This document shows positions 1 to 38,196 of a stretch of 38,196 bases of DNA, in pieces. The DNA is from a virus: positions 1 through 38,196 of IMG/VR virus record IMGVR_UViG_3300015262_000135; one strand, 5' to 3'. A program made the position numbers and the translations under genes. The notes under the pieces are model-generated. The model worked only from the letters and a program-made list of their open reading frames with translations, had not been told where the DNA came from and searched no databases. The stretch's first letter is position 1; each line of letters begins with the position of its first letter.

Positions 1-1
1 C

Positions 2-313
2 CGGTTCTCCGGGAAGGCGCACAAGATCGAGATTCCGGTGGCGAATGTGCTCGCGATCTACGCGCGCGAGAACGGGCAGGGTATGGCGTTCCAGGTCGAT
101 GCGGTCGCGGGCGAAGGCGAGGATTCGGGCGCGTTCGACGATGATGTCGTGCAAGCCGATGACGCGCAGCGTGACGAGTCCGTATCGCCGTTGGCGCCGG
201 TCGTCGGCAGCGGCGCGAACGAGGAGCCTTCCGAAGGCGCCGACGAACCGCCGAAAACCGACGGCGACGGCTCGAAAGGCGGCAGCAGACCTCGCCTCAA
301 GATCGTGAAATGA
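2..313 (+). CDS. sspB: ClpXP protease specificity-enhancing factor SspB (3' part)
   Basis: This is the C-terminal 103 residues of SspB, the adaptor that binds ssrA-tagged and other substrates and delivers them to ClpXP. The gene begins before the window, and the open frame is already coding at base 2 (RFSGKAHKIEIPVANV). The visible part contains the end of the folded substrate-binding domain (IPVANVLAIYARENGQGMAF). A long acidic, low-complexity linker follows, and then a short basic/hydrophobic tail ending RPRLKIVK. In this family the C-terminal tail is the ClpX-docking peptide, and the linker plus LKIVK-like ending fits that. The stop is TGA at 311-313, and a tRNA gene follows 18 bases later. 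This is host DNA outside the prophage. Confidence 0.93.
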   Translation, partial: RFSGKAHKIEIPVANVLAIYARENGQGMAFQVDAVAGEGEDSGAFDDDVVQADDAQRDESVSPLAPVVGSGANEEPSEGADEPPKTDGDGSKGGSRPRLKIVK

Positions 314-331
314 GGTAGAATCTCGCGCTAC

Positions 332-407
<76 letters not shown>

Positions 408-413
408 AATCCG

Positions 414-449
414 AAAAGGGGTTACGGAGTTTTCCGTAACCCCTTTTTC
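414..449 (+). terminator. Rho-independent terminator after tRNA-Thr
   Basis: An almost perfect hairpin has arms AAAAGGGGTTACGGA (414-428) and TCCGTAACCCCTTTT, with a loop of about four bases and a run of T on the 3' side (CCCCTTTTTCG). It ends the tRNA-Thr (and possibly sspB) transcript. The A-rich 5' side means it could also work on the minus strand, which would limit read-through from the prophage right end into the host. Confidence 0.9.
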
Positions 450-475
450 GTTCATGGAGTTGCGCGCCGCGATGT

Positions 476-480
476 CGCGA
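476..480. repeat. 5-bp target-site duplication (copy next to the phage right end)
   Basis: CGCGA directly precedes the TGTAACG terminus of the element and is repeated directly after the other terminus at 37320-37324. A 5-bp duplication is the length made by Mu-type transposition. A second CGCGA at 468-472 also precedes a TGT, but the motif offsets favour 476-480. Confidence 0.8.
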
Positions 481-564
481 TGTAACGTCGCGGCCGAATT
501 GGCACTCTTTCGCGGCGGAATTGTCACCTCGGTCGCGAACGCCATTTGCGGCCGGATTGGCACT
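481..564 (+). other. Phage right-end transposase-binding region (three 17-bp sites)
   Basis: Three directly repeated 17-mers point the same way. R1 is at 490-506 (GCGGCCGAATTGGCACT), R2 at 512-528 (GCGGCGGAATTGTCACC) and R3 at 548-564 (GCGGCCGGATTGGCACT). R1 and R3 differ by one base. Their position just inside the terminus matches the arrangement of MuA-type end-binding sites, so transposase binding is inferred. R3 overlaps the stop codon of the methyltransferase gene. Confidence 0.75.
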
Positions 565-1360
565 AAAAAAGGCCGCCCATCACGCCTGGTTCCCAGTTCG
601 TAATCACCAGCTCGCCGCTCGTATCCGGCCGCCCGTGTCTGTTCGCGACCGAGTAGCGGATGTCCAGTTTGAGCATGTGGAAGCCATCAAACGCCCTCCG
701 GATGTCCGGGTGGTCGTTGATCGAGACCATGACCTTGCCGCGCGCTTTGCGCATTAGCGCCGCCATCTCCTCGTATTCCCCGAAATCGAACGGCATCCCG
801 TAGCCTTCCGTCTGCCAGTACGGCGGGTCGAGGTAAATGAAGGTGTGCGGGCGATCGTACCGCTCCACGCACTCGCGCCATGGAAGATTCTCGACGTGCG
901 TTCCAGACAAGCGCAGGTGAGCCGCTGAGAGCTGCTCTTCAATCCGTAGCAGGTTGACCGATGGCGCGGTCGTGGCGGTGCCGAACGTCTGGCCGGCCAC
1001 CTTTCCACCGAAAGCATGGTGCTGAAGGTAGAAAAAACGGGCGGCGCGCTGGATGTCGGTCAGGGTTTCTGGTCGCGTCATTTGCTGCCACTTGAACACC
1101 TGCCGGCTGCTGATCGCCCATTTGAACTGCCGGACGAACTCCTCCAGATGGTGCTGCACGACGCGGTACAGGTTGACCAACTCGCCGTTGACGTCATTGA
1201 TGACTTCAACGGGCGCTGGCACCGGCCGCAGGAAATACAGCGCAGCGCCACCGCAGAACGCCTCGACATAGCATTCGTGCGGCGGAAATAGCGGGATGAG
1301 TTTATCGGCCAGCCGGCGCTTACCGCCGAGCCAGGGGATGATCGGTGCTGACGATTCCAA
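563..1360 (-). CDS. Dam-like DNA adenine N6-methyltransferase (class D12)
   Basis: This enzyme would transfer a methyl group from S-adenosylmethionine to adenine in DNA. Counting from the TTG start, the N-terminus has IIPWLGGKRRLADKL (7-21), typical of phage Dam proteins. The SAM-binding motif is EAFCGGAALYF (33-43), and the catalytic DPPY is at 178-181 inside FIYLDPPYWQTEGYG. Length is about 265 residues, normal for the family. The open frame runs upstream to 1441, but residues before IIPWLGGK look non-coding. A TTG at 1360 has GAGAAGG six bases upstream, so I chose it; an upstream ATG at 1441 is the alternative. The gene is the last one at the phage right end and its TAG lies in transposase site R3. 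Its role could be evasion of host restriction or changing regulation by methylation. Target sequence (possibly GATC) is inferred from the family. Confidence 0.9.
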   Translation of the reverse strand: MESSAPIIPWLGGKRRLADKLIPLFPPHECYVEAFCGGAALYFLRPVPAPVEVINDVNGELVNLYRVVQHHLEEFVRQFKWAISSRQVFKWQQMTRPETLTDIQRAARFFYLQHHAFGGKVAGQTFGTATTAPSVNLLRIEEQLSAAHLRLSGTHVENLPWRECVERYDRPHTFIYLDPPYWQTEGYGMPFDFGEYEEMAALMRKARGKVMVSINDHPDIRRAFDGFHMLKLDIRYSVANRHGRPDTSGELVITNWEPGVMGGLF

Positions 1361-1561
1361 TTGTTTACCTTCTCGATCCCGGCGTGATAGCCTTACGCCG
1401 CCTCTGCAGGGGTAGCGTGGCCTTGCCGGATTCGCAGGCATCGACTGCGGATGCGGGGCGGGTCAGGTGTTCGCAGCACCAGGCACGTCGCCACGCTCTT
1501 TCTCGACATTAATATCTCCGATGGCCCTACGGAAACGAGCGGCCATCGAGCCGAGCGCAGA

Positions 1562-2641
1562 CTACTGTCGCGCTCGCTTACGCAGCGCTGCTCCGTAGCT
1601 TTGCACTGCCTCAAGCCAATACGCCAACTTCCGCTTGAGCGGGTTCGCGACGGGCTTTTCCACGCCGACATGCAATAACAGCGAAAAGCCGATTGCCGCT
1701 GCTATACCCCCCCAGAACAAGACGTCGCGGTCGATTGCGCTGCCGACGGCGTTGAAAAGCATGTAACCAACGTTCTGGTGGATCAGGTAAAGCGGGTAGC
1801 TGAGTGCGCCGAACCAGACCCATCGCGGACTCGTGAAGACCGGTGTCGGACGAAGCGCGAGAACGAGCAGCACCGCGAAAAACGACGTCATCACAACGGC
1901 TATGACCACTGGATTCAGATCCAGCCCGAAATGCTCGCTGAAGTACGGCAACAGCTGGATCTCGTGATACAGCGATAGCGCCCAGGCTGCACATACGAGC
2001 GCGATCCGCGATCGCGATAGGCCATGTGCTCGGATGAGGAAGCACGCTGCACCAGCAATGAAGAAACCAGCGTAATCCGTCACCAAGAAGGTCTTGAGTT
2101 TGATGGACGGGAACGCCTCAACGAGTACGGTGGCAATCAGCCAACCGAACAGCCATCGCTCTGATCGACCGATCTGGCCGATGATGAGAACGATCGCGAC
2201 CAATCGATAGAACCGCAATTCTGCGCCGAGCGACCAGTACGCACCGTCGATCGGGTCCGCACCAAAACCGCCACCAAGCGTCAGCATGTTCACGAAGTAT
2301 TGTGGCCACGTCGCCGTGAAGCGGTCCCCGCCAATTGCGAGTGTCACAAGGAACGTGATCGTGCAACAAACCCAAAACGCCGGCAGCAGGCGTGCCGCGC
2401 GCGACACAATGAATTTTTTGATGCTCGCGTCGCCGGCCGTCATGAGGATGACAAAGCCGCTGATCATAAAAAACAGATGCACGCCGAGGAAACCGTATCG
2501 AGCGAGCGGTTCCATCGGCGGATAGTGCATGGTGGTCAGGTCATCGGCAGCATAGCCCCGGAATGCATAGTGAAAAAACACGACAGCAAGGGCGGCGATG
2601 AACCGAAGCAAGTCAAGCTCGGGGATTCGGGAAAGCTTCAC
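1562..2641 (-). CDS. Acyltransferase 3 (OafA/YrhL-type) membrane protein
   Basis: This is a 359-residue multi-pass inner-membrane protein of the acyltransferase-3 family, which O-acetylates or otherwise acylates cell-surface polysaccharides. The N-terminal RFIAALAVVFFHY gives the conserved R13-X10-H24 pair seen in this family. It also has LGVHLFFMISGFVIL and YWSLGAELRFY (the latter equivalent to the usual WSL.vE..FY). About ten hydrophobic segments follow, ending in a basic tail. The start is a GTG without a clear ribosome site. It sits between the tail-fibre genes and the methyltransferase, in the place where Mu carries its variable mom region. This suggests a lysogenic-conversion gene that alters LPS O-antigen or exopolysaccharide. 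That role is inferred, and the acceptor is unknown. Confidence 0.9.
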   Translation of the reverse strand: MKLSRIPELDLLRFIAALAVVFFHYAFRGYAADDLTTMHYPPMEPLARYGFLGVHLFFMISGFVILMTAGDASIKKFIVSRAARLLPAFWVCCTITFLVTLAIGGDRFTATWPQYFVNMLTLGGGFGADPIDGAYWSLGAELRFYRLVAIVLIIGQIGRSERWLFGWLIATVLVEAFPSIKLKTFLVTDYAGFFIAGAACFLIRAHGLSRSRIALVCAAWALSLYHEIQLLPYFSEHFGLDLNPVVIAVVMTSFFAVLLVLALRPTPVFTSPRWVWFGALSYPLYLIHQNVGYMLFNAVGSAIDRDVLFWGGIAAAIGFSLLLHVGVEKPVANPLKRKLAYWLEAVQSYGAALRKRARQ

Positions 2642-2705
2642 GGTCTACGATTATTGAGATTCATTGTTTCTGTCGCTGGCCAGTCGACAGTTCTCACGTC
2701 GGGCC

Positions 2706-2734
2706 GATTGTAGCCTAGCGACCATTGCCGACCG
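2706..2734 (-). promoter_or_regulatory. Possible own promoter of the acyltransferase gene
   Basis: In the 111-base gap upstream of the acyltransferase the minus strand has a good -10-like TACAAT (2706-2711). A weak -35 candidate TCGGTC lies 17 bases further upstream. Cargo genes often have their own promoter so that they are expressed in the lysogen. The weak -35 makes this tentative. Confidence 0.3.
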
Positions 2735-2752
2735 ATCAGGGGACCACCACGC

Positions 2753-3169
2753 TTAAATCGGGTGCGGCGGCTCGGGCCACTCTATGTCGAACGGAAACCC
2801 TGGCTGGGTCGGTATGTCGCGCAACTTCTGGCGGTACTCCACCCACAGGGCAGCTTGCTCTTGCACCGACCGTGGAGCGTCAGGAGGGACCGCAGTTCGA
2901 GTATCGGAGTCGCGAAGGCACGCATCCCGCTGCTCACGGATGACGACTGCCCGAAACTCAGCCTCGTTGGCGGCAAATTCTTTGTGAATCAATTCATCGT
3001 CTGGCTGCGGTTCAGTTCGCTTCCACGCCGCGATCCATGGCAGGTCGGTAAGCTCGCCGGTTTCCGAATCAACGGGTTGGCCTACGAGAAAATCTACGCC
3101 GTGCAGCGCACCTGGATACAGCTTCTTGATCGTCGCGATCATGTGATTGTGCACGTAGGTGCATGCCAT
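2753..3169 (-). CDS. Tail fibre assembly protein
   Basis: This 138-residue protein ends in a segment (YRQKLRDIPTQPGFPFDIEW then PEPP) typical of phage tail-fibre assembly chaperones. Those proteins help the distal fibre fold or attach and usually lie directly after the fibre gene, as here. It has an excellent ribosome site, AAGGAGG, seven bases upstream of ATG, partly overlapping the fibre stop region. The fibre gene ends nine bases upstream. The N-terminal half is less conserved and fits a fibre-specific partner. Identification rests on the C-terminal motif and position. Confidence 0.8.
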   Translation of the reverse strand: MACTYVHNHMIATIKKLYPGALHGVDFLVGQPVDSETGELTDLPWIAAWKRTEPQPDDELIHKEFAANEAEFRAVVIREQRDACLRDSDTRTAVPPDAPRSVQEQAALWVEYRQKLRDIPTQPGFPFDIEWPEPPHPI

Positions 3170-3178
3170 AAAACCTCC

Positions 3179-4393
3179 TTATTGGTTGCGGAGAACGACA
3201 CCGCGCAGGTAACAGCGCGTGTTATTCGCCTCCTTGCGCATTCCCATCATCACGTACGGAGCCGGGATGTCGATCGTGTGCGCGGCGATGTTGATACCGA
3301 TGTCCATGATTCCCCACTCGGCAACGCCTGAATCCCACTGAACGCGAGCGCCGCCATTCGCCTTTCTCGCAACCACGTTCGACGCGTAGTCGTTTCCCCA
3401 GGCTGCGCCCCATACATTGCCGTCAGTCTGGAAAGACGCTCCTCCCACGTGCGCGGTGCTTTTTTGCCACGTCTCGCCGACGTCCGACACCTGCCACGGA
3501 ACGTCGTTGTAAGCGCTGTTGATGATGTCGAGGCCACCACCGACGCGCGCACGCAGGTACACATTCGAGTTCTGCGAATACAGGTTCTGAAGCTGAATGT
3601 CAGCCTGCCAGCCGTTGCGCGCGATGATGAGTCGATCCGACATGTTGGGCGCACTGCGGGACACGTACGTGTTGGATAGATAGGTGCTCAACCATCCGCC
3701 CCATACCGGTCCATAGACGTTTCCGTCAGTCGCAAACGTGGCGTTGGCACCACCACCCACCGTCGTCCCGCCGACGGTCAAGTTGCTTCGGGTCGCGACC
3801 TGGCCACCGTCGTACACCCACAGGTTCACGGCGGTGTTCGCACCATTCGCGACGCCGACGAACTTCCCGGCCCCGTCCGTTTGGATTCGTGGTGCGTAGT
3901 CGCCCGCCTTCAGAATCACACCGCTGTACCCGCCCGGGATCGCGATCGTCGTCCAGCCAGTAATCGTATCGCCACCAGTCTTGTTGAGCGCGTATCCCTT
4001 CACCCAATCCTGAGATGCATACGCGTCAAGCTGGCTCGCGAATGCGAGCAGGCCGAGGTCGTTCGCGTCGACTGTCACGCGCAGTCCAGAACCATCCTTC
4101 GCCCAACCGATCTTCACCGCATTGGTGCCTTGGCCTACTCCGGTGCCTTGCTGAACTGGTGTGTAGCCGAGCTTGGGCTGATAGTCCTCACCGGCATCGC
4201 CGACGATCTTCTGGATTGCCTTGAGGATTTGCGTGTTGTCGGTCGGATCGAGCTTCATGCCGACACTTTCGGGAACGGCCGCCAGTTCTTCCTGGACGGT
4301 CTGCATGTATGGCATCGTGACAACCGTGCCCTTGATCCCTTGCGAAGGATCGCCCGCGTGCCAGTTGCCGTCCGGTGTGTTGATTCGCTGCAT
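3179..4393 (-). CDS. Tail fibre protein
   Basis: This is a 404-residue putative receptor-binding fibre. The N-terminus (MQRINTPDGNWHAGDPSQGI) and the next 90 residues look like the virion-attachment domain of Mu-type fibres. The middle is rich in Gly, Thr, Asn and Val and has repeated short blocks (FATDGNVYGPVWGGWLSTYL and FQTDGNVWGAAWGNDYASNV), as in trimeric beta-structured fibres. The blocks are related, which suggests a repeated structural unit. The C-terminus (YVMMGMRKEANNTRCYLRGV) is probably the receptor-binding tip. The gene lies between the gp48-type baseplate gene and the assembly chaperone. No inverted alternative fibre ends or invertase were seen, so there is a single fibre type. 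Confidence 0.85.
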   Translation of the reverse strand: MQRINTPDGNWHAGDPSQGIKGTVVTMPYMQTVQEELAAVPESVGMKLDPTDNTQILKAIQKIVGDAGEDYQPKLGYTPVQQGTGVGQGTNAVKIGWAKDGSGLRVTVDANDLGLLAFASQLDAYASQDWVKGYALNKTGGDTITGWTTIAIPGGYSGVILKAGDYAPRIQTDGAGKFVGVANGANTAVNLWVYDGGQVATRSNLTVGGTTVGGGANATFATDGNVYGPVWGGWLSTYLSNTYVSRSAPNMSDRLIIARNGWQADIQLQNLYSQNSNVYLRARVGGGLDIINSAYNDVPWQVSDVGETWQKSTAHVGGASFQTDGNVWGAAWGNDYASNVVARKANGGARVQWDSGVAEWGIMDIGINIAAHTIDIPAPYVMMGMRKEANNTRCYLRGVVLRNQ

Positions 4394-4395
4394 GG

Positions 4396-4968
4396 TTACT
4401 CTTCCTGGTAGATGAAGTAGACGAACGTGTCGGCCGGCTTCAGGTCTTGGAACACGGATTCGAGAACGGGATCGGCGAACGTCAGCAGAGGCTCGCCGAC
4501 CGCGCTCTCATCGACGCGGAAGTAGATTTCGAGCGAAGGCGAGCCGTGTACGATCACGCCCCATTCGTAGACGATGTCCTCGATCCAGATCGCGTCACCG
4601 ATCGCGCCTTCGTCGACGCGGAACGGGTCCGGCTCGACGATCTCGACGCGATAGCCGAGCGCGGCCGCGAGGCGCGTGAAATACGGAATCGACATGCCGC
4701 CGGTCTCGTTGACTTTCGCGACAACGGTCGACACCCGCTGCTGCAACGTGGCGTCGATGGCCGGCGTAATGCCACACACGCGTTCCCAATCCGGTAAGAG
4801 CTGTTGCGCAAAGAACGGCGTGATGCCGTTCACGATCGTGTTGGCGTCGGCGAGTGCGCGATCGAGCGCTTTCCCGTCGGCCGTCAGCTCTGCTGCGAGA
4901 CGCGGCTCGCGAGGGTCGTATGAGACGGGCGGGAGAAGCCGCCCGAGCAGCTCGGCGTGTTCGTTCAT
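4396..4968 (-). CDS. Mu gp48-like baseplate/tail protein (DUF2313, YmfQ-type)
   Basis: This is a 190-residue protein of the family that follows the baseplate J-like protein in Mu-type contractile tails and is thought to form part of the baseplate edge or connect the fibre. Features include the N-terminal LLGRLLPPVSYDP, the central LLPDWERVCGI and the RVEIVEPDPFRVDEG region. The open frame extends 13 codons further upstream, but ATG at 4968 overlaps the TGA of the preceding gene as ATGA, so I chose that start. The tail fibre gene begins three bases downstream. Confidence 0.85.
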   Translation of the reverse strand: MNEHAELLGRLLPPVSYDPREPRLAAELTADGKALDRALADANTIVNGITPFFAQQLLPDWERVCGITPAIDATLQQRVSTVVAKVNETGGMSIPYFTRLAAALGYRVEIVEPDPFRVDEGAIGDAIWIEDIVYEWGVIVHGSPSLEIYFRVDESAVGEPLLTFADPVLESVFQDLKPADTFVYFIYQEE

Positions 4969-6032
4969 ACCATCGGCCTCAACGTCACCTTGCCGAGGCG
5001 GCACCACTCGATCACCTGCGCATCAACCACGGGGACGACGTTAGCCGCCGGACTGTCCAGTACGTAGTCGTCGATGCCGAGCGTATCGTTGATGACACCG
5101 CCGATGCGGTTGCGAATGACCGTATCGCCAGGCGACACGACCGCGTTGTAGGCGTCGAGTCCGGATTCCACCGCAGACTGGGCCGCGTCGAGCGTGATGC
5201 CATTCAGCTTGACGGCAGCCGTCACGTCATACGTCTTGATCGACGGGACGACAACGCGCGTATCCTTCGCCCGCACAGGGCGCTGATCGTCGATATGCGC
5301 CTGTGCCGCCTTCAATACATCGTCGGACGGCAGGCCGTCCTCGGTCACGATCACAACGTCGACCGTGCCGAGTCCACGGCGAAGCGGATAAACGAACGCG
5401 GCCGTCACGCCTGGCACTTCCATCGCCCATTGCCAGTAGTCGTACTTGTTGCCACCGGCCGGCGGGCGACGGATACGCTGCAACAGGCGGGCGAGCAGGC
5501 TGTCGAGCGTTTCGATTGCCGTGCCGCCGCGCAGGGTCACGATGGTCAGTGTCGCGTCGACGTCGATCGGAGGTACCGTGAGCGTGAGCGTATCGCCGTC
5601 CTGGCGGTTCCCGATGGTGCCGGCGTCGACGGCCGCGACGGAGACGACGAGATTGCCCGCCGCATCGAACGTGCCTCCGCTCGTCGTCACGTAGGCCGTA
5701 CCGTCCTGGAACTTCGCGCTCAGACCACTGGCGATCTGGACGCCGGCCTTGCCCTTGGCGCGCGCGGTGCCACTCGCAACGACCGGCGGCTTGCGCTCGA
5801 TCCCGCGCAGACGAGCGTGCAGGATGAGATAGTCTTCGTCGGCCGTGTCCGGGAAAATCTGCCGCGCCGTCCAGGCGATGCGCGCATACAGACCTTCGAC
5901 CGCGCTGGCCGTGCCGCTCGCGCGCACGTAGTGATCGGAATCGTCGCCGACGTCGGCGTCCGGGCGCTGATTCTTTATCTCGCGCAGGATGTTCGCGCGG
6001 ACCTGGTCGAGTGTGAGAACGGTCGCCGGCAT
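4965..6032 (-). CDS. Baseplate J-like protein (Mu gp47 type)
   Basis: This 355-residue protein belongs to the gpJ/Mu gp47 family of baseplate wedge proteins. The N-terminus has the usual order: a helical start (LDQVRANILREI), then SDHYVRASGTASAVEGLYAR and TADEDYLILHARLRGIERKP. Beta-rich repeats (GTIGNRQDGDTLTLTVPPI) and YDYWQWAMEVPGVTAAFVYP in the middle are strongly typical. It overlaps both neighbours by a few bases, with ATGA-type junctions, indicating translational coupling within the baseplate operon. It works with the gp46, gp45 and gp48 types encoded next to it. Confidence 0.92.
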   Translation of the reverse strand: MPATVLTLDQVRANILREIKNQRPDADVGDDSDHYVRASGTASAVEGLYARIAWTARQIFPDTADEDYLILHARLRGIERKPPVVASGTARAKGKAGVQIASGLSAKFQDGTAYVTTSGGTFDAAGNLVVSVAAVDAGTIGNRQDGDTLTLTVPPIDVDATLTIVTLRGGTAIETLDSLLARLLQRIRRPPAGGNKYDYWQWAMEVPGVTAAFVYPLRRGLGTVDVVIVTEDGLPSDDVLKAAQAHIDDQRPVRAKDTRVVVPSIKTYDVTAAVKLNGITLDAAQSAVESGLDAYNAVVSPGDTVIRNRIGGVINDTLGIDDYVLDSPAANVVPVVDAQVIEWCRLGKVTLRPMV

Positions 6033-6382
6033 TACGACACCTTGACCGGATGCTGGAAGTGCTGAACGTTGCCCGTCGCGTCATACACTTCGATGAGAAG
6101 AACGAGCCAGCCTTTTTCGCCGGACGCGGCCGACACCGTCACGTTGCTCGCGCGGCCGTCCTTGACCAGCGGCGCGAGTGCCTGCTCGGCGTATTGAACA
6201 GCGAGACCGCGCACGCGGGGCGTGTCTTTCTCGCGGGCCAGCGTGTACAGCAGCGACCCGACGTCGGGCGCGGCCCACCAAGCACCGAGCGGTGTGGCGA
6301 GACGGATATACACGGCGTTCGCGAGCGTCGTCGTCTGCGTGCCGGTATATCCGCCTGTTTGCGGGTTCAGAAGTGCGTCCAT
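6032..6382 (-). CDS. Baseplate protein, GPW/gp25 family (Mu gp46 type)
   Basis: This is a 116-residue protein of the lysozyme-like gp25/GPW family that forms part of the baseplate wedge in contractile tails. Typical features are the early GSLLYTLAREKDTPRVRGLA (shared wedge motif), followed by YAEQALAPLVKDGRASNVTV and a C-terminal strand region. It has no lysozyme catalytic set, as expected for a structural member. The upstream gp45-type gene ends 69 bases away, the largest gap in the baseplate cluster. No clear ribosome site precedes the chosen ATG, so the start is moderately uncertain. Confidence 0.85.
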   Translation of the reverse strand: MDALLNPQTGGYTGTQTTTLANAVYIRLATPLGAWWAAPDVGSLLYTLAREKDTPRVRGLAVQYAEQALAPLVKDGRASNVTVSAASGEKGWLVLLIEVYDATGNVQHFQHPVKVS

Positions 6383-6451
6383 GCCGCGATTGTCATCGCG
6401 CGCGCGTGAACGTATTACGTGATGGAGGTCAGTGGGATGCTGCTGCCGGCG

Positions 6452-7054
6452 TCAGACGGTCGGCGTGCCCGTGATGCTCCCGGTTTCCGGGTGCTTGTGG
6501 CCGTTGAAGCTCTTGTTGCCGATCACGGCATCCTTATCGACGGTCAGGCTATCGATATGCGCACCGTTGCCGCCCGTCATCGACATGCCTCCCTTGCCGG
6601 TGATCTGCTCGGCGACGTTGAGCGCGTGATCCATGTTGACGGTCGGCGTCTTGAAGTTCACCGAGTCTTCCGCTTCGATGTTCAGCGTCTTCGTCTTGAT
6701 GTCGATGACGCGGCCGCGCGACAGCACAATCGAATCGCCCTCATCGGTATAGATCGCGACCTCACCGGGCTTCAACGCCTTCAGACGATACTCTCCATGT
6801 TCGGTCGCGACGACGATGCCGTGACTCGTCTTGCCGCCGATCGGCACGACAACCATCATCGTGCCGGCCGGTGGCGAGCTGGTGACGCCGTAGTGCTGGA
6901 ACAGTTCGAGATCGACGCCGCTCTCGCCGGCAAGACCTTCGCCACGCACCATGGCGACAGGGCCGGCGGTGTTCACACCGCTGATCACGCCGCGAAACGC
7001 CTGACGCACGCCTGCCAGCATGCGGGACACTCGTTTTTCAACTTCTCGCATCAT
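6452..7054 (-). CDS. Baseplate spike protein, gpV/Mu gp45 type
   Basis: This 200-residue protein would form the membrane-piercing tail spike at the centre of the baseplate. It has the OB-like N-terminal part (GEGLAGESGVDLELFQHYGV, then PPAGTMMVVVPIGG). The C-terminal beta-helical part has repeated VD.../I... strands and ends in GHKHPETGSITGTPTV, with an HxH motif as in metal-binding spike tips. The open frame continues upstream to 7306, but the ATG at 7054 overlaps the TGA of the gp44-type gene and fits the family N-terminus, so it is taken as the start. Confidence 0.9.
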   Translation of the reverse strand: MMREVEKRVSRMLAGVRQAFRGVISGVNTAGPVAMVRGEGLAGESGVDLELFQHYGVTSSPPAGTMMVVVPIGGKTSHGIVVATEHGEYRLKALKPGEVAIYTDEGDSIVLSRGRVIDIKTKTLNIEAEDSVNFKTPTVNMDHALNVAEQITGKGGMSMTGGNGAHIDSLTVDKDAVIGNKSFNGHKHPETGSITGTPTV

Positions 7055-8181
7055 TTTGTCACCGTCGTATTTCCGTTCGCGTCCGTCACGACCAGCGAGA
7101 GCGGGCCGTCGCTTTTTTTCTTGCGCCGATGCTTGCGCCCCGAATGCGGATGCGCGTCGAGAATCCACACGCCATCCTCCTTCAGCGTCAGAGTCGTACG
7201 CGTGCCGCCAGGCCGGCCGCCCGTGAAGCGGCGCGCCATCAGGAAATAGATTGCGTCGATCCCGTATTCTTCCCACACGACATGCACGCGCTGCCCGGGC
7301 TTCCATAGCACGCCGTCCGAGGTCCGGTGTCCCTTCACGCTGGCTTTCAACGTATGTGCAGCGAGCGCCGAATCGGAGATGATCTTCTTCGCGCGTGCCT
7401 CGGCGGCCGCGAGGTTCGGCGCGTCGTGATCGACGTACACCTTCGGACGGTAGACGGCGACGCTGGTGTCTTTTACCGTCACCTTGATCGCATGCTTGCC
7501 GGTCGTCGAACCGGTGCCGTGCGCCTGGCCAAGCACCGTGACTTCTGAAAAGCGTTCAGCGATCGAGTCATCCTCATCGAACCACTCGACGTTGTTGCCC
7601 TTGCCATCCTCGCGCAGGATCAGGCTTGCGACAGGCGGGGCGTTGTAGTCGGGGCCACCAACCACAAGCGTGCCGTCCGGCTCGAACCACGGCCACAGAC
7701 CCTCGCCCTCGGCCGCGTGAACGAGCGCGTCCCAGGCTGTATCGCCCGGATCGACGCTGATCTTGTCCCATGTCGGTTGAGCTTGTGCCGTGTCGATGCG
7801 CACCTTCTTGATGCCGAGCGGCTTCACGATGTTCGCGACGACGTCGGCGAGCGTGACCTGCTTCGCGGTGAAGATGGGAGCCGAGCAGTCGCGCAGGATC
7901 GCGGCATAGTCCCGGCCGCTGATCGCCAGTGTCTTCTCGGTTTTGCTGGTGCGGCGGCGCACCTGGTCGACGTAACCGACCAGTACCGTTTCGTCGCCGA
8001 CCTTGACTTCGACAGCCGCGCCGCGCTTCACGCTGTCCGGCATCTTGCCGGCTGGGCGCGTGAGGCGCACGTCCCATGCGTCGGCCGGCGTCAGCAGATC
8101 GGAATCGATCGAGTACGACGACCAGGCGCTGTGCGCCTTACCGCCAATCAACAGCGTCACGTCGTTATTGGGCGAAGCCAC
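7051..8181 (-). CDS. Tail hub protein, Mu gp44/gpD type
   Basis: This is a 376-residue protein of the late control D/Mu gp44 (gp27-like) hub family, which forms the central ring above the spike. It has VTLLIGGKAHSAWSSYSIDS at the start, then AISGRDYAAILRDCSAPIF and VVANIVKPLGIKKVRI, all characteristic. DALVHAAEGEGLWPWFEPDG follows in the middle. The C-terminus is basic (HSGRKHRRKKKSDG). It overlaps the upstream gp43-type gene by 17 bases and the downstream spike gene by 4 bases. Confidence 0.92.
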   Translation of the reverse strand: MASPNNDVTLLIGGKAHSAWSSYSIDSDLLTPADAWDVRLTRPAGKMPDSVKRGAAVEVKVGDETVLVGYVDQVRRRTSKTEKTLAISGRDYAAILRDCSAPIFTAKQVTLADVVANIVKPLGIKKVRIDTAQAQPTWDKISVDPGDTAWDALVHAAEGEGLWPWFEPDGTLVVGGPDYNAPPVASLILREDGKGNNVEWFDEDDSIAERFSEVTVLGQAHGTGSTTGKHAIKVTVKDTSVAVYRPKVYVDHDAPNLAAAEARAKKIISDSALAAHTLKASVKGHRTSDGVLWKPGQRVHVVWEEYGIDAIYFLMARRFTGGRPGGTRTTLTLKEDGVWILDAHPHSGRKHRRKKKSDGPLSLVVTDANGNTTVTK

Positions 8182-9475
8182 GGACAGTATCCCCTCGCTG
8201 AATGAAGTTCGGATTGCGGATTTTCGGATTCAGGCGCAGCAGCTCGGCCGAGCGCGAATAGTCCGCGTACCAGAGATGCGCGAGCAAAGTCAGATTCGAC
8301 GGCGCATCGACCGTACGGGAGATGATCGGCGGCAGGACGTCGATCACCTTGATCGCCAGCTCCTGCACCGTCAGCGCCGTCTCCTTTAACGGCTCGATAA
8401 CGGGGCGGGCCTGTTCGACCTGCACGGCAGCCCGCACCGCGTCGATCGCTGTCTGGATCAGCTCTCGCGTGTCGTTCGCGATCTGCTCGACCTGGTCCGG
8501 CGTCAGCGTCGGCGTGTCGGCCTCGTTCGCGAGGATGTCGGACGCGACGCCGGCCGTGACCGTTGCGACCACGACCGCCGTGACGGCCGTGACGAGCTGA
8601 ACGTCCGATGCATCGGCTGCGACCGTACCGGGGCGCGGCGGTGCATACGGCGCGGCCGGATCAGTCGAGCCGCTCGGTGCGACGGTTGTCGCCTGCGTAC
8701 CAGGAATAACAAGCGGCTGGCCAGCGGCAGATGCGGCGGGCAGCTTCACGACCGTTTTCATCTGGTCGCGCATGTCGTTCCAATCGGACATAACGAGGCC
8801 CGGATCGAACGACCGGAAGTCGGCAATGCCGCTGACCAGGCCGATCAGGTCGGACGCAAACGCGCCGGGCCACGACAGATAGTCGACGCTCGCACGGCGG
8901 AAGCCGACGACCAGTGCCTTGATCGGGCCGAGCGTCTCGCTCAACACGTCGCGCAGGGCATTGAGGCGACGCAGGCCGGCCTTCATCGTCTTGAGCAAGC
9001 CAACGGCACGCTCGAACATGCTGACGCCGGCGTCCTGAGCGGTGGTCGCGAGCTGCGCTGCGGCGTCTGCGGTCTGGGTTGGTTGCTGTTCGACGAAGAA
9101 CGGATTCGCAGGCGTCGAGCGCTTGAATCGCATCTCGATCACGCAGGCGTCGACGTTGTCGGCATCGTGCGACACGTGTGCGCCAATGAGCTGCATGCTC
9201 GGCATCGAGCCGAACACCGGATGAATGAGTTCGCCTGGCCCCTTGACCGCGAGCGCGGCGAGCAGCGCCTTCATCCGCACGTCATAGTCGTCGCCGAAGA
9301 AGATCGCCGTGAGGCTCGTCGTGTGCGCCTTCAAACCGAGGTCTTCGACGTCCTCGCCGTCGACGTGCGGGACCGCATATTCCGCCGTGTCGCGGTCGAT
9401 CGTATCGTCGGTGCGTTGCGCGTCGAACGGCACACCGCGAAACGATGCATCGAACAGTGTGTCTTTCCAGGCCAT
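8165..9475 (-). CDS. DNA circularisation protein, Mu gp43 (N) type
   Basis: This 436-residue protein matches the Mu N / DNA circularisation family: N-terminal WKDTLFDASFRGVPFDAQRT, then HVDGEDVEDLGLKAHTTSLT and FFGDDYDVRMKALLAAL. In Mu the N protein is needed for tail function and for protecting or circularising injected DNA. The C-terminal part has a short LysM-like peptide (AHLWYADYSRSAELLRLNPK), which suggests a peptidoglycan or virion-binding tail end. The gene starts two bases after the tape-measure stop. Confidence 0.88.
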   Translation of the reverse strand: MAWKDTLFDASFRGVPFDAQRTDDTIDRDTAEYAVPHVDGEDVEDLGLKAHTTSLTAIFFGDDYDVRMKALLAALAVKGPGELIHPVFGSMPSMQLIGAHVSHDADNVDACVIEMRFKRSTPANPFFVEQQPTQTADAAAQLATTAQDAGVSMFERAVGLLKTMKAGLRRLNALRDVLSETLGPIKALVVGFRRASVDYLSWPGAFASDLIGLVSGIADFRSFDPGLVMSDWNDMRDQMKTVVKLPAASAAGQPLVIPGTQATTVAPSGSTDPAAPYAPPRPGTVAADASDVQLVTAVTAVVVATVTAGVASDILANEADTPTLTPDQVEQIANDTRELIQTAIDAVRAAVQVEQARPVIEPLKETALTVQELAIKVIDVLPPIISRTVDAPSNLTLLAHLWYADYSRSAELLRLNPKIRNPNFIQRGDTVRGFAQ

Positions 9476-9476
9476 A

Positions 9477-11741
9477 TCAGTTCCTCAATGCGTTCTTCTG
9501 GCTGGCCGTCGACACGAAGTCGTACAGGTGTTGGCCATCGAGATTGATCGTAAAGTGGCCTTCGACGACGGGCGGCTTCTCGTCTTTCTTCTGCGCGAAG
9601 ATCGCGTCGCCGATCATCTTGCCGATGCGCTCGCCGAAGTCGTGACCGAAGTAGCCGGCGATCGCACCGCCGATCGCGCCCACGGCAGTGCCGGCGATCG
9701 GCACCACCGAACCGGCCGCAGCACCTGCGGCCGCGCCCAATGCCATGCCGCCCAGACCACCGACGACGCCGCCCGCGACACCGACGTAACCAGCCTTCTT
9801 CTGGTCCGGTGTCATCGAGTCGTTGTTCGCGATGGAGTACGCCTCGATGCCGCCCATGACCGCTTGTAACGGGGCACCGAAGCGGCCCACCAATCGCGCG
9901 CCGGCCGCGAAGCGCGAACCGAAGGTCGCGGCCTGGGCGGCGGTGGTGCCGAGCGCTCCGGCCGATGCGGCGGCGGCATCAGCGGCCGCAACTCCGGCAA
10001 CCGGCGCCGCACCGAACCCGCCGCGCAGGATGCTGATGGACGCCGCGACACCGAGCGCGGCCGACAGCGTCTTCAGGCCGAGCGTCGTGCCTTCGATCGC
10101 GGCGGTCAACTCGGGATACTTGCGCGCGTAGTCGGTGAGGTTCGTCGCCACGTTGCCGAGCTTCTCGTCGAAGCCTTCCAGCGCCTTCTGGCGCGCAATC
10201 TGGCGCTCGTTTTCGAGCTGGTCGGCCTTGAACGACGCGGTGCCGGCAATCGTCTCGAAGTTGCTGTCGACCGCCATCTTCGGATCGAACACCTGGGACT
10301 CGACCTGCTTCCGGTAGTCTTTCTGGCCCATGTAAGCGACCGCCGCGCCGAGCGCCTGGCGATCATGGATGATCTTGCCGATTGATGTGCCTTCGAGCAA
10401 CTGGACCTGGCTCTCCATGATCTCTTTGCGCTGGCTCTCAGGCGCAGTCGCGAGCTTGGTCTTCAGGCTCTGATAGCGCTTGTCGCGCGACATTACGTTT
10501 TCGAGGATGCCAACGAACGCGTCCAGTGCGTTCACACCTTTCGCACGCGACGCAGCGAGACTGCCGGTCAGATCGATACCAAGCTTTTTCGCCTTGATCT
10601 GCGTGTCCTGGGAATTCAGCTTCTCGAGCAGGTTGACCAGGTTGTTACCGGCTTCATCCTTCGTGCCGGCCGTGATCACCGATGCCTGGTTGGCGACGAC
10701 AAGCTTGCCGAAGTCCTGCAAACCCGACATACCGGCGAGCTTCGCCATGGCCATCTGTTGCGGGAGCCACTTCGACATATCCTTCAGCTCGAAGCCGCCG
10801 GCCTGGCCACCTTTGAGCGCCATGTCGAGTGCGCGCGGGATGTCCGCTTCCTTGATCTTGAAGTTCTGCATCGCACGGATGGCGATGTTGCCGAGTTCGT
10901 TCGGGTCCGCGCCGGTGGCCGTCGCGAACTTTTGCAGGGTCGGCAGCATTTTCATCGCGGTTTTGTCACTGACCGCGCCGGACGCGAGCAGGTTGTCGAG
11001 CGTGTCGGCCGCCTGTTCGCGCGAACCGCCCCCCGAACGTACGGCCGTCACGATCGCATCGTTCAGCTCGCCGACGCCCCGGCGTCGACCGGCGACGTCG
11101 CGATCGGAGAACGCGGTGTTCGCCATCATGGCGAGCCGGCGGTCATAGGCCATCGTCTCGCGCACGGCAGGGGCGGCCACCATCACGCCGGCAGCAGCGC
11201 CGGCCACGACGCTGCCGGCACGCCACATCGCGCCGACCGCACGACCACCGCGCGCGAGCCGGCCTTCCGCCTGCTCGGTGCCGCGCAGCTCGCGGTTCAG
11301 CTCGGCCACACGCGTACGCAACGCAGCGAACGCGCGCGCCTGCTCGGCGGCCGACGCGAAGCCCGCGCGCTGGAGACGGTTGTAGGCGGCGACGGTCTGG
11401 GAAATTTCCCGGCGAATGGTCTGTTCGGAACGGACGTCGAGTTGCGAGCGGGCGGCCGCCAGGCGTTGCGAGCCGGTCAGGATGTTCCGGTTTGCCTGGG
11501 TGTAGGCCGCCTCGGTCTGGTGCACGTTGCGCTGGACCGCTTGCTCGGCACGGGCCGATTGCGACATGCGCACGTCGTACAGCATGCGACTGGTCGTCAC
11601 GCTCACGCGCGACGCGTCGGCATACGTCTGGGCGGTCTGACGCACCGAGCGCTGTACGTTGCGCTCGCTTTGTTGTGCGGGCGTCGACACCTGGTCGCGC
11701 ATCCGCACGGTCAATCCGACTTCGAGATCCCGGGACGACAT
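9477..11741 (-). CDS. Tail tape measure protein (Mu gp42 type)
   Basis: This 754-residue protein sets tail length. The first ~170 residues are Gln/Arg/Ala-rich with repeated R-S-V-x-Q-T-like units (coiled coil). A hydrophobic stretch (GSVVAGAAAGVMVAAPAV) and a TP901-type core (DRDVAGRRRGVGELNDAIVT to about residue 400) follow. Near the C-terminus a glycine-zipper region (GVVGGLGGMALGAAAGAAAG) fits membrane insertion during DNA delivery. ATG overlaps by one base the stop codon of the frameshift-extended chaperone (TAATG), the usual context for a tape measure gene. Confidence 0.92.
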   Translation of the reverse strand: MSSRDLEVGLTVRMRDQVSTPAQQSERNVQRSVRQTAQTYADASRVSVTTSRMLYDVRMSQSARAEQAVQRNVHQTEAAYTQANRNILTGSQRLAAARSQLDVRSEQTIRREISQTVAAYNRLQRAGFASAAEQARAFAALRTRVAELNRELRGTEQAEGRLARGGRAVGAMWRAGSVVAGAAAGVMVAAPAVRETMAYDRRLAMMANTAFSDRDVAGRRRGVGELNDAIVTAVRSGGGSREQAADTLDNLLASGAVSDKTAMKMLPTLQKFATATGADPNELGNIAIRAMQNFKIKEADIPRALDMALKGGQAGGFELKDMSKWLPQQMAMAKLAGMSGLQDFGKLVVANQASVITAGTKDEAGNNLVNLLEKLNSQDTQIKAKKLGIDLTGSLAASRAKGVNALDAFVGILENVMSRDKRYQSLKTKLATAPESQRKEIMESQVQLLEGTSIGKIIHDRQALGAAVAYMGQKDYRKQVESQVFDPKMAVDSNFETIAGTASFKADQLENERQIARQKALEGFDEKLGNVATNLTDYARKYPELTAAIEGTTLGLKTLSAALGVAASISILRGGFGAAPVAGVAAADAAAASAGALGTTAAQAATFGSRFAAGARLVGRFGAPLQAVMGGIEAYSIANNDSMTPDQKKAGYVGVAGGVVGGLGGMALGAAAGAAAGSVVPIAGTAVGAIGGAIAGYFGHDFGERIGKMIGDAIFAQKKDEKPPVVEGHFTINLDGQHLYDFVSTASQKNALRN

Positions 11742-12276
11742 TATTTTTTCTTACCCTTCGGACGCTTACGCCTCAAACTCTTCACGGTGCGCGTCGTGGT
11801 GCCGGGCACCTCCTGGCGAGGTTTCTTGCCGCGAATCGTTGCGATTGCGGCAAGATATCCCTCAAGCTCCGGACCGGTCAGGCTTCGGAACCGTTCTTCG
11901 CTGACGCCATACTCGGCGAGGACGAGTCCGGCGAGCCGGTAGTTTCGGCGGCCGGATTCGGCCGCTTCCGCTTTTTTTTAAGATCGTCCTGCGCCTTCAT
12001 CATCACGTCGTAGTCGCTGTCGACCGCGGTCGCGAGCAGCTCGTCGGTGATCGCTTCTTGCGGGATCGTGCCGAGCGAGACGAGACAGCGGGCGAGCATT
12101 GCGACGTTGACCCGCATGTTCGACACGCCACCACCGATGATTTCCGGCTGCTCATAGACCTCGATGTTTTCGCCGATCGTGCCGAGGCGAATCTCGAAGT
12201 CGTAGTGCAGCTCACCGCTGCCCGGTGGAAATTCGACGCCGTATTCCAGCGAACCCTTTTCGGTCATCATGCTCAT
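11741..12276 (-). CDS. Tail assembly chaperone, long frameshift product (gpGT-like)
   Basis: The zero-frame chaperone gene has an 8-A run (11979-11972) followed by G, near its end. A -1 slip on A AAA AAG, at bases 11977-11971, joins the first 102 residues to a second frame of 76 residues (AEAAESGRRNYRLAGLVLAE and on to RRKRPKGKKK). The total is 178 residues, and it stops at TAA 11743-11741, overlapping the tape-measure ATG. The extension is free of stops for 228 bases and fills exactly the space between the short gene and the tape measure. This is the arrangement of lambda G/GT-type tail chaperones. The extended product would bind the tape measure and recruit tube subunits. Frameshift efficiency cannot be seen here. 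Confidence 0.85.
11878..12276 (-). CDS. Tail assembly chaperone, short product (gpG-like, Mu gp41 type)
   Basis: This is the 132-residue unshifted product. The first ~100 residues (SLEYGVEFPPGSGELHYDFE through AITDELLATAVDSDYDVMMK) are the shared domain. The tail after the slippery site is low complexity (TTGSPDSSSPSMASAKNG). Tail chaperones of this type are made in excess over the extended form and are absent from mature virions. ATG overlaps the TGA of the tube gene (ATGA), indicating coupled translation. Confidence 0.88.
   Translation of the reverse strand: MSMMTEKGSLEYGVEFPPGSGELHYDFEIRLGTIGENIEVYEQPEIIGGGVSNMRVNVAMLARCLVSLGTIPQEAITDELLATAVDSDYDVMMKAQDDLKKKRKRPNPAAETTGSPDSSSPSMASAKNGSEA
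11971..11979 (-). promoter_or_regulatory. Programmed -1 ribosomal frameshift site (A AAA AAG)
   Basis: On the minus strand the codons CTT AAA AAA AAG contain eight consecutive A before G. Slipping back one base lets both tRNA-Lys re-pair with AAA, a classic slippery heptamer. GC-rich sequence follows (CGGAAGCGGCCGAATCCGGC), which could form a stimulatory hairpin (GCGGCCGAATCCGGCCGC has complementary GCGGCC and GGCCGC ends). Confidence 0.82.
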
Positions 12277-12650
12277 TCATTCACCCGTCGAGTCGAGAAG
12301 ATGGTGAGGTCGCGGCGCGCCTCGTTTTCTACGCTGTACTGTTCGCTCACGTCGAGCGTGACGCAGTCGTAATAGCTCACGCGCTGACCACCGGGCGACA
12401 CGGGGAACTGGGTGAGCTTTCCGCCTTCCATGTTCCACCAGTCGATCTCATCGCCACCGAGCGGAATCACGACGGTCGCCTTCAGCTCGTGTTCTTCGAC
12501 GCCGCGCGCGAAGCCCTTGACGCGACCGGTGCGGTTCATCGTCTTGACCGGCTTCTTGCCGGTCTTCGACGTCACCGAGAAGGTCACGACCTCGGCCTCC
12601 AGGCCGTCGACTTCGAGCACGATCGCGCCGACGTATTCTTCCAATGCCAT
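12273..12650 (-). CDS. Tail tube protein (Mu gp40, M type)
   Basis: This 125-residue protein matches the Mu M-type tail tube subunit. It is placed between sheath and chaperone, as in Mu, and has the family's length. Visible features include VGAIVLEVDGLEAEVVTFSV at the start, SKTGKKPVKTMNRTGRVKGF in the centre (a Mu-tube feature) and IDWWNMEGGKLTQFPV. ATG has a good ribosome site, AGGAG, eight bases upstream. The tube would stack as rings inside the sheath with length fixed by the tape measure. Confidence 0.9.
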   Translation of the reverse strand: MALEEYVGAIVLEVDGLEAEVVTFSVTSKTGKKPVKTMNRTGRVKGFARGVEEHELKATVVIPLGGDEIDWWNMEGGKLTQFPVSPGGQRVSYYDCVTLDVSEQYSVENEARRDLTIFSTRRVNE

Positions 12651-12679
12651 AGCTGGCTCCTATAGTGTTGCGAGGGGTG

Positions 12680-14101
12680 TTACAGGATCAGATCGATCCG
12701 GCCGGCGAAGACGTGCAGCCCGTTGACGACGTCGCACGGGATCGCGGCATTGAGCTGGTTGACGTCCTGCAGATCGCGTTCGACGATCAGCTTGTCCTTG
12801 TTCGCCTCGACGTTTTCGATGATTTCCAGCTCTTCCAGCTTGTACAGCACGTCGAGCAGCTCGCTACGCACCTTCGGCGGCGTCTTCTCCGACAGCTTCT
12901 CGCGCGGGAAGCGAAGCGCAATCCGTTGCTGACACGCCTTGCGAACGTAGTCCAGCGTGCGGATCGTCGTCACGTCGAGCAGCGCCGGATCGTCGATGCC
13001 CTGCGCATCCTTCGTGTACGTCGTGATTGCACGGACGATCTGCACAACGTTGCCGGGGCCGATCTCGAAGGGCGTCACGCCGTTATGCAGTGCTTTCTCC
13101 TGTTCGGTGCGTCCCGGTTGCAACGGGATCGGCGTCACATCGAGGCCGAGCAGCGCGAGCGTATTCAGCGGGCGTGCCGGGTCGGTCTCGCTGGAAAGGA
13201 CGGCTGCATATTCGGCTGCGATCTCGGCCGGCATGCATACCGAACCCGGATGCCAACCGATCGTGATCCGCCCCCCGTTGAGATCGCCGGCGAGCGTAGT
13301 AGCGGTAGACAGAGTCGCGGGCGTGCCAGCGACGCCGACAGCGGGACGTTGTTCGAGCGCGCCCGAGATGCTGTCCAGGTGCGTGCGCAACTTCATCACC
13401 GACTCCAACGTCGGCCAGCAAGTCGCATACAGGTTGTACTTCGCGCCGTATACGGCCGCGAGCGCCGGGGCGATGTCGGGATCGTTCAACCCACCCGAGA
13501 GTGCGGTAATCGTTGCTTTGACGCCGGCCGCCTGGTTGAGCTGCGACAGGACGATGTCGTTGCCGAACGCCCCCTTGTTCTTCGCCGTCAGCGTGACCTT
13601 GCCGTTGACCGAGTCGGCCGTGACGGGCAATGCGGTCTTCTGCGCGATCTGATCCTTGAGGCGCGTGGCGATCGTCGTTTCGGTGTCGTCCGCGTACACA
13701 GCGATATCGACCCGCGTATTGGCAATGAACAGGGCGAACGCACCGTCGGCAGTCGCCGGTCCCGTGAATTCGATTGTCCCCTTGGCCGGCTGCCCCGCAA
13801 CAGCGTCGTCGACCGCGATGACCGTCAGGCTCACGTACTTGTACGCCGTGATCGCAGCGACGGCCGCGATGTGCGCGAGCGACCCTGCGCCAAAGTACAG
13901 CGCCGCTTGGTCGCCGGAAAACACGTCGACTGGCTTCAGTGCCGGCACAGTGCCGTCAGCGGTACGCTGGCCGATGATAAGCACGGTCTGGTCGTTCGCC
14001 GGCAGCGTGCGCACAGCGAGCTTCGTGTTGAATTCGAAATACTTGCCCGGCTTGCGGATACCCGACGGGATCGTGTCGAACGAAATGTTTTTGCTTGCCA
14101 T
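12680..14101 (-). CDS. Tail sheath protein (Mu gp39, L type)
   Basis: This is the 473-residue contractile sheath subunit. It starts ISFDTIPSGIRKPGKYFEFN, the Mu L-type start, and has LPANDQTVLIIGQRTADGTV next. The middle contains ALFIANTRVDIAVYADDTET and GKVTLTAKNKGAFGNDIVLS. The C-terminal half holds the well-conserved core TTIRTLDYVRKACQQRIALR and ends with VNGLHVFAGRIDLIL. An AAGGAG ribosome site lies about nine bases upstream of ATG. Sheath contraction drives the tube and spike through the host envelope. Confidence 0.95.
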   Translation of the reverse strand: MASKNISFDTIPSGIRKPGKYFEFNTKLAVRTLPANDQTVLIIGQRTADGTVPALKPVDVFSGDQAALYFGAGSLAHIAAVAAITAYKYVSLTVIAVDDAVAGQPAKGTIEFTGPATADGAFALFIANTRVDIAVYADDTETTIATRLKDQIAQKTALPVTADSVNGKVTLTAKNKGAFGNDIVLSQLNQAAGVKATITALSGGLNDPDIAPALAAVYGAKYNLYATCWPTLESVMKLRTHLDSISGALEQRPAVGVAGTPATLSTATTLAGDLNGGRITIGWHPGSVCMPAEIAAEYAAVLSSETDPARPLNTLALLGLDVTPIPLQPGRTEQEKALHNGVTPFEIGPGNVVQIVRAITTYTKDAQGIDDPALLDVTTIRTLDYVRKACQQRIALRFPREKLSEKTPPKVRSELLDVLYKLEELEIIENVEANKDKLIVERDLQDVNQLNAAIPCDVVNGLHVFAGRIDLIL

Positions 14102-14104
14102 CGG

Positions 14105-14326
14105 TTAGGCTCCTTTCGCGGCCTTTTTGACACCCGAATCGGGACTCGGTGCGACGTCGGCGCTCGACTCCGCGGCCGGCCGGTTTTCTTCGATCAGGTC
14201 GCCCTCGGCGACGCGACGGTGGTAATACGCGGTGTCCGGTACATCTACGGCTTCAGCGTCCGTGATGTACTGGCGCGAGGCGTGTTCCTTCGGGACACGC
14301 AACCCGGATCGGGCTTTCACTTTCAT
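14105..14326 (-). CDS. Mu gp38-like small protein (DUF2635)
   Basis: This is a 73-residue protein of the small family found between gp37 and the sheath in Mu-like phages. It has the typical MKVKARSGLRVPKEHASRQY start and VDVPDTAYYHRRVAEGDLIE centre, and a charged, Ala/Pro-rich tail. The function is unknown; position implies a role in tail assembly. It overlaps the gp37-type gene by four bases (ATGA), has GGAG just upstream, and is followed by the sheath after three bases. Confidence 0.85.
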   Translation of the reverse strand: MKVKARSGLRVPKEHASRQYITDAEAVDVPDTAYYHRRVAEGDLIEENRPAAESSADVAPSPDSGVKKAAKGA

Positions 14327-14991
14327 GGTTGCTCCTTCATCTCAATGCGATCGACAGCATCGGCCGGCCGATCGGTGCCGGGTTGCAGGTAGTAGCGCAG
14401 CAGGGTCGACTTCCAGTCCGGCGTGGGCGGATCGAGCTGGCCGTCGTATTGCTCGAACACTTCACCGAGCGGCCCTTCGACGCTGCCTTGCGGGAACGCG
14501 CCGACGAACAGCGTGTCTTCGACCCACGCGGTGTGGAATTCCAGTGCGTAGACCGACATCGCGTCGCTGCGAACCTTCGTGTTGAACAGCGTGCGAATCG
14601 CGCCTGGCGCGAAATGTCGGATCGGCAGGCCCATGTCCTGCTGGTTCAACAGATGCCGCACGGCCGAGATCAGCAGGTTCGTGCCGACCTCGATCTGCGA
14701 CGGCCCACCATGCCGGCTCGTTTCCTCGTTGCGCACGCTGCGCGCGCCGACCATGACGACGAACGTCGCCTCGGCCTTCCACTTCGAACGACTCGTCGCA
14801 ACGGGATCGGTGCGCTTCACACCGCCGAACGTCACCCAGGCGGCCGGGAAGCGCCGCACGACGGTGTCCAGCTCTTCGTCGTCGAACTCGCCGCCATAGG
14901 TTCTGACCTCGGTGACCATCTTGCCGAGGCCGCGCGTCAGGCGGTCAACGATGCCGAGTTCGACGGCGGTCACGATCGGGACGTAGGGCAT
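14323..14991 (-). CDS. Mu gp37-like tail terminator/connector protein (DUF1834)
   Basis: This 222-residue protein of the gp37/DUF1834 family is probably a tail terminator or neck connector, judged by its location before the sheath. Features are ELGIVDRLTRGLGKMVTEVR at the start, FPAAWVTFGGVKRTDP, and TNLLISAVRHLLNQQDMGLP in the middle. The open frame extends ten codons upstream, but ATG at 14991 comes two bases after the previous gene's stop and gives the family's N-terminus. No strong ribosome site is visible, so translation may be coupled to the upstream gene. Confidence 0.82.
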   Translation of the reverse strand: MPYVPIVTAVELGIVDRLTRGLGKMVTEVRTYGGEFDDEELDTVVRRFPAAWVTFGGVKRTDPVATSRSKWKAEATFVVMVGARSVRNEETSRHGGPSQIEVGTNLLISAVRHLLNQQDMGLPIRHFAPGAIRTLFNTKVRSDAMSVYALEFHTAWVEDTLFVGAFPQGSVEGPLGEVFEQYDGQLDPPTPDWKSTLLRYYLQPGTDRPADAVDRIEMKEQP

Positions 14992-14995
14992 GGCG

Positions 14996-15409
14996 TTATC
15001 GGTTGTCGCGAGAGAACACACGCGTGCCCGTCACGAACTGGACAGAGTTGTCGGGTTGCGGGACCGATCCCGTCGTCGTCGAGCCGAGCGTGACGTCACC
15101 CGATGCGACGAGCTTCAGGAATGCGATCGCCGCCTTGTAGCGCTTGTCGATTTCGTCGGTCATGACCGTTTCGCCACCGCACAGGCGATAGCGTGCGATG
15201 TCGCAACAGGTGCCCGCGAGCATCTTCGGTTGCGGATCAAGCGGCAGCGCATACCGGCCGGCCAGATACGTATCGATCTCGGCAGAGGCTTCGTCGAGCG
15301 CATCGGACAGCACCACGGGATTGACGTCGCCCGTGCGCTCGCGATCGGACAGCGAGATTGCCTCGCGCTGCCCGAACTTGTTCACCATGAATTCGACGGT
15401 GGCGTACAT
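14996..15409 (-). CDS. Mu gp36-like head-tail connector protein (DUF1320)
   Basis: This 137-residue protein matches the DUF1320/gp36 family, thought to form part of the head-tail neck. It contains VNKFGQREAISLSDRE and ASAEIDTYLAGRYALPLDPQ, then PKMLAGTCCDIARYRLCGGE (a very typical motif) and DEIDKRYKAAIAFLKLVASG. The gene is six bases from the gp35-type gene. The C-terminus FVTGTRVFSRDNR is also family-like. Confidence 0.88.
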   Translation of the reverse strand: MYATVEFMVNKFGQREAISLSDRERTGDVNPVVLSDALDEASAEIDTYLAGRYALPLDPQPKMLAGTCCDIARYRLCGGETVMTDEIDKRYKAAIAFLKLVASGDVTLGSTTTGSVPQPDNSVQFVTGTRVFSRDNR

Positions 15410-15415
15410 GGCGCG

Positions 15416-15949
15416 TTAGCTCTTCTTGCTGACCGATTGCGCCGACTTGCCGCCGGACTTCGCGGCTTCCTGCTCGGCCTCGAATGCCTGGACGCGCGCG
15501 AGCAGATCGTTCTCACGCGTGACCAGGCCGGCGAGGCGCTCGTCGAGTTCGTCGGTCTTGCTCTTCAGCTCCGCTTCGGCCGCCGCGAGCGCATCGGCGC
15601 GCGTGCGCAGTTCGTTCTCGCGAGCCTTGAGGTCAGCCTCGATGTCGGCCAGCGCCAACGCGCGCTTCGCGTCGTCTTCGCTCACGTCGAGCGTCAGCGT
15701 GTCGGCGTTCGCCAGCGCCGCCGTCACGTGCGGGGCGTCGTGGTGCGGGAGCGCCGCGGCTTCTTCGTCGCTGAGATGGATCGCCGTGTCGACCACGACC
15801 AGGGACTTGTCGGCGACGATTGCGGCGTGTGCGTCCGGATGAAGCGCAGCCAGCGCGATCGTCTTCGACACGTTGCCGAATACATGGCCAGCGCGGCGAA
15901 ACCCTTCCTTCGCCGACGCCACCTTGATCGCCGGATGTTTCTTGCTCAT
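15416..15949 (-). CDS. Mu gp35-like protein with FluMu N-terminal domain
   Basis: This is a 177-residue protein. Its N-terminus (HPAIKVASAKEGFRRAGHVF) matches the small 'FluMu N-terminal' domain of gp35-type proteins. The middle is acidic, and residues ~100-165 form a strongly predicted coiled coil (ARENELRTRADALAAAEAEL and onward). The tail is basic and Ser/Lys-rich. The frame starts nine codons earlier, but ATG at 15949 is preceded by AGGAGAGG, so that is the start. Its function is unknown; the position after the major head suggests a capsid or neck role. Confidence 0.78.
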   Translation of the reverse strand: MSKKHPAIKVASAKEGFRRAGHVFGNVSKTIALAALHPDAHAAIVADKSLVVVDTAIHLSDEEAAALPHHDAPHVTAALANADTLTLDVSEDDAKRALALADIEADLKARENELRTRADALAAAEAELKSKTDELDERLAGLVTRENDLLARVQAFEAEQEAAKSGGKSAQSVSKKS

Positions 15950-15976
15950 GAACCTCTCCTGTGAATTCGAACCCAA

Positions 15977-16006
15977 CCGGAGCCCACCATTGCGCCGCAG
16001 CTCCGG
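15977..16006 (-). terminator. Possible intergenic hairpin (attenuator) after major head gene
   Basis: Perfect 7-bp arms CCGGAGC/GCTCCGG enclose a 16-base loop in the 117-base gap between the major head gene and the gp35-type gene. There is no clear T-run afterwards, so it may be a partial terminator or mRNA-stability hairpin that lowers expression beyond the abundant head gene. Confidence 0.35.
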
Positions 16007-16066
16007 GACGTTCTTCCTCCGCGCTTATCGGCGTCGCGCGGCCGTCTCTCGCGGGGTGTTATCCCG

Positions 16067-16960
16067 TTACGCCAGCCAGGGCGTTGCCAGCAGATCGGCC
16101 GAACCCTTCCAGATGTTGGTCGCGCCGTAGTTGTTCGCATCGGCATGCAGGATCTTCCGGCCGACGCCTTCGTACATCGGCGGTACGACCAGGAGCGACG
16201 GGCGGATACCGAGCGGGCGGCCGTTGTCGCCCTTCATGCTGGTCATCGCTTGACGAGCAGCCGCATAGGTTTCCTCGTTCAGCTCGGCATTCGACGCATA
16301 CGCGAGCTGCCAGAGCGCGAAGCCGACGTTGCAGCGCGCGTCGACGCCGTAGCGGAACGTCTTCGCGGTGAACACGATCTCGTCGGTTTCCTGGTCCATC
16401 GGCACGAACGTGTACGGCTTGCGCTGTTGCAGGATGATCGGCTTGACGACACGCGTCATGTCGAGCAGATACCAGGTCGGGCCGGTGCCGGCCTGGAAGT
16501 TCGAGACCGACCCAATCTGGCCGTTTTCCTGCAACACCGGGTGATCGGTATCGAAGAAGTACTGGCCGTCGTAGCAGGTCTTCGTCGTGCCTTGCTTGAG
16601 CAGGTTGAACACCAGCTCGTCAGGATGCTGTTTCGCGTCCAGCCCCATCTGCGCGATCACCGGCTTGTAGACGCCGTAGGTGTCGTCCGAGATCGCATCA
16701 CGGTCGACGCCGACCGTGTTCTCGAACGGCTTGTTCTTGATCGTGAAGTCGTGCGTGGTCAGGTTCTGGATCACGCGATCGCCGATCCATTCGCGGAACC
16801 GCGTCGTCTGTCCGAGCCACGGATAGACTTCCTGCGACGTGGTCGACGGCACGGGCATTGCGACCTTGTTCCAGTCGGACGCTGCGCCGTCGAAGGCTTG
16901 CTGGAATACGGTGTTGTATCCCGTGAACAGGGCGCGCAAATTGGCGCGATTGATTTCCAT
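16067..16960 (-). CDS. Major head protein (Mu gp34, T type)
   Basis: This 297-residue protein is the major capsid subunit. It starts MEINRANLRALFTGYNTVFQ and has SQEVYPWLGQTTRFREWIGD, both diagnostic of Mu T. NKPFENTVGVDRDAISDDTY, NLLKQGTTKTCYDGQYFFDT and the C-terminal RPLGIRPSLLVVPPMYEGVG follow. The size (about 33 kDa) matches Mu. AAGGA lies about six bases upstream of ATG. The gene follows the small decoration-type gene, as in related phages. Confidence 0.95.
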   Translation of the reverse strand: MEINRANLRALFTGYNTVFQQAFDGAASDWNKVAMPVPSTTSQEVYPWLGQTTRFREWIGDRVIQNLTTHDFTIKNKPFENTVGVDRDAISDDTYGVYKPVIAQMGLDAKQHPDELVFNLLKQGTTKTCYDGQYFFDTDHPVLQENGQIGSVSNFQAGTGPTWYLLDMTRVVKPIILQQRKPYTFVPMDQETDEIVFTAKTFRYGVDARCNVGFALWQLAYASNAELNEETYAAARQAMTSMKGDNGRPLGIRPSLLVVPPMYEGVGRKILHADANNYGATNIWKGSADLLATPWLA

Positions 16961-17003
16961 GTGCTTTCCTTATGGAGTGGTCGAGAGGTGTGGTGGGGCC
17001 GCG

Positions 17004-17414
17004 TTAAAACGCGATCCAGACGCCGGCCGGATCGATGTCGACCACGGTGCCGGCGACCGAACGCTTGCCACCGCCGTCCGTTTTCGCGACGGTCTGATCG
17101 TCGACGATGTACGCGGGCATGCCGACGTCCTTCAGCGTGAGCTGGTCCGCGCCGGCCGAATTGGCGACACGCCACTGGCCGCGCCGGATCGTCACGTTCG
17201 CGGCACCGTCTGCGCCGGCCGTGTTGTCGATCTGCTCTTGGACGATGCCGGCGCCCTTGAGCGTGGTGGATTCAGCGCCTTTGGTCGCGAGGCCGGTCGC
17301 CGTATCGATCGCGGCGATCGCGCCGGTGAAGAACAGCACACCGCCCTTGGCGGGGTAGCTGAACAGCAGGCCGGCCCGGGCAACGGTGTCGCGGTCGGCG
17401 GTCAATGCAGTCAT
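17004..17414 (-). CDS. Putative capsid decoration/head-associated protein
   Basis: This 136-residue, Gly/Ala/Thr/Val-rich protein lies between protease/scaffold and the major head gene, where many phages encode a capsid-stabilising decoration protein. Visible features: ARAGLLFSYPAKGGVLFFTG, a predominance of beta-prone segments, and no Cys. It has a good AGGAG ribosome site upstream of ATG. The family is not certain; it could be a structural cement protein. The assignment relies on position and composition. Confidence 0.6.
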   Translation of the reverse strand: MTALTADRDTVARAGLLFSYPAKGGVLFFTGAIAAIDTATGLATKGAESTTLKGAGIVQEQIDNTAGADGAANVTIRRGQWRVANSAGADQLTLKDVGMPAYIVDDQTVAKTDGGGKRSVAGTVVDIDPAGVWIAF

Positions 17415-17478
17415 GTGAATCTCCTGGTGGAAGTGAAACGCGTTGCCGATGGAAGTGAAACGAGCTGGCGCGCTACCG

Positions 17479-18039
17479 TCAGGCGGCCGGCTGCGACGGC
17501 TTGTACGTCGCCGGGTCGAGGCCGAGCGCCTTGCACACAGCGAGGTCTGCTTCGGCCAGCGCGGGTGCGCCGGATTGGTCGCCGGCCGGCGGATTGCCGC
17601 CGGTTTGCGTGCCGCCGAGCGCCTGAATCGGCTGCGCGGTCGCGACGAACTGTTTCAGTGCGGCGACGTTGCTCTTGCCGAGGTCGCGCGCCCAGTTCTC
17701 CTGGGCGGGCAGCAGCCGGCCGTTTTTCAGCGCGGCCGTCACCAGTTCCTCGACTTCGTTGCCGGTGAGCTTTGCGTTGGCCGCATCGAGCTGCGCGCGC
17801 AGGTCGGTCATCACCGAAATCGGCACGAATCGCGCCGGGTCGACCTGGTTGGCCGACAGCGTCGCGATCTGCGCGCGCTGCGATTCGAGCAGGACGGGCA
17901 GGTTTGCGCTGGCGGCAGCAGTGCCTTGGCCGTCGGACAGCATGTCGATCAGCTTGTTGAGCTGGGCGACGATCTCTTCAGCGGTCGCGCCGACCGGCAT
18001 ATTCAGCAACCATTGCAGCCGTTCCAGGAGTTCGTTCAT
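17479..18039 (-). CDS. Nested in-frame scaffold protein (Mu Z type)
   Basis: An internal ATG at 18039 (residue 184 of the protease, MNELLERLQWLLNMPVG) is preceded by TGAGG eight bases upstream. This would make a separate 186-residue product identical to the scaffold part of the protease gene. Mu-like and lambda-like phages use just such internal starts to make free scaffold. The ribosome site and family precedent support it, and a separate product has not been observed here. Confidence 0.75.
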   Translation of the reverse strand: MNELLERLQWLLNMPVGATAEEIVAQLNKLIDMLSDGQGTAAASANLPVLLESQRAQIATLSANQVDPARFVPISVMTDLRAQLDAANAKLTGNEVEELVTAALKNGRLLPAQENWARDLGKSNVAALKQFVATAQPIQALGGTQTGGNPPAGDQSGAPALAEADLAVCKALGLDPATYKPSQPAA

Positions 18040-18588
18040 GTTGGGAACCTCAGTAGGTGGGACAGTGGAAAGCGCCGCGTGCGCGGCAGGATCGATCGCG
18101 CCGGACATTGCCGAGCACGCAGCTGTGAGCTGCACCTCGTCGAGACAGTCAAGCGCGGGGTCGTTTGTCAGTGCCGCGTTGAAGAGCGCGATCACGTTGC
18201 CCGCCTTATCGAAGGCGAACACAGGAGAGATGTAGGCGTATTCGTCCGCGTCGATCATTGCGGAAGCGCGAGCGGTCCACTGCACATCGATCGCGTACAG
18301 ACCGTCGCCTTCGCGCCATTCCAGCGTCTTGAACCAGGCGGCGGCCGGCGCGGGTTGGCCGTTCTTCGCCGAATTGAGCGTCTGGTGCTCGTAATCGATC
18401 ACATAGCGGGTCTGCCGGGCGTTTGCCGCCGCGATCAGACGTTCCGCGCCGGCCGCGTCGAGCCGCCACGCGTCGCATTCGGTCGGTCGGCCGTCACGTG
18501 CACGGAACTCGCCAGCCGGCAGCAGCTTGAGTGCCGTGCCGGTCGACTGGATTTGCGCTGAAAGCGCCGCGATGAAGAAGATAGCCAT
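17479..18588 (-). CDS. Head maturation protease with C-terminal scaffold domain (Mu I type)
   Basis: This 369-residue protein combines an N-terminal protease with a C-terminal scaffold, as in Mu I. The protease part has the family motif RYVIDYEHQTL (61-71), then KNGQPAPAAAWFKTLEWREG and ADEYAYISPVFAFDKAGNVI. Residues from about 184 onward form a helical, Gln/Ala-rich scaffold. It would cleave the scaffold during capsid maturation. A nested in-frame gene starts at residue 184. Gene order after the G-type protein matches Mu. Confidence 0.9.
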   Translation of the reverse strand: MAIFFIAALSAQIQSTGTALKLLPAGEFRARDGRPTECDAWRLDAAGAERLIAAANARQTRYVIDYEHQTLNSAKNGQPAPAAAWFKTLEWREGDGLYAIDVQWTARASAMIDADEYAYISPVFAFDKAGNVIALFNAALTNDPALDCLDEVQLTAACSAMSGAIDPAAHAALSTVPPTEVPNMNELLERLQWLLNMPVGATAEEIVAQLNKLIDMLSDGQGTAAASANLPVLLESQRAQIATLSANQVDPARFVPISVMTDLRAQLDAANAKLTGNEVEELVTAALKNGRLLPAQENWARDLGKSNVAALKQFVATAQPIQALGGTQTGGNPPAGDQSGAPALAEADLAVCKALGLDPATYKPSQPAA

Positions 18589-18627
18589 GCCGCCATGTTG
18601 GCGACCGGCCGGGGGAAAAATAACGGG

Positions 18628-18653
18628 ACCGGTGTCACTGGGAACACACCGGT
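18628..18653 (-). terminator. Inverted repeat upstream of protease gene
   Basis: Arms ACCGGTGT and ACACCGGT (8 bp, perfect) enclose ten bases. On the minus strand, TTATTTTT follows a few bases later. It lies in the ~200-base gap between the G-type and protease genes, otherwise empty of genes. It could be a weak terminator or mRNA-processing hairpin, or a protein-binding palindrome. Confidence 0.35.
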
Positions 18654-18789
18654 TGACTCGTGCGGGGGGAGTGGTGGGAAGTGAATGCCGCTAGGACCGA
18701 TTTTAACGGGGGTTTAACGGCCCTCACGCCCCCATCTGGCTATCTGCGCCTATCCGGCCCCTGAAAACCGCTCAAATCGGGCGAGCGGA

Positions 18790-19377
18790 TTACTGATCAA
18801 ACAGGCGGCGCAGGTACGCGGTGACCTCTGACTCGATCCCGATATTGTCGGCTTCGGTCAGCGCAAAAAACGGCCGCGCCGGAATTTTGATCGTCCAGCC
18901 CTGGCTGCGGGTCCACTTCACGATCTTGACCCGCTTGTGGCTATTCTTCGCGAACACGGCCAGGTGCGGATGGTCCGCCTGGCGCATGATCATGCCGTTA
19001 CGGTCCTTGCGCAGTCTAACGTAGCCGGACATGGGATGACGTTGGATGGTGCCGCCGAACTGGTGAATCGCCGCGTATACAACGTTAGTGCCGACACGGG
19101 CCGTCGTCGCGTCGTGTGCCGGCGTGATGCTGGATGCGAGCCGCCCCGAACGTTGCAGAATCTTGCCGGTGCCGGCCTCTTCCCGACGGCGCTTGAGGGT
19201 CTTCGGACTCAGGCCGAGCCATTTCGGCCGGCCTTGTTGCGCGAAGTTCTCTTCGACGGCGTCGGCCATCAGCCCGGCGATCAGCGCCGTCACGGGCGAC
19301 GCGTCCTGCATCAGTGCGCGCACGCGGGCCATGGTCGCCGCGTACCGGGAGTCGTCGATCTCGATTTCTACGATCAT
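18790..19377 (-). CDS. Virion morphogenesis protein (Mu G type)
   Basis: This 195-residue protein belongs to the Mu G / tail-completion-like virion morphogenesis family. Motifs: AVEENFAQQGRPKWLGLSPK with the characteristic W.gLs..T pattern, then ILQRSGRLASSITPAHDATT and VVYAAIHQFGGTIQRHP (the Y-a-x-iHq-GG motif). The C-terminus RPFFALTEADNIGIESEVTA is also typical. The protein connects head and tail in assembly. A short TATA-rich stretch (TATATACAGAGTATAG) lies just upstream, with no good ribosome site. Confidence 0.9.
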   Translation of the reverse strand: MIVEIEIDDSRYAATMARVRALMQDASPVTALIAGLMADAVEENFAQQGRPKWLGLSPKTLKRRREEAGTGKILQRSGRLASSITPAHDATTARVGTNVVYAAIHQFGGTIQRHPMSGYVRLRKDRNGMIMRQADHPHLAVFAKNSHKRVKIVKWTRSQGWTIKIPARPFFALTEADNIGIESEVTAYLRRLFDQ

Positions 19378-19449
19378 GGGCTATACTCTGTATATACCGA
19401 TTGCAGTCGCACAAGCTCCCGACTGACGCGACCAAAGGAACTGCACGGT

Positions 19450-19477
19450 GGCCCGCGACGAGTCGGCGTCGCGGGCC
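19450..19477. other. GC-rich 11-bp hairpin between F and G genes
   Basis: Arms GGCCCGCGACG and CGTCGCGGGCC pair perfectly around a six-base loop, in a 103-base gap without coding sequence. There is no T-run on the minus strand, the direction of transcription, so it does not look like an ordinary terminator. It may stabilise or process mRNA, or be a small RNA-like element. Confidence 0.6.
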
Positions 19478-19480
19478 GTT

Positions 19481-20794
19481 CTATTTCCGGTACGCCAGAA
19501 AGCCGTCACGCTGCTTTTCTATATACCGACGGCGCGCTTCCTCGCCGCGCTCGATGTTCGCCATCATGGCCGTCGACCCGGTCCAGTTGTCCTGGCCCAG
19601 CTCGAACACGCTCAAACCGTACTGCGCACCGTCCTGGCCGTCGATCAACCAGGACTTGATGTAGCGCCGCTTGAGTAGCCACGTACCGGGCTTCGCGCGG
19701 CTCTCTTCCCACCGTAGCCATATCTCGTCGGGTTCCTGGATCGCCCGGGCGAGCAGCGACATATACGCACCGCGTCCATCCTTGTCCGCCTTCCAGCTCC
19801 CATCGCCAGCTTTGAACAGATCGTCTGAGATCGTGACGGCCGAACGCGTGGCATCCTCGAAGACCTTCGATTGACCGGGCTTCAGACCGAACTCCCGAAG
19901 AAACGCCTGCGCGTACTGTTCGGGCGCGCGGCCAGCCGGCAACAAGCTCGACGCCGGCACCGGGGTCGGCGTCGGCAATGTCGGCAGCTCGATGCCGGAC
20001 GGAAAGGTGCGCGGCAGGCTGTCGGCCGGCGGCGGCGTAAACGGCTTCATCCACTGCGCGCCCGGGTTCGAGCTGAAGCCCGGGTCCGGCAGTAGCTTCT
20101 GTCCCGTGGCCGGGTCTTTGTAAGCGAGCGCCGGCTGCTTCGCACCGGATCGGTCGACAATCTCGACCTCGACCAGGTCGCCATCGCTGTTGCGTACGGG
20201 AATACCGTTCTGCTCGACATACGCGCGCGTGCGGGTGCGCACGCGGCAGCGGCACCGGTAGCCATTGGGCGGGTAGAACGTCTGCCAGAACGGATCGTCG
20301 TATCGGTAGATCGCGCCGGCCAGCGCCCGGTGCGCGGGGCGCGTCCGGCTGTCCAGGACCGCGACGTACTCCCAATACGGATGCGTGTCGACCTGTTCGA
20401 GCTGCGCGGCGTAGCGGCCGGCCATGTAGGCCGATTGCATGTTCGTCTGGAAGATCGTCTGCAAACGACGGGGTGTCAGGCGCTTGCCTTCGATCTCGCC
20501 GGTGTCCTGGTCGACGATCATGCCCTGGCCGAGCCAGCCTTTCTTTTCCAGGACCGGCGAGAGCTGCCGTTTAAACTCGTCGAACGTCGTGCCCTTCTTT
20601 AACGACGTCGTGAGCGCCTGGCGGATGTCCTGGAGCACGTCGACCTTCATCACGCCCGCGACCGTGAACGCCTTGGCATGCGCCTCGGCGGCGACGTCTT
20701 GCCAGCGGAAACCGATCTTGTAGCCCTTCGATTCGAAGTAGGCGATAGCCTTCTCCGGTTCCAGGCCGATCGCGTAGCCGAGATCAACCGCCAT
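19481..20794 (-). CDS. Head morphogenesis protein (Mu F type)
   Basis: This 437-residue protein is of the Mu F / SPP1 gp7-like minor head family. It has the typical N-terminal PEKAIAYFESKGYKIGFRWQ, the conserved LQTIFQTNMQSAYMAGRYAA, and the DSRTRPAHRALAG core. Downstream is NGYRCRCRVRTRTRAYV, the Cys/Arg segment usual in these proteins. It is a minor capsid component involved in head assembly and possibly DNA protection during injection. The start overlaps the end of the portal gene by 11 bases. Confidence 0.92.
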   Translation of the reverse strand: MAVDLGYAIGLEPEKAIAYFESKGYKIGFRWQDVAAEAHAKAFTVAGVMKVDVLQDIRQALTTSLKKGTTFDEFKRQLSPVLEKKGWLGQGMIVDQDTGEIEGKRLTPRRLQTIFQTNMQSAYMAGRYAAQLEQVDTHPYWEYVAVLDSRTRPAHRALAGAIYRYDDPFWQTFYPPNGYRCRCRVRTRTRAYVEQNGIPVRNSDGDLVEVEIVDRSGAKQPALAYKDPATGQKLLPDPGFSSNPGAQWMKPFTPPPADSLPRTFPSGIELPTLPTPTPVPASSLLPAGRAPEQYAQAFLREFGLKPGQSKVFEDATRSAVTISDDLFKAGDGSWKADKDGRGAYMSLLARAIQEPDEIWLRWEESRAKPGTWLLKRRYIKSWLIDGQDGAQYGLSVFELGQDNWTGSTAMMANIERGEEARRRYIEKQRDGFLAYRK

Positions 20795-22373
20795 TCAGCC
20801 GCCCCCACACATCGGCAACGAAGATGCAGCGCGCGAGCAGCTCCTGCATCGCTGCGTCATCCATCTCAGGCTGCGCTTCGAGCAGCATCTCGATTGCTTC
20901 ATCGGGAGTCGCGCCTCGGCGCAGCGCGGCAATCGCCGGCCCGATCGTCGCGCGCAGCGCGTCCGTGATCTCGTCGGCCGGCAGCGCCGCGACCGTTTGG
21001 TCCAGCTCGTCCTGGTCGGAATAGACAATCTCGCCGGCCGCGTTGCGCAGCACGGCGCGATAGCGCATCTTCGCGGTGCGCGGCTGCTCGTCCGGTCGTT
21101 CAGCGGGCGGGAGCGCCATCTGCGGCTTCGGTACCGACAGGATGTCCTCACCATCCTTCGGCTCGGGGATCATGAGCTTGTCCTGCGCCCACTGGCGTGG
21201 CACCTTGACGCCGGCACCGACCAGCTTCGGCAGTGCGTCGGCGTACAGGGCCAAGTCTTCGGCATCGCGCGTATCGAACTCGAAGCGCGGGCAGCGGCGC
21301 GGATCGGACGCGCCGAAGTTCAGCGCCGACAGCATGTAGCAGAGGTTCGTGAGGGTACGTTGCGCCTGGCGCGCGTCAGACGTCAACAGATCCCGCCGCA
21401 CTTCGTTGTGCGTCTTGCCGAGCGCGTTCGTCGACGTCTTGCCGTCAGCCTGCGAAGTCAGCGTGCCGCCGAGGATCGCCTTCGACACGCTCTTCTCGCA
21501 CCAGTCGATCATGGCCTCGAACGGGTCTTTCGTGCCGTCGGCCGCCTCCTGGAATTCGATCAACATCCCTTCCGGGATGATGCCGGCCGCGTTGTGGCCG
21601 ATCTCGGCCACTGCGCGCAGCAGTGTCGCTTTCTCGTCCTTCGTCGAACCCGGCGGATACTTGCCGACGCGCAGCGGCAGACCGTAGATTTCGAGGAACT
21701 CGGCCAGGTCCGACACGGCGTACGTCTTGAACAGGTACGGCCACGCCAGGACACGATGCAGGCCGGCGCGGGTCAGGTAGCCGCTCTTCGCACGGTGTTT
21801 GTGAACCAGCCATCCGAACGGCCAGAGCGGCGCGCCATCGGACGAATTGTCACGCAAGCGCAAATCGTTACCGTCGTACAGCGGCGTGCGAAACCACCGT
21901 TGCGGCCGGTGGGTGAGCGTCTTCGGGAGCCACACCTTCTCGACCTGGTGCCACTCGATCTCCTGCGCCGAGAAGCCGTGGCCGACCGCGTCCATCTGGT
22001 CGAACAGCACGTCGTCGAGATTTGCGAAGTCGGTGAACCATTCCTCCAACTGCGCGGCTTGCTTCTTCTCTTGGGCGCTGGCGTTAGCTGGTGCAACAAT
22101 ATTCCAGTCGAGCGTCAGCAGTGCGCGCTTACGCTTGCTCATGTCGGCGAACAGATGCGCGTCACGTTCTTCCATGTCGGTGAACAGATCGGACTGCGCC
22201 ATCAGGTCGCCATATTCGGCTGCTTCCAGAATCGAGTGCAGCTTCTTCGGCGTCAGACCGCGCGATGGATGCTGTGCAAAATCGCGGGTGATCCAGCCGA
22301 TCTTCGACGTCTGCGGCTCGGACAGCACCTCCCGCTGGATCGGCTGTCCGTACATATCAAGAATTTGTGCCAT
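20784..22373 (-). CDS. Portal protein (Mu gp29 type, DUF935)
   Basis: This 529-residue protein is the portal of Mu-type phages. It starts MAQILDMYGQPIQREVLSEP, and has HPSRGLTPKKLHSILEAAEY, then DVLFDQMDAVGHGFSAQEIE, and the conserved ESSVSK-equivalent WCEKSVSKAILGGTLTSQAD. The open frame extends 68 codons upstream, but that extension reads as non-coding antisense-like sequence. ATG at 22373 has GAGGAAAC in front. It follows the large terminase gene, the normal order for a packaging module. Confidence 0.93.
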   Translation of the reverse strand: MAQILDMYGQPIQREVLSEPQTSKIGWITRDFAQHPSRGLTPKKLHSILEAAEYGDLMAQSDLFTDMEERDAHLFADMSKRKRALLTLDWNIVAPANASAQEKKQAAQLEEWFTDFANLDDVLFDQMDAVGHGFSAQEIEWHQVEKVWLPKTLTHRPQRWFRTPLYDGNDLRLRDNSSDGAPLWPFGWLVHKHRAKSGYLTRAGLHRVLAWPYLFKTYAVSDLAEFLEIYGLPLRVGKYPPGSTKDEKATLLRAVAEIGHNAAGIIPEGMLIEFQEAADGTKDPFEAMIDWCEKSVSKAILGGTLTSQADGKTSTNALGKTHNEVRRDLLTSDARQAQRTLTNLCYMLSALNFGASDPRRCPRFEFDTRDAEDLALYADALPKLVGAGVKVPRQWAQDKLMIPEPKDGEDILSVPKPQMALPPAERPDEQPRTAKMRYRAVLRNAAGEIVYSDQDELDQTVAALPADEITDALRATIGPAIAALRRGATPDEAIEMLLEAQPEMDDAAMQELLARCIFVADVWGRLNGG

Positions 22374-22384
22374 TTTTCGTTTCC

Positions 22385-24172
22385 TCAAAACCCGCGCCGG
22401 CTTGACTGCGGATAGTCGTAGTCGTCGTCGGGTCGGTCCGAACCGCGTTCGATAGGCCGTGACGCGACCGGCTCGTACCCATCCGTGATGCCGTAGCCGC
22501 GCGACTGCGCGATCATCCAAAGGATGTGCAGCGCGGTCAGGCCGTCGAAGTGGTGATGTCCCTGCGGCTCCGGCCATTCGTCCAGTTCGGCCAATAACGT
22601 CGTCAACGCAGCGTGGAAGAGAATCGACGGCGAGATACGATCCGTGATGAACGGTTCCAGAGAGTCGATCCGCACTTCGGGCGCAATGGATGCGGTGACG
22701 CCGACAAGCGGAAGCGGCACACCGGCGCGAAGGCTAGACTTCAGCAAATCCTGCCGCGCCCACTCGTAGGCGTTGTTGTTCTCGAAGCCGAATGCACGGC
22801 AGCGATACTCTCGCTGAACGGCGATCAGGTCCGCTTCCAACTTGGACGGCACGCGGCGCTTGATCTCCGCATGGATGACGTGCAGCTTCCGGCTGACGGT
22901 GTCGAGACCACCGACCAGAATCGCGGACGGGTCCGACTTCCGATCTTTCCCCATCGATGGGTCGCACGCACCGAACATCAACCACGATTGCAGGCGCTGC
23001 ACCCAAAACGTGATGTGGCCGAATACCTTGTCTTCTTCGGTACGCGGATCACCCTGCATTTCCGTCGCGAATGCGCGCGGCGACTTCGCGCGCTGCCGCA
23101 TCAGGTAGAACAGCGTGCGCACGGACGGCCAGGACGTGACGGCGCCAGCGTCCATCTCGGCCTGGTGCTCCAGGTAGAACCGGTACGACGGCAGCTCGGT
23201 GTCGGCGATCGCGTCGCCGCGCTGCGCGGCCGCCTCGATCGCCGGCTTGTCGTCGTTGAGCATCAGCGCTTCGCACTGCTGCCACAAATCCATGTTCTTC
23301 GGCATCTGCGCGATCGCGCGGAAGTGATGGACGACGTGGCCGATCGTGCGCTTCGCGCGCGAGATCGGGTCATCCTTGTCCAGTACCGTGCCGACACCAA
23401 TGTATTTGACGCTGCCGTCCGGCGGGCCGAGGTAGTCGATGGCCTTTTCCAGCCACGTCCAGCGATTCTGACGTTCGGTCGGACTCTTCGCTTCGGCGTC
23501 GGTGATCAGGTCATCGCCCATCAGCACCTTCGGTCGGCTCGCGCCGTGGAACGTGCCGCGAATCGCCTGTTCGGCACCGAACGGTTCCACCTTGACGCCG
23601 TTCTTCGTGACGATCTCGCCGACCCGCCACGTCGGGCTCTTTCCACACACTTCCGGGAAATCGAGCTGAAGCGCCGCGTTAGCGGTCAGCTCCGTTTTAA
23701 CCACTTCGAGCAGCTTGGTCGGTAGCGACGTTTCGGCACCGAGCAGGATGATGTAGTCGAGGAACGCGGGGAGCGCGTCCGTCCATCCGACCTCACGCCG
23801 GATTTCCTCACGCTGTAACAGGCCCTGCACGATGATGTAGACAGGGCCGATCTTCGTGCACATCGACGACTTCGCCTCGCCGCGTGGCGCGACCCACCAT
23901 TCGCGCGTGCCGCCAGGCTGGCGCAGCAGCTTCGGGAATCGCCCGCAGAAGTGCGCCTGGAACAACGACGGCGTGCCGCGAATGTGATGCGGGAAATACG
24001 TGTACGCGAAGAACTGGTAATCGCCGTCGACGAGCACACGTCGACGGCGTTCCAAGCGAGCGGCCGGCGACGGATCGAGGCCCGTTGCATGGGCCTCGAT
24101 GTCACGCCGCAACTCCGCTTGCAGCTCCGCGATTTCCTTGTGGAAATCCTTCTCGGTGAACTTCTGGACCAT
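22385..24172 (-). CDS. Terminase large subunit (Mu gp28 type)
   Basis: This 595-residue packaging ATPase-nuclease is typical of Mu-like phages. The Walker A-like loop is APRGEAKSS (95-103) and Walker B-like VLMGDDL is at 216-222. The C-terminal nuclease domain has GACDPSMG with D404 and a late acidic residue in HHHFDGLTAL (D543). The middle EMQGDPRTEEDKVFGHITFW joins the two. It would drive headful packaging of phage DNA from replicated copies. It has a short spacing to the small gene upstream and 11 bases to the portal gene downstream. Confidence 0.95.
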   Translation of the reverse strand: MVQKFTEKDFHKEIAELQAELRRDIEAHATGLDPSPAARLERRRRVLVDGDYQFFAYTYFPHHIRGTPSLFQAHFCGRFPKLLRQPGGTREWWVAPRGEAKSSMCTKIGPVYIIVQGLLQREEIRREVGWTDALPAFLDYIILLGAETSLPTKLLEVVKTELTANAALQLDFPEVCGKSPTWRVGEIVTKNGVKVEPFGAEQAIRGTFHGASRPKVLMGDDLITDAEAKSPTERQNRWTWLEKAIDYLGPPDGSVKYIGVGTVLDKDDPISRAKRTIGHVVHHFRAIAQMPKNMDLWQQCEALMLNDDKPAIEAAAQRGDAIADTELPSYRFYLEHQAEMDAGAVTSWPSVRTLFYLMRQRAKSPRAFATEMQGDPRTEEDKVFGHITFWVQRLQSWLMFGACDPSMGKDRKSDPSAILVGGLDTVSRKLHVIHAEIKRRVPSKLEADLIAVQREYRCRAFGFENNNAYEWARQDLLKSSLRAGVPLPLVGVTASIAPEVRIDSLEPFITDRISPSILFHAALTTLLAELDEWPEPQGHHHFDGLTALHILWMIAQSRGYGITDGYEPVASRPIERGSDRPDDDYDYPQSSRRGF

Positions 24173-24173
24173 C

Positions 24174-24371
24174 TCAATCCGCCTTCGCGTCTACAAGCGC
24201 CTGATGGAGCTTGTACACGTCGACGCCGTCATACAGGTTGTGCGTCACGTAGGCCACGGTGCCAGTGACCATCTCGACAACGAGGCGAGTATCACGTTCG
24301 CGGTGTTCGATATGGGCGCTCACGACGTGAACGGGATTCACCGCGTTGTCGCGGGTTAGTTTGACCAGCAT
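24174..24371 (-). CDS. Small hypothetical phage protein
   Basis: This 65-residue protein (MLVKLTRDNAVNPVHVVSAH to VYKLHQALVDAKAD) lies between small and large terminase genes. A strong GAGG ribosome site stands nine bases before ATG. It looks like a compact alpha/beta domain, without membrane segment or known motif. Being placed in the packaging operon suggests an accessory packaging role, but the sequence does not show a function. It is probably a real gene because of the ribosome site and tight spacing. Confidence 0.72.
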   Translation of the reverse strand: MLVKLTRDNAVNPVHVVSAHIEHRERDTRLVVEMVTGTVAYVTHNLYDGVDVYKLHQALVDAKAD

Positions 24372-24380
24372 GTCGTTACC

Positions 24381-24878
24381 TCAACCGTAAGCGGTGGCCA
24401 GCTCTTCGCCGAACGGGCCGAGGACGTCAGCGAACGCACCGACGTGCTCCGGATACCGATCCTTGATGAACGTGGCCAGACGCTGCACGACGCCCATCGC
24501 GATCGCCAGTTCGTTCGTCTCAGGCAGGATGCGCTTCGACGCGTTGATCGTCTTGTTGTACGCGTCGGCCAGACTCGCGAGCAGCGCGACCTTGTCGGCC
24601 GGTTTCATCTCCGCGCCGTCCAGTTCATCCATCGTTGCCTGGTATTGCGTGACCAAGCCGGCCAGCATCTGACGGGCCGCACCTTCGATACCACCGCCTG
24701 CGATGAGCTGCGCCGCCTGGGCCTTGTCCCAATCGTCGCCGGCCGCGCGTGCGTCATCCTTCCAGCGCCTAGCCGTCGACGAATTAACGCCGCTCTTCAG
24801 CGCGGCGACTTCGAGCGACAGACGGTCGAACACGAACGCTCGACGCACCTTGTCGCGCACTTCCTTCGGATAGGCCAT
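24381..24878 (-). CDS. Terminase small subunit-like protein (Mu gp27, DUF3486 type)
   Basis: This 165-residue protein starts AYPKEVRDKVRRAFVFDRLS and continues with ALKSGVNSSTARRWKDDARA, an N-terminal HTH. A helical middle follows, ending MGVVQRLATFIKDRYPEHVG. This matches the Mu gp27/DUF3486 family, the small terminase partner that recognises packaging start DNA. The open frame runs further upstream to 25115, but ATG at 24878 (five bases after the preceding stop) is supported by the family start. Located before the large terminase, separated by one small gene. Confidence 0.85.
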   Translation of the reverse strand: MAYPKEVRDKVRRAFVFDRLSLEVAALKSGVNSSTARRWKDDARAAGDDWDKAQAAQLIAGGGIEGAARQMLAGLVTQYQATMDELDGAEMKPADKVALLASLADAYNKTINASKRILPETNELAIAMGVVQRLATFIKDRYPEHVGAFADVLGPFGEELATAYG

Positions 24879-24883
24879 GTCGA

Positions 24884-25093
24884 TTACAGCCCCAGCTTCG
24901 CGCGGGCAAACGAGATGCCCATCGCGACGATCCCGCCAGCCACGGCACCCGCGCCGGCACCTGCGGCCGCACCGTACTTGATCGCGCGTTTCTCGACCTT
25001 GGCCATCTGGTCTTTCAGTTCGTCGACCCCGGCGTCGATCTTGCGCAGCATCCGCATTTCGGGGCTGTCGCCCGACTTCACATCCTCGGTCAT
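24884..25093 (-). CDS. Small membrane protein (Mu gp26-like position)
   Basis: This 69-residue protein has a charged helical N-terminal half (SPEMRMLRKIDAGVDELKDQ) followed by a Gly/Ala-rich hydrophobic stretch (YGAAAGAGAGAVAGGIVAMG), which is one transmembrane segment. It overlaps the upstream gene by ATGA. It belongs to a cluster of small membrane genes next to the lysis genes and may take part in lysis or virion function. Family assignment is by position; function is not known. Confidence 0.7.
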   Translation of the reverse strand: MTEDVKSGDSPEMRMLRKIDAGVDELKDQMAKVEKRAIKYGAAAGAGAGAVAGGIVAMGISFARAKLGL

Positions 25094-25392
25094 TGTTTGT
25101 CCTGTTTTCGGTCAAGCTTGTTATTGATATCGGCGAGCTTCAAATCGATTCTCGTCAATCCGTCGCGGAACTCGTCACGCATTTCACGATGCTCGGTTCG
25201 AGGAACGTAATCGCGTGCTACGGTCTCTCGGAATGCAGCGAACTCGCGCAGAATTCCTGCATCTCGTTTTTCGTTGTCCTCGATCTTCTTCACAACGCTG
25301 CGGATCACAACACCCCCGAAGAGGTTGATCGCTCCGAGTAGAAGTGTGATGACGCCCATAAAGATTGCGGCCGGATCGAATGTCACTTGCAC
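25090..25392 (-). CDS. Membrane-anchored coiled-coil protein (Mu gp25-like position)
   Basis: This is a 100-residue protein. An N-terminal transmembrane helix (about 9-31, IFMGVITLLLGAINLFGGVV) is followed by a charged coiled coil (KIEDNEKRDAGILREFAAFR to DRKQDKQ). GTG at 25392 is the start: GGAGG lies five bases upstream and the reading frame overlaps the end of the zinc-finger gene. Such a layout resembles small phage lysis or holin-accessory proteins and is shared by many Mu-like phages; role not shown. Confidence 0.72.
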   Translation of the reverse strand: MQVTFDPAAIFMGVITLLLGAINLFGGVVIRSVVKKIEDNEKRDAGILREFAAFRETVARDYVPRTEHREMRDEFRDGLTRIDLKLADINNKLDRKQDKQ

Positions 25393-25616
25393 GCGTACCT
25401 CCGGTTGATAACCTGTTCACGTCGTTCCTGGCATTCAATGCAGAAGCGGCAGCCCGGTACCGCGCGTCGACGTTCCTCGGGAATCGGTTCGCCGCATGCC
25501 TCGTTCTGGCAGAACGCTTCGGATTCGGCAGTGCCGCGCACGGGGCGAGTTGCCGCTGCGATCGCGAGCGCGCGATACTGTTCTTCAATATCGCTCGCGT
25601 GGTCAAAGTCATCCAT
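25383..25616 (-). CDS. TraR/DksA-type C4 zinc finger protein
   Basis: This 77-residue protein has a TraR/DksA-type zinc finger. The zinc ligands are likely C36 and C41 in AFCQNEACGEPIPEERR, and C59 and C62 in GCRFCIECQERRE. The N-terminal part (DHASDIEEQYRALAIAAATR) is short and helical, too short for the long coiled coil of DksA, like TraR. Family members bind RNA polymerase through the secondary channel and alter promoter selection. It lies in the late/lysis operon directly after the Rz stop codon (TAG-ATG), so it is made with late genes. Confidence 0.88.
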   Translation of the reverse strand: MDDFDHASDIEEQYRALAIAAATRPVRGTAESEAFCQNEACGEPIPEERRRAVPGCRFCIECQERREQVINRRYACK

Positions 25617-26237
25617 CTATTGCTGGTCCTCTTGCTCCGGAAGTGCGGCCTTCACCGCCTTCAGTTTCGATTCGGTGTCTCGTGCACGCGCGGCATAGTC
25701 GATGAACCAGGCGAGGACGTCGGCTTGTGATACCCCGGAGTCAGCGGCGGAATCGGCGTCGGGGCCGACAACAGCAGCGGCGGGATCGGCGCTTGCCGAC
25801 ACGGGGGAATCACCAGCGTCGGCGATGCCTGCTGCGTCGTTCCACACGCGGACAAAGCCACGGCTGAACACGCAACCAACGACAGGCGCATCATCTTTCG
25901 GGCCGGGAACCGGCGGGCTACGACGAGGTTGCGTGACATGGTCGATTCGTTCCTTCAGCGCTGCTGTAGTTTGTGTGGCGGCGGATTGGACGGCGAGGTA
26001 CCCAGACTCCGCGGCCGATGCGCGTGCCACGTCGGCCGCGTATCGGCCGAAGGCATCGCTCGCGGCCGAGGCCGATGCGTGCTCGACGGACGCGCGGTAG
26101 TCGGCGAGTGCCTTGTCGCCACGTGCCGTCGCAACGCTATAGCCGTGCTGGTAGGTTTTCGCGAAGGCAAACGCGACCAGTGTTGCGATGACGATGCCCG
26201 CGAGCACCTTTGCGCATTTACTGATTGCTTCCGTCAT
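25617..26237 (-). CDS. Rz-like inner-membrane spanin subunit
   Basis: This 206-residue protein has a short cytoplasmic start, a transmembrane helix (residues 9-26, KVLAGIVIATLVAFAFAK) and a long periplasmic helical part rich in Ala (DYRASVEHASASAASDAFGR). The open frame begins 13 codons upstream, but ATG at 26237 has an excellent AAGGAGG ribosome site. A second gene, Rz1-like, is nested in another frame. Together they would form the i-spanin/o-spanin complex that fuses inner and outer membranes in the last lysis step. Confidence 0.85.
   Translation of the reverse strand: MTEAISKCAKVLAGIVIATLVAFAFAKTYQHGYSVATARGDKALADYRASVEHASASAASDAFGRYAADVARASAAESGYLAVQSAATQTTAALKERIDHVTQPRRSPPVPGPKDDAPVVGCVFSRGFVRVWNDAAGIADAGDSPVSASADPAAAVVGPDADSAADSGVSQADVLAWFIDYAARARDTESKLKAVKAALPEQEDQQ
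25661..25894 (-). CDS. Rz1-like outer-membrane spanin lipoprotein, nested in Rz
   Basis: This 77-residue product in another frame lies entirely inside the Rz-like gene. A short signal peptide (MMRLSLVACSAVALSAC) ends with lipobox L14-S15-A16-C17. A Pro-rich mature part (SPTLVIPPCRQAPIPPLLLS, then PTPIPPLTPGY) follows, exactly the Rz1 style. The frame starts 15 codons earlier, but ATG at 25894 (or 25891) gives a proper signal peptide. The lipid-anchored protein in the outer membrane would pair with Rz. Confidence 0.85.
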   Translation of the reverse strand: MMRLSLVACSAVALSACGTTQQASPTLVIPPCRQAPIPPLLLSAPTPIPPLTPGYHKPTSSPGSSTMPRVHETPNRN

Positions 26238-26463
26238 TTGCGGCCTCCTTGGAGGGGCGGCCGCGCCATGCAGCAAGCGCCTGGATGACGGCCGAGTAGC
26301 CGCCGACGCAGCCGAGGTAGATCAGCCACGTATCGAACGTGAGCTGATTCCGGTAGCCCTGATAGATGAACATGCCAGTCGCGACGGCCGCCGCGACGTT
26401 CGGCCAGAGCTTCGCGTGCGAAAGCTTGCCGTCGTGTCCCGTGATGAGGTCGGAGATATGCAT
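26218..26463 (-). CDS. Holin-like small membrane protein
   Basis: This 81-residue protein has two hydrophobic segments (about 22-35, NVAAAVATGMFIYQ, and 46-65, WLIYLGCVGGYSAVIQALAA), a charged N-terminus (MHISDLITGHDGKLSHAKLW) and a polar tail (GRPSKEAANDGSNQ). It lies between the lysozyme and the Rz genes and overlaps the Rz start. This fits a holin or antiholin that controls lysis timing. The MHISDLITGHDGKLSHAKLW type is recurrent in Burkholderia and enterobacterial Mu-like phages. Ribosome site is weak. Confidence 0.75.
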   Translation of the reverse strand: MHISDLITGHDGKLSHAKLWPNVAAAVATGMFIYQGYRNQLTFDTWLIYLGCVGGYSAVIQALAAWRGRPSKEAANDGSNQ

Positions 26464-26469
26464 GGCGCG

Positions 26470-26958
26470 TCACGCCGCCTTTACGAACAGTGCGCGCTCG
26501 GCGAGCCGACGACGCGTCAGACCGGCCATCGGCTTGCCGTTCCCCTTATTCCACAGCGGGAATTGATCGGCCGCTCCCGCGAAATTTTTCGCGCGCAGCA
26601 ACCGAAGCAGCGTGGACGGGCCACCGGAACGGAGGTACACAAGGCCATCCTTGACTCCCGGTTTGCCCGGGCCGATGTTGAACACGAATGACACCAGCGC
26701 ATCAAACTGGTTTTGCGTCAGTTCGAGATCGAGGCCATTGATGATGTCCTCGCCGCGTGTGCGGATGTCCTGTGCGAAGAGCATGTCGGACACGGCTTGC
26801 GTGATCGTCAGCCCCTTGTAGACGTCCGGTCCAGTGTGGCCGCGCCCAATCGTCCAGGGCGCGCCACCCGTCGCGGGGTCGGGGTACGCAACGAGTCGAT
26901 CGCTCTCGAAATCCTCGATCAGATTGCAGCCTGCGGGGGACAGTCGTTGTTGCTTCAT
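26470..26958 (-). CDS. Endolysin, T4-type lysozyme (glycoside hydrolase 24)
   Basis: This 162-residue muramidase would cut peptidoglycan between MurNAc and GlcNAc. The classic catalytic region is visible: DFESDRLVAYPDP and APWTIGRGHTG, giving E18, D27 and T36 counted from ATG at 26958. That start has GGAG six bases upstream; ATG two codons earlier is directly next to the SD and less likely. Later are QNQFDALVSFVFNIGPG and a C-terminal RRRLAERALFVKAA, both family-typical. There is no strong signal peptide, so it depends on the holin. First gene of the late block. Confidence 0.93.
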   Translation of the reverse strand: MKQQRLSPAGCNLIEDFESDRLVAYPDPATGGAPWTIGRGHTGPDVYKGLTITQAVSDMLFAQDIRTRGEDIINGLDLELTQNQFDALVSFVFNIGPGKPGVKDGLVYLRSGGPSTLLRLLRAKNFAGAADQFPLWNKGNGKPMAGLTRRRLAERALFVKAA

Positions 26959-26964
26959 TGCCAT

Positions 26965-27030
26965 CTCCGATTGAATGGCACGACTGTAGGCTGCGTGTTG
27001 CCAGCACCTTAGTGGATCGGTGTCAGTGCA
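26965..27030 (-). promoter_or_regulatory. Candidate late/lysis promoter region
   Basis: The space between the early terminator and lysozyme has TACAGT (26983-26988 on the minus strand) as a possible -10, and no recognisable -35 at the right distance. This is what an activator-dependent promoter looks like. The Mor/C-like protein encoded immediately upstream (27086-27520) is a likely activator. Inferred from position. Confidence 0.4.
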
Positions 27031-27063
27031 AACAAAAAGCCCCGCACTTGGCGGGGCTTCGTT
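27031..27063 (-). terminator. Rho-independent terminator between early/middle and late blocks
   Basis: The 9-bp stem AAGCCCCGC/GCGGGGCTT with loop ACTTG or its complement is followed on the minus strand by TTTTTGTTTGC. It sits just past the Mor-like gene, so the early/middle transcript ends here and late genes need their own promoter. The other strand has a shorter T tract, so it may work in both directions. Confidence 0.88.
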
Positions 27064-27085
27064 TAATCATGGCGCGATTCTAACG

Positions 27086-27520
27086 CTAGAACAGCTCCGC
27101 CTGGGGAACGGTGCATTCGGATGCGTCGGCGCGCTTCAGGATGCGCCAAACATGTCGATCGGCCATCTGATAGCGAAGTGCGAGCTGCGCGACGGCGTGA
27201 TTCGCAGCGTGGTCGCGGGTCAGCACGTCGAACTCAGCGCGAATGCTGCGATACATCAGTTCGCGCATGGCTTTCACACAGCGCGGTATGTACAGCACGT
27301 CGCCTCCAAAATGCGCGGTGAGCTGATCGGCCGCGTCCGGGCCGACGATCTCCGCCAGTGCCTCGTAGCGGATTTCGCCCAGGCGCGATCGGCGCATCGC
27401 AACCGGGAACGTCGTGCCGCCGAGCTGTTCAACCAGGCGCACCGTTGTAGGCAAGCCGATCAGCTTGACGATCGTTTTCACGACGTCCGGCAACAGGTGT
27501 TCAACACCGTTGAACTTCAT
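27086..27520 (-). CDS. Mor/C-type transcription activator
   Basis: This 144-residue protein belongs to the Mor transcription activator family. It starts MKFNGVEHLLPDVVKTIVKL, with VEQLGGTTFPVAMRRS next, and has the C-terminal HTH (NHAVAQLALRYQMADRHVWR). In Mu, Mor activates the middle promoter and C the late ones; here only one such protein is found, so it may serve as the late activator. The open frame extends upstream, but ATG at 27520 has GGAGG and overlaps the upstream stop (ATGA). It is the last gene before the terminator. Confidence 0.9.
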   Translation of the reverse strand: MKFNGVEHLLPDVVKTIVKLIGLPTTVRLVEQLGGTTFPVAMRRSRLGEIRYEALAEIVGPDAADQLTAHFGGDVLYIPRCVKAMRELMYRSIRAEFDVLTRDHAANHAVAQLALRYQMADRHVWRILKRADASECTVPQAELF

Positions 27521-27915
27521 GCCGACCTCCGCTTCGCATCGTATTGCAGCGCGGCGATGAGCTTGCCGAGCATCACGTCGTCGCAGAATTCGATGGCGTC
27601 GACCTTGCAGATTCGCTTCACCATGCCGCCGATGTAATCCCACGATCGGCCCGCGTCGGCGAGCAGCGCCTCGATCTTGCGGATTTGAGCCGCGCGCGGC
27701 CTGACAACATTCGGCCGGCGACCGGCATCTCGTTTCGGCTTGAACCCGCAGCGTTCGAAGTGCTTCAGCAGCTTGTGCGCGCCCTCGGGTGTCAGGTCTT
27801 TTGACGAACTGACACCCGCGACGCTGCGAAGCACCGTGCGATATTCGTCGTCGGTCATCGCGAGCTGCTGCTTTGCGATATGAATTTTCGCTACCGTTGT
27901 TTTCGCGATGAGCAT
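27517..27915 (-). CDS. Mu gp16-like protein (DUF1018)
   Basis: This 132-residue protein of the gp16/DUF1018 family has IAKIHIAK-like start (TTVAKIHIAKQQLAMTDDEY), then RSVAGVSSSKDLTPEGAHKL and the centre FERCGFKP. It continues with AQIRKIEALLADAGRSWDYI and VDAIEFCDDVMLGKLIAALQ. ATG at 27915 has GGAGG eight bases upstream; the frame's first ATG, four codons before, overlaps that ribosome site. Found in Mu-like phages next to the mor gene; its function is unclear but a regulatory or DNA-handling role is likely. Confidence 0.88.
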   Translation of the reverse strand: MLIAKTTVAKIHIAKQQLAMTDDEYRTVLRSVAGVSSSKDLTPEGAHKLLKHFERCGFKPKRDAGRRPNVVRPRAAQIRKIEALLADAGRSWDYIGGMVKRICKVDAIEFCDDVMLGKLIAALQYDAKRRSA

Positions 27916-28001
27916 CACGACCTCCACCAGCGCCGCAGTTCCTTGCGGCAGAGACAGACCAGGAATACGATCCCTACCAGGATGACGACGATGTCAGACA
28001 T
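27915..28001 (-). CDS. 28-residue membrane microprotein (putative)
   Basis: ATG at 28001 begins a 28-codon frame (MSDIVVILVGIVFLVCLCRK and a basic ERRWW-like end). It is one hydrophobic helix followed by a positively charged tail, typical for small membrane proteins. It overlaps the 3' end of the DUF2786 gene by 8 bases and its TGA overlaps the gp16-like ATG (TGATG). Its tight overlaps argue that it is translated. Function unknown. Confidence 0.5.
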   Translation of the reverse strand: MSDIVVILVGIVFLVCLCRKELRRWWRS

Positions 28002-28692
28002 GGCCGAGTCTCCGTGTGTCCGGCGCACCGACACCAGGACGAACAATGGCCGATCGGCCTTGCTCGACACCGTGCCAGTGATCGTCGGTTGCGCGACGGC
28101 CGGACACGTCACGCGTGCGAGGCTCAAATTCCCGTACCTCGGCATGGTGCGCACGCATGTAGGCGTCGATCATCGCCGTGTGCTCGTCGGTGCGCGCAGC
28201 ATCTTGCAACTGCATGCGCACGGCGTACACCCAACCTTCGCAGAACTCGTCAGCGCGTGCCGTCTTGTTCTTCGGCCCGCAGCGGCGCAACTTCGTCTGG
28301 ATGTAATCGCGACGAGCCACGCGCAACTGACGCGCGAACACGTCGAATGTGTACTTCGCCACCTCCGGCGCTGGCGCGACTCCGACGAACGTGTAACCGC
28401 CGACGATGTCGGTGCAGGTACGGTTGAGCTGTCGGCAAAACAGCAGTTCGCAACCGTATGTACCGGCGACCACGCCCGCGAGGGCGACCTCGTAGCGGAC
28501 GGGCCGACGTGCCGCGCCGCTCTTCGACCATTCTTCGCTCGCGCCGGCTGCGAGCAACTCGGGATGGTCGATCCCGAACTGTTCCATCAGCTTCTGCGCC
28601 TGGCGAAGCGCGGCAGCCGCTTCGTGCGGCTCGCTGGATTTCGACAGCGCGAGGCACTTCCTGATTTTCTCGACGGCGGTTTTCCTGTTCAT
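27994..28692 (-). CDS. DUF2786 domain protein
   Basis: This 232-residue protein has the DUF2786 start: EKIRKCLALSKSSEPHEAAA, then ALRQAQKLMEQFGIDHPELL, as found in many phage and plasmid proteins. The rest is a less conserved C-terminal domain (GTYGCELLFCRQLNRTCTDI, FVGVAPAPEVAKYTFDVFAR, AMIDAYMRAHHAEV). The latter resembles the fold that follows DUF2786 in family members. The frame starts 11 codons earlier; ATG at 28692 has GGAGC in front and the family start. Its cellular role is unknown. Confidence 0.82.
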   Translation of the reverse strand: MNRKTAVEKIRKCLALSKSSEPHEAAAALRQAQKLMEQFGIDHPELLAAGASEEWSKSGAARRPVRYEVALAGVVAGTYGCELLFCRQLNRTCTDIVGGYTFVGVAPAPEVAKYTFDVFARQLRVARRDYIQTKLRRCGPKNKTARADEFCEGWVYAVRMQLQDAARTDEHTAMIDAYMRAHHAEVREFEPRTRDVSGRRATDDHWHGVEQGRSAIVRPGVGAPDTRRLGHV

Positions 28693-28705
28693 GTCCGCTC
28701 CGTTC

Positions 28706-28966
28706 TCAACGACGTCGATCTTCAAGCGCCGGCATGCCGGTCGGCATCACGACGTCGTCAGCGCTCACGATGGCCATTTCGACTTCAGGCCGCTCCCCGG
28801 CGATGTAGCGCACCCGGTGACCCGCGTAATCGCGCTCGCATCGGATCGCGTCACGAAAGACCTTGATTGCCTGCATGGCTTTATCGGCATCCATCAAATA
28901 GCTCTCGAAGCCGATTCGGACACAAGCGACGTCGCGCTTTCGTGCTGCATTTGCGCGCGTGACCAT
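28706..28966 (-). CDS. Small hypothetical protein after gam
   Basis: This 86-residue protein (MVTRANAARKRDVACVRIGF through PTGMPALEDRRR) is coupled to gam: the ATG at 28966 overlaps the gam stop as TGATG. The frame open to 29266 is longer, but that part is the shadow of gam. It seems a compact mixed alpha/beta protein, without clear motif. Co-transcription with Gam and DUF2786 suggests a DNA-metabolism or host-protection role. Real by position and coupling; function unrecognised. Confidence 0.65.
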   Translation of the reverse strand: MVTRANAARKRDVACVRIGFESYLMDADKAMQAIKVFRDAIRCERDYAGHRVRYIAGERPEVEMAIVSADDVVMPTGMPALEDRRR

Positions 28967-29490
28967 CACTGCACCTCGACTTTCTGTTCGAACGGCTCGA
29001 TCACGAAATCCTCGACGCCGGTCACGATAGTGAGGCCCGGGAGGCCACGAACCTTCTCCGGTTCGTTCAGAATGGCTTCCTTGTTGATCTCTTCCTTCAC
29101 GCGCACGAAGGCGGCGAGGTCGCGAGCCTTCAACAGCTCGATCACGGCGTCGACGCCGCGCACCGAGCAGCTCGGCGGACGCTGACGCCATTGCACCTGG
29201 CCCGTGATGAAGCTGTATGTCTTCACCTTGCCGCTGTTCGTGAGGGTTTCGCGATGCGCTTCGCACCAGGTCTGCACGCCCGACTGAAGCGACAACAGGT
29301 TTTCCTTCAGTGGTTGAATCCGTTGCTGGTAGCGTTCGGTGATCGCCGCGATCTCGTCGTTCATGTCTGTTTGCAGACGATCGATTTCCCGGCTCGTATC
29401 GCCGATGTCGCGAATAGTCGCCGCGACGTCAGATTCGGATTGAGCGACAAACACCTGGGCGGCGGCTTTGAGGCGTTGTTTGGTTGCCAT
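28966..29490 (-). CDS. gam: Host-nuclease inhibitor Gam (Mu Gam type)
   Basis: This 174-residue Ku-like DNA end-binding protein protects phage DNA ends from exonuclease (RecBCD). Typical features: residues 20-90 form a long coiled coil (DVAATIRDIGDTSREIDRLQ, then KENLLSLQSGVQTWCEAHRE), followed by KVKTYSFITGQVQWRQRPPS, the conserved core. The C-terminus GVEDFVIEPFEQKVEVQ is also conserved. AGGAA precedes the ATG. It lies after the early DNA-binding genes and before a small unknown gene. Confidence 0.95.
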   Translation of the reverse strand: MATKQRLKAAAQVFVAQSESDVAATIRDIGDTSREIDRLQTDMNDEIAAITERYQQRIQPLKENLLSLQSGVQTWCEAHRETLTNSGKVKTYSFITGQVQWRQRPPSCSVRGVDAVIELLKARDLAAFVRVKEEINKEAILNEPEKVRGLPGLTIVTGVEDFVIEPFEQKVEVQ

Positions 29491-29516
29491 GTGAATTCCT
29501 GTATTTATCGATTGAA

Positions 29517-30152
29517 TTAGTGGATGCCGTGCGATCCGTTTCGCTTGTCGACGACATGCTTTTTGCAGAATTCGCTGACGGCCCGCGAAACTGCATCCTG
29601 GTCGCCCTGTATGTGAGCAAGAACGATCACCGATACTTCTTTCGACAGGTCGTCGACAAGTCGCTTGAATCCTTCAATTTCAGCCATTGCGTGAATACCT
29701 GCGCGATTGGCCGCGTCGAGCGCACGACGTAGTTCGTCGGCAGTCTTCATTGCCCACGGATTGAAGTCGCCCGCGTTATACGGTGGCATCTGCTCCGACT
29801 TGCTGTCGCCTTCGGCTGCCTTTCGCCATTGCTCGGTTTGCTGGATCTCCATCGATTCACGCACGTCCTCGAGCGACTCGCGAAGACGCGGGCTGGCTTC
29901 GAGCTGCGCGTCGAGAATCGCAGCAACGCCACGGAAGTCGCCGACGATGTGCTGCAACAACACGCGATTGATTAAGCCCGCGAAGTTCCTGCCGACGGCA
30001 TCACGCTGTTCCAGTGCGGCGGAATAATCGAGCAGCGCCTTATTGGCACGATGCAGTTCGCGTCGCAGCTCGGGCACGCTATCGAATGCGTCCGGGTTGG
30101 CCAGCGTCGGACCTTGGGTAAGCGTCGGGCCTTGGGTGATATGGATCGTCAT
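29517..30152 (-). CDS. Hypothetical early protein with duplicated TQGPTL start
   Basis: This 211-residue protein is of unknown family. The first 17 residues contain an exact repeat (TQGPTLTQGPTL), from an 18-base tandem duplication (30103-30120 and 30121-30138). Two helical parts follow (SVPELRRELHRANKALLDYS and ALDAANRAGIHAMAEIEGFK), with a possible coiled coil. ATG overlaps the preceding stop (ATGA). It has no membrane segment or enzyme motif. Located just upstream of gam in the early operon. The function is not recognised. Confidence 0.7.
   Translation of the reverse strand: MTIHITQGPTLTQGPTLANPDAFDSVPELRRELHRANKALLDYSAALEQRDAVGRNFAGLINRVLLQHIVGDFRGVAAILDAQLEASPRLRESLEDVRESMEIQQTEQWRKAAEGDSKSEQMPPYNAGDFNPWAMKTADELRRALDAANRAGIHAMAEIEGFKRLVDDLSKEVSVIVLAHIQGDQDAVSRAVSEFCKKHVVDKRNGSHGIH
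30103..30138. repeat. 18-bp tandem duplication in the start of the hypothetical gene
   Basis: Two copies of AGCGTCGGACCTTGGGTA-like sequence (30103-30120 and 30121-30138) with two base differences lie next to each other. They code for the repeated TQGPTL. The duplication is in frame and close to the start codon. Confidence 0.85.
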
Positions 30153-30586
30153 ACCTGAGCCCCCGCAATCGCCTCGATGTTGATGCAGTCGACGAACTTG
30201 AGCAGGCGAGCCGTCTCCTCGCGCGTCAGCTCGATCGTCTTACGTCCCTTGGTGACCGTCAGGCGGCCGGCGGTGGAGAAGCCACACACGAATTCGCCGG
30301 GTGCAACATCGGCGGGCGTGAATGCAGACGAATTTCGCGCAGCTTTTGTCACGGTCTGTTTCGTCCCGTCGAACTCCCGGATCAGGTCGTCGGTCGGGTA
30401 GTACAGGTTGATCGGCGACGAGCCGTCCATGACTCTTTTGTCGCGAATCACGCGGCCTTGGCGGATATACGAGTCGATGCGCGGCTGGATTTCTTTGCCG
30501 TCGATGTCGAGCATTTCGCCGAGCTGCGCGCCGGACGAACCCGGGTGGTCGATGATGGCCTGGAGAATCTGTTTTACGGTTGCCAT
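30149..30586 (-). CDS. Winged-helix-like early DNA-binding protein (putative)
   Basis: This 145-residue protein starts MATVKQILQAIIDHPGSSGA, continuing QLGEMLDIDGKEIQPRIDSY and IRQGRVIRDK. This pattern (helix, helix, recognition helix, wing) is that of a winged HTH domain. The C-terminal half (ARNSSAFTPADVAPGEFVCG, then TVTKGRKTIELTREETARLL) resembles a separate small domain. The frame begins five codons before; ATG at 30586 has AAAGGA upstream. It is probably a DNA-binding early gene of unknown role. Confidence 0.7.
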   Translation of the reverse strand: MATVKQILQAIIDHPGSSGAQLGEMLDIDGKEIQPRIDSYIRQGRVIRDKRVMDGSSPINLYYPTDDLIREFDGTKQTVTKAARNSSAFTPADVAPGEFVCGFSTAGRLTVTKGRKTIELTREETARLLKFVDCINIEAIAGAQV

Positions 30587-30597
30587 GTTGATTCCTT

Positions 30598-30915
30598 TCA
30601 AGCGAGGGTTTGGGTTGCTTTGATGTACTGGCGAGCCGCTGCAATCGCGCGCCAGAATTCTTCGGTCGACTTCTCCGCGATGAGCTTTCGAGCAGTCGAG
30701 ATCGCGGCGGCTTGCGTCTTTCCTCCGGCCAGGCGCATGCCCGTGCCAACATGCGACACCACATAGGCCGGTTCGCCGTTGGTCGCGGCGAGCGGATTCG
30801 CGTGAGCGGCGAACGACTCGGTCCTGTATTGAGGGAAGTCGACGCGTTCACCGTCGACCTCGATCCGACGAAAACGCTCTCCCGTTTGAGCTTGAGCGAT
30901 GATGTGGAAGCGCAT
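30598..30915 (-). CDS. Hypothetical early protein
   Basis: This 105-residue protein (MRFHIIAQAQTGERFRRIEV to RQYIKATQTLA) seems alpha/beta, with no membrane segment. The middle has HVGTGMRLAGGKTQAAAIST. It has GAGG nine bases upstream of ATG and is immediately after the preceding gene (TGA then ATG, one base between). No family is recognised. Confidence 0.68.
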   Translation of the reverse strand: MRFHIIAQAQTGERFRRIEVDGERVDFPQYRTESFAAHANPLAATNGEPAYVVSHVGTGMRLAGGKTQAAAISTARKLIAEKSTEEFWRAIAAARQYIKATQTLA

Positions 30916-30916
30916 G

Positions 30917-31222
30917 TCAATGGCCTCGCTCGGTCCACAGGACGCGAATGTCGCCCACCTTGAATTGACCGGTGCGGTAACGCGAGATACCGGAGCCGCC
31001 CGTGCGGTAGTACGTGGCTTCGCCTTTCTCGACCATGTCGGCGCAGACAGCGCAGTTCTGCACCTGGATCGTCGGCTTCGAGCCGTTCGAAAACTCGATG
31101 CCGATGACCGTGAAACCCTTCGCGGTCAGCGTCTCGATCGTCGCTGCGAGGCGCAGTGCCGTGAGTTGCATGAGCTGATTGATTGGCGGCACGGCCGGGT
31201 TGAGGGCGTTACAGTTCGTCAT
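30917..31222 (-). CDS. Hypothetical early protein with CxxC pair
   Basis: This 101-residue protein begins with MTNCNALNPAVPPINQLMQL. The middle (GKPTIQ-like SKPTIQVQNCAVCADMVEKG) has a CxxC. The latter half is charged, with YYRTGGSGISRYRTGQFKVG. ATG at 31222 overlaps the upstream stop TGA (TGATG) and has AAAGGAG; the GTG one codon before is the alternative. Unknown family; common only by position in early regions of Mu-like Burkholderia phages (inference). Confidence 0.68.
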   Translation of the reverse strand: MTNCNALNPAVPPINQLMQLTALRLAATIETLTAKGFTVIGIEFSNGSKPTIQVQNCAVCADMVEKGEATYYRTGGSGISRYRTGQFKVGDIRVLWTERGH

Positions 31223-31554
31223 CACTTGGACTCTCCTTTAACGGGGCGCAGCGGGCAGTTGCGGCACGTGCGCCAGTGACTCAGTTCCATCGGGTTATTG
31301 ATAGGGGCGCGGCGATTGGCGAAGGACACGCATACCGTCAGCGAAATCGACTGCCCGGTATGCGTGCACTGCACCTGTCCGAACGTCTTCAAGACGCGGG
31401 CTGCGACACGATCGGTTTTGCCGGGGTATTTGCCCGACAGGACTAGCGAAACGGTTGTTCGTGAGACGTCTAGCAGCTTGGCCACGTCGGTTTGCGACGT
31501 CGCGGCGACGGCCTCGCGAAGCATGGCGAGCCAATCCGGATCAGCATGCGTCAT
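31222..31554 (-). CDS. HTH protein with four-Cys C-terminal motif
   Basis: This 110-residue protein has a LacI/Xre-like HTH at about 21-41 (QTDVAKLLDVSRTTVSLVLS) with the following GKYPGKTD. The C-terminal half has Cys at 63, 75, 97 and 100 (CRNC), a possible zinc-binding module. The frame is open upstream, but ATG at 31554 fits the start and overlaps the preceding gene by 14 bases. Similar HTH plus Cys proteins occur in early regions of Mu-like phages. It may be an additional regulator. Confidence 0.72.
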   Translation of the reverse strand: MTHADPDWLAMLREAVAATSQTDVAKLLDVSRTTVSLVLSGKYPGKTDRVAARVLKTFGQVQCTHTGQSISLTVCVSFANRRAPINNPMELSHWRTCRNCPLRPVKGESK

Positions 31555-32167
31555 GGTCCGGCTCCTCTTGCCATACGACCTTCCCAAGGTTCGGGTCGTA
31601 GACCGATTTCGTGCGCTGGATCATCGGCGGGCGTGGGCCGGTGTACTTCGAGGCGATCAGGCGATAGCGCGCTTGTTTCGCACCCTTGCCACGGATGTAC
31701 GCGTGCCCCGGATCGATGAGCGTCAGGTATCCGGCATGCGACAGGCATTTGACGTACGACAGCGCCGTCGAGTCGGTAATCGTGACGTCGGGCGTCGACG
31801 CACGCATAGCCAACTCTCGCGGCGAGAAGTCGCCCATGATTCGCATCGTGCGCCACATATGTTCGTTGCCGCGCGATTGCATGACGGGCTGGCCCTTGCG
31901 ATCGAGACGCGGGGCTTCGACACCGACGTCGCGGGCGAGGCGATAGTGCTTCCGATCGCTGATCGCCTTGCGCTCACCGATTTGCTCGACATACTCGCCG
32001 CGTTCCAGCGCCTGCAAATACGTCTGGACGGTTGCCTTGTCGATGTCAGCGGCACGCACAATGCTGTGCGGGGTGAAGTCGTCGCGTTGGCTGCGAATCG
32101 CTTCCCATACGCGCTGGCGCGGTCCCTTACCGCCGATCAGTTCCAGGTGGGCAGGCTTTCTAGCCAT
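31541..32167 (-). CDS. Winged-helix-like hypothetical protein
   Basis: This 208-residue protein appears to have two related HTH-like parts. The first is about residues 18-60 (RVWEAIRSQRDDFTPHSIVR then AADIDKATVQTYLQALERGE). The second is about 105-150 (WRTMRIMGDFSPRELAMRAS, TALSYVKCLSHAGYLTLIDP). GGGAGG is upstream of ATG. It has no enzyme motif. The tandem-HTH look suggests a regulator or DNA-architectural protein. It overlaps the preceding membrane-protein gene by 8 bases. Confidence 0.72.
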   Translation of the reverse strand: MARKPAHLELIGGKGPRQRVWEAIRSQRDDFTPHSIVRAADIDKATVQTYLQALERGEYVEQIGERKAISDRKHYRLARDVGVEAPRLDRKGQPVMQSRGNEHMWRTMRIMGDFSPRELAMRASTPDVTITDSTALSYVKCLSHAGYLTLIDPGHAYIRGKGAKQARYRLIASKYTGPRPPMIQRTKSVYDPNLGKVVWQEEPDHDAC

Positions 32168-32390
32168 GTTCGCCTCCCTTCACAACAGCCAGAGCGGCGA
32201 GTGCGAGGCTGGCCAGCGCAGCGCACAGCACGGCGACCGTCCAGGTCATCAGGTCGATCCAGCTCGACGGGATCAGCAAGCCGGCCAGGAGCGCGACGAA
32301 CGACGCGGCTGATACGCGAGCGATGAACTGAATCGCGCGGCCGGCATCGGCGGCGGCATTCGCTTCGGGTGTGATGTGATGGTCGATCAT
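32160..32390 (-). CDS. Small membrane protein of early region
   Basis: This 76-residue protein starts MIDHHITPEANAAADAGRAI and has two hydrophobic helices (SAASFVALLAGLLI and LMTWTVAVLCAALASLALAA), ending VVKGGEHG. ATG at 32390 has GTGAGG seven bases before; the frame continues 11 codons upstream without good start. It overlaps the next gene. Function unknown; it may be a superinfection or host-membrane factor. Confidence 0.65.
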   Translation of the reverse strand: MIDHHITPEANAAADAGRAIQFIARVSAASFVALLAGLLIPSSWIDLMTWTVAVLCAALASLALAALAVVKGGEHG

Positions 32391-32397
32391 GTTGACC

Positions 32398-33144
32398 TCA
32401 CACGCGACGCTTCGGGGCTTCACCGGTGTACAGCTCGCGCTTACCCCACTGCGCGAGGTCGATCGCGTCCTTACCGGCCATCAACGCTTCCTCCTGGACG
32501 CGTTCGAGGTTCACGCAGACGCGACGCACCGAGCCGTGGGCCAGTTCGACCACCCGTGCGAGCAGATCGTCCGCGACCGTGATGTGGCGGCAGTACAGCG
32601 TTGCGAGCTGACGGGCGTCGTCGATCGTGACGGGCTGCGCCGGCACCCATGCCAGCACGCGACCGTGCATGCGCTCCCACTTCTTGAGTTTGGCTGGCAG
32701 CGCTTCCTCGCCGATCATCAGGATCGGCGCCTGGCTCGATTCGTACAGGTCGCGGACCAGCTCGACCGCATTGCGGTCGACCAGATGGTCCATCTCGTCG
32801 ATGATCAGCGGCCGGCCGGACGCTGCCAGTTCTTCTGCGACCTGATCGGCCATTTCCGGAATCGTGCCACCGGGCTTGATACCCATTTCGAACAGGATCG
32901 CCTTCAGGAAATGCTTCTTCGTCCAGACCGACTTCGCCTGCACGTAGCGCGCGCGGCGCGCGTTTGCCACGTAGTTCGCGGCCATGCTCTTGCCGTAGCC
33001 CGACGGGCCGTAAAAGCAAACGAGGCCGGGCAGGTTCGCGCTGCGCGAGACAGCGCGTTCGATCGCGATGTCGCACAGGTTCAGGTTGGTGATTTGGGCG
33101 ACGCCGCCTACAATCGGTTTGAGCGTGGATTCGTGTTGTGTCAT
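32398..33144 (-). CDS. AAA+ ATPase, ExeA/MuB-like transposition target protein
   Basis: This 248-residue ATPase has Walker A GPSGYGKS (46-53) and Walker B LIIDEMD (113-119). ESSQAPILMIGEEALPAKLK follows with the sensor region. The ExeA-type layout is typical of BcepMu-group phages, where the protein replaces Mu's B. MuB proteins bind DNA with ATP, choose targets, stimulate transposase and give target immunity. It directly follows the transposase gene (17-base gap), with AGGAG upstream of ATG. Confidence 0.92.
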   Translation of the reverse strand: MTQHESTLKPIVGGVAQITNLNLCDIAIERAVSRSANLPGLVCFYGPSGYGKSMAANYVANARRARYVQAKSVWTKKHFLKAILFEMGIKPGGTIPEMADQVAEELAASGRPLIIDEMDHLVDRNAVELVRDLYESSQAPILMIGEEALPAKLKKWERMHGRVLAWVPAQPVTIDDARQLATLYCRHITVADDLLARVVELAHGSVRRVCVNLERVQEEALMAGKDAIDLAQWGKRELYTGEAPKRRV

Positions 33145-33161
33145 GCTTGCTCCTGTTCGTC

Positions 33162-35342
33162 TTACTGATGGCTGGCGAGCTGCAACTCTTCAGCCTGTTC
33201 CGCGCGACGCTTTTGCGCCGCGAATTCTTTGCTCAACGCATATCTGCCGTACCACTGCAATTCGTCCTGATCGGGGATGCCTCCTGTTTCGATCTGTTCG
33301 TTGAGGGTCTGCCACCGGGCAAATCGCAGTTCAGGTGTTTCCGGAAGCTGGAACACGGTGGCGGTTTCGATGACGGCTTCCGGTTGCGATTGCGGTTCAA
33401 GCACGATGGAGGCGACCGCTTCGACGTCGACCACCGGCTCGGCATCCACGAATCGGCGATTCAGGGCATCGCGCGTGATGTCGCCGAACCCCGGGATCGT
33501 GATGACCTCCGGCGTTTCGAGCGTCAACGCGCGTTGGCCTCGACGTTCCGCCTCGACCTCGTCGAGCTTGGCTTGCAGCCGATTCGCTCGCGCATCAGCG
33601 CGTTTCTCGCGGGCCTGCTCGACAGCGGACTGCGGCATGTAATCCCGTTCATTCGCGCCGGCCTCGGCCTGGCAGATGTAGCGACCGTCGAGCGCGTAAA
33701 TCCAGACGAACCGCGCATCGTTGATGTCGTAAGCGACTTGCACTTCTTCGTCGTGGAATTCGAGCAGCGCCTGCGGATTCGAATACCGATGATTCAAGAA
33801 CCGAACCTCGCCACGCGAGACGGTCCGCTTGATTCGCGGCCGGAACACCATGCGCGCATCGTGTTCGTCGAGCGTGTCGGCTTGCCAGCCTTGCGCGACA
33901 TGCGCCTCCCATGCTTCATTGGGCGACATGTGCCGACGCTTGCCGGTGTTCGGATCGCGGATGACGGCCAGCGTGCTATGGGGACGGTCGTTGTATGCGT
34001 CGACCTGTTCCTGGCAAAACTGGATGAATGTTTCCCATCCCATCAGAGACATCGCGCCGCCATGCTTGAGTGCGTCGCGCGTGATCTTGAACATCACGTG
34101 TTTGGCCTGGCGGTCCATGTCCGCGCCCATGTACGACGGCAGCTTCTTCGCGGCGGCGACCCACAGCGTCTGGTGAAGGCGCTCGACGACGCCGCGCGCC
34201 TGCGAGTTGTACGGAATCGAGTGCGTGACGACGAAGCCCAGGCGACCTTGGACGCCGACGCCTTCGTCTTTCAGCAGCGCGTTCTTGTAGCCGGACCCGT
34301 TGTCGACGTAGAACATGCTCGGCACGCCACACTTGAGTACTGCGGTACTCAGCGCGTCGAGCACTGCGAACGACGATTCGGCAAGGTCGAGCGAGATGCC
34401 GACCGCGCGCCGCGTGGCGACGTCGATAATCGAGGTGATCTCCGGTCGGAACGGTCGACCGTGCAGCGGGTGCTGTACCTCCGCGTCGAACGTATGACCG
34501 TCGGCCGACCAGATGTCGTTCGGCAGCAGCTTGTCGAACGTGCGGCGGATAAACGGCAGCATCGTCTTCAGTTCGCGCGATCCCATACGCCCGGTCTGTA
34601 ACGTCACGCTGCCGAGCTTGTCGAGGAATCGGCGAACCTGATGGACGCTCGGCACGTCGTATGCGACGCGCTGCACTGCGCATGCCGTCGTGAAGTCACG
34701 ATAGGCTTGCTCAACCGACGGTTTCTGCGGCTGCTGATAGTGTTCGAGGAACAGCTTCGCCCACTCGGGAATCACGAAGCTCGATTTCGGAATCTTCGGT
34801 GCGAGTGAACCCTGTTTCGCGAGACCGAGATAGCGCTTCAGTGTGCGAATGCTCGGGAATTCGTCGCCCTTGCGGCCGCGTGAATCCTTGGCAGCGCGCA
34901 GCATGGCCGTCATGTGATCGTCGAGCGTGCCGAGGCGGGCCTGCGTCAGCAGCGTGTGCATCGCTGCCTCGCGCGAGACACGGCATTGCGTCATGATGCG
35001 GTCGAGCATCGACAAGATGCCTTTGCGCGCATCGGCACGCAGGCGTTGCGTGTCCGTTTCGACGAGTTGCAGTTGCTGCTCACGGCGGATGACAGCCTTG
35101 GCCGGCTGCTTGGGGACGGACGTGACGAGCGCCGCCGACGCGCGGTGACGAATCGCCACTTGTGCTTCAGCAGGCAGGCTGTCCAACGCGTATTCCAGGC
35201 CCTTACCCTTTGTGCGGCGACGTGCCGCCCACTTTTCCCGCGTTGCGCTATAGCGAACGCCCTGTTCGGTGGTCGGCACACCCGGCAGCCCGAGCATCGC
35301 GAGTTCGGGGGCGGTGTAGTGCGATTTGACGACGATCTGCAT
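33162..35342 (-). CDS. DDE transposase (Mu A type)
   Basis: This 726-residue transposase performs integration and replicative transposition by strand transfer at the phage ends. N-terminal: MuA-like winged domain (HYTAPELAMLGLPGVPTTEQ, ARRRTKGKGLEYALDSLPAE). The catalytic triad appears as D281 (IWSADGHTF), D347 (MFYVDNGSG) and E387 (ARGVVERLH). After it is a C-terminal beta/all-alpha part (TVSRGEVRFLNHRYSNPQAL) and a helical, charged C-terminus that could contact the ATPase. The frame runs 48 codons further upstream, but ATG at 35342 overlaps the upstream gene's stop (TGATG) and gives the MuA-like start. Confidence 0.95.
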   Translation of the reverse strand: MQIVVKSHYTAPELAMLGLPGVPTTEQGVRYSATREKWAARRRTKGKGLEYALDSLPAEAQVAIRHRASAALVTSVPKQPAKAVIRREQQLQLVETDTQRLRADARKGILSMLDRIMTQCRVSREAAMHTLLTQARLGTLDDHMTAMLRAAKDSRGRKGDEFPSIRTLKRYLGLAKQGSLAPKIPKSSFVIPEWAKLFLEHYQQPQKPSVEQAYRDFTTACAVQRVAYDVPSVHQVRRFLDKLGSVTLQTGRMGSRELKTMLPFIRRTFDKLLPNDIWSADGHTFDAEVQHPLHGRPFRPEITSIIDVATRRAVGISLDLAESSFAVLDALSTAVLKCGVPSMFYVDNGSGYKNALLKDEGVGVQGRLGFVVTHSIPYNSQARGVVERLHQTLWVAAAKKLPSYMGADMDRQAKHVMFKITRDALKHGGAMSLMGWETFIQFCQEQVDAYNDRPHSTLAVIRDPNTGKRRHMSPNEAWEAHVAQGWQADTLDEHDARMVFRPRIKRTVSRGEVRFLNHRYSNPQALLEFHDEEVQVAYDINDARFVWIYALDGRYICQAEAGANERDYMPQSAVEQAREKRADARANRLQAKLDEVEAERRGQRALTLETPEVITIPGFGDITRDALNRRFVDAEPVVDVEAVASIVLEPQSQPEAVIETATVFQLPETPELRFARWQTLNEQIETGGIPDQDELQWYGRYALSKEFAAQKRRAEQAEELQLASHQ

Positions 35343-35824
35343 CACTCGGCCTCCGCTGCATCGAACCGCAGTTCGGGGGCGCGATCCTTCGTGACGTTCT
35401 CGCGGTGGTAACCGGCTTGCGTCATCGCATGAGTGAGCGCAGTGACCGCTTCCGCCTGTTCGTGGCCGGATTCGTAATAGCGGCACAGCACAGCCGCCGC
35501 GTCGGCGAACGCAGATTGCAGCGACGCCAGGTCGGTGACGCGGGGGCGACGGCCGGTCGGGATTTCGATGACGACACGACGGCCGTCCGCGATGCAGAGG
35601 TATTCGCTGACGAAGCGCGCGCCGCAGAATTCTTCGAATTGACGCACGCGGTTCAGCGGCATCGATGTATCGGAGAGCCAGCGATACAGCGTTTTCACTT
35701 CGACGCCCATCAGATCGGCCAGTACCTTCGCGGGCCGGCGGCGCTCGGCGGCATGTTCAACGCACAGCTCGAAAGCCTCGCTCAGGCTCGTCGCGTGCAG
35801 GGAGTTCCAGGTCCGTTTTCTCAT
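35342..35824 (-). CDS. HTH protein encoded upstream of transposase
   Basis: This 160-residue protein has an HTH in its N-terminal half (HAAERRRPAKVLADLMGVEV then KTLYRWLSDTSMPLNRVRQF, with CGARFVSEYL). That resembles a Cro-like DNA-binding fold. The C-terminal half has helical residues (LQSAFADAAAVLCRYYESGH). Its stop overlaps the transposase ATG. The likely start is the ATG at 35824, one codon after a GTG. It probably acts in early regulation or helps transposition; the family is not firmly recognised. Confidence 0.75.
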   Translation of the reverse strand: MRKRTWNSLHATSLSEAFELCVEHAAERRRPAKVLADLMGVEVKTLYRWLSDTSMPLNRVRQFEEFCGARFVSEYLCIADGRRVVIEIPTGRRPRVTDLASLQSAFADAAAVLCRYYESGHEQAEAVTALTHAMTQAGYHRENVTKDRAPELRFDAAEAE

Positions 35825-35885
35825 CACTCAATCACTCGCATCGAGAATCGTGTCAGTAGCGCGGTGCGCGTCGTTCACTTACGAT

Positions 35886-36203
35886 TCATCCCATCGCTAC
35901 GGCCCGAACTTTTTCGGGGCGGGCAGCGCAAATCGGAGAGGACGGTGACAAAACAGGCGTAAAATTTCGTTTTGCGTAACGGCTCGGCCAAATTACTTCG
36001 GGGGCGACACCGATCGCGTCCGCAATAATGCGTTCGACCTTCGGGTATGGCGCGTCGAACGCCTTGCGCAGAGCACTGGAGTTGCTGTATCCGCATTGCT
36101 TGGCGAGTTGCCGCAGGTTCCAGCCCTTTTTTTCGAGGGCGTATTTGATGTCCGCCTTGTCCCAATCACTGGCGGTTTTTTTTGACTCCGCAAATGTGCG
36201 CAT
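35886..36203 (-). CDS. ner: Ner-like transcription regulator (Nlp family) with extended C-terminus
   Basis: This 105-residue protein has a Ner/Nlp HTH: DWDKADIKYALEKKGWNLRQ, LAKQCGYSNSSALRKAFDAP and then YPKVERIIADAIGVAPEVIW. Ner turns down early and repressor promoters after infection. AAGGAC lies about eight bases before ATG at 36203; the open frame extends eight codons further. Compared with Mu Ner (about 75 residues) it has a C-terminal extension (KRNFTPVLSPSSPICAARPE). It is the first gene of the leftward early operon, divergent from the repressor. Confidence 0.9.
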   Translation of the reverse strand: MRTFAESKKTASDWDKADIKYALEKKGWNLRQLAKQCGYSNSSALRKAFDAPYPKVERIIADAIGVAPEVIWPSRYAKRNFTPVLSPSSPICAARPEKVRAVAMG

Positions 36204-36405
36204 GTGCTCGTCCTTTTCGCTGAACATGTGCGCACATCGTACCGCAGATATTCGCGGCCAAGCAAGAGAAAGTTCGGATGCTGTGCAGATTTTCGTTTCT
36301 GTTTCGTTTCACAACCCGCATTTGTGCGTGGTCTAACCCCGAAAAAAGTAGCCCCATCAATCACTTACAGCGATAACGAAAGTGCCGAACCGAGAAGATG
36401 TGCGC
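36194..36405. promoter_or_regulatory. Candidate repressor/Ner operators: repeated ATGTGCGC motifs
   Basis: The octamer ATGTGCGC occurs three times within 212 bases. At 36194-36203 it is ATGTGCGCAT at the start of ner, at 36226-36237 it is a perfect palindrome ATGTGCGCACAT, and at 36398-36405 it lies in the start of the repressor gene. A looser copy (TTTGTGCGTGG) is near 36322. Repeated palindromic half-sites in the divergent region between two regulators are typical of operators. Confidence 0.6.
36236..36265 (-). promoter_or_regulatory. Candidate early promoter (ner-transposase operon)
   Basis: On the minus strand, -10 TACGAT (36236-36241) has a possible -35 TTGCTT (36260-36265) 18 bases before. 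The -10 is directly followed by, and slightly overlaps, the perfect palindrome ATGTGCGCACAT, so a bound repressor would block it. The ner ATG is 33 bases downstream. Confidence 0.5.
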
Positions 36406-37122
36406 GTTTCGATTCCGGCGGACGGAATCGAAAGCCGAATTGATGAGATGTGCCGCCATATCGGCGGGCGCGGCGCGGCGGCCGCCGTCGCCGGGGTATC
36501 AGACGACATGCTTCGTCGATACATCCGTGGCGACAGCAAACCTACGTTTGAGGTAGTCGCAAAGCTCGCCCGCGCAGCGGGAGTCAGCTTGGACTGGGTT
36601 GCGACCGGAGACGGCGACGGGATTCGGGGCGGCGATCGGACGCAAGGCGACGCGGTACAGCCTCAGCCGTGCGTTGACACGCTGGGGAACCCGGTCGATC
36701 TGGAGGAATTCGTGTTCATTCCTCGCTACAACGTGAAGGTTGCTGCCGGGCACGGCCAGGCGATCACGGATGAGGCGCCCAAACACACGATGGCCTTCCG
36801 TCGATACTGGATCGAGAACTACCTACATGCAGCGCCGGCCGACCTTTCAGTTTTGTCCGTGAAAGGCGACTCTCTCCAGGGCGTGCTTAACGATCGGGAT
36901 GTAATTCTGATCGATCGAAGCCAAACCACGGGCGCGGCGGGCCTCTACGTGCTGCGGATCGACGGAGATGTCATTGTCAAAACGTTGCAGCGGCTTCCAG
37001 ACGGGATACTGGAGGTGAGCAGCGCTAATCCGGCCTACAAGCCGTTCACGGTCAACATGGCAAAGCCACCGTCAGATTTCGCCATCATCGGGCGCGTGGT
37101 GTGGTTTGGCCGGCAGGTATAG
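36382..37122 (+). CDS. LexA/CI-type phage repressor (S24 peptidase fold)
   Basis: This 246-residue protein has an N-terminal HTH (about 24-60, GRGAAAAVAGVSDDMLRRYI then KPTFEVVAKLARAAGVSLDW) and a C-terminal LexA-like domain. The Ser is at 164 (VKGDSLQGVL) and the Lys at 200 (DGDVIVKTLQR). An Ala-Gly pair (122/123, VKVAAGHGQ) lies 41 residues before the Ser, where LexA-type proteins cut themselves. It is the only plus-strand phage gene and keeps lysogeny. The start is a GTG with poor ribosome site; a second GTG six codons later is possible. Self-cleavage and SOS induction are inferred. Confidence 0.92.
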   Translation: MPNREDVRVSIPADGIESRIDEMCRHIGGRGAAAAVAGVSDDMLRRYIRGDSKPTFEVVAKLARAAGVSLDWVATGDGDGIRGGDRTQGDAVQPQPCVDTLGNPVDLEEFVFIPRYNVKVAAGHGQAITDEAPKHTMAFRRYWIENYLHAAPADLSVLSVKGDSLQGVLNDRDVILIDRSQTTGAAGLYVLRIDGDVIVKTLQRLPDGILEVSSANPAYKPFTVNMAKPPSDFAIIGRVVWFGRQV

Positions 37123-37319
37123 ACGGTGTGGATAACTTCCGTTTACCGCTTACTCCGGTGTCAAAATCTTTGCGAAATCCGCGCATTTCGCGGCCATTTC
37201 TGGCAGAACCTTTCGCGGGTCGCCGCGCCCGCTGAAATCGCCCAACGCCTTGTGTGACGGGCGTTCGGGCAGATTTCGGGCACTGGTTCTCGCCGTGTCA
37301 AATCGAGCACCTCCCCACA
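37123..37319 (-). other. Phage left end: non-coding, transposase-site-like motifs
   Basis: This 197-base stretch has no gene. Reading inward from 37319, the terminus is TGTGGGGAG. Then L1, GTGCTCGATTTGACACG (complement of 37294-37310), stands at the same offset (bases 10-26) as R1 of the right end, with 11/17 identical. A weaker second copy (GCAAAGATTTTGACACC, complement of 37157-37173) lies farther in. These are probable transposase sites. Confidence 0.65.
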
Positions 37320-37324
37320 CGCGA
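37320..37324. repeat. 5-bp target-site duplication (copy next to the phage left end)
   Basis: CGCGA follows the phage terminus and repeats the five bases before the other terminus (476-480). It marks the host target of Mu-type insertion. Confidence 0.8.
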
Positions 37325-37577
37325 GCGCCGTCGTTCTTCCCTTTTCCTTGTCACGCCCGCGTCACGCCGCATCTCTAATGTTGCACGCTCCCGCCGCGGT
37401 AGCATTTTCGCGATCGGGGTGTGTGCGTGATCGCATCCGACGCCGTGCCCGCGTCGCGCAGGATCACCCGGGATCTCGCTCCCGCTAACGCATCGGCTTC
37501 TGCCTCCCATCCATTCCATTCGAAAACGCGATCGACGCCGATCGAACTGCATCGCGGACGATCAGGAGACAAGGACC
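37325..37577. other. Host intergenic region, no gene seen
   Basis: These 253 bases between the prophage and the next host gene contain no convincing coding frame. The only clear signal is an AGGAGA ribosome site (about 37564-37569) for the gene at 37578. Any promoter for that gene is expected here, but none can be picked with confidence. Confidence 0.6.
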
Positions 37578-37781
37578 ATGTTGAGTCCGCATGAATTCTC
37601 TATGCTGCTGCGCATTGCGCGCGCGCCCGACAGTGTCGACCTCGCGCACGCGGCCTTCGCCGTGCTCGTCGAAAAGCGGCTGATCGACGACACGCAGGTA
37701 CGCGTGAACGAGATAGCGGCGCGCCCCGTGCTGACGCCGATCGGCCAGATGCTGCTTTCCCGCTTCGACGAGGCGGCCTGA
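37578..37781 (+). CDS. Small hypothetical host protein
   Basis: This 67-residue protein (MLSPHEFSMLLRIARAPDSV to LLSRFDEAA) has AGGAGA about eight bases upstream of ATG. It consists of two or three short helices with the pattern EFSMLLRIA...ALEKRLIDD-like and NEIAARPVLTPIGQMLLSRF, similar to a small winged-helix or HTH-like domain. Its function is unknown; many Burkholderia carry small proteins like it. Lies immediately outside the prophage. Confidence 0.72.
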   Translation: MLSPHEFSMLLRIARAPDSVDLAHAAFAVLVEKRLIDDTQVRVNEIAARPVLTPIGQMLLSRFDEAA

Positions 37782-37826
37782 CGGAAAAGGAAAAGGGGAA
37801 GAAGGAAGGGAGACGGCTGCAACCGC

Positions 37827-37861
37827 GCGTCACGCCTTCGCCGCCGCGAAAAGCGTGACGC
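37827..37861. terminator. Possible bidirectional hairpin between convergent host genes
   Basis: Arms GCGTCACGC (37827-37835) and GCGTGACGC (37853-37861) pair perfectly around 17 bases in the ~100-base gap between converging genes. The T-run is missing, so this is only a weak terminator candidate. Confidence 0.4.
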
Positions 37862-37882
37862 ATTGAACGCGCGGCGAACCGC

Positions 37883-38196
37883 TTACTGAGCGACCGGCAC
37901 CGTCACGTCGCTGCCGAACCAGTGCGTCGAGATCTTCTTCAGCGTGCCGTCCTTGCGCAGCGAATCGAGCGCGTCGTTGATCGCCTTCTCGAACTTCGGG
38001 TTGCCCTTGCGGAACGGGATCGCCATCTCCTGCTTGCCGCCGTTCAGCACCGCACCCGAGCGCAGCGGCAGGTTCGACGTCTTGATCATGTACGGCAGCA
38101 TCAGGCGGTCGTCGAGCGTCGCTTCGATCCGGCCCGCGGCGAGGTCGCGCAGCTTCTCCGGCGCGCCCGGATACGTCTGCACCTCGATGCCCGGCA
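37883..38196 (-). CDS. Amino-acid ABC transporter substrate-binding protein (3' part)
   Basis: These are the last ~104 residues of a family 3 periplasmic solute-binding protein, which captures polar amino acids for an ABC importer. Typical features: GRIEATLDDRLMLPYMI (Asp near the ligand site), RKGNPKFEKAINDALDSLRK and DGTLKKISTHWFGSDVT, the usual C-terminus. The gene continues beyond the right edge of the window. The stop is TAA at 37885-37883. Host gene outside the prophage. Confidence 0.88.
   Translation of the reverse strand, partial: PGIEVQTYPGAPEKLRDLAAGRIEATLDDRLMLPYMIKTSNLPLRSGAVLNGGKQEMAIPFRKGNPKFEKAINDALDSLRKDGTLKKISTHWFGSDVTVPVAQ

Follow-up and report, generated by a model that had tools for sequence, protein, structure and literature searches.

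The question raised by this locus is whether the tail assembly chaperone gene of the virus ends with its 132-residue open reading frame, or is continued by a programmed ribosomal frameshift into a second, overlapping frame. A preliminary description of the window, the whole stretch of 38,196 nucleotides analysed here, had proposed that a run of eight A followed by G joins a 102-residue start to a 76-residue stop-free extension, which ends as TAATG with the start of the tape measure gene. A programmed -1 frameshift of the lambda G/GT type in the tail assembly chaperone gene of a Mu-like phage, to which a probability of about 0.92 is assigned, was found to be the best reading of the locus, the relatives having kept both the heptamer and the second frame.

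The tail module and its chaperone gene

The gene lies between the tail tube and the tape measure genes, in the order sheath, tube, G/T, tape measure, N and P. The genes that place it in this context are given below.

12680..14101, minus strand: tail sheath protein (PHROG 165, Phage_sheath)
12273..12650, minus strand: tail tube protein (PHROG 185), directly upstream of G with an ATGA overlap
11878..12276, minus strand: tail assembly chaperone G, zero-frame open reading frame of 132 amino acids, start ATG at 12276, stop TGA at 11880..11878
11741..11971, minus strand: T extension of 76 codons in the -1 frame, with GCG at 11971 as its first codon and TAA at 11743..11741 as its stop
9477..11741, minus strand: tape measure protein (PHROG 794, E 4e-209; PhageMin_Tail)
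9475..8165, minus strand: N-like protein, downstream of the tape measure gene
8181..7051, minus strand: P-like protein, downstream of the N-like gene
563-1441, minus strand: DNA methyltransferase
33162-35486, minus strand: Mu-type transposase
36382-37122, plus strand: CI-like repressor

With the portal, terminase and major head proteins encoded elsewhere in the window, the source is a temperate, Mu-like transposable myophage. A profile search of genome contigs (narrower alignment A2, 8 loci) placed close relatives of the gene in genomes of Burkholderia, Cupriavidus and Chromobacteriaceae, and the 9-kb tail module had no megablast match among known phages. The same gene order from sheath to P is seen in three annotated phages, namely Klebsiella phage ST405-OXA48phi1.1 (L005), Mannheimia phage 3927AP2 (L006) and SuMu (L007).

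The G protein matches the tail assembly chaperone family PHROG 508 (E 7e-34), which is also matched by all 48 of the aligned homologues; Pfam Phage_TAC_7 or Gp41_Mu is reached by 10-12 of the 48, and the window protein itself matches neither of the two. The 102-residue core of G was modelled by AlphaFold2 from the 48-row alignment with a mean pLDDT of 93.7, and the best viral model for this fold is FS-gp41 of Mu (E 9.6e-4, TM 0.70). The leading fold matches in the PDB are YqbN (3KLU, Z 6.3) and the HK97 tail assembly chaperone (2OB9, Z 5.8), both with middling Z scores, and the Foldseek E-value against the PDB is weak and not significant (1.5); a sequence profile search of the PDB returned no real match, its hits being confined to designed helical repeats and chance similarities. 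Thus, G has a predicted tail-assembly-chaperone fold.

The T domains can be aligned across the family, with the conserved pattern R-A--L-L---G--------MT--EL-GYL-A ... S-R-K. T alone was modelled as three helices with a pLDDT of 71, too weak for a fold search. PHROGs 11893, 2768 and 3114, to which no function is assigned, match the T extensions of the chaperone family and are probably T domains severed from G by gene callers. As suggested earlier, gene callers miss the extension: they stop at the 132-residue G frame and lose the T domain. In the records of the Klebsiella phage (5004-5512), Mannheimia 3927AP2 (3167-3753) and SuMu (3372-3952), G and the T piece are listed as separate hypothetical proteins and the frameshift is unannotated.

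The slip site and its surroundings

Direct reading of the sequence located on the minus strand every element that the preliminary description had named without giving a strand, that is, the A8-G run, the 102-residue zero-frame part, the 76-residue stop-free extension and the TAATG end. The elements around the slip site are as follows.

11985..11997, minus strand: Shine-Dalgarno-like AAGGCGCAGGACG region, upstream of the slip site
11978..11980, minus strand: TAA of the -1 frame, abutting the slip codons on the 5' side
11971..11979, minus strand: A8-G run, A8 at 11979..11972 and G at 11971
11977..11971, minus strand: slippery heptamer A AAA AAG, placed in the register that a -1 shift requires and kept in relatives
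11948..11965, minus strand: stem of 7 bp with a 4-nt loop, GCGGCCG (11965..11959) pairing with CGGCCGC (11954..11948), 5 nt after the heptamer

In the zero frame the slip context reads CTT AAA AAA AAG CGG, and the first 102 codons, the last being AAG (11973..11971), are common to G and GT. Because the -1 frame has this TAA just ahead of the slip codons, the two frames can be joined only by a shift inside the A-run. The T extension begins with GCG GAA GCG GCC GAA TCC (AEAAES) and ends with KGKKK (full sequence AEAAESGRRNYRLAGLVLAEYGVSEERFRSLTGPELEGYLAAIATIRGKKPRQEVPGTTTRTVKSLRRKRPKGKKK), its TAA (11743..11741) overlapping the tape measure ATG (11741..11739) as TAATG. From that upstream TAA to about residue 57, the -1 frame of the window is without ATG, GTG or TTG; the conserved core of T therefore cannot begin independently with any of these common starts. 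The distance from the slip site to the zero-frame stop is 97 nt, against a mean of 26 nt in the training set of PRFect (PMC10885494). This overlap is longer than usual and counts against the frameshift reading.

How much of this arrangement could be due to chance was estimated from 14 large genes of the window. Of random in-register positions in these genes, 40% are followed by 76 or more codons without a stop in the -1 frame, and the open frame as evidence by itself was rejected, being this frequent by chance in a GC-rich genome (62.6% GC). In-register XXXYYYZ heptamers (Y being A or T) number 3 in the 6256 positions of these genes, none of the three being A AAA AAG, and lysine is encoded by AAG in 179 of 213 cases and by AAA in 34. 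Thus, the slippery site at G is beyond chance expectation and the open frame is not. Upstream of the site, codon usage fits the zero frame best; within the overlap the -1 frame has a slight advantage, which becomes clear past the stop of G.

The site is most simply explained by two tRNA-Lys slipping in tandem by -1. Most ribosomes would read G, 132 amino acids long; in a minority, the tRNA-Lys in the P-site and the A-site would re-pair one base back on A AAA AAG, and the slipped ribosomes would continue for 76 codons in the -1 frame to give a GT protein of about 178 residues (102 + 76). If lambda is a guide, G may coat the tape measure protein and T may recruit subunits of the tail tube, and assembly would be sensitive to the G:GT ratio. 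That ribosomes slip here, how often they do so and which contacts the proteins make are what we infer; frameshifting of 6-7% has been reported for GT in a reporter for HK97-like chaperones (PMC3711429).

Two candidate stimulators flank the site. The GCGGCC/GGCCGC stem, suspected earlier of stimulating the shift, does form in the window, where its region folds well (71-nt folding z -1.2 against shuffles), but it is not a conserved stimulator, forming in 4 of 20 close relatives, namely the window and its three closest relatives (L002, L011 and L012). Its covariation does not exceed that of shuffles, the pair counts being equal, and RNAalifold found no consensus structure downstream of the site among the relatives. 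The mean folding-energy z after the site is slightly low in the -1 loci (-0.65) and 0.12 in the +1 loci described below. The stem is thus at most a lineage-specific stimulator. In the comparison across lineages, affinity for the anti-Shine-Dalgarno sequence peaks modestly immediately before the heptamer, and several lineages lack the peak; a stimulatory role for this element is suggestive only. Low-efficiency frameshifting without stimulators has been described in certain tailed phages (PMC5009743).

Conservation in relatives and alternative explanations

A profile search of all loci gave 65 family members, the window and some near-duplicates included, so that the loci are not independent. The heptamer A AAA AAG is present in register in 41 of the 65, preserved at constant length within A-runs of eight (34 loci), seven (3 loci) or six (4 loci), and G GGA AAG in 6 of the 65, two of which are doubtful distant members. 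The distant members L073, L074 and L079 have neither of the two heptamers. The lambda-like G GGA AAG occurs in a side branch (L026, near position 5279, L028 and L034). In nearly all loci with either heptamer the -1 frame extends to near the tape measure start. The run had been expected to be kept in relatives and the second frame to be intact, and both expectations were borne out.

Selection on the T frame was evident from the distribution of variable columns, counted in groups of close relatives that are not fully independent, for which reason the p-values are indicative. In the stretch from the slip site to the stop of G, variable columns number 14, 8 and 36 at T-frame positions 1, 2 and 3, with an excess at position 3 (p 9e-6); beyond that stop they number 44, 48 and 95 (p 1e-6). 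In the overlap, position 3 of T is position 2 of G, so selection there keeps T and not the tail of G. The open -1 frame is weak evidence by itself, and it is the conservation in relatives that settles the frameshift reading.

Observed or computed here are the site, its register and conservation, the selection on the T frame, the conserved G and T domains, the gene position and the predicted fold. The strongest rival, itself improbable, is transcriptional slippage, in which RNA polymerase slips on the A8 run and some of the mRNAs encode the fusion in one frame. The run meets the rule of more than seven A quoted for bacteria (PMC3711429), and A8 is kept in 34 of the 41 A-type relatives though the heptamer needs only A6. 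However, the in-register heptamer also occurs with A6 or A7 (7 loci) or as G GGA AAG, which are shorter than the runs on which polymerase slips, and the +1 branch lacks a run altogether; these variants argue for the ribosome over RNA polymerase, although A8 by itself is long enough that the polymerase may slip on it to some extent. A homopolymer error of sequencing or assembly, with a true run of A9 and a single in-frame G-T fusion, is far less probable still. Homopolymers are error-prone, and one assembly does contain an indel-rich copy (L025) of another locus (L023), but independent genomes of several genera show, in the same register, exactly A8 (34 loci) or one of the variants A6, A7 and GGGAAAG, and the zero frame stays open for 97 nt beyond the site in most loci. 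L025, considered as a natural in-frame fusion, was rejected as such, being a copy from the same genome as L023 (IMGVR 2851255004), near-identical to it apart from several single-base indels that fuse or break frames and look like assembly error.

The remaining two explanations can be given hardly any weight. In one of them, T would be a small gene translated from a start codon of its own and not fused to G. This would agree with the records of the Klebsiella, Mannheimia and SuMu phages, which list the T pieces as separate hypothetical frames; against this, the first common start codon of the extension in the window lies past the conserved core, and the conserved slippery site would be left without a role. 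The A8 run and the GC-rich stem could also be read as an intrinsic terminator for plus-strand transcription, as the plus strand (window 11947-11979) reads GGCGGCCGGATTCGGCCGCT, then TCCGC, then T8. Yet five bases separate the stem from the T-run, the A-run is conserved and the stem is not, and the selection on the T frame would be left unexplained, so the terminator-like signal is probably the mere complement of the slip site and the stem.

The branch with T in the +1 frame

Fourteen loci (L048-L052, L054-L060, L062 and L070; L053 is a duplicate of L052) have no in-register A AAA AAG and carry a T homologous to that of the window in the +1 frame. At the homologous place, their zero frame reads NNN TTT CGA in ten loci (L048-L052, L054, L055, L059, L062 and L070; the TTT of L048 is at position 3295), TTT CAA in L056, L057 and L060, and TTT TGC in L058. 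After the G stop, substitutions fall at the three +1-frame positions as 32, 20 and 69, favouring the wobble position (p 1e-7). These loci form one clade on the G-core tree (support 92/88), which is built from few columns, and, provided that the midpoint rooting is correct, the clade is nested among the -1 members.

Re-pairing of a P-site tRNA from UUU to UUC has been proposed for influenza PA-X. In the +1 branch the P-site UUU would likely re-pair to UUC while CGA waits, CGA being the rarest arginine codon in the tape measure genes of the branch (15 of 245). A -2 shift reaches the same frame, but without obvious re-pairing at the site. It appears reasonably likely that the recoding signal was replaced once within a family sharing G and T, from -1 on A AAA AAG to +1 at UUU CGA (UUU CAA or UUU UGC) in one clade of 14 loci, the direction of the shift being interchangeable and the G/GT pair being kept. 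The use of -1, -2 or +1 shifts by different phages is known (PMC5009743); among the papers searched on UUU CGA and phage frameshifting, no report of such a switch within one family was found.

Comparison with known systems

In annotation terms, the T domain is restored to the gene beyond its 132-residue G frame, and the T domains of the family are seen to have gone unrecognised in PHROGs without function and as unrelated small frames in the SuMu, Mannheimia and Klebsiella phage records. Long distances from slip site to stop, such as the 97 nt found here, are of the kind that PRFect reports missing (PMC10885494).

The slippery heptamer of lambda is G GGA AAG. In this family it is confined to a side branch, whereas the window uses A AAA AAG, and the overlap here is 97 nt. 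The likeness to lambda G/GT lies in the overlapping frames between the tube or major tail protein and the tape measure gene, the -1 slip towards the 3' end of G, the conserved T and an equal predicted role (Xu, Hendrix and Duda 2004, 2013, 2014; summary in PMC5009743). The tail module equals that of Mu, whose FS-gp41 is the top viral match of the G model and whose Gp41_Mu family is reached by some relatives; however, a -2 shift has been reported for Mu (PMC5009743), which lands in the +1 frame, and T of the window lies in the -1 frame, with its slip site at A AAA AAG. In Burkholderia phage KS10 (L008, 2888-3491) and Curvibacter phage TJ1 (L009, 2977-3641), the second open frame of the chaperone is in the +1/-2 register without an in-register XXXYYYZ, and these are possibly Mu-type -2 shifts.

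The HK97 chaperone (2OB9) and YqbN (3KLU) cover most of the G domain as its best PDB fold matches, but with an identity of only 9-11%. A tail chaperone of a Burkholderia gladioli prophage, Bg_9562, is known as a filament-forming antifungal protein (PMC9603447). E. coli dnaX shares the heptamer A AAA AAG (PMC3711429) and differs in its product, its function and its conserved flanking stimulators, the window having no conserved stem and a Shine-Dalgarno-like element that is only suggestive. Programmed frameshifting of the chaperone is a well-known phage trick, and the +1 branch within the family is unexpected, offering a natural experiment on the exchange of a recoding signal with retention of the protein pair.
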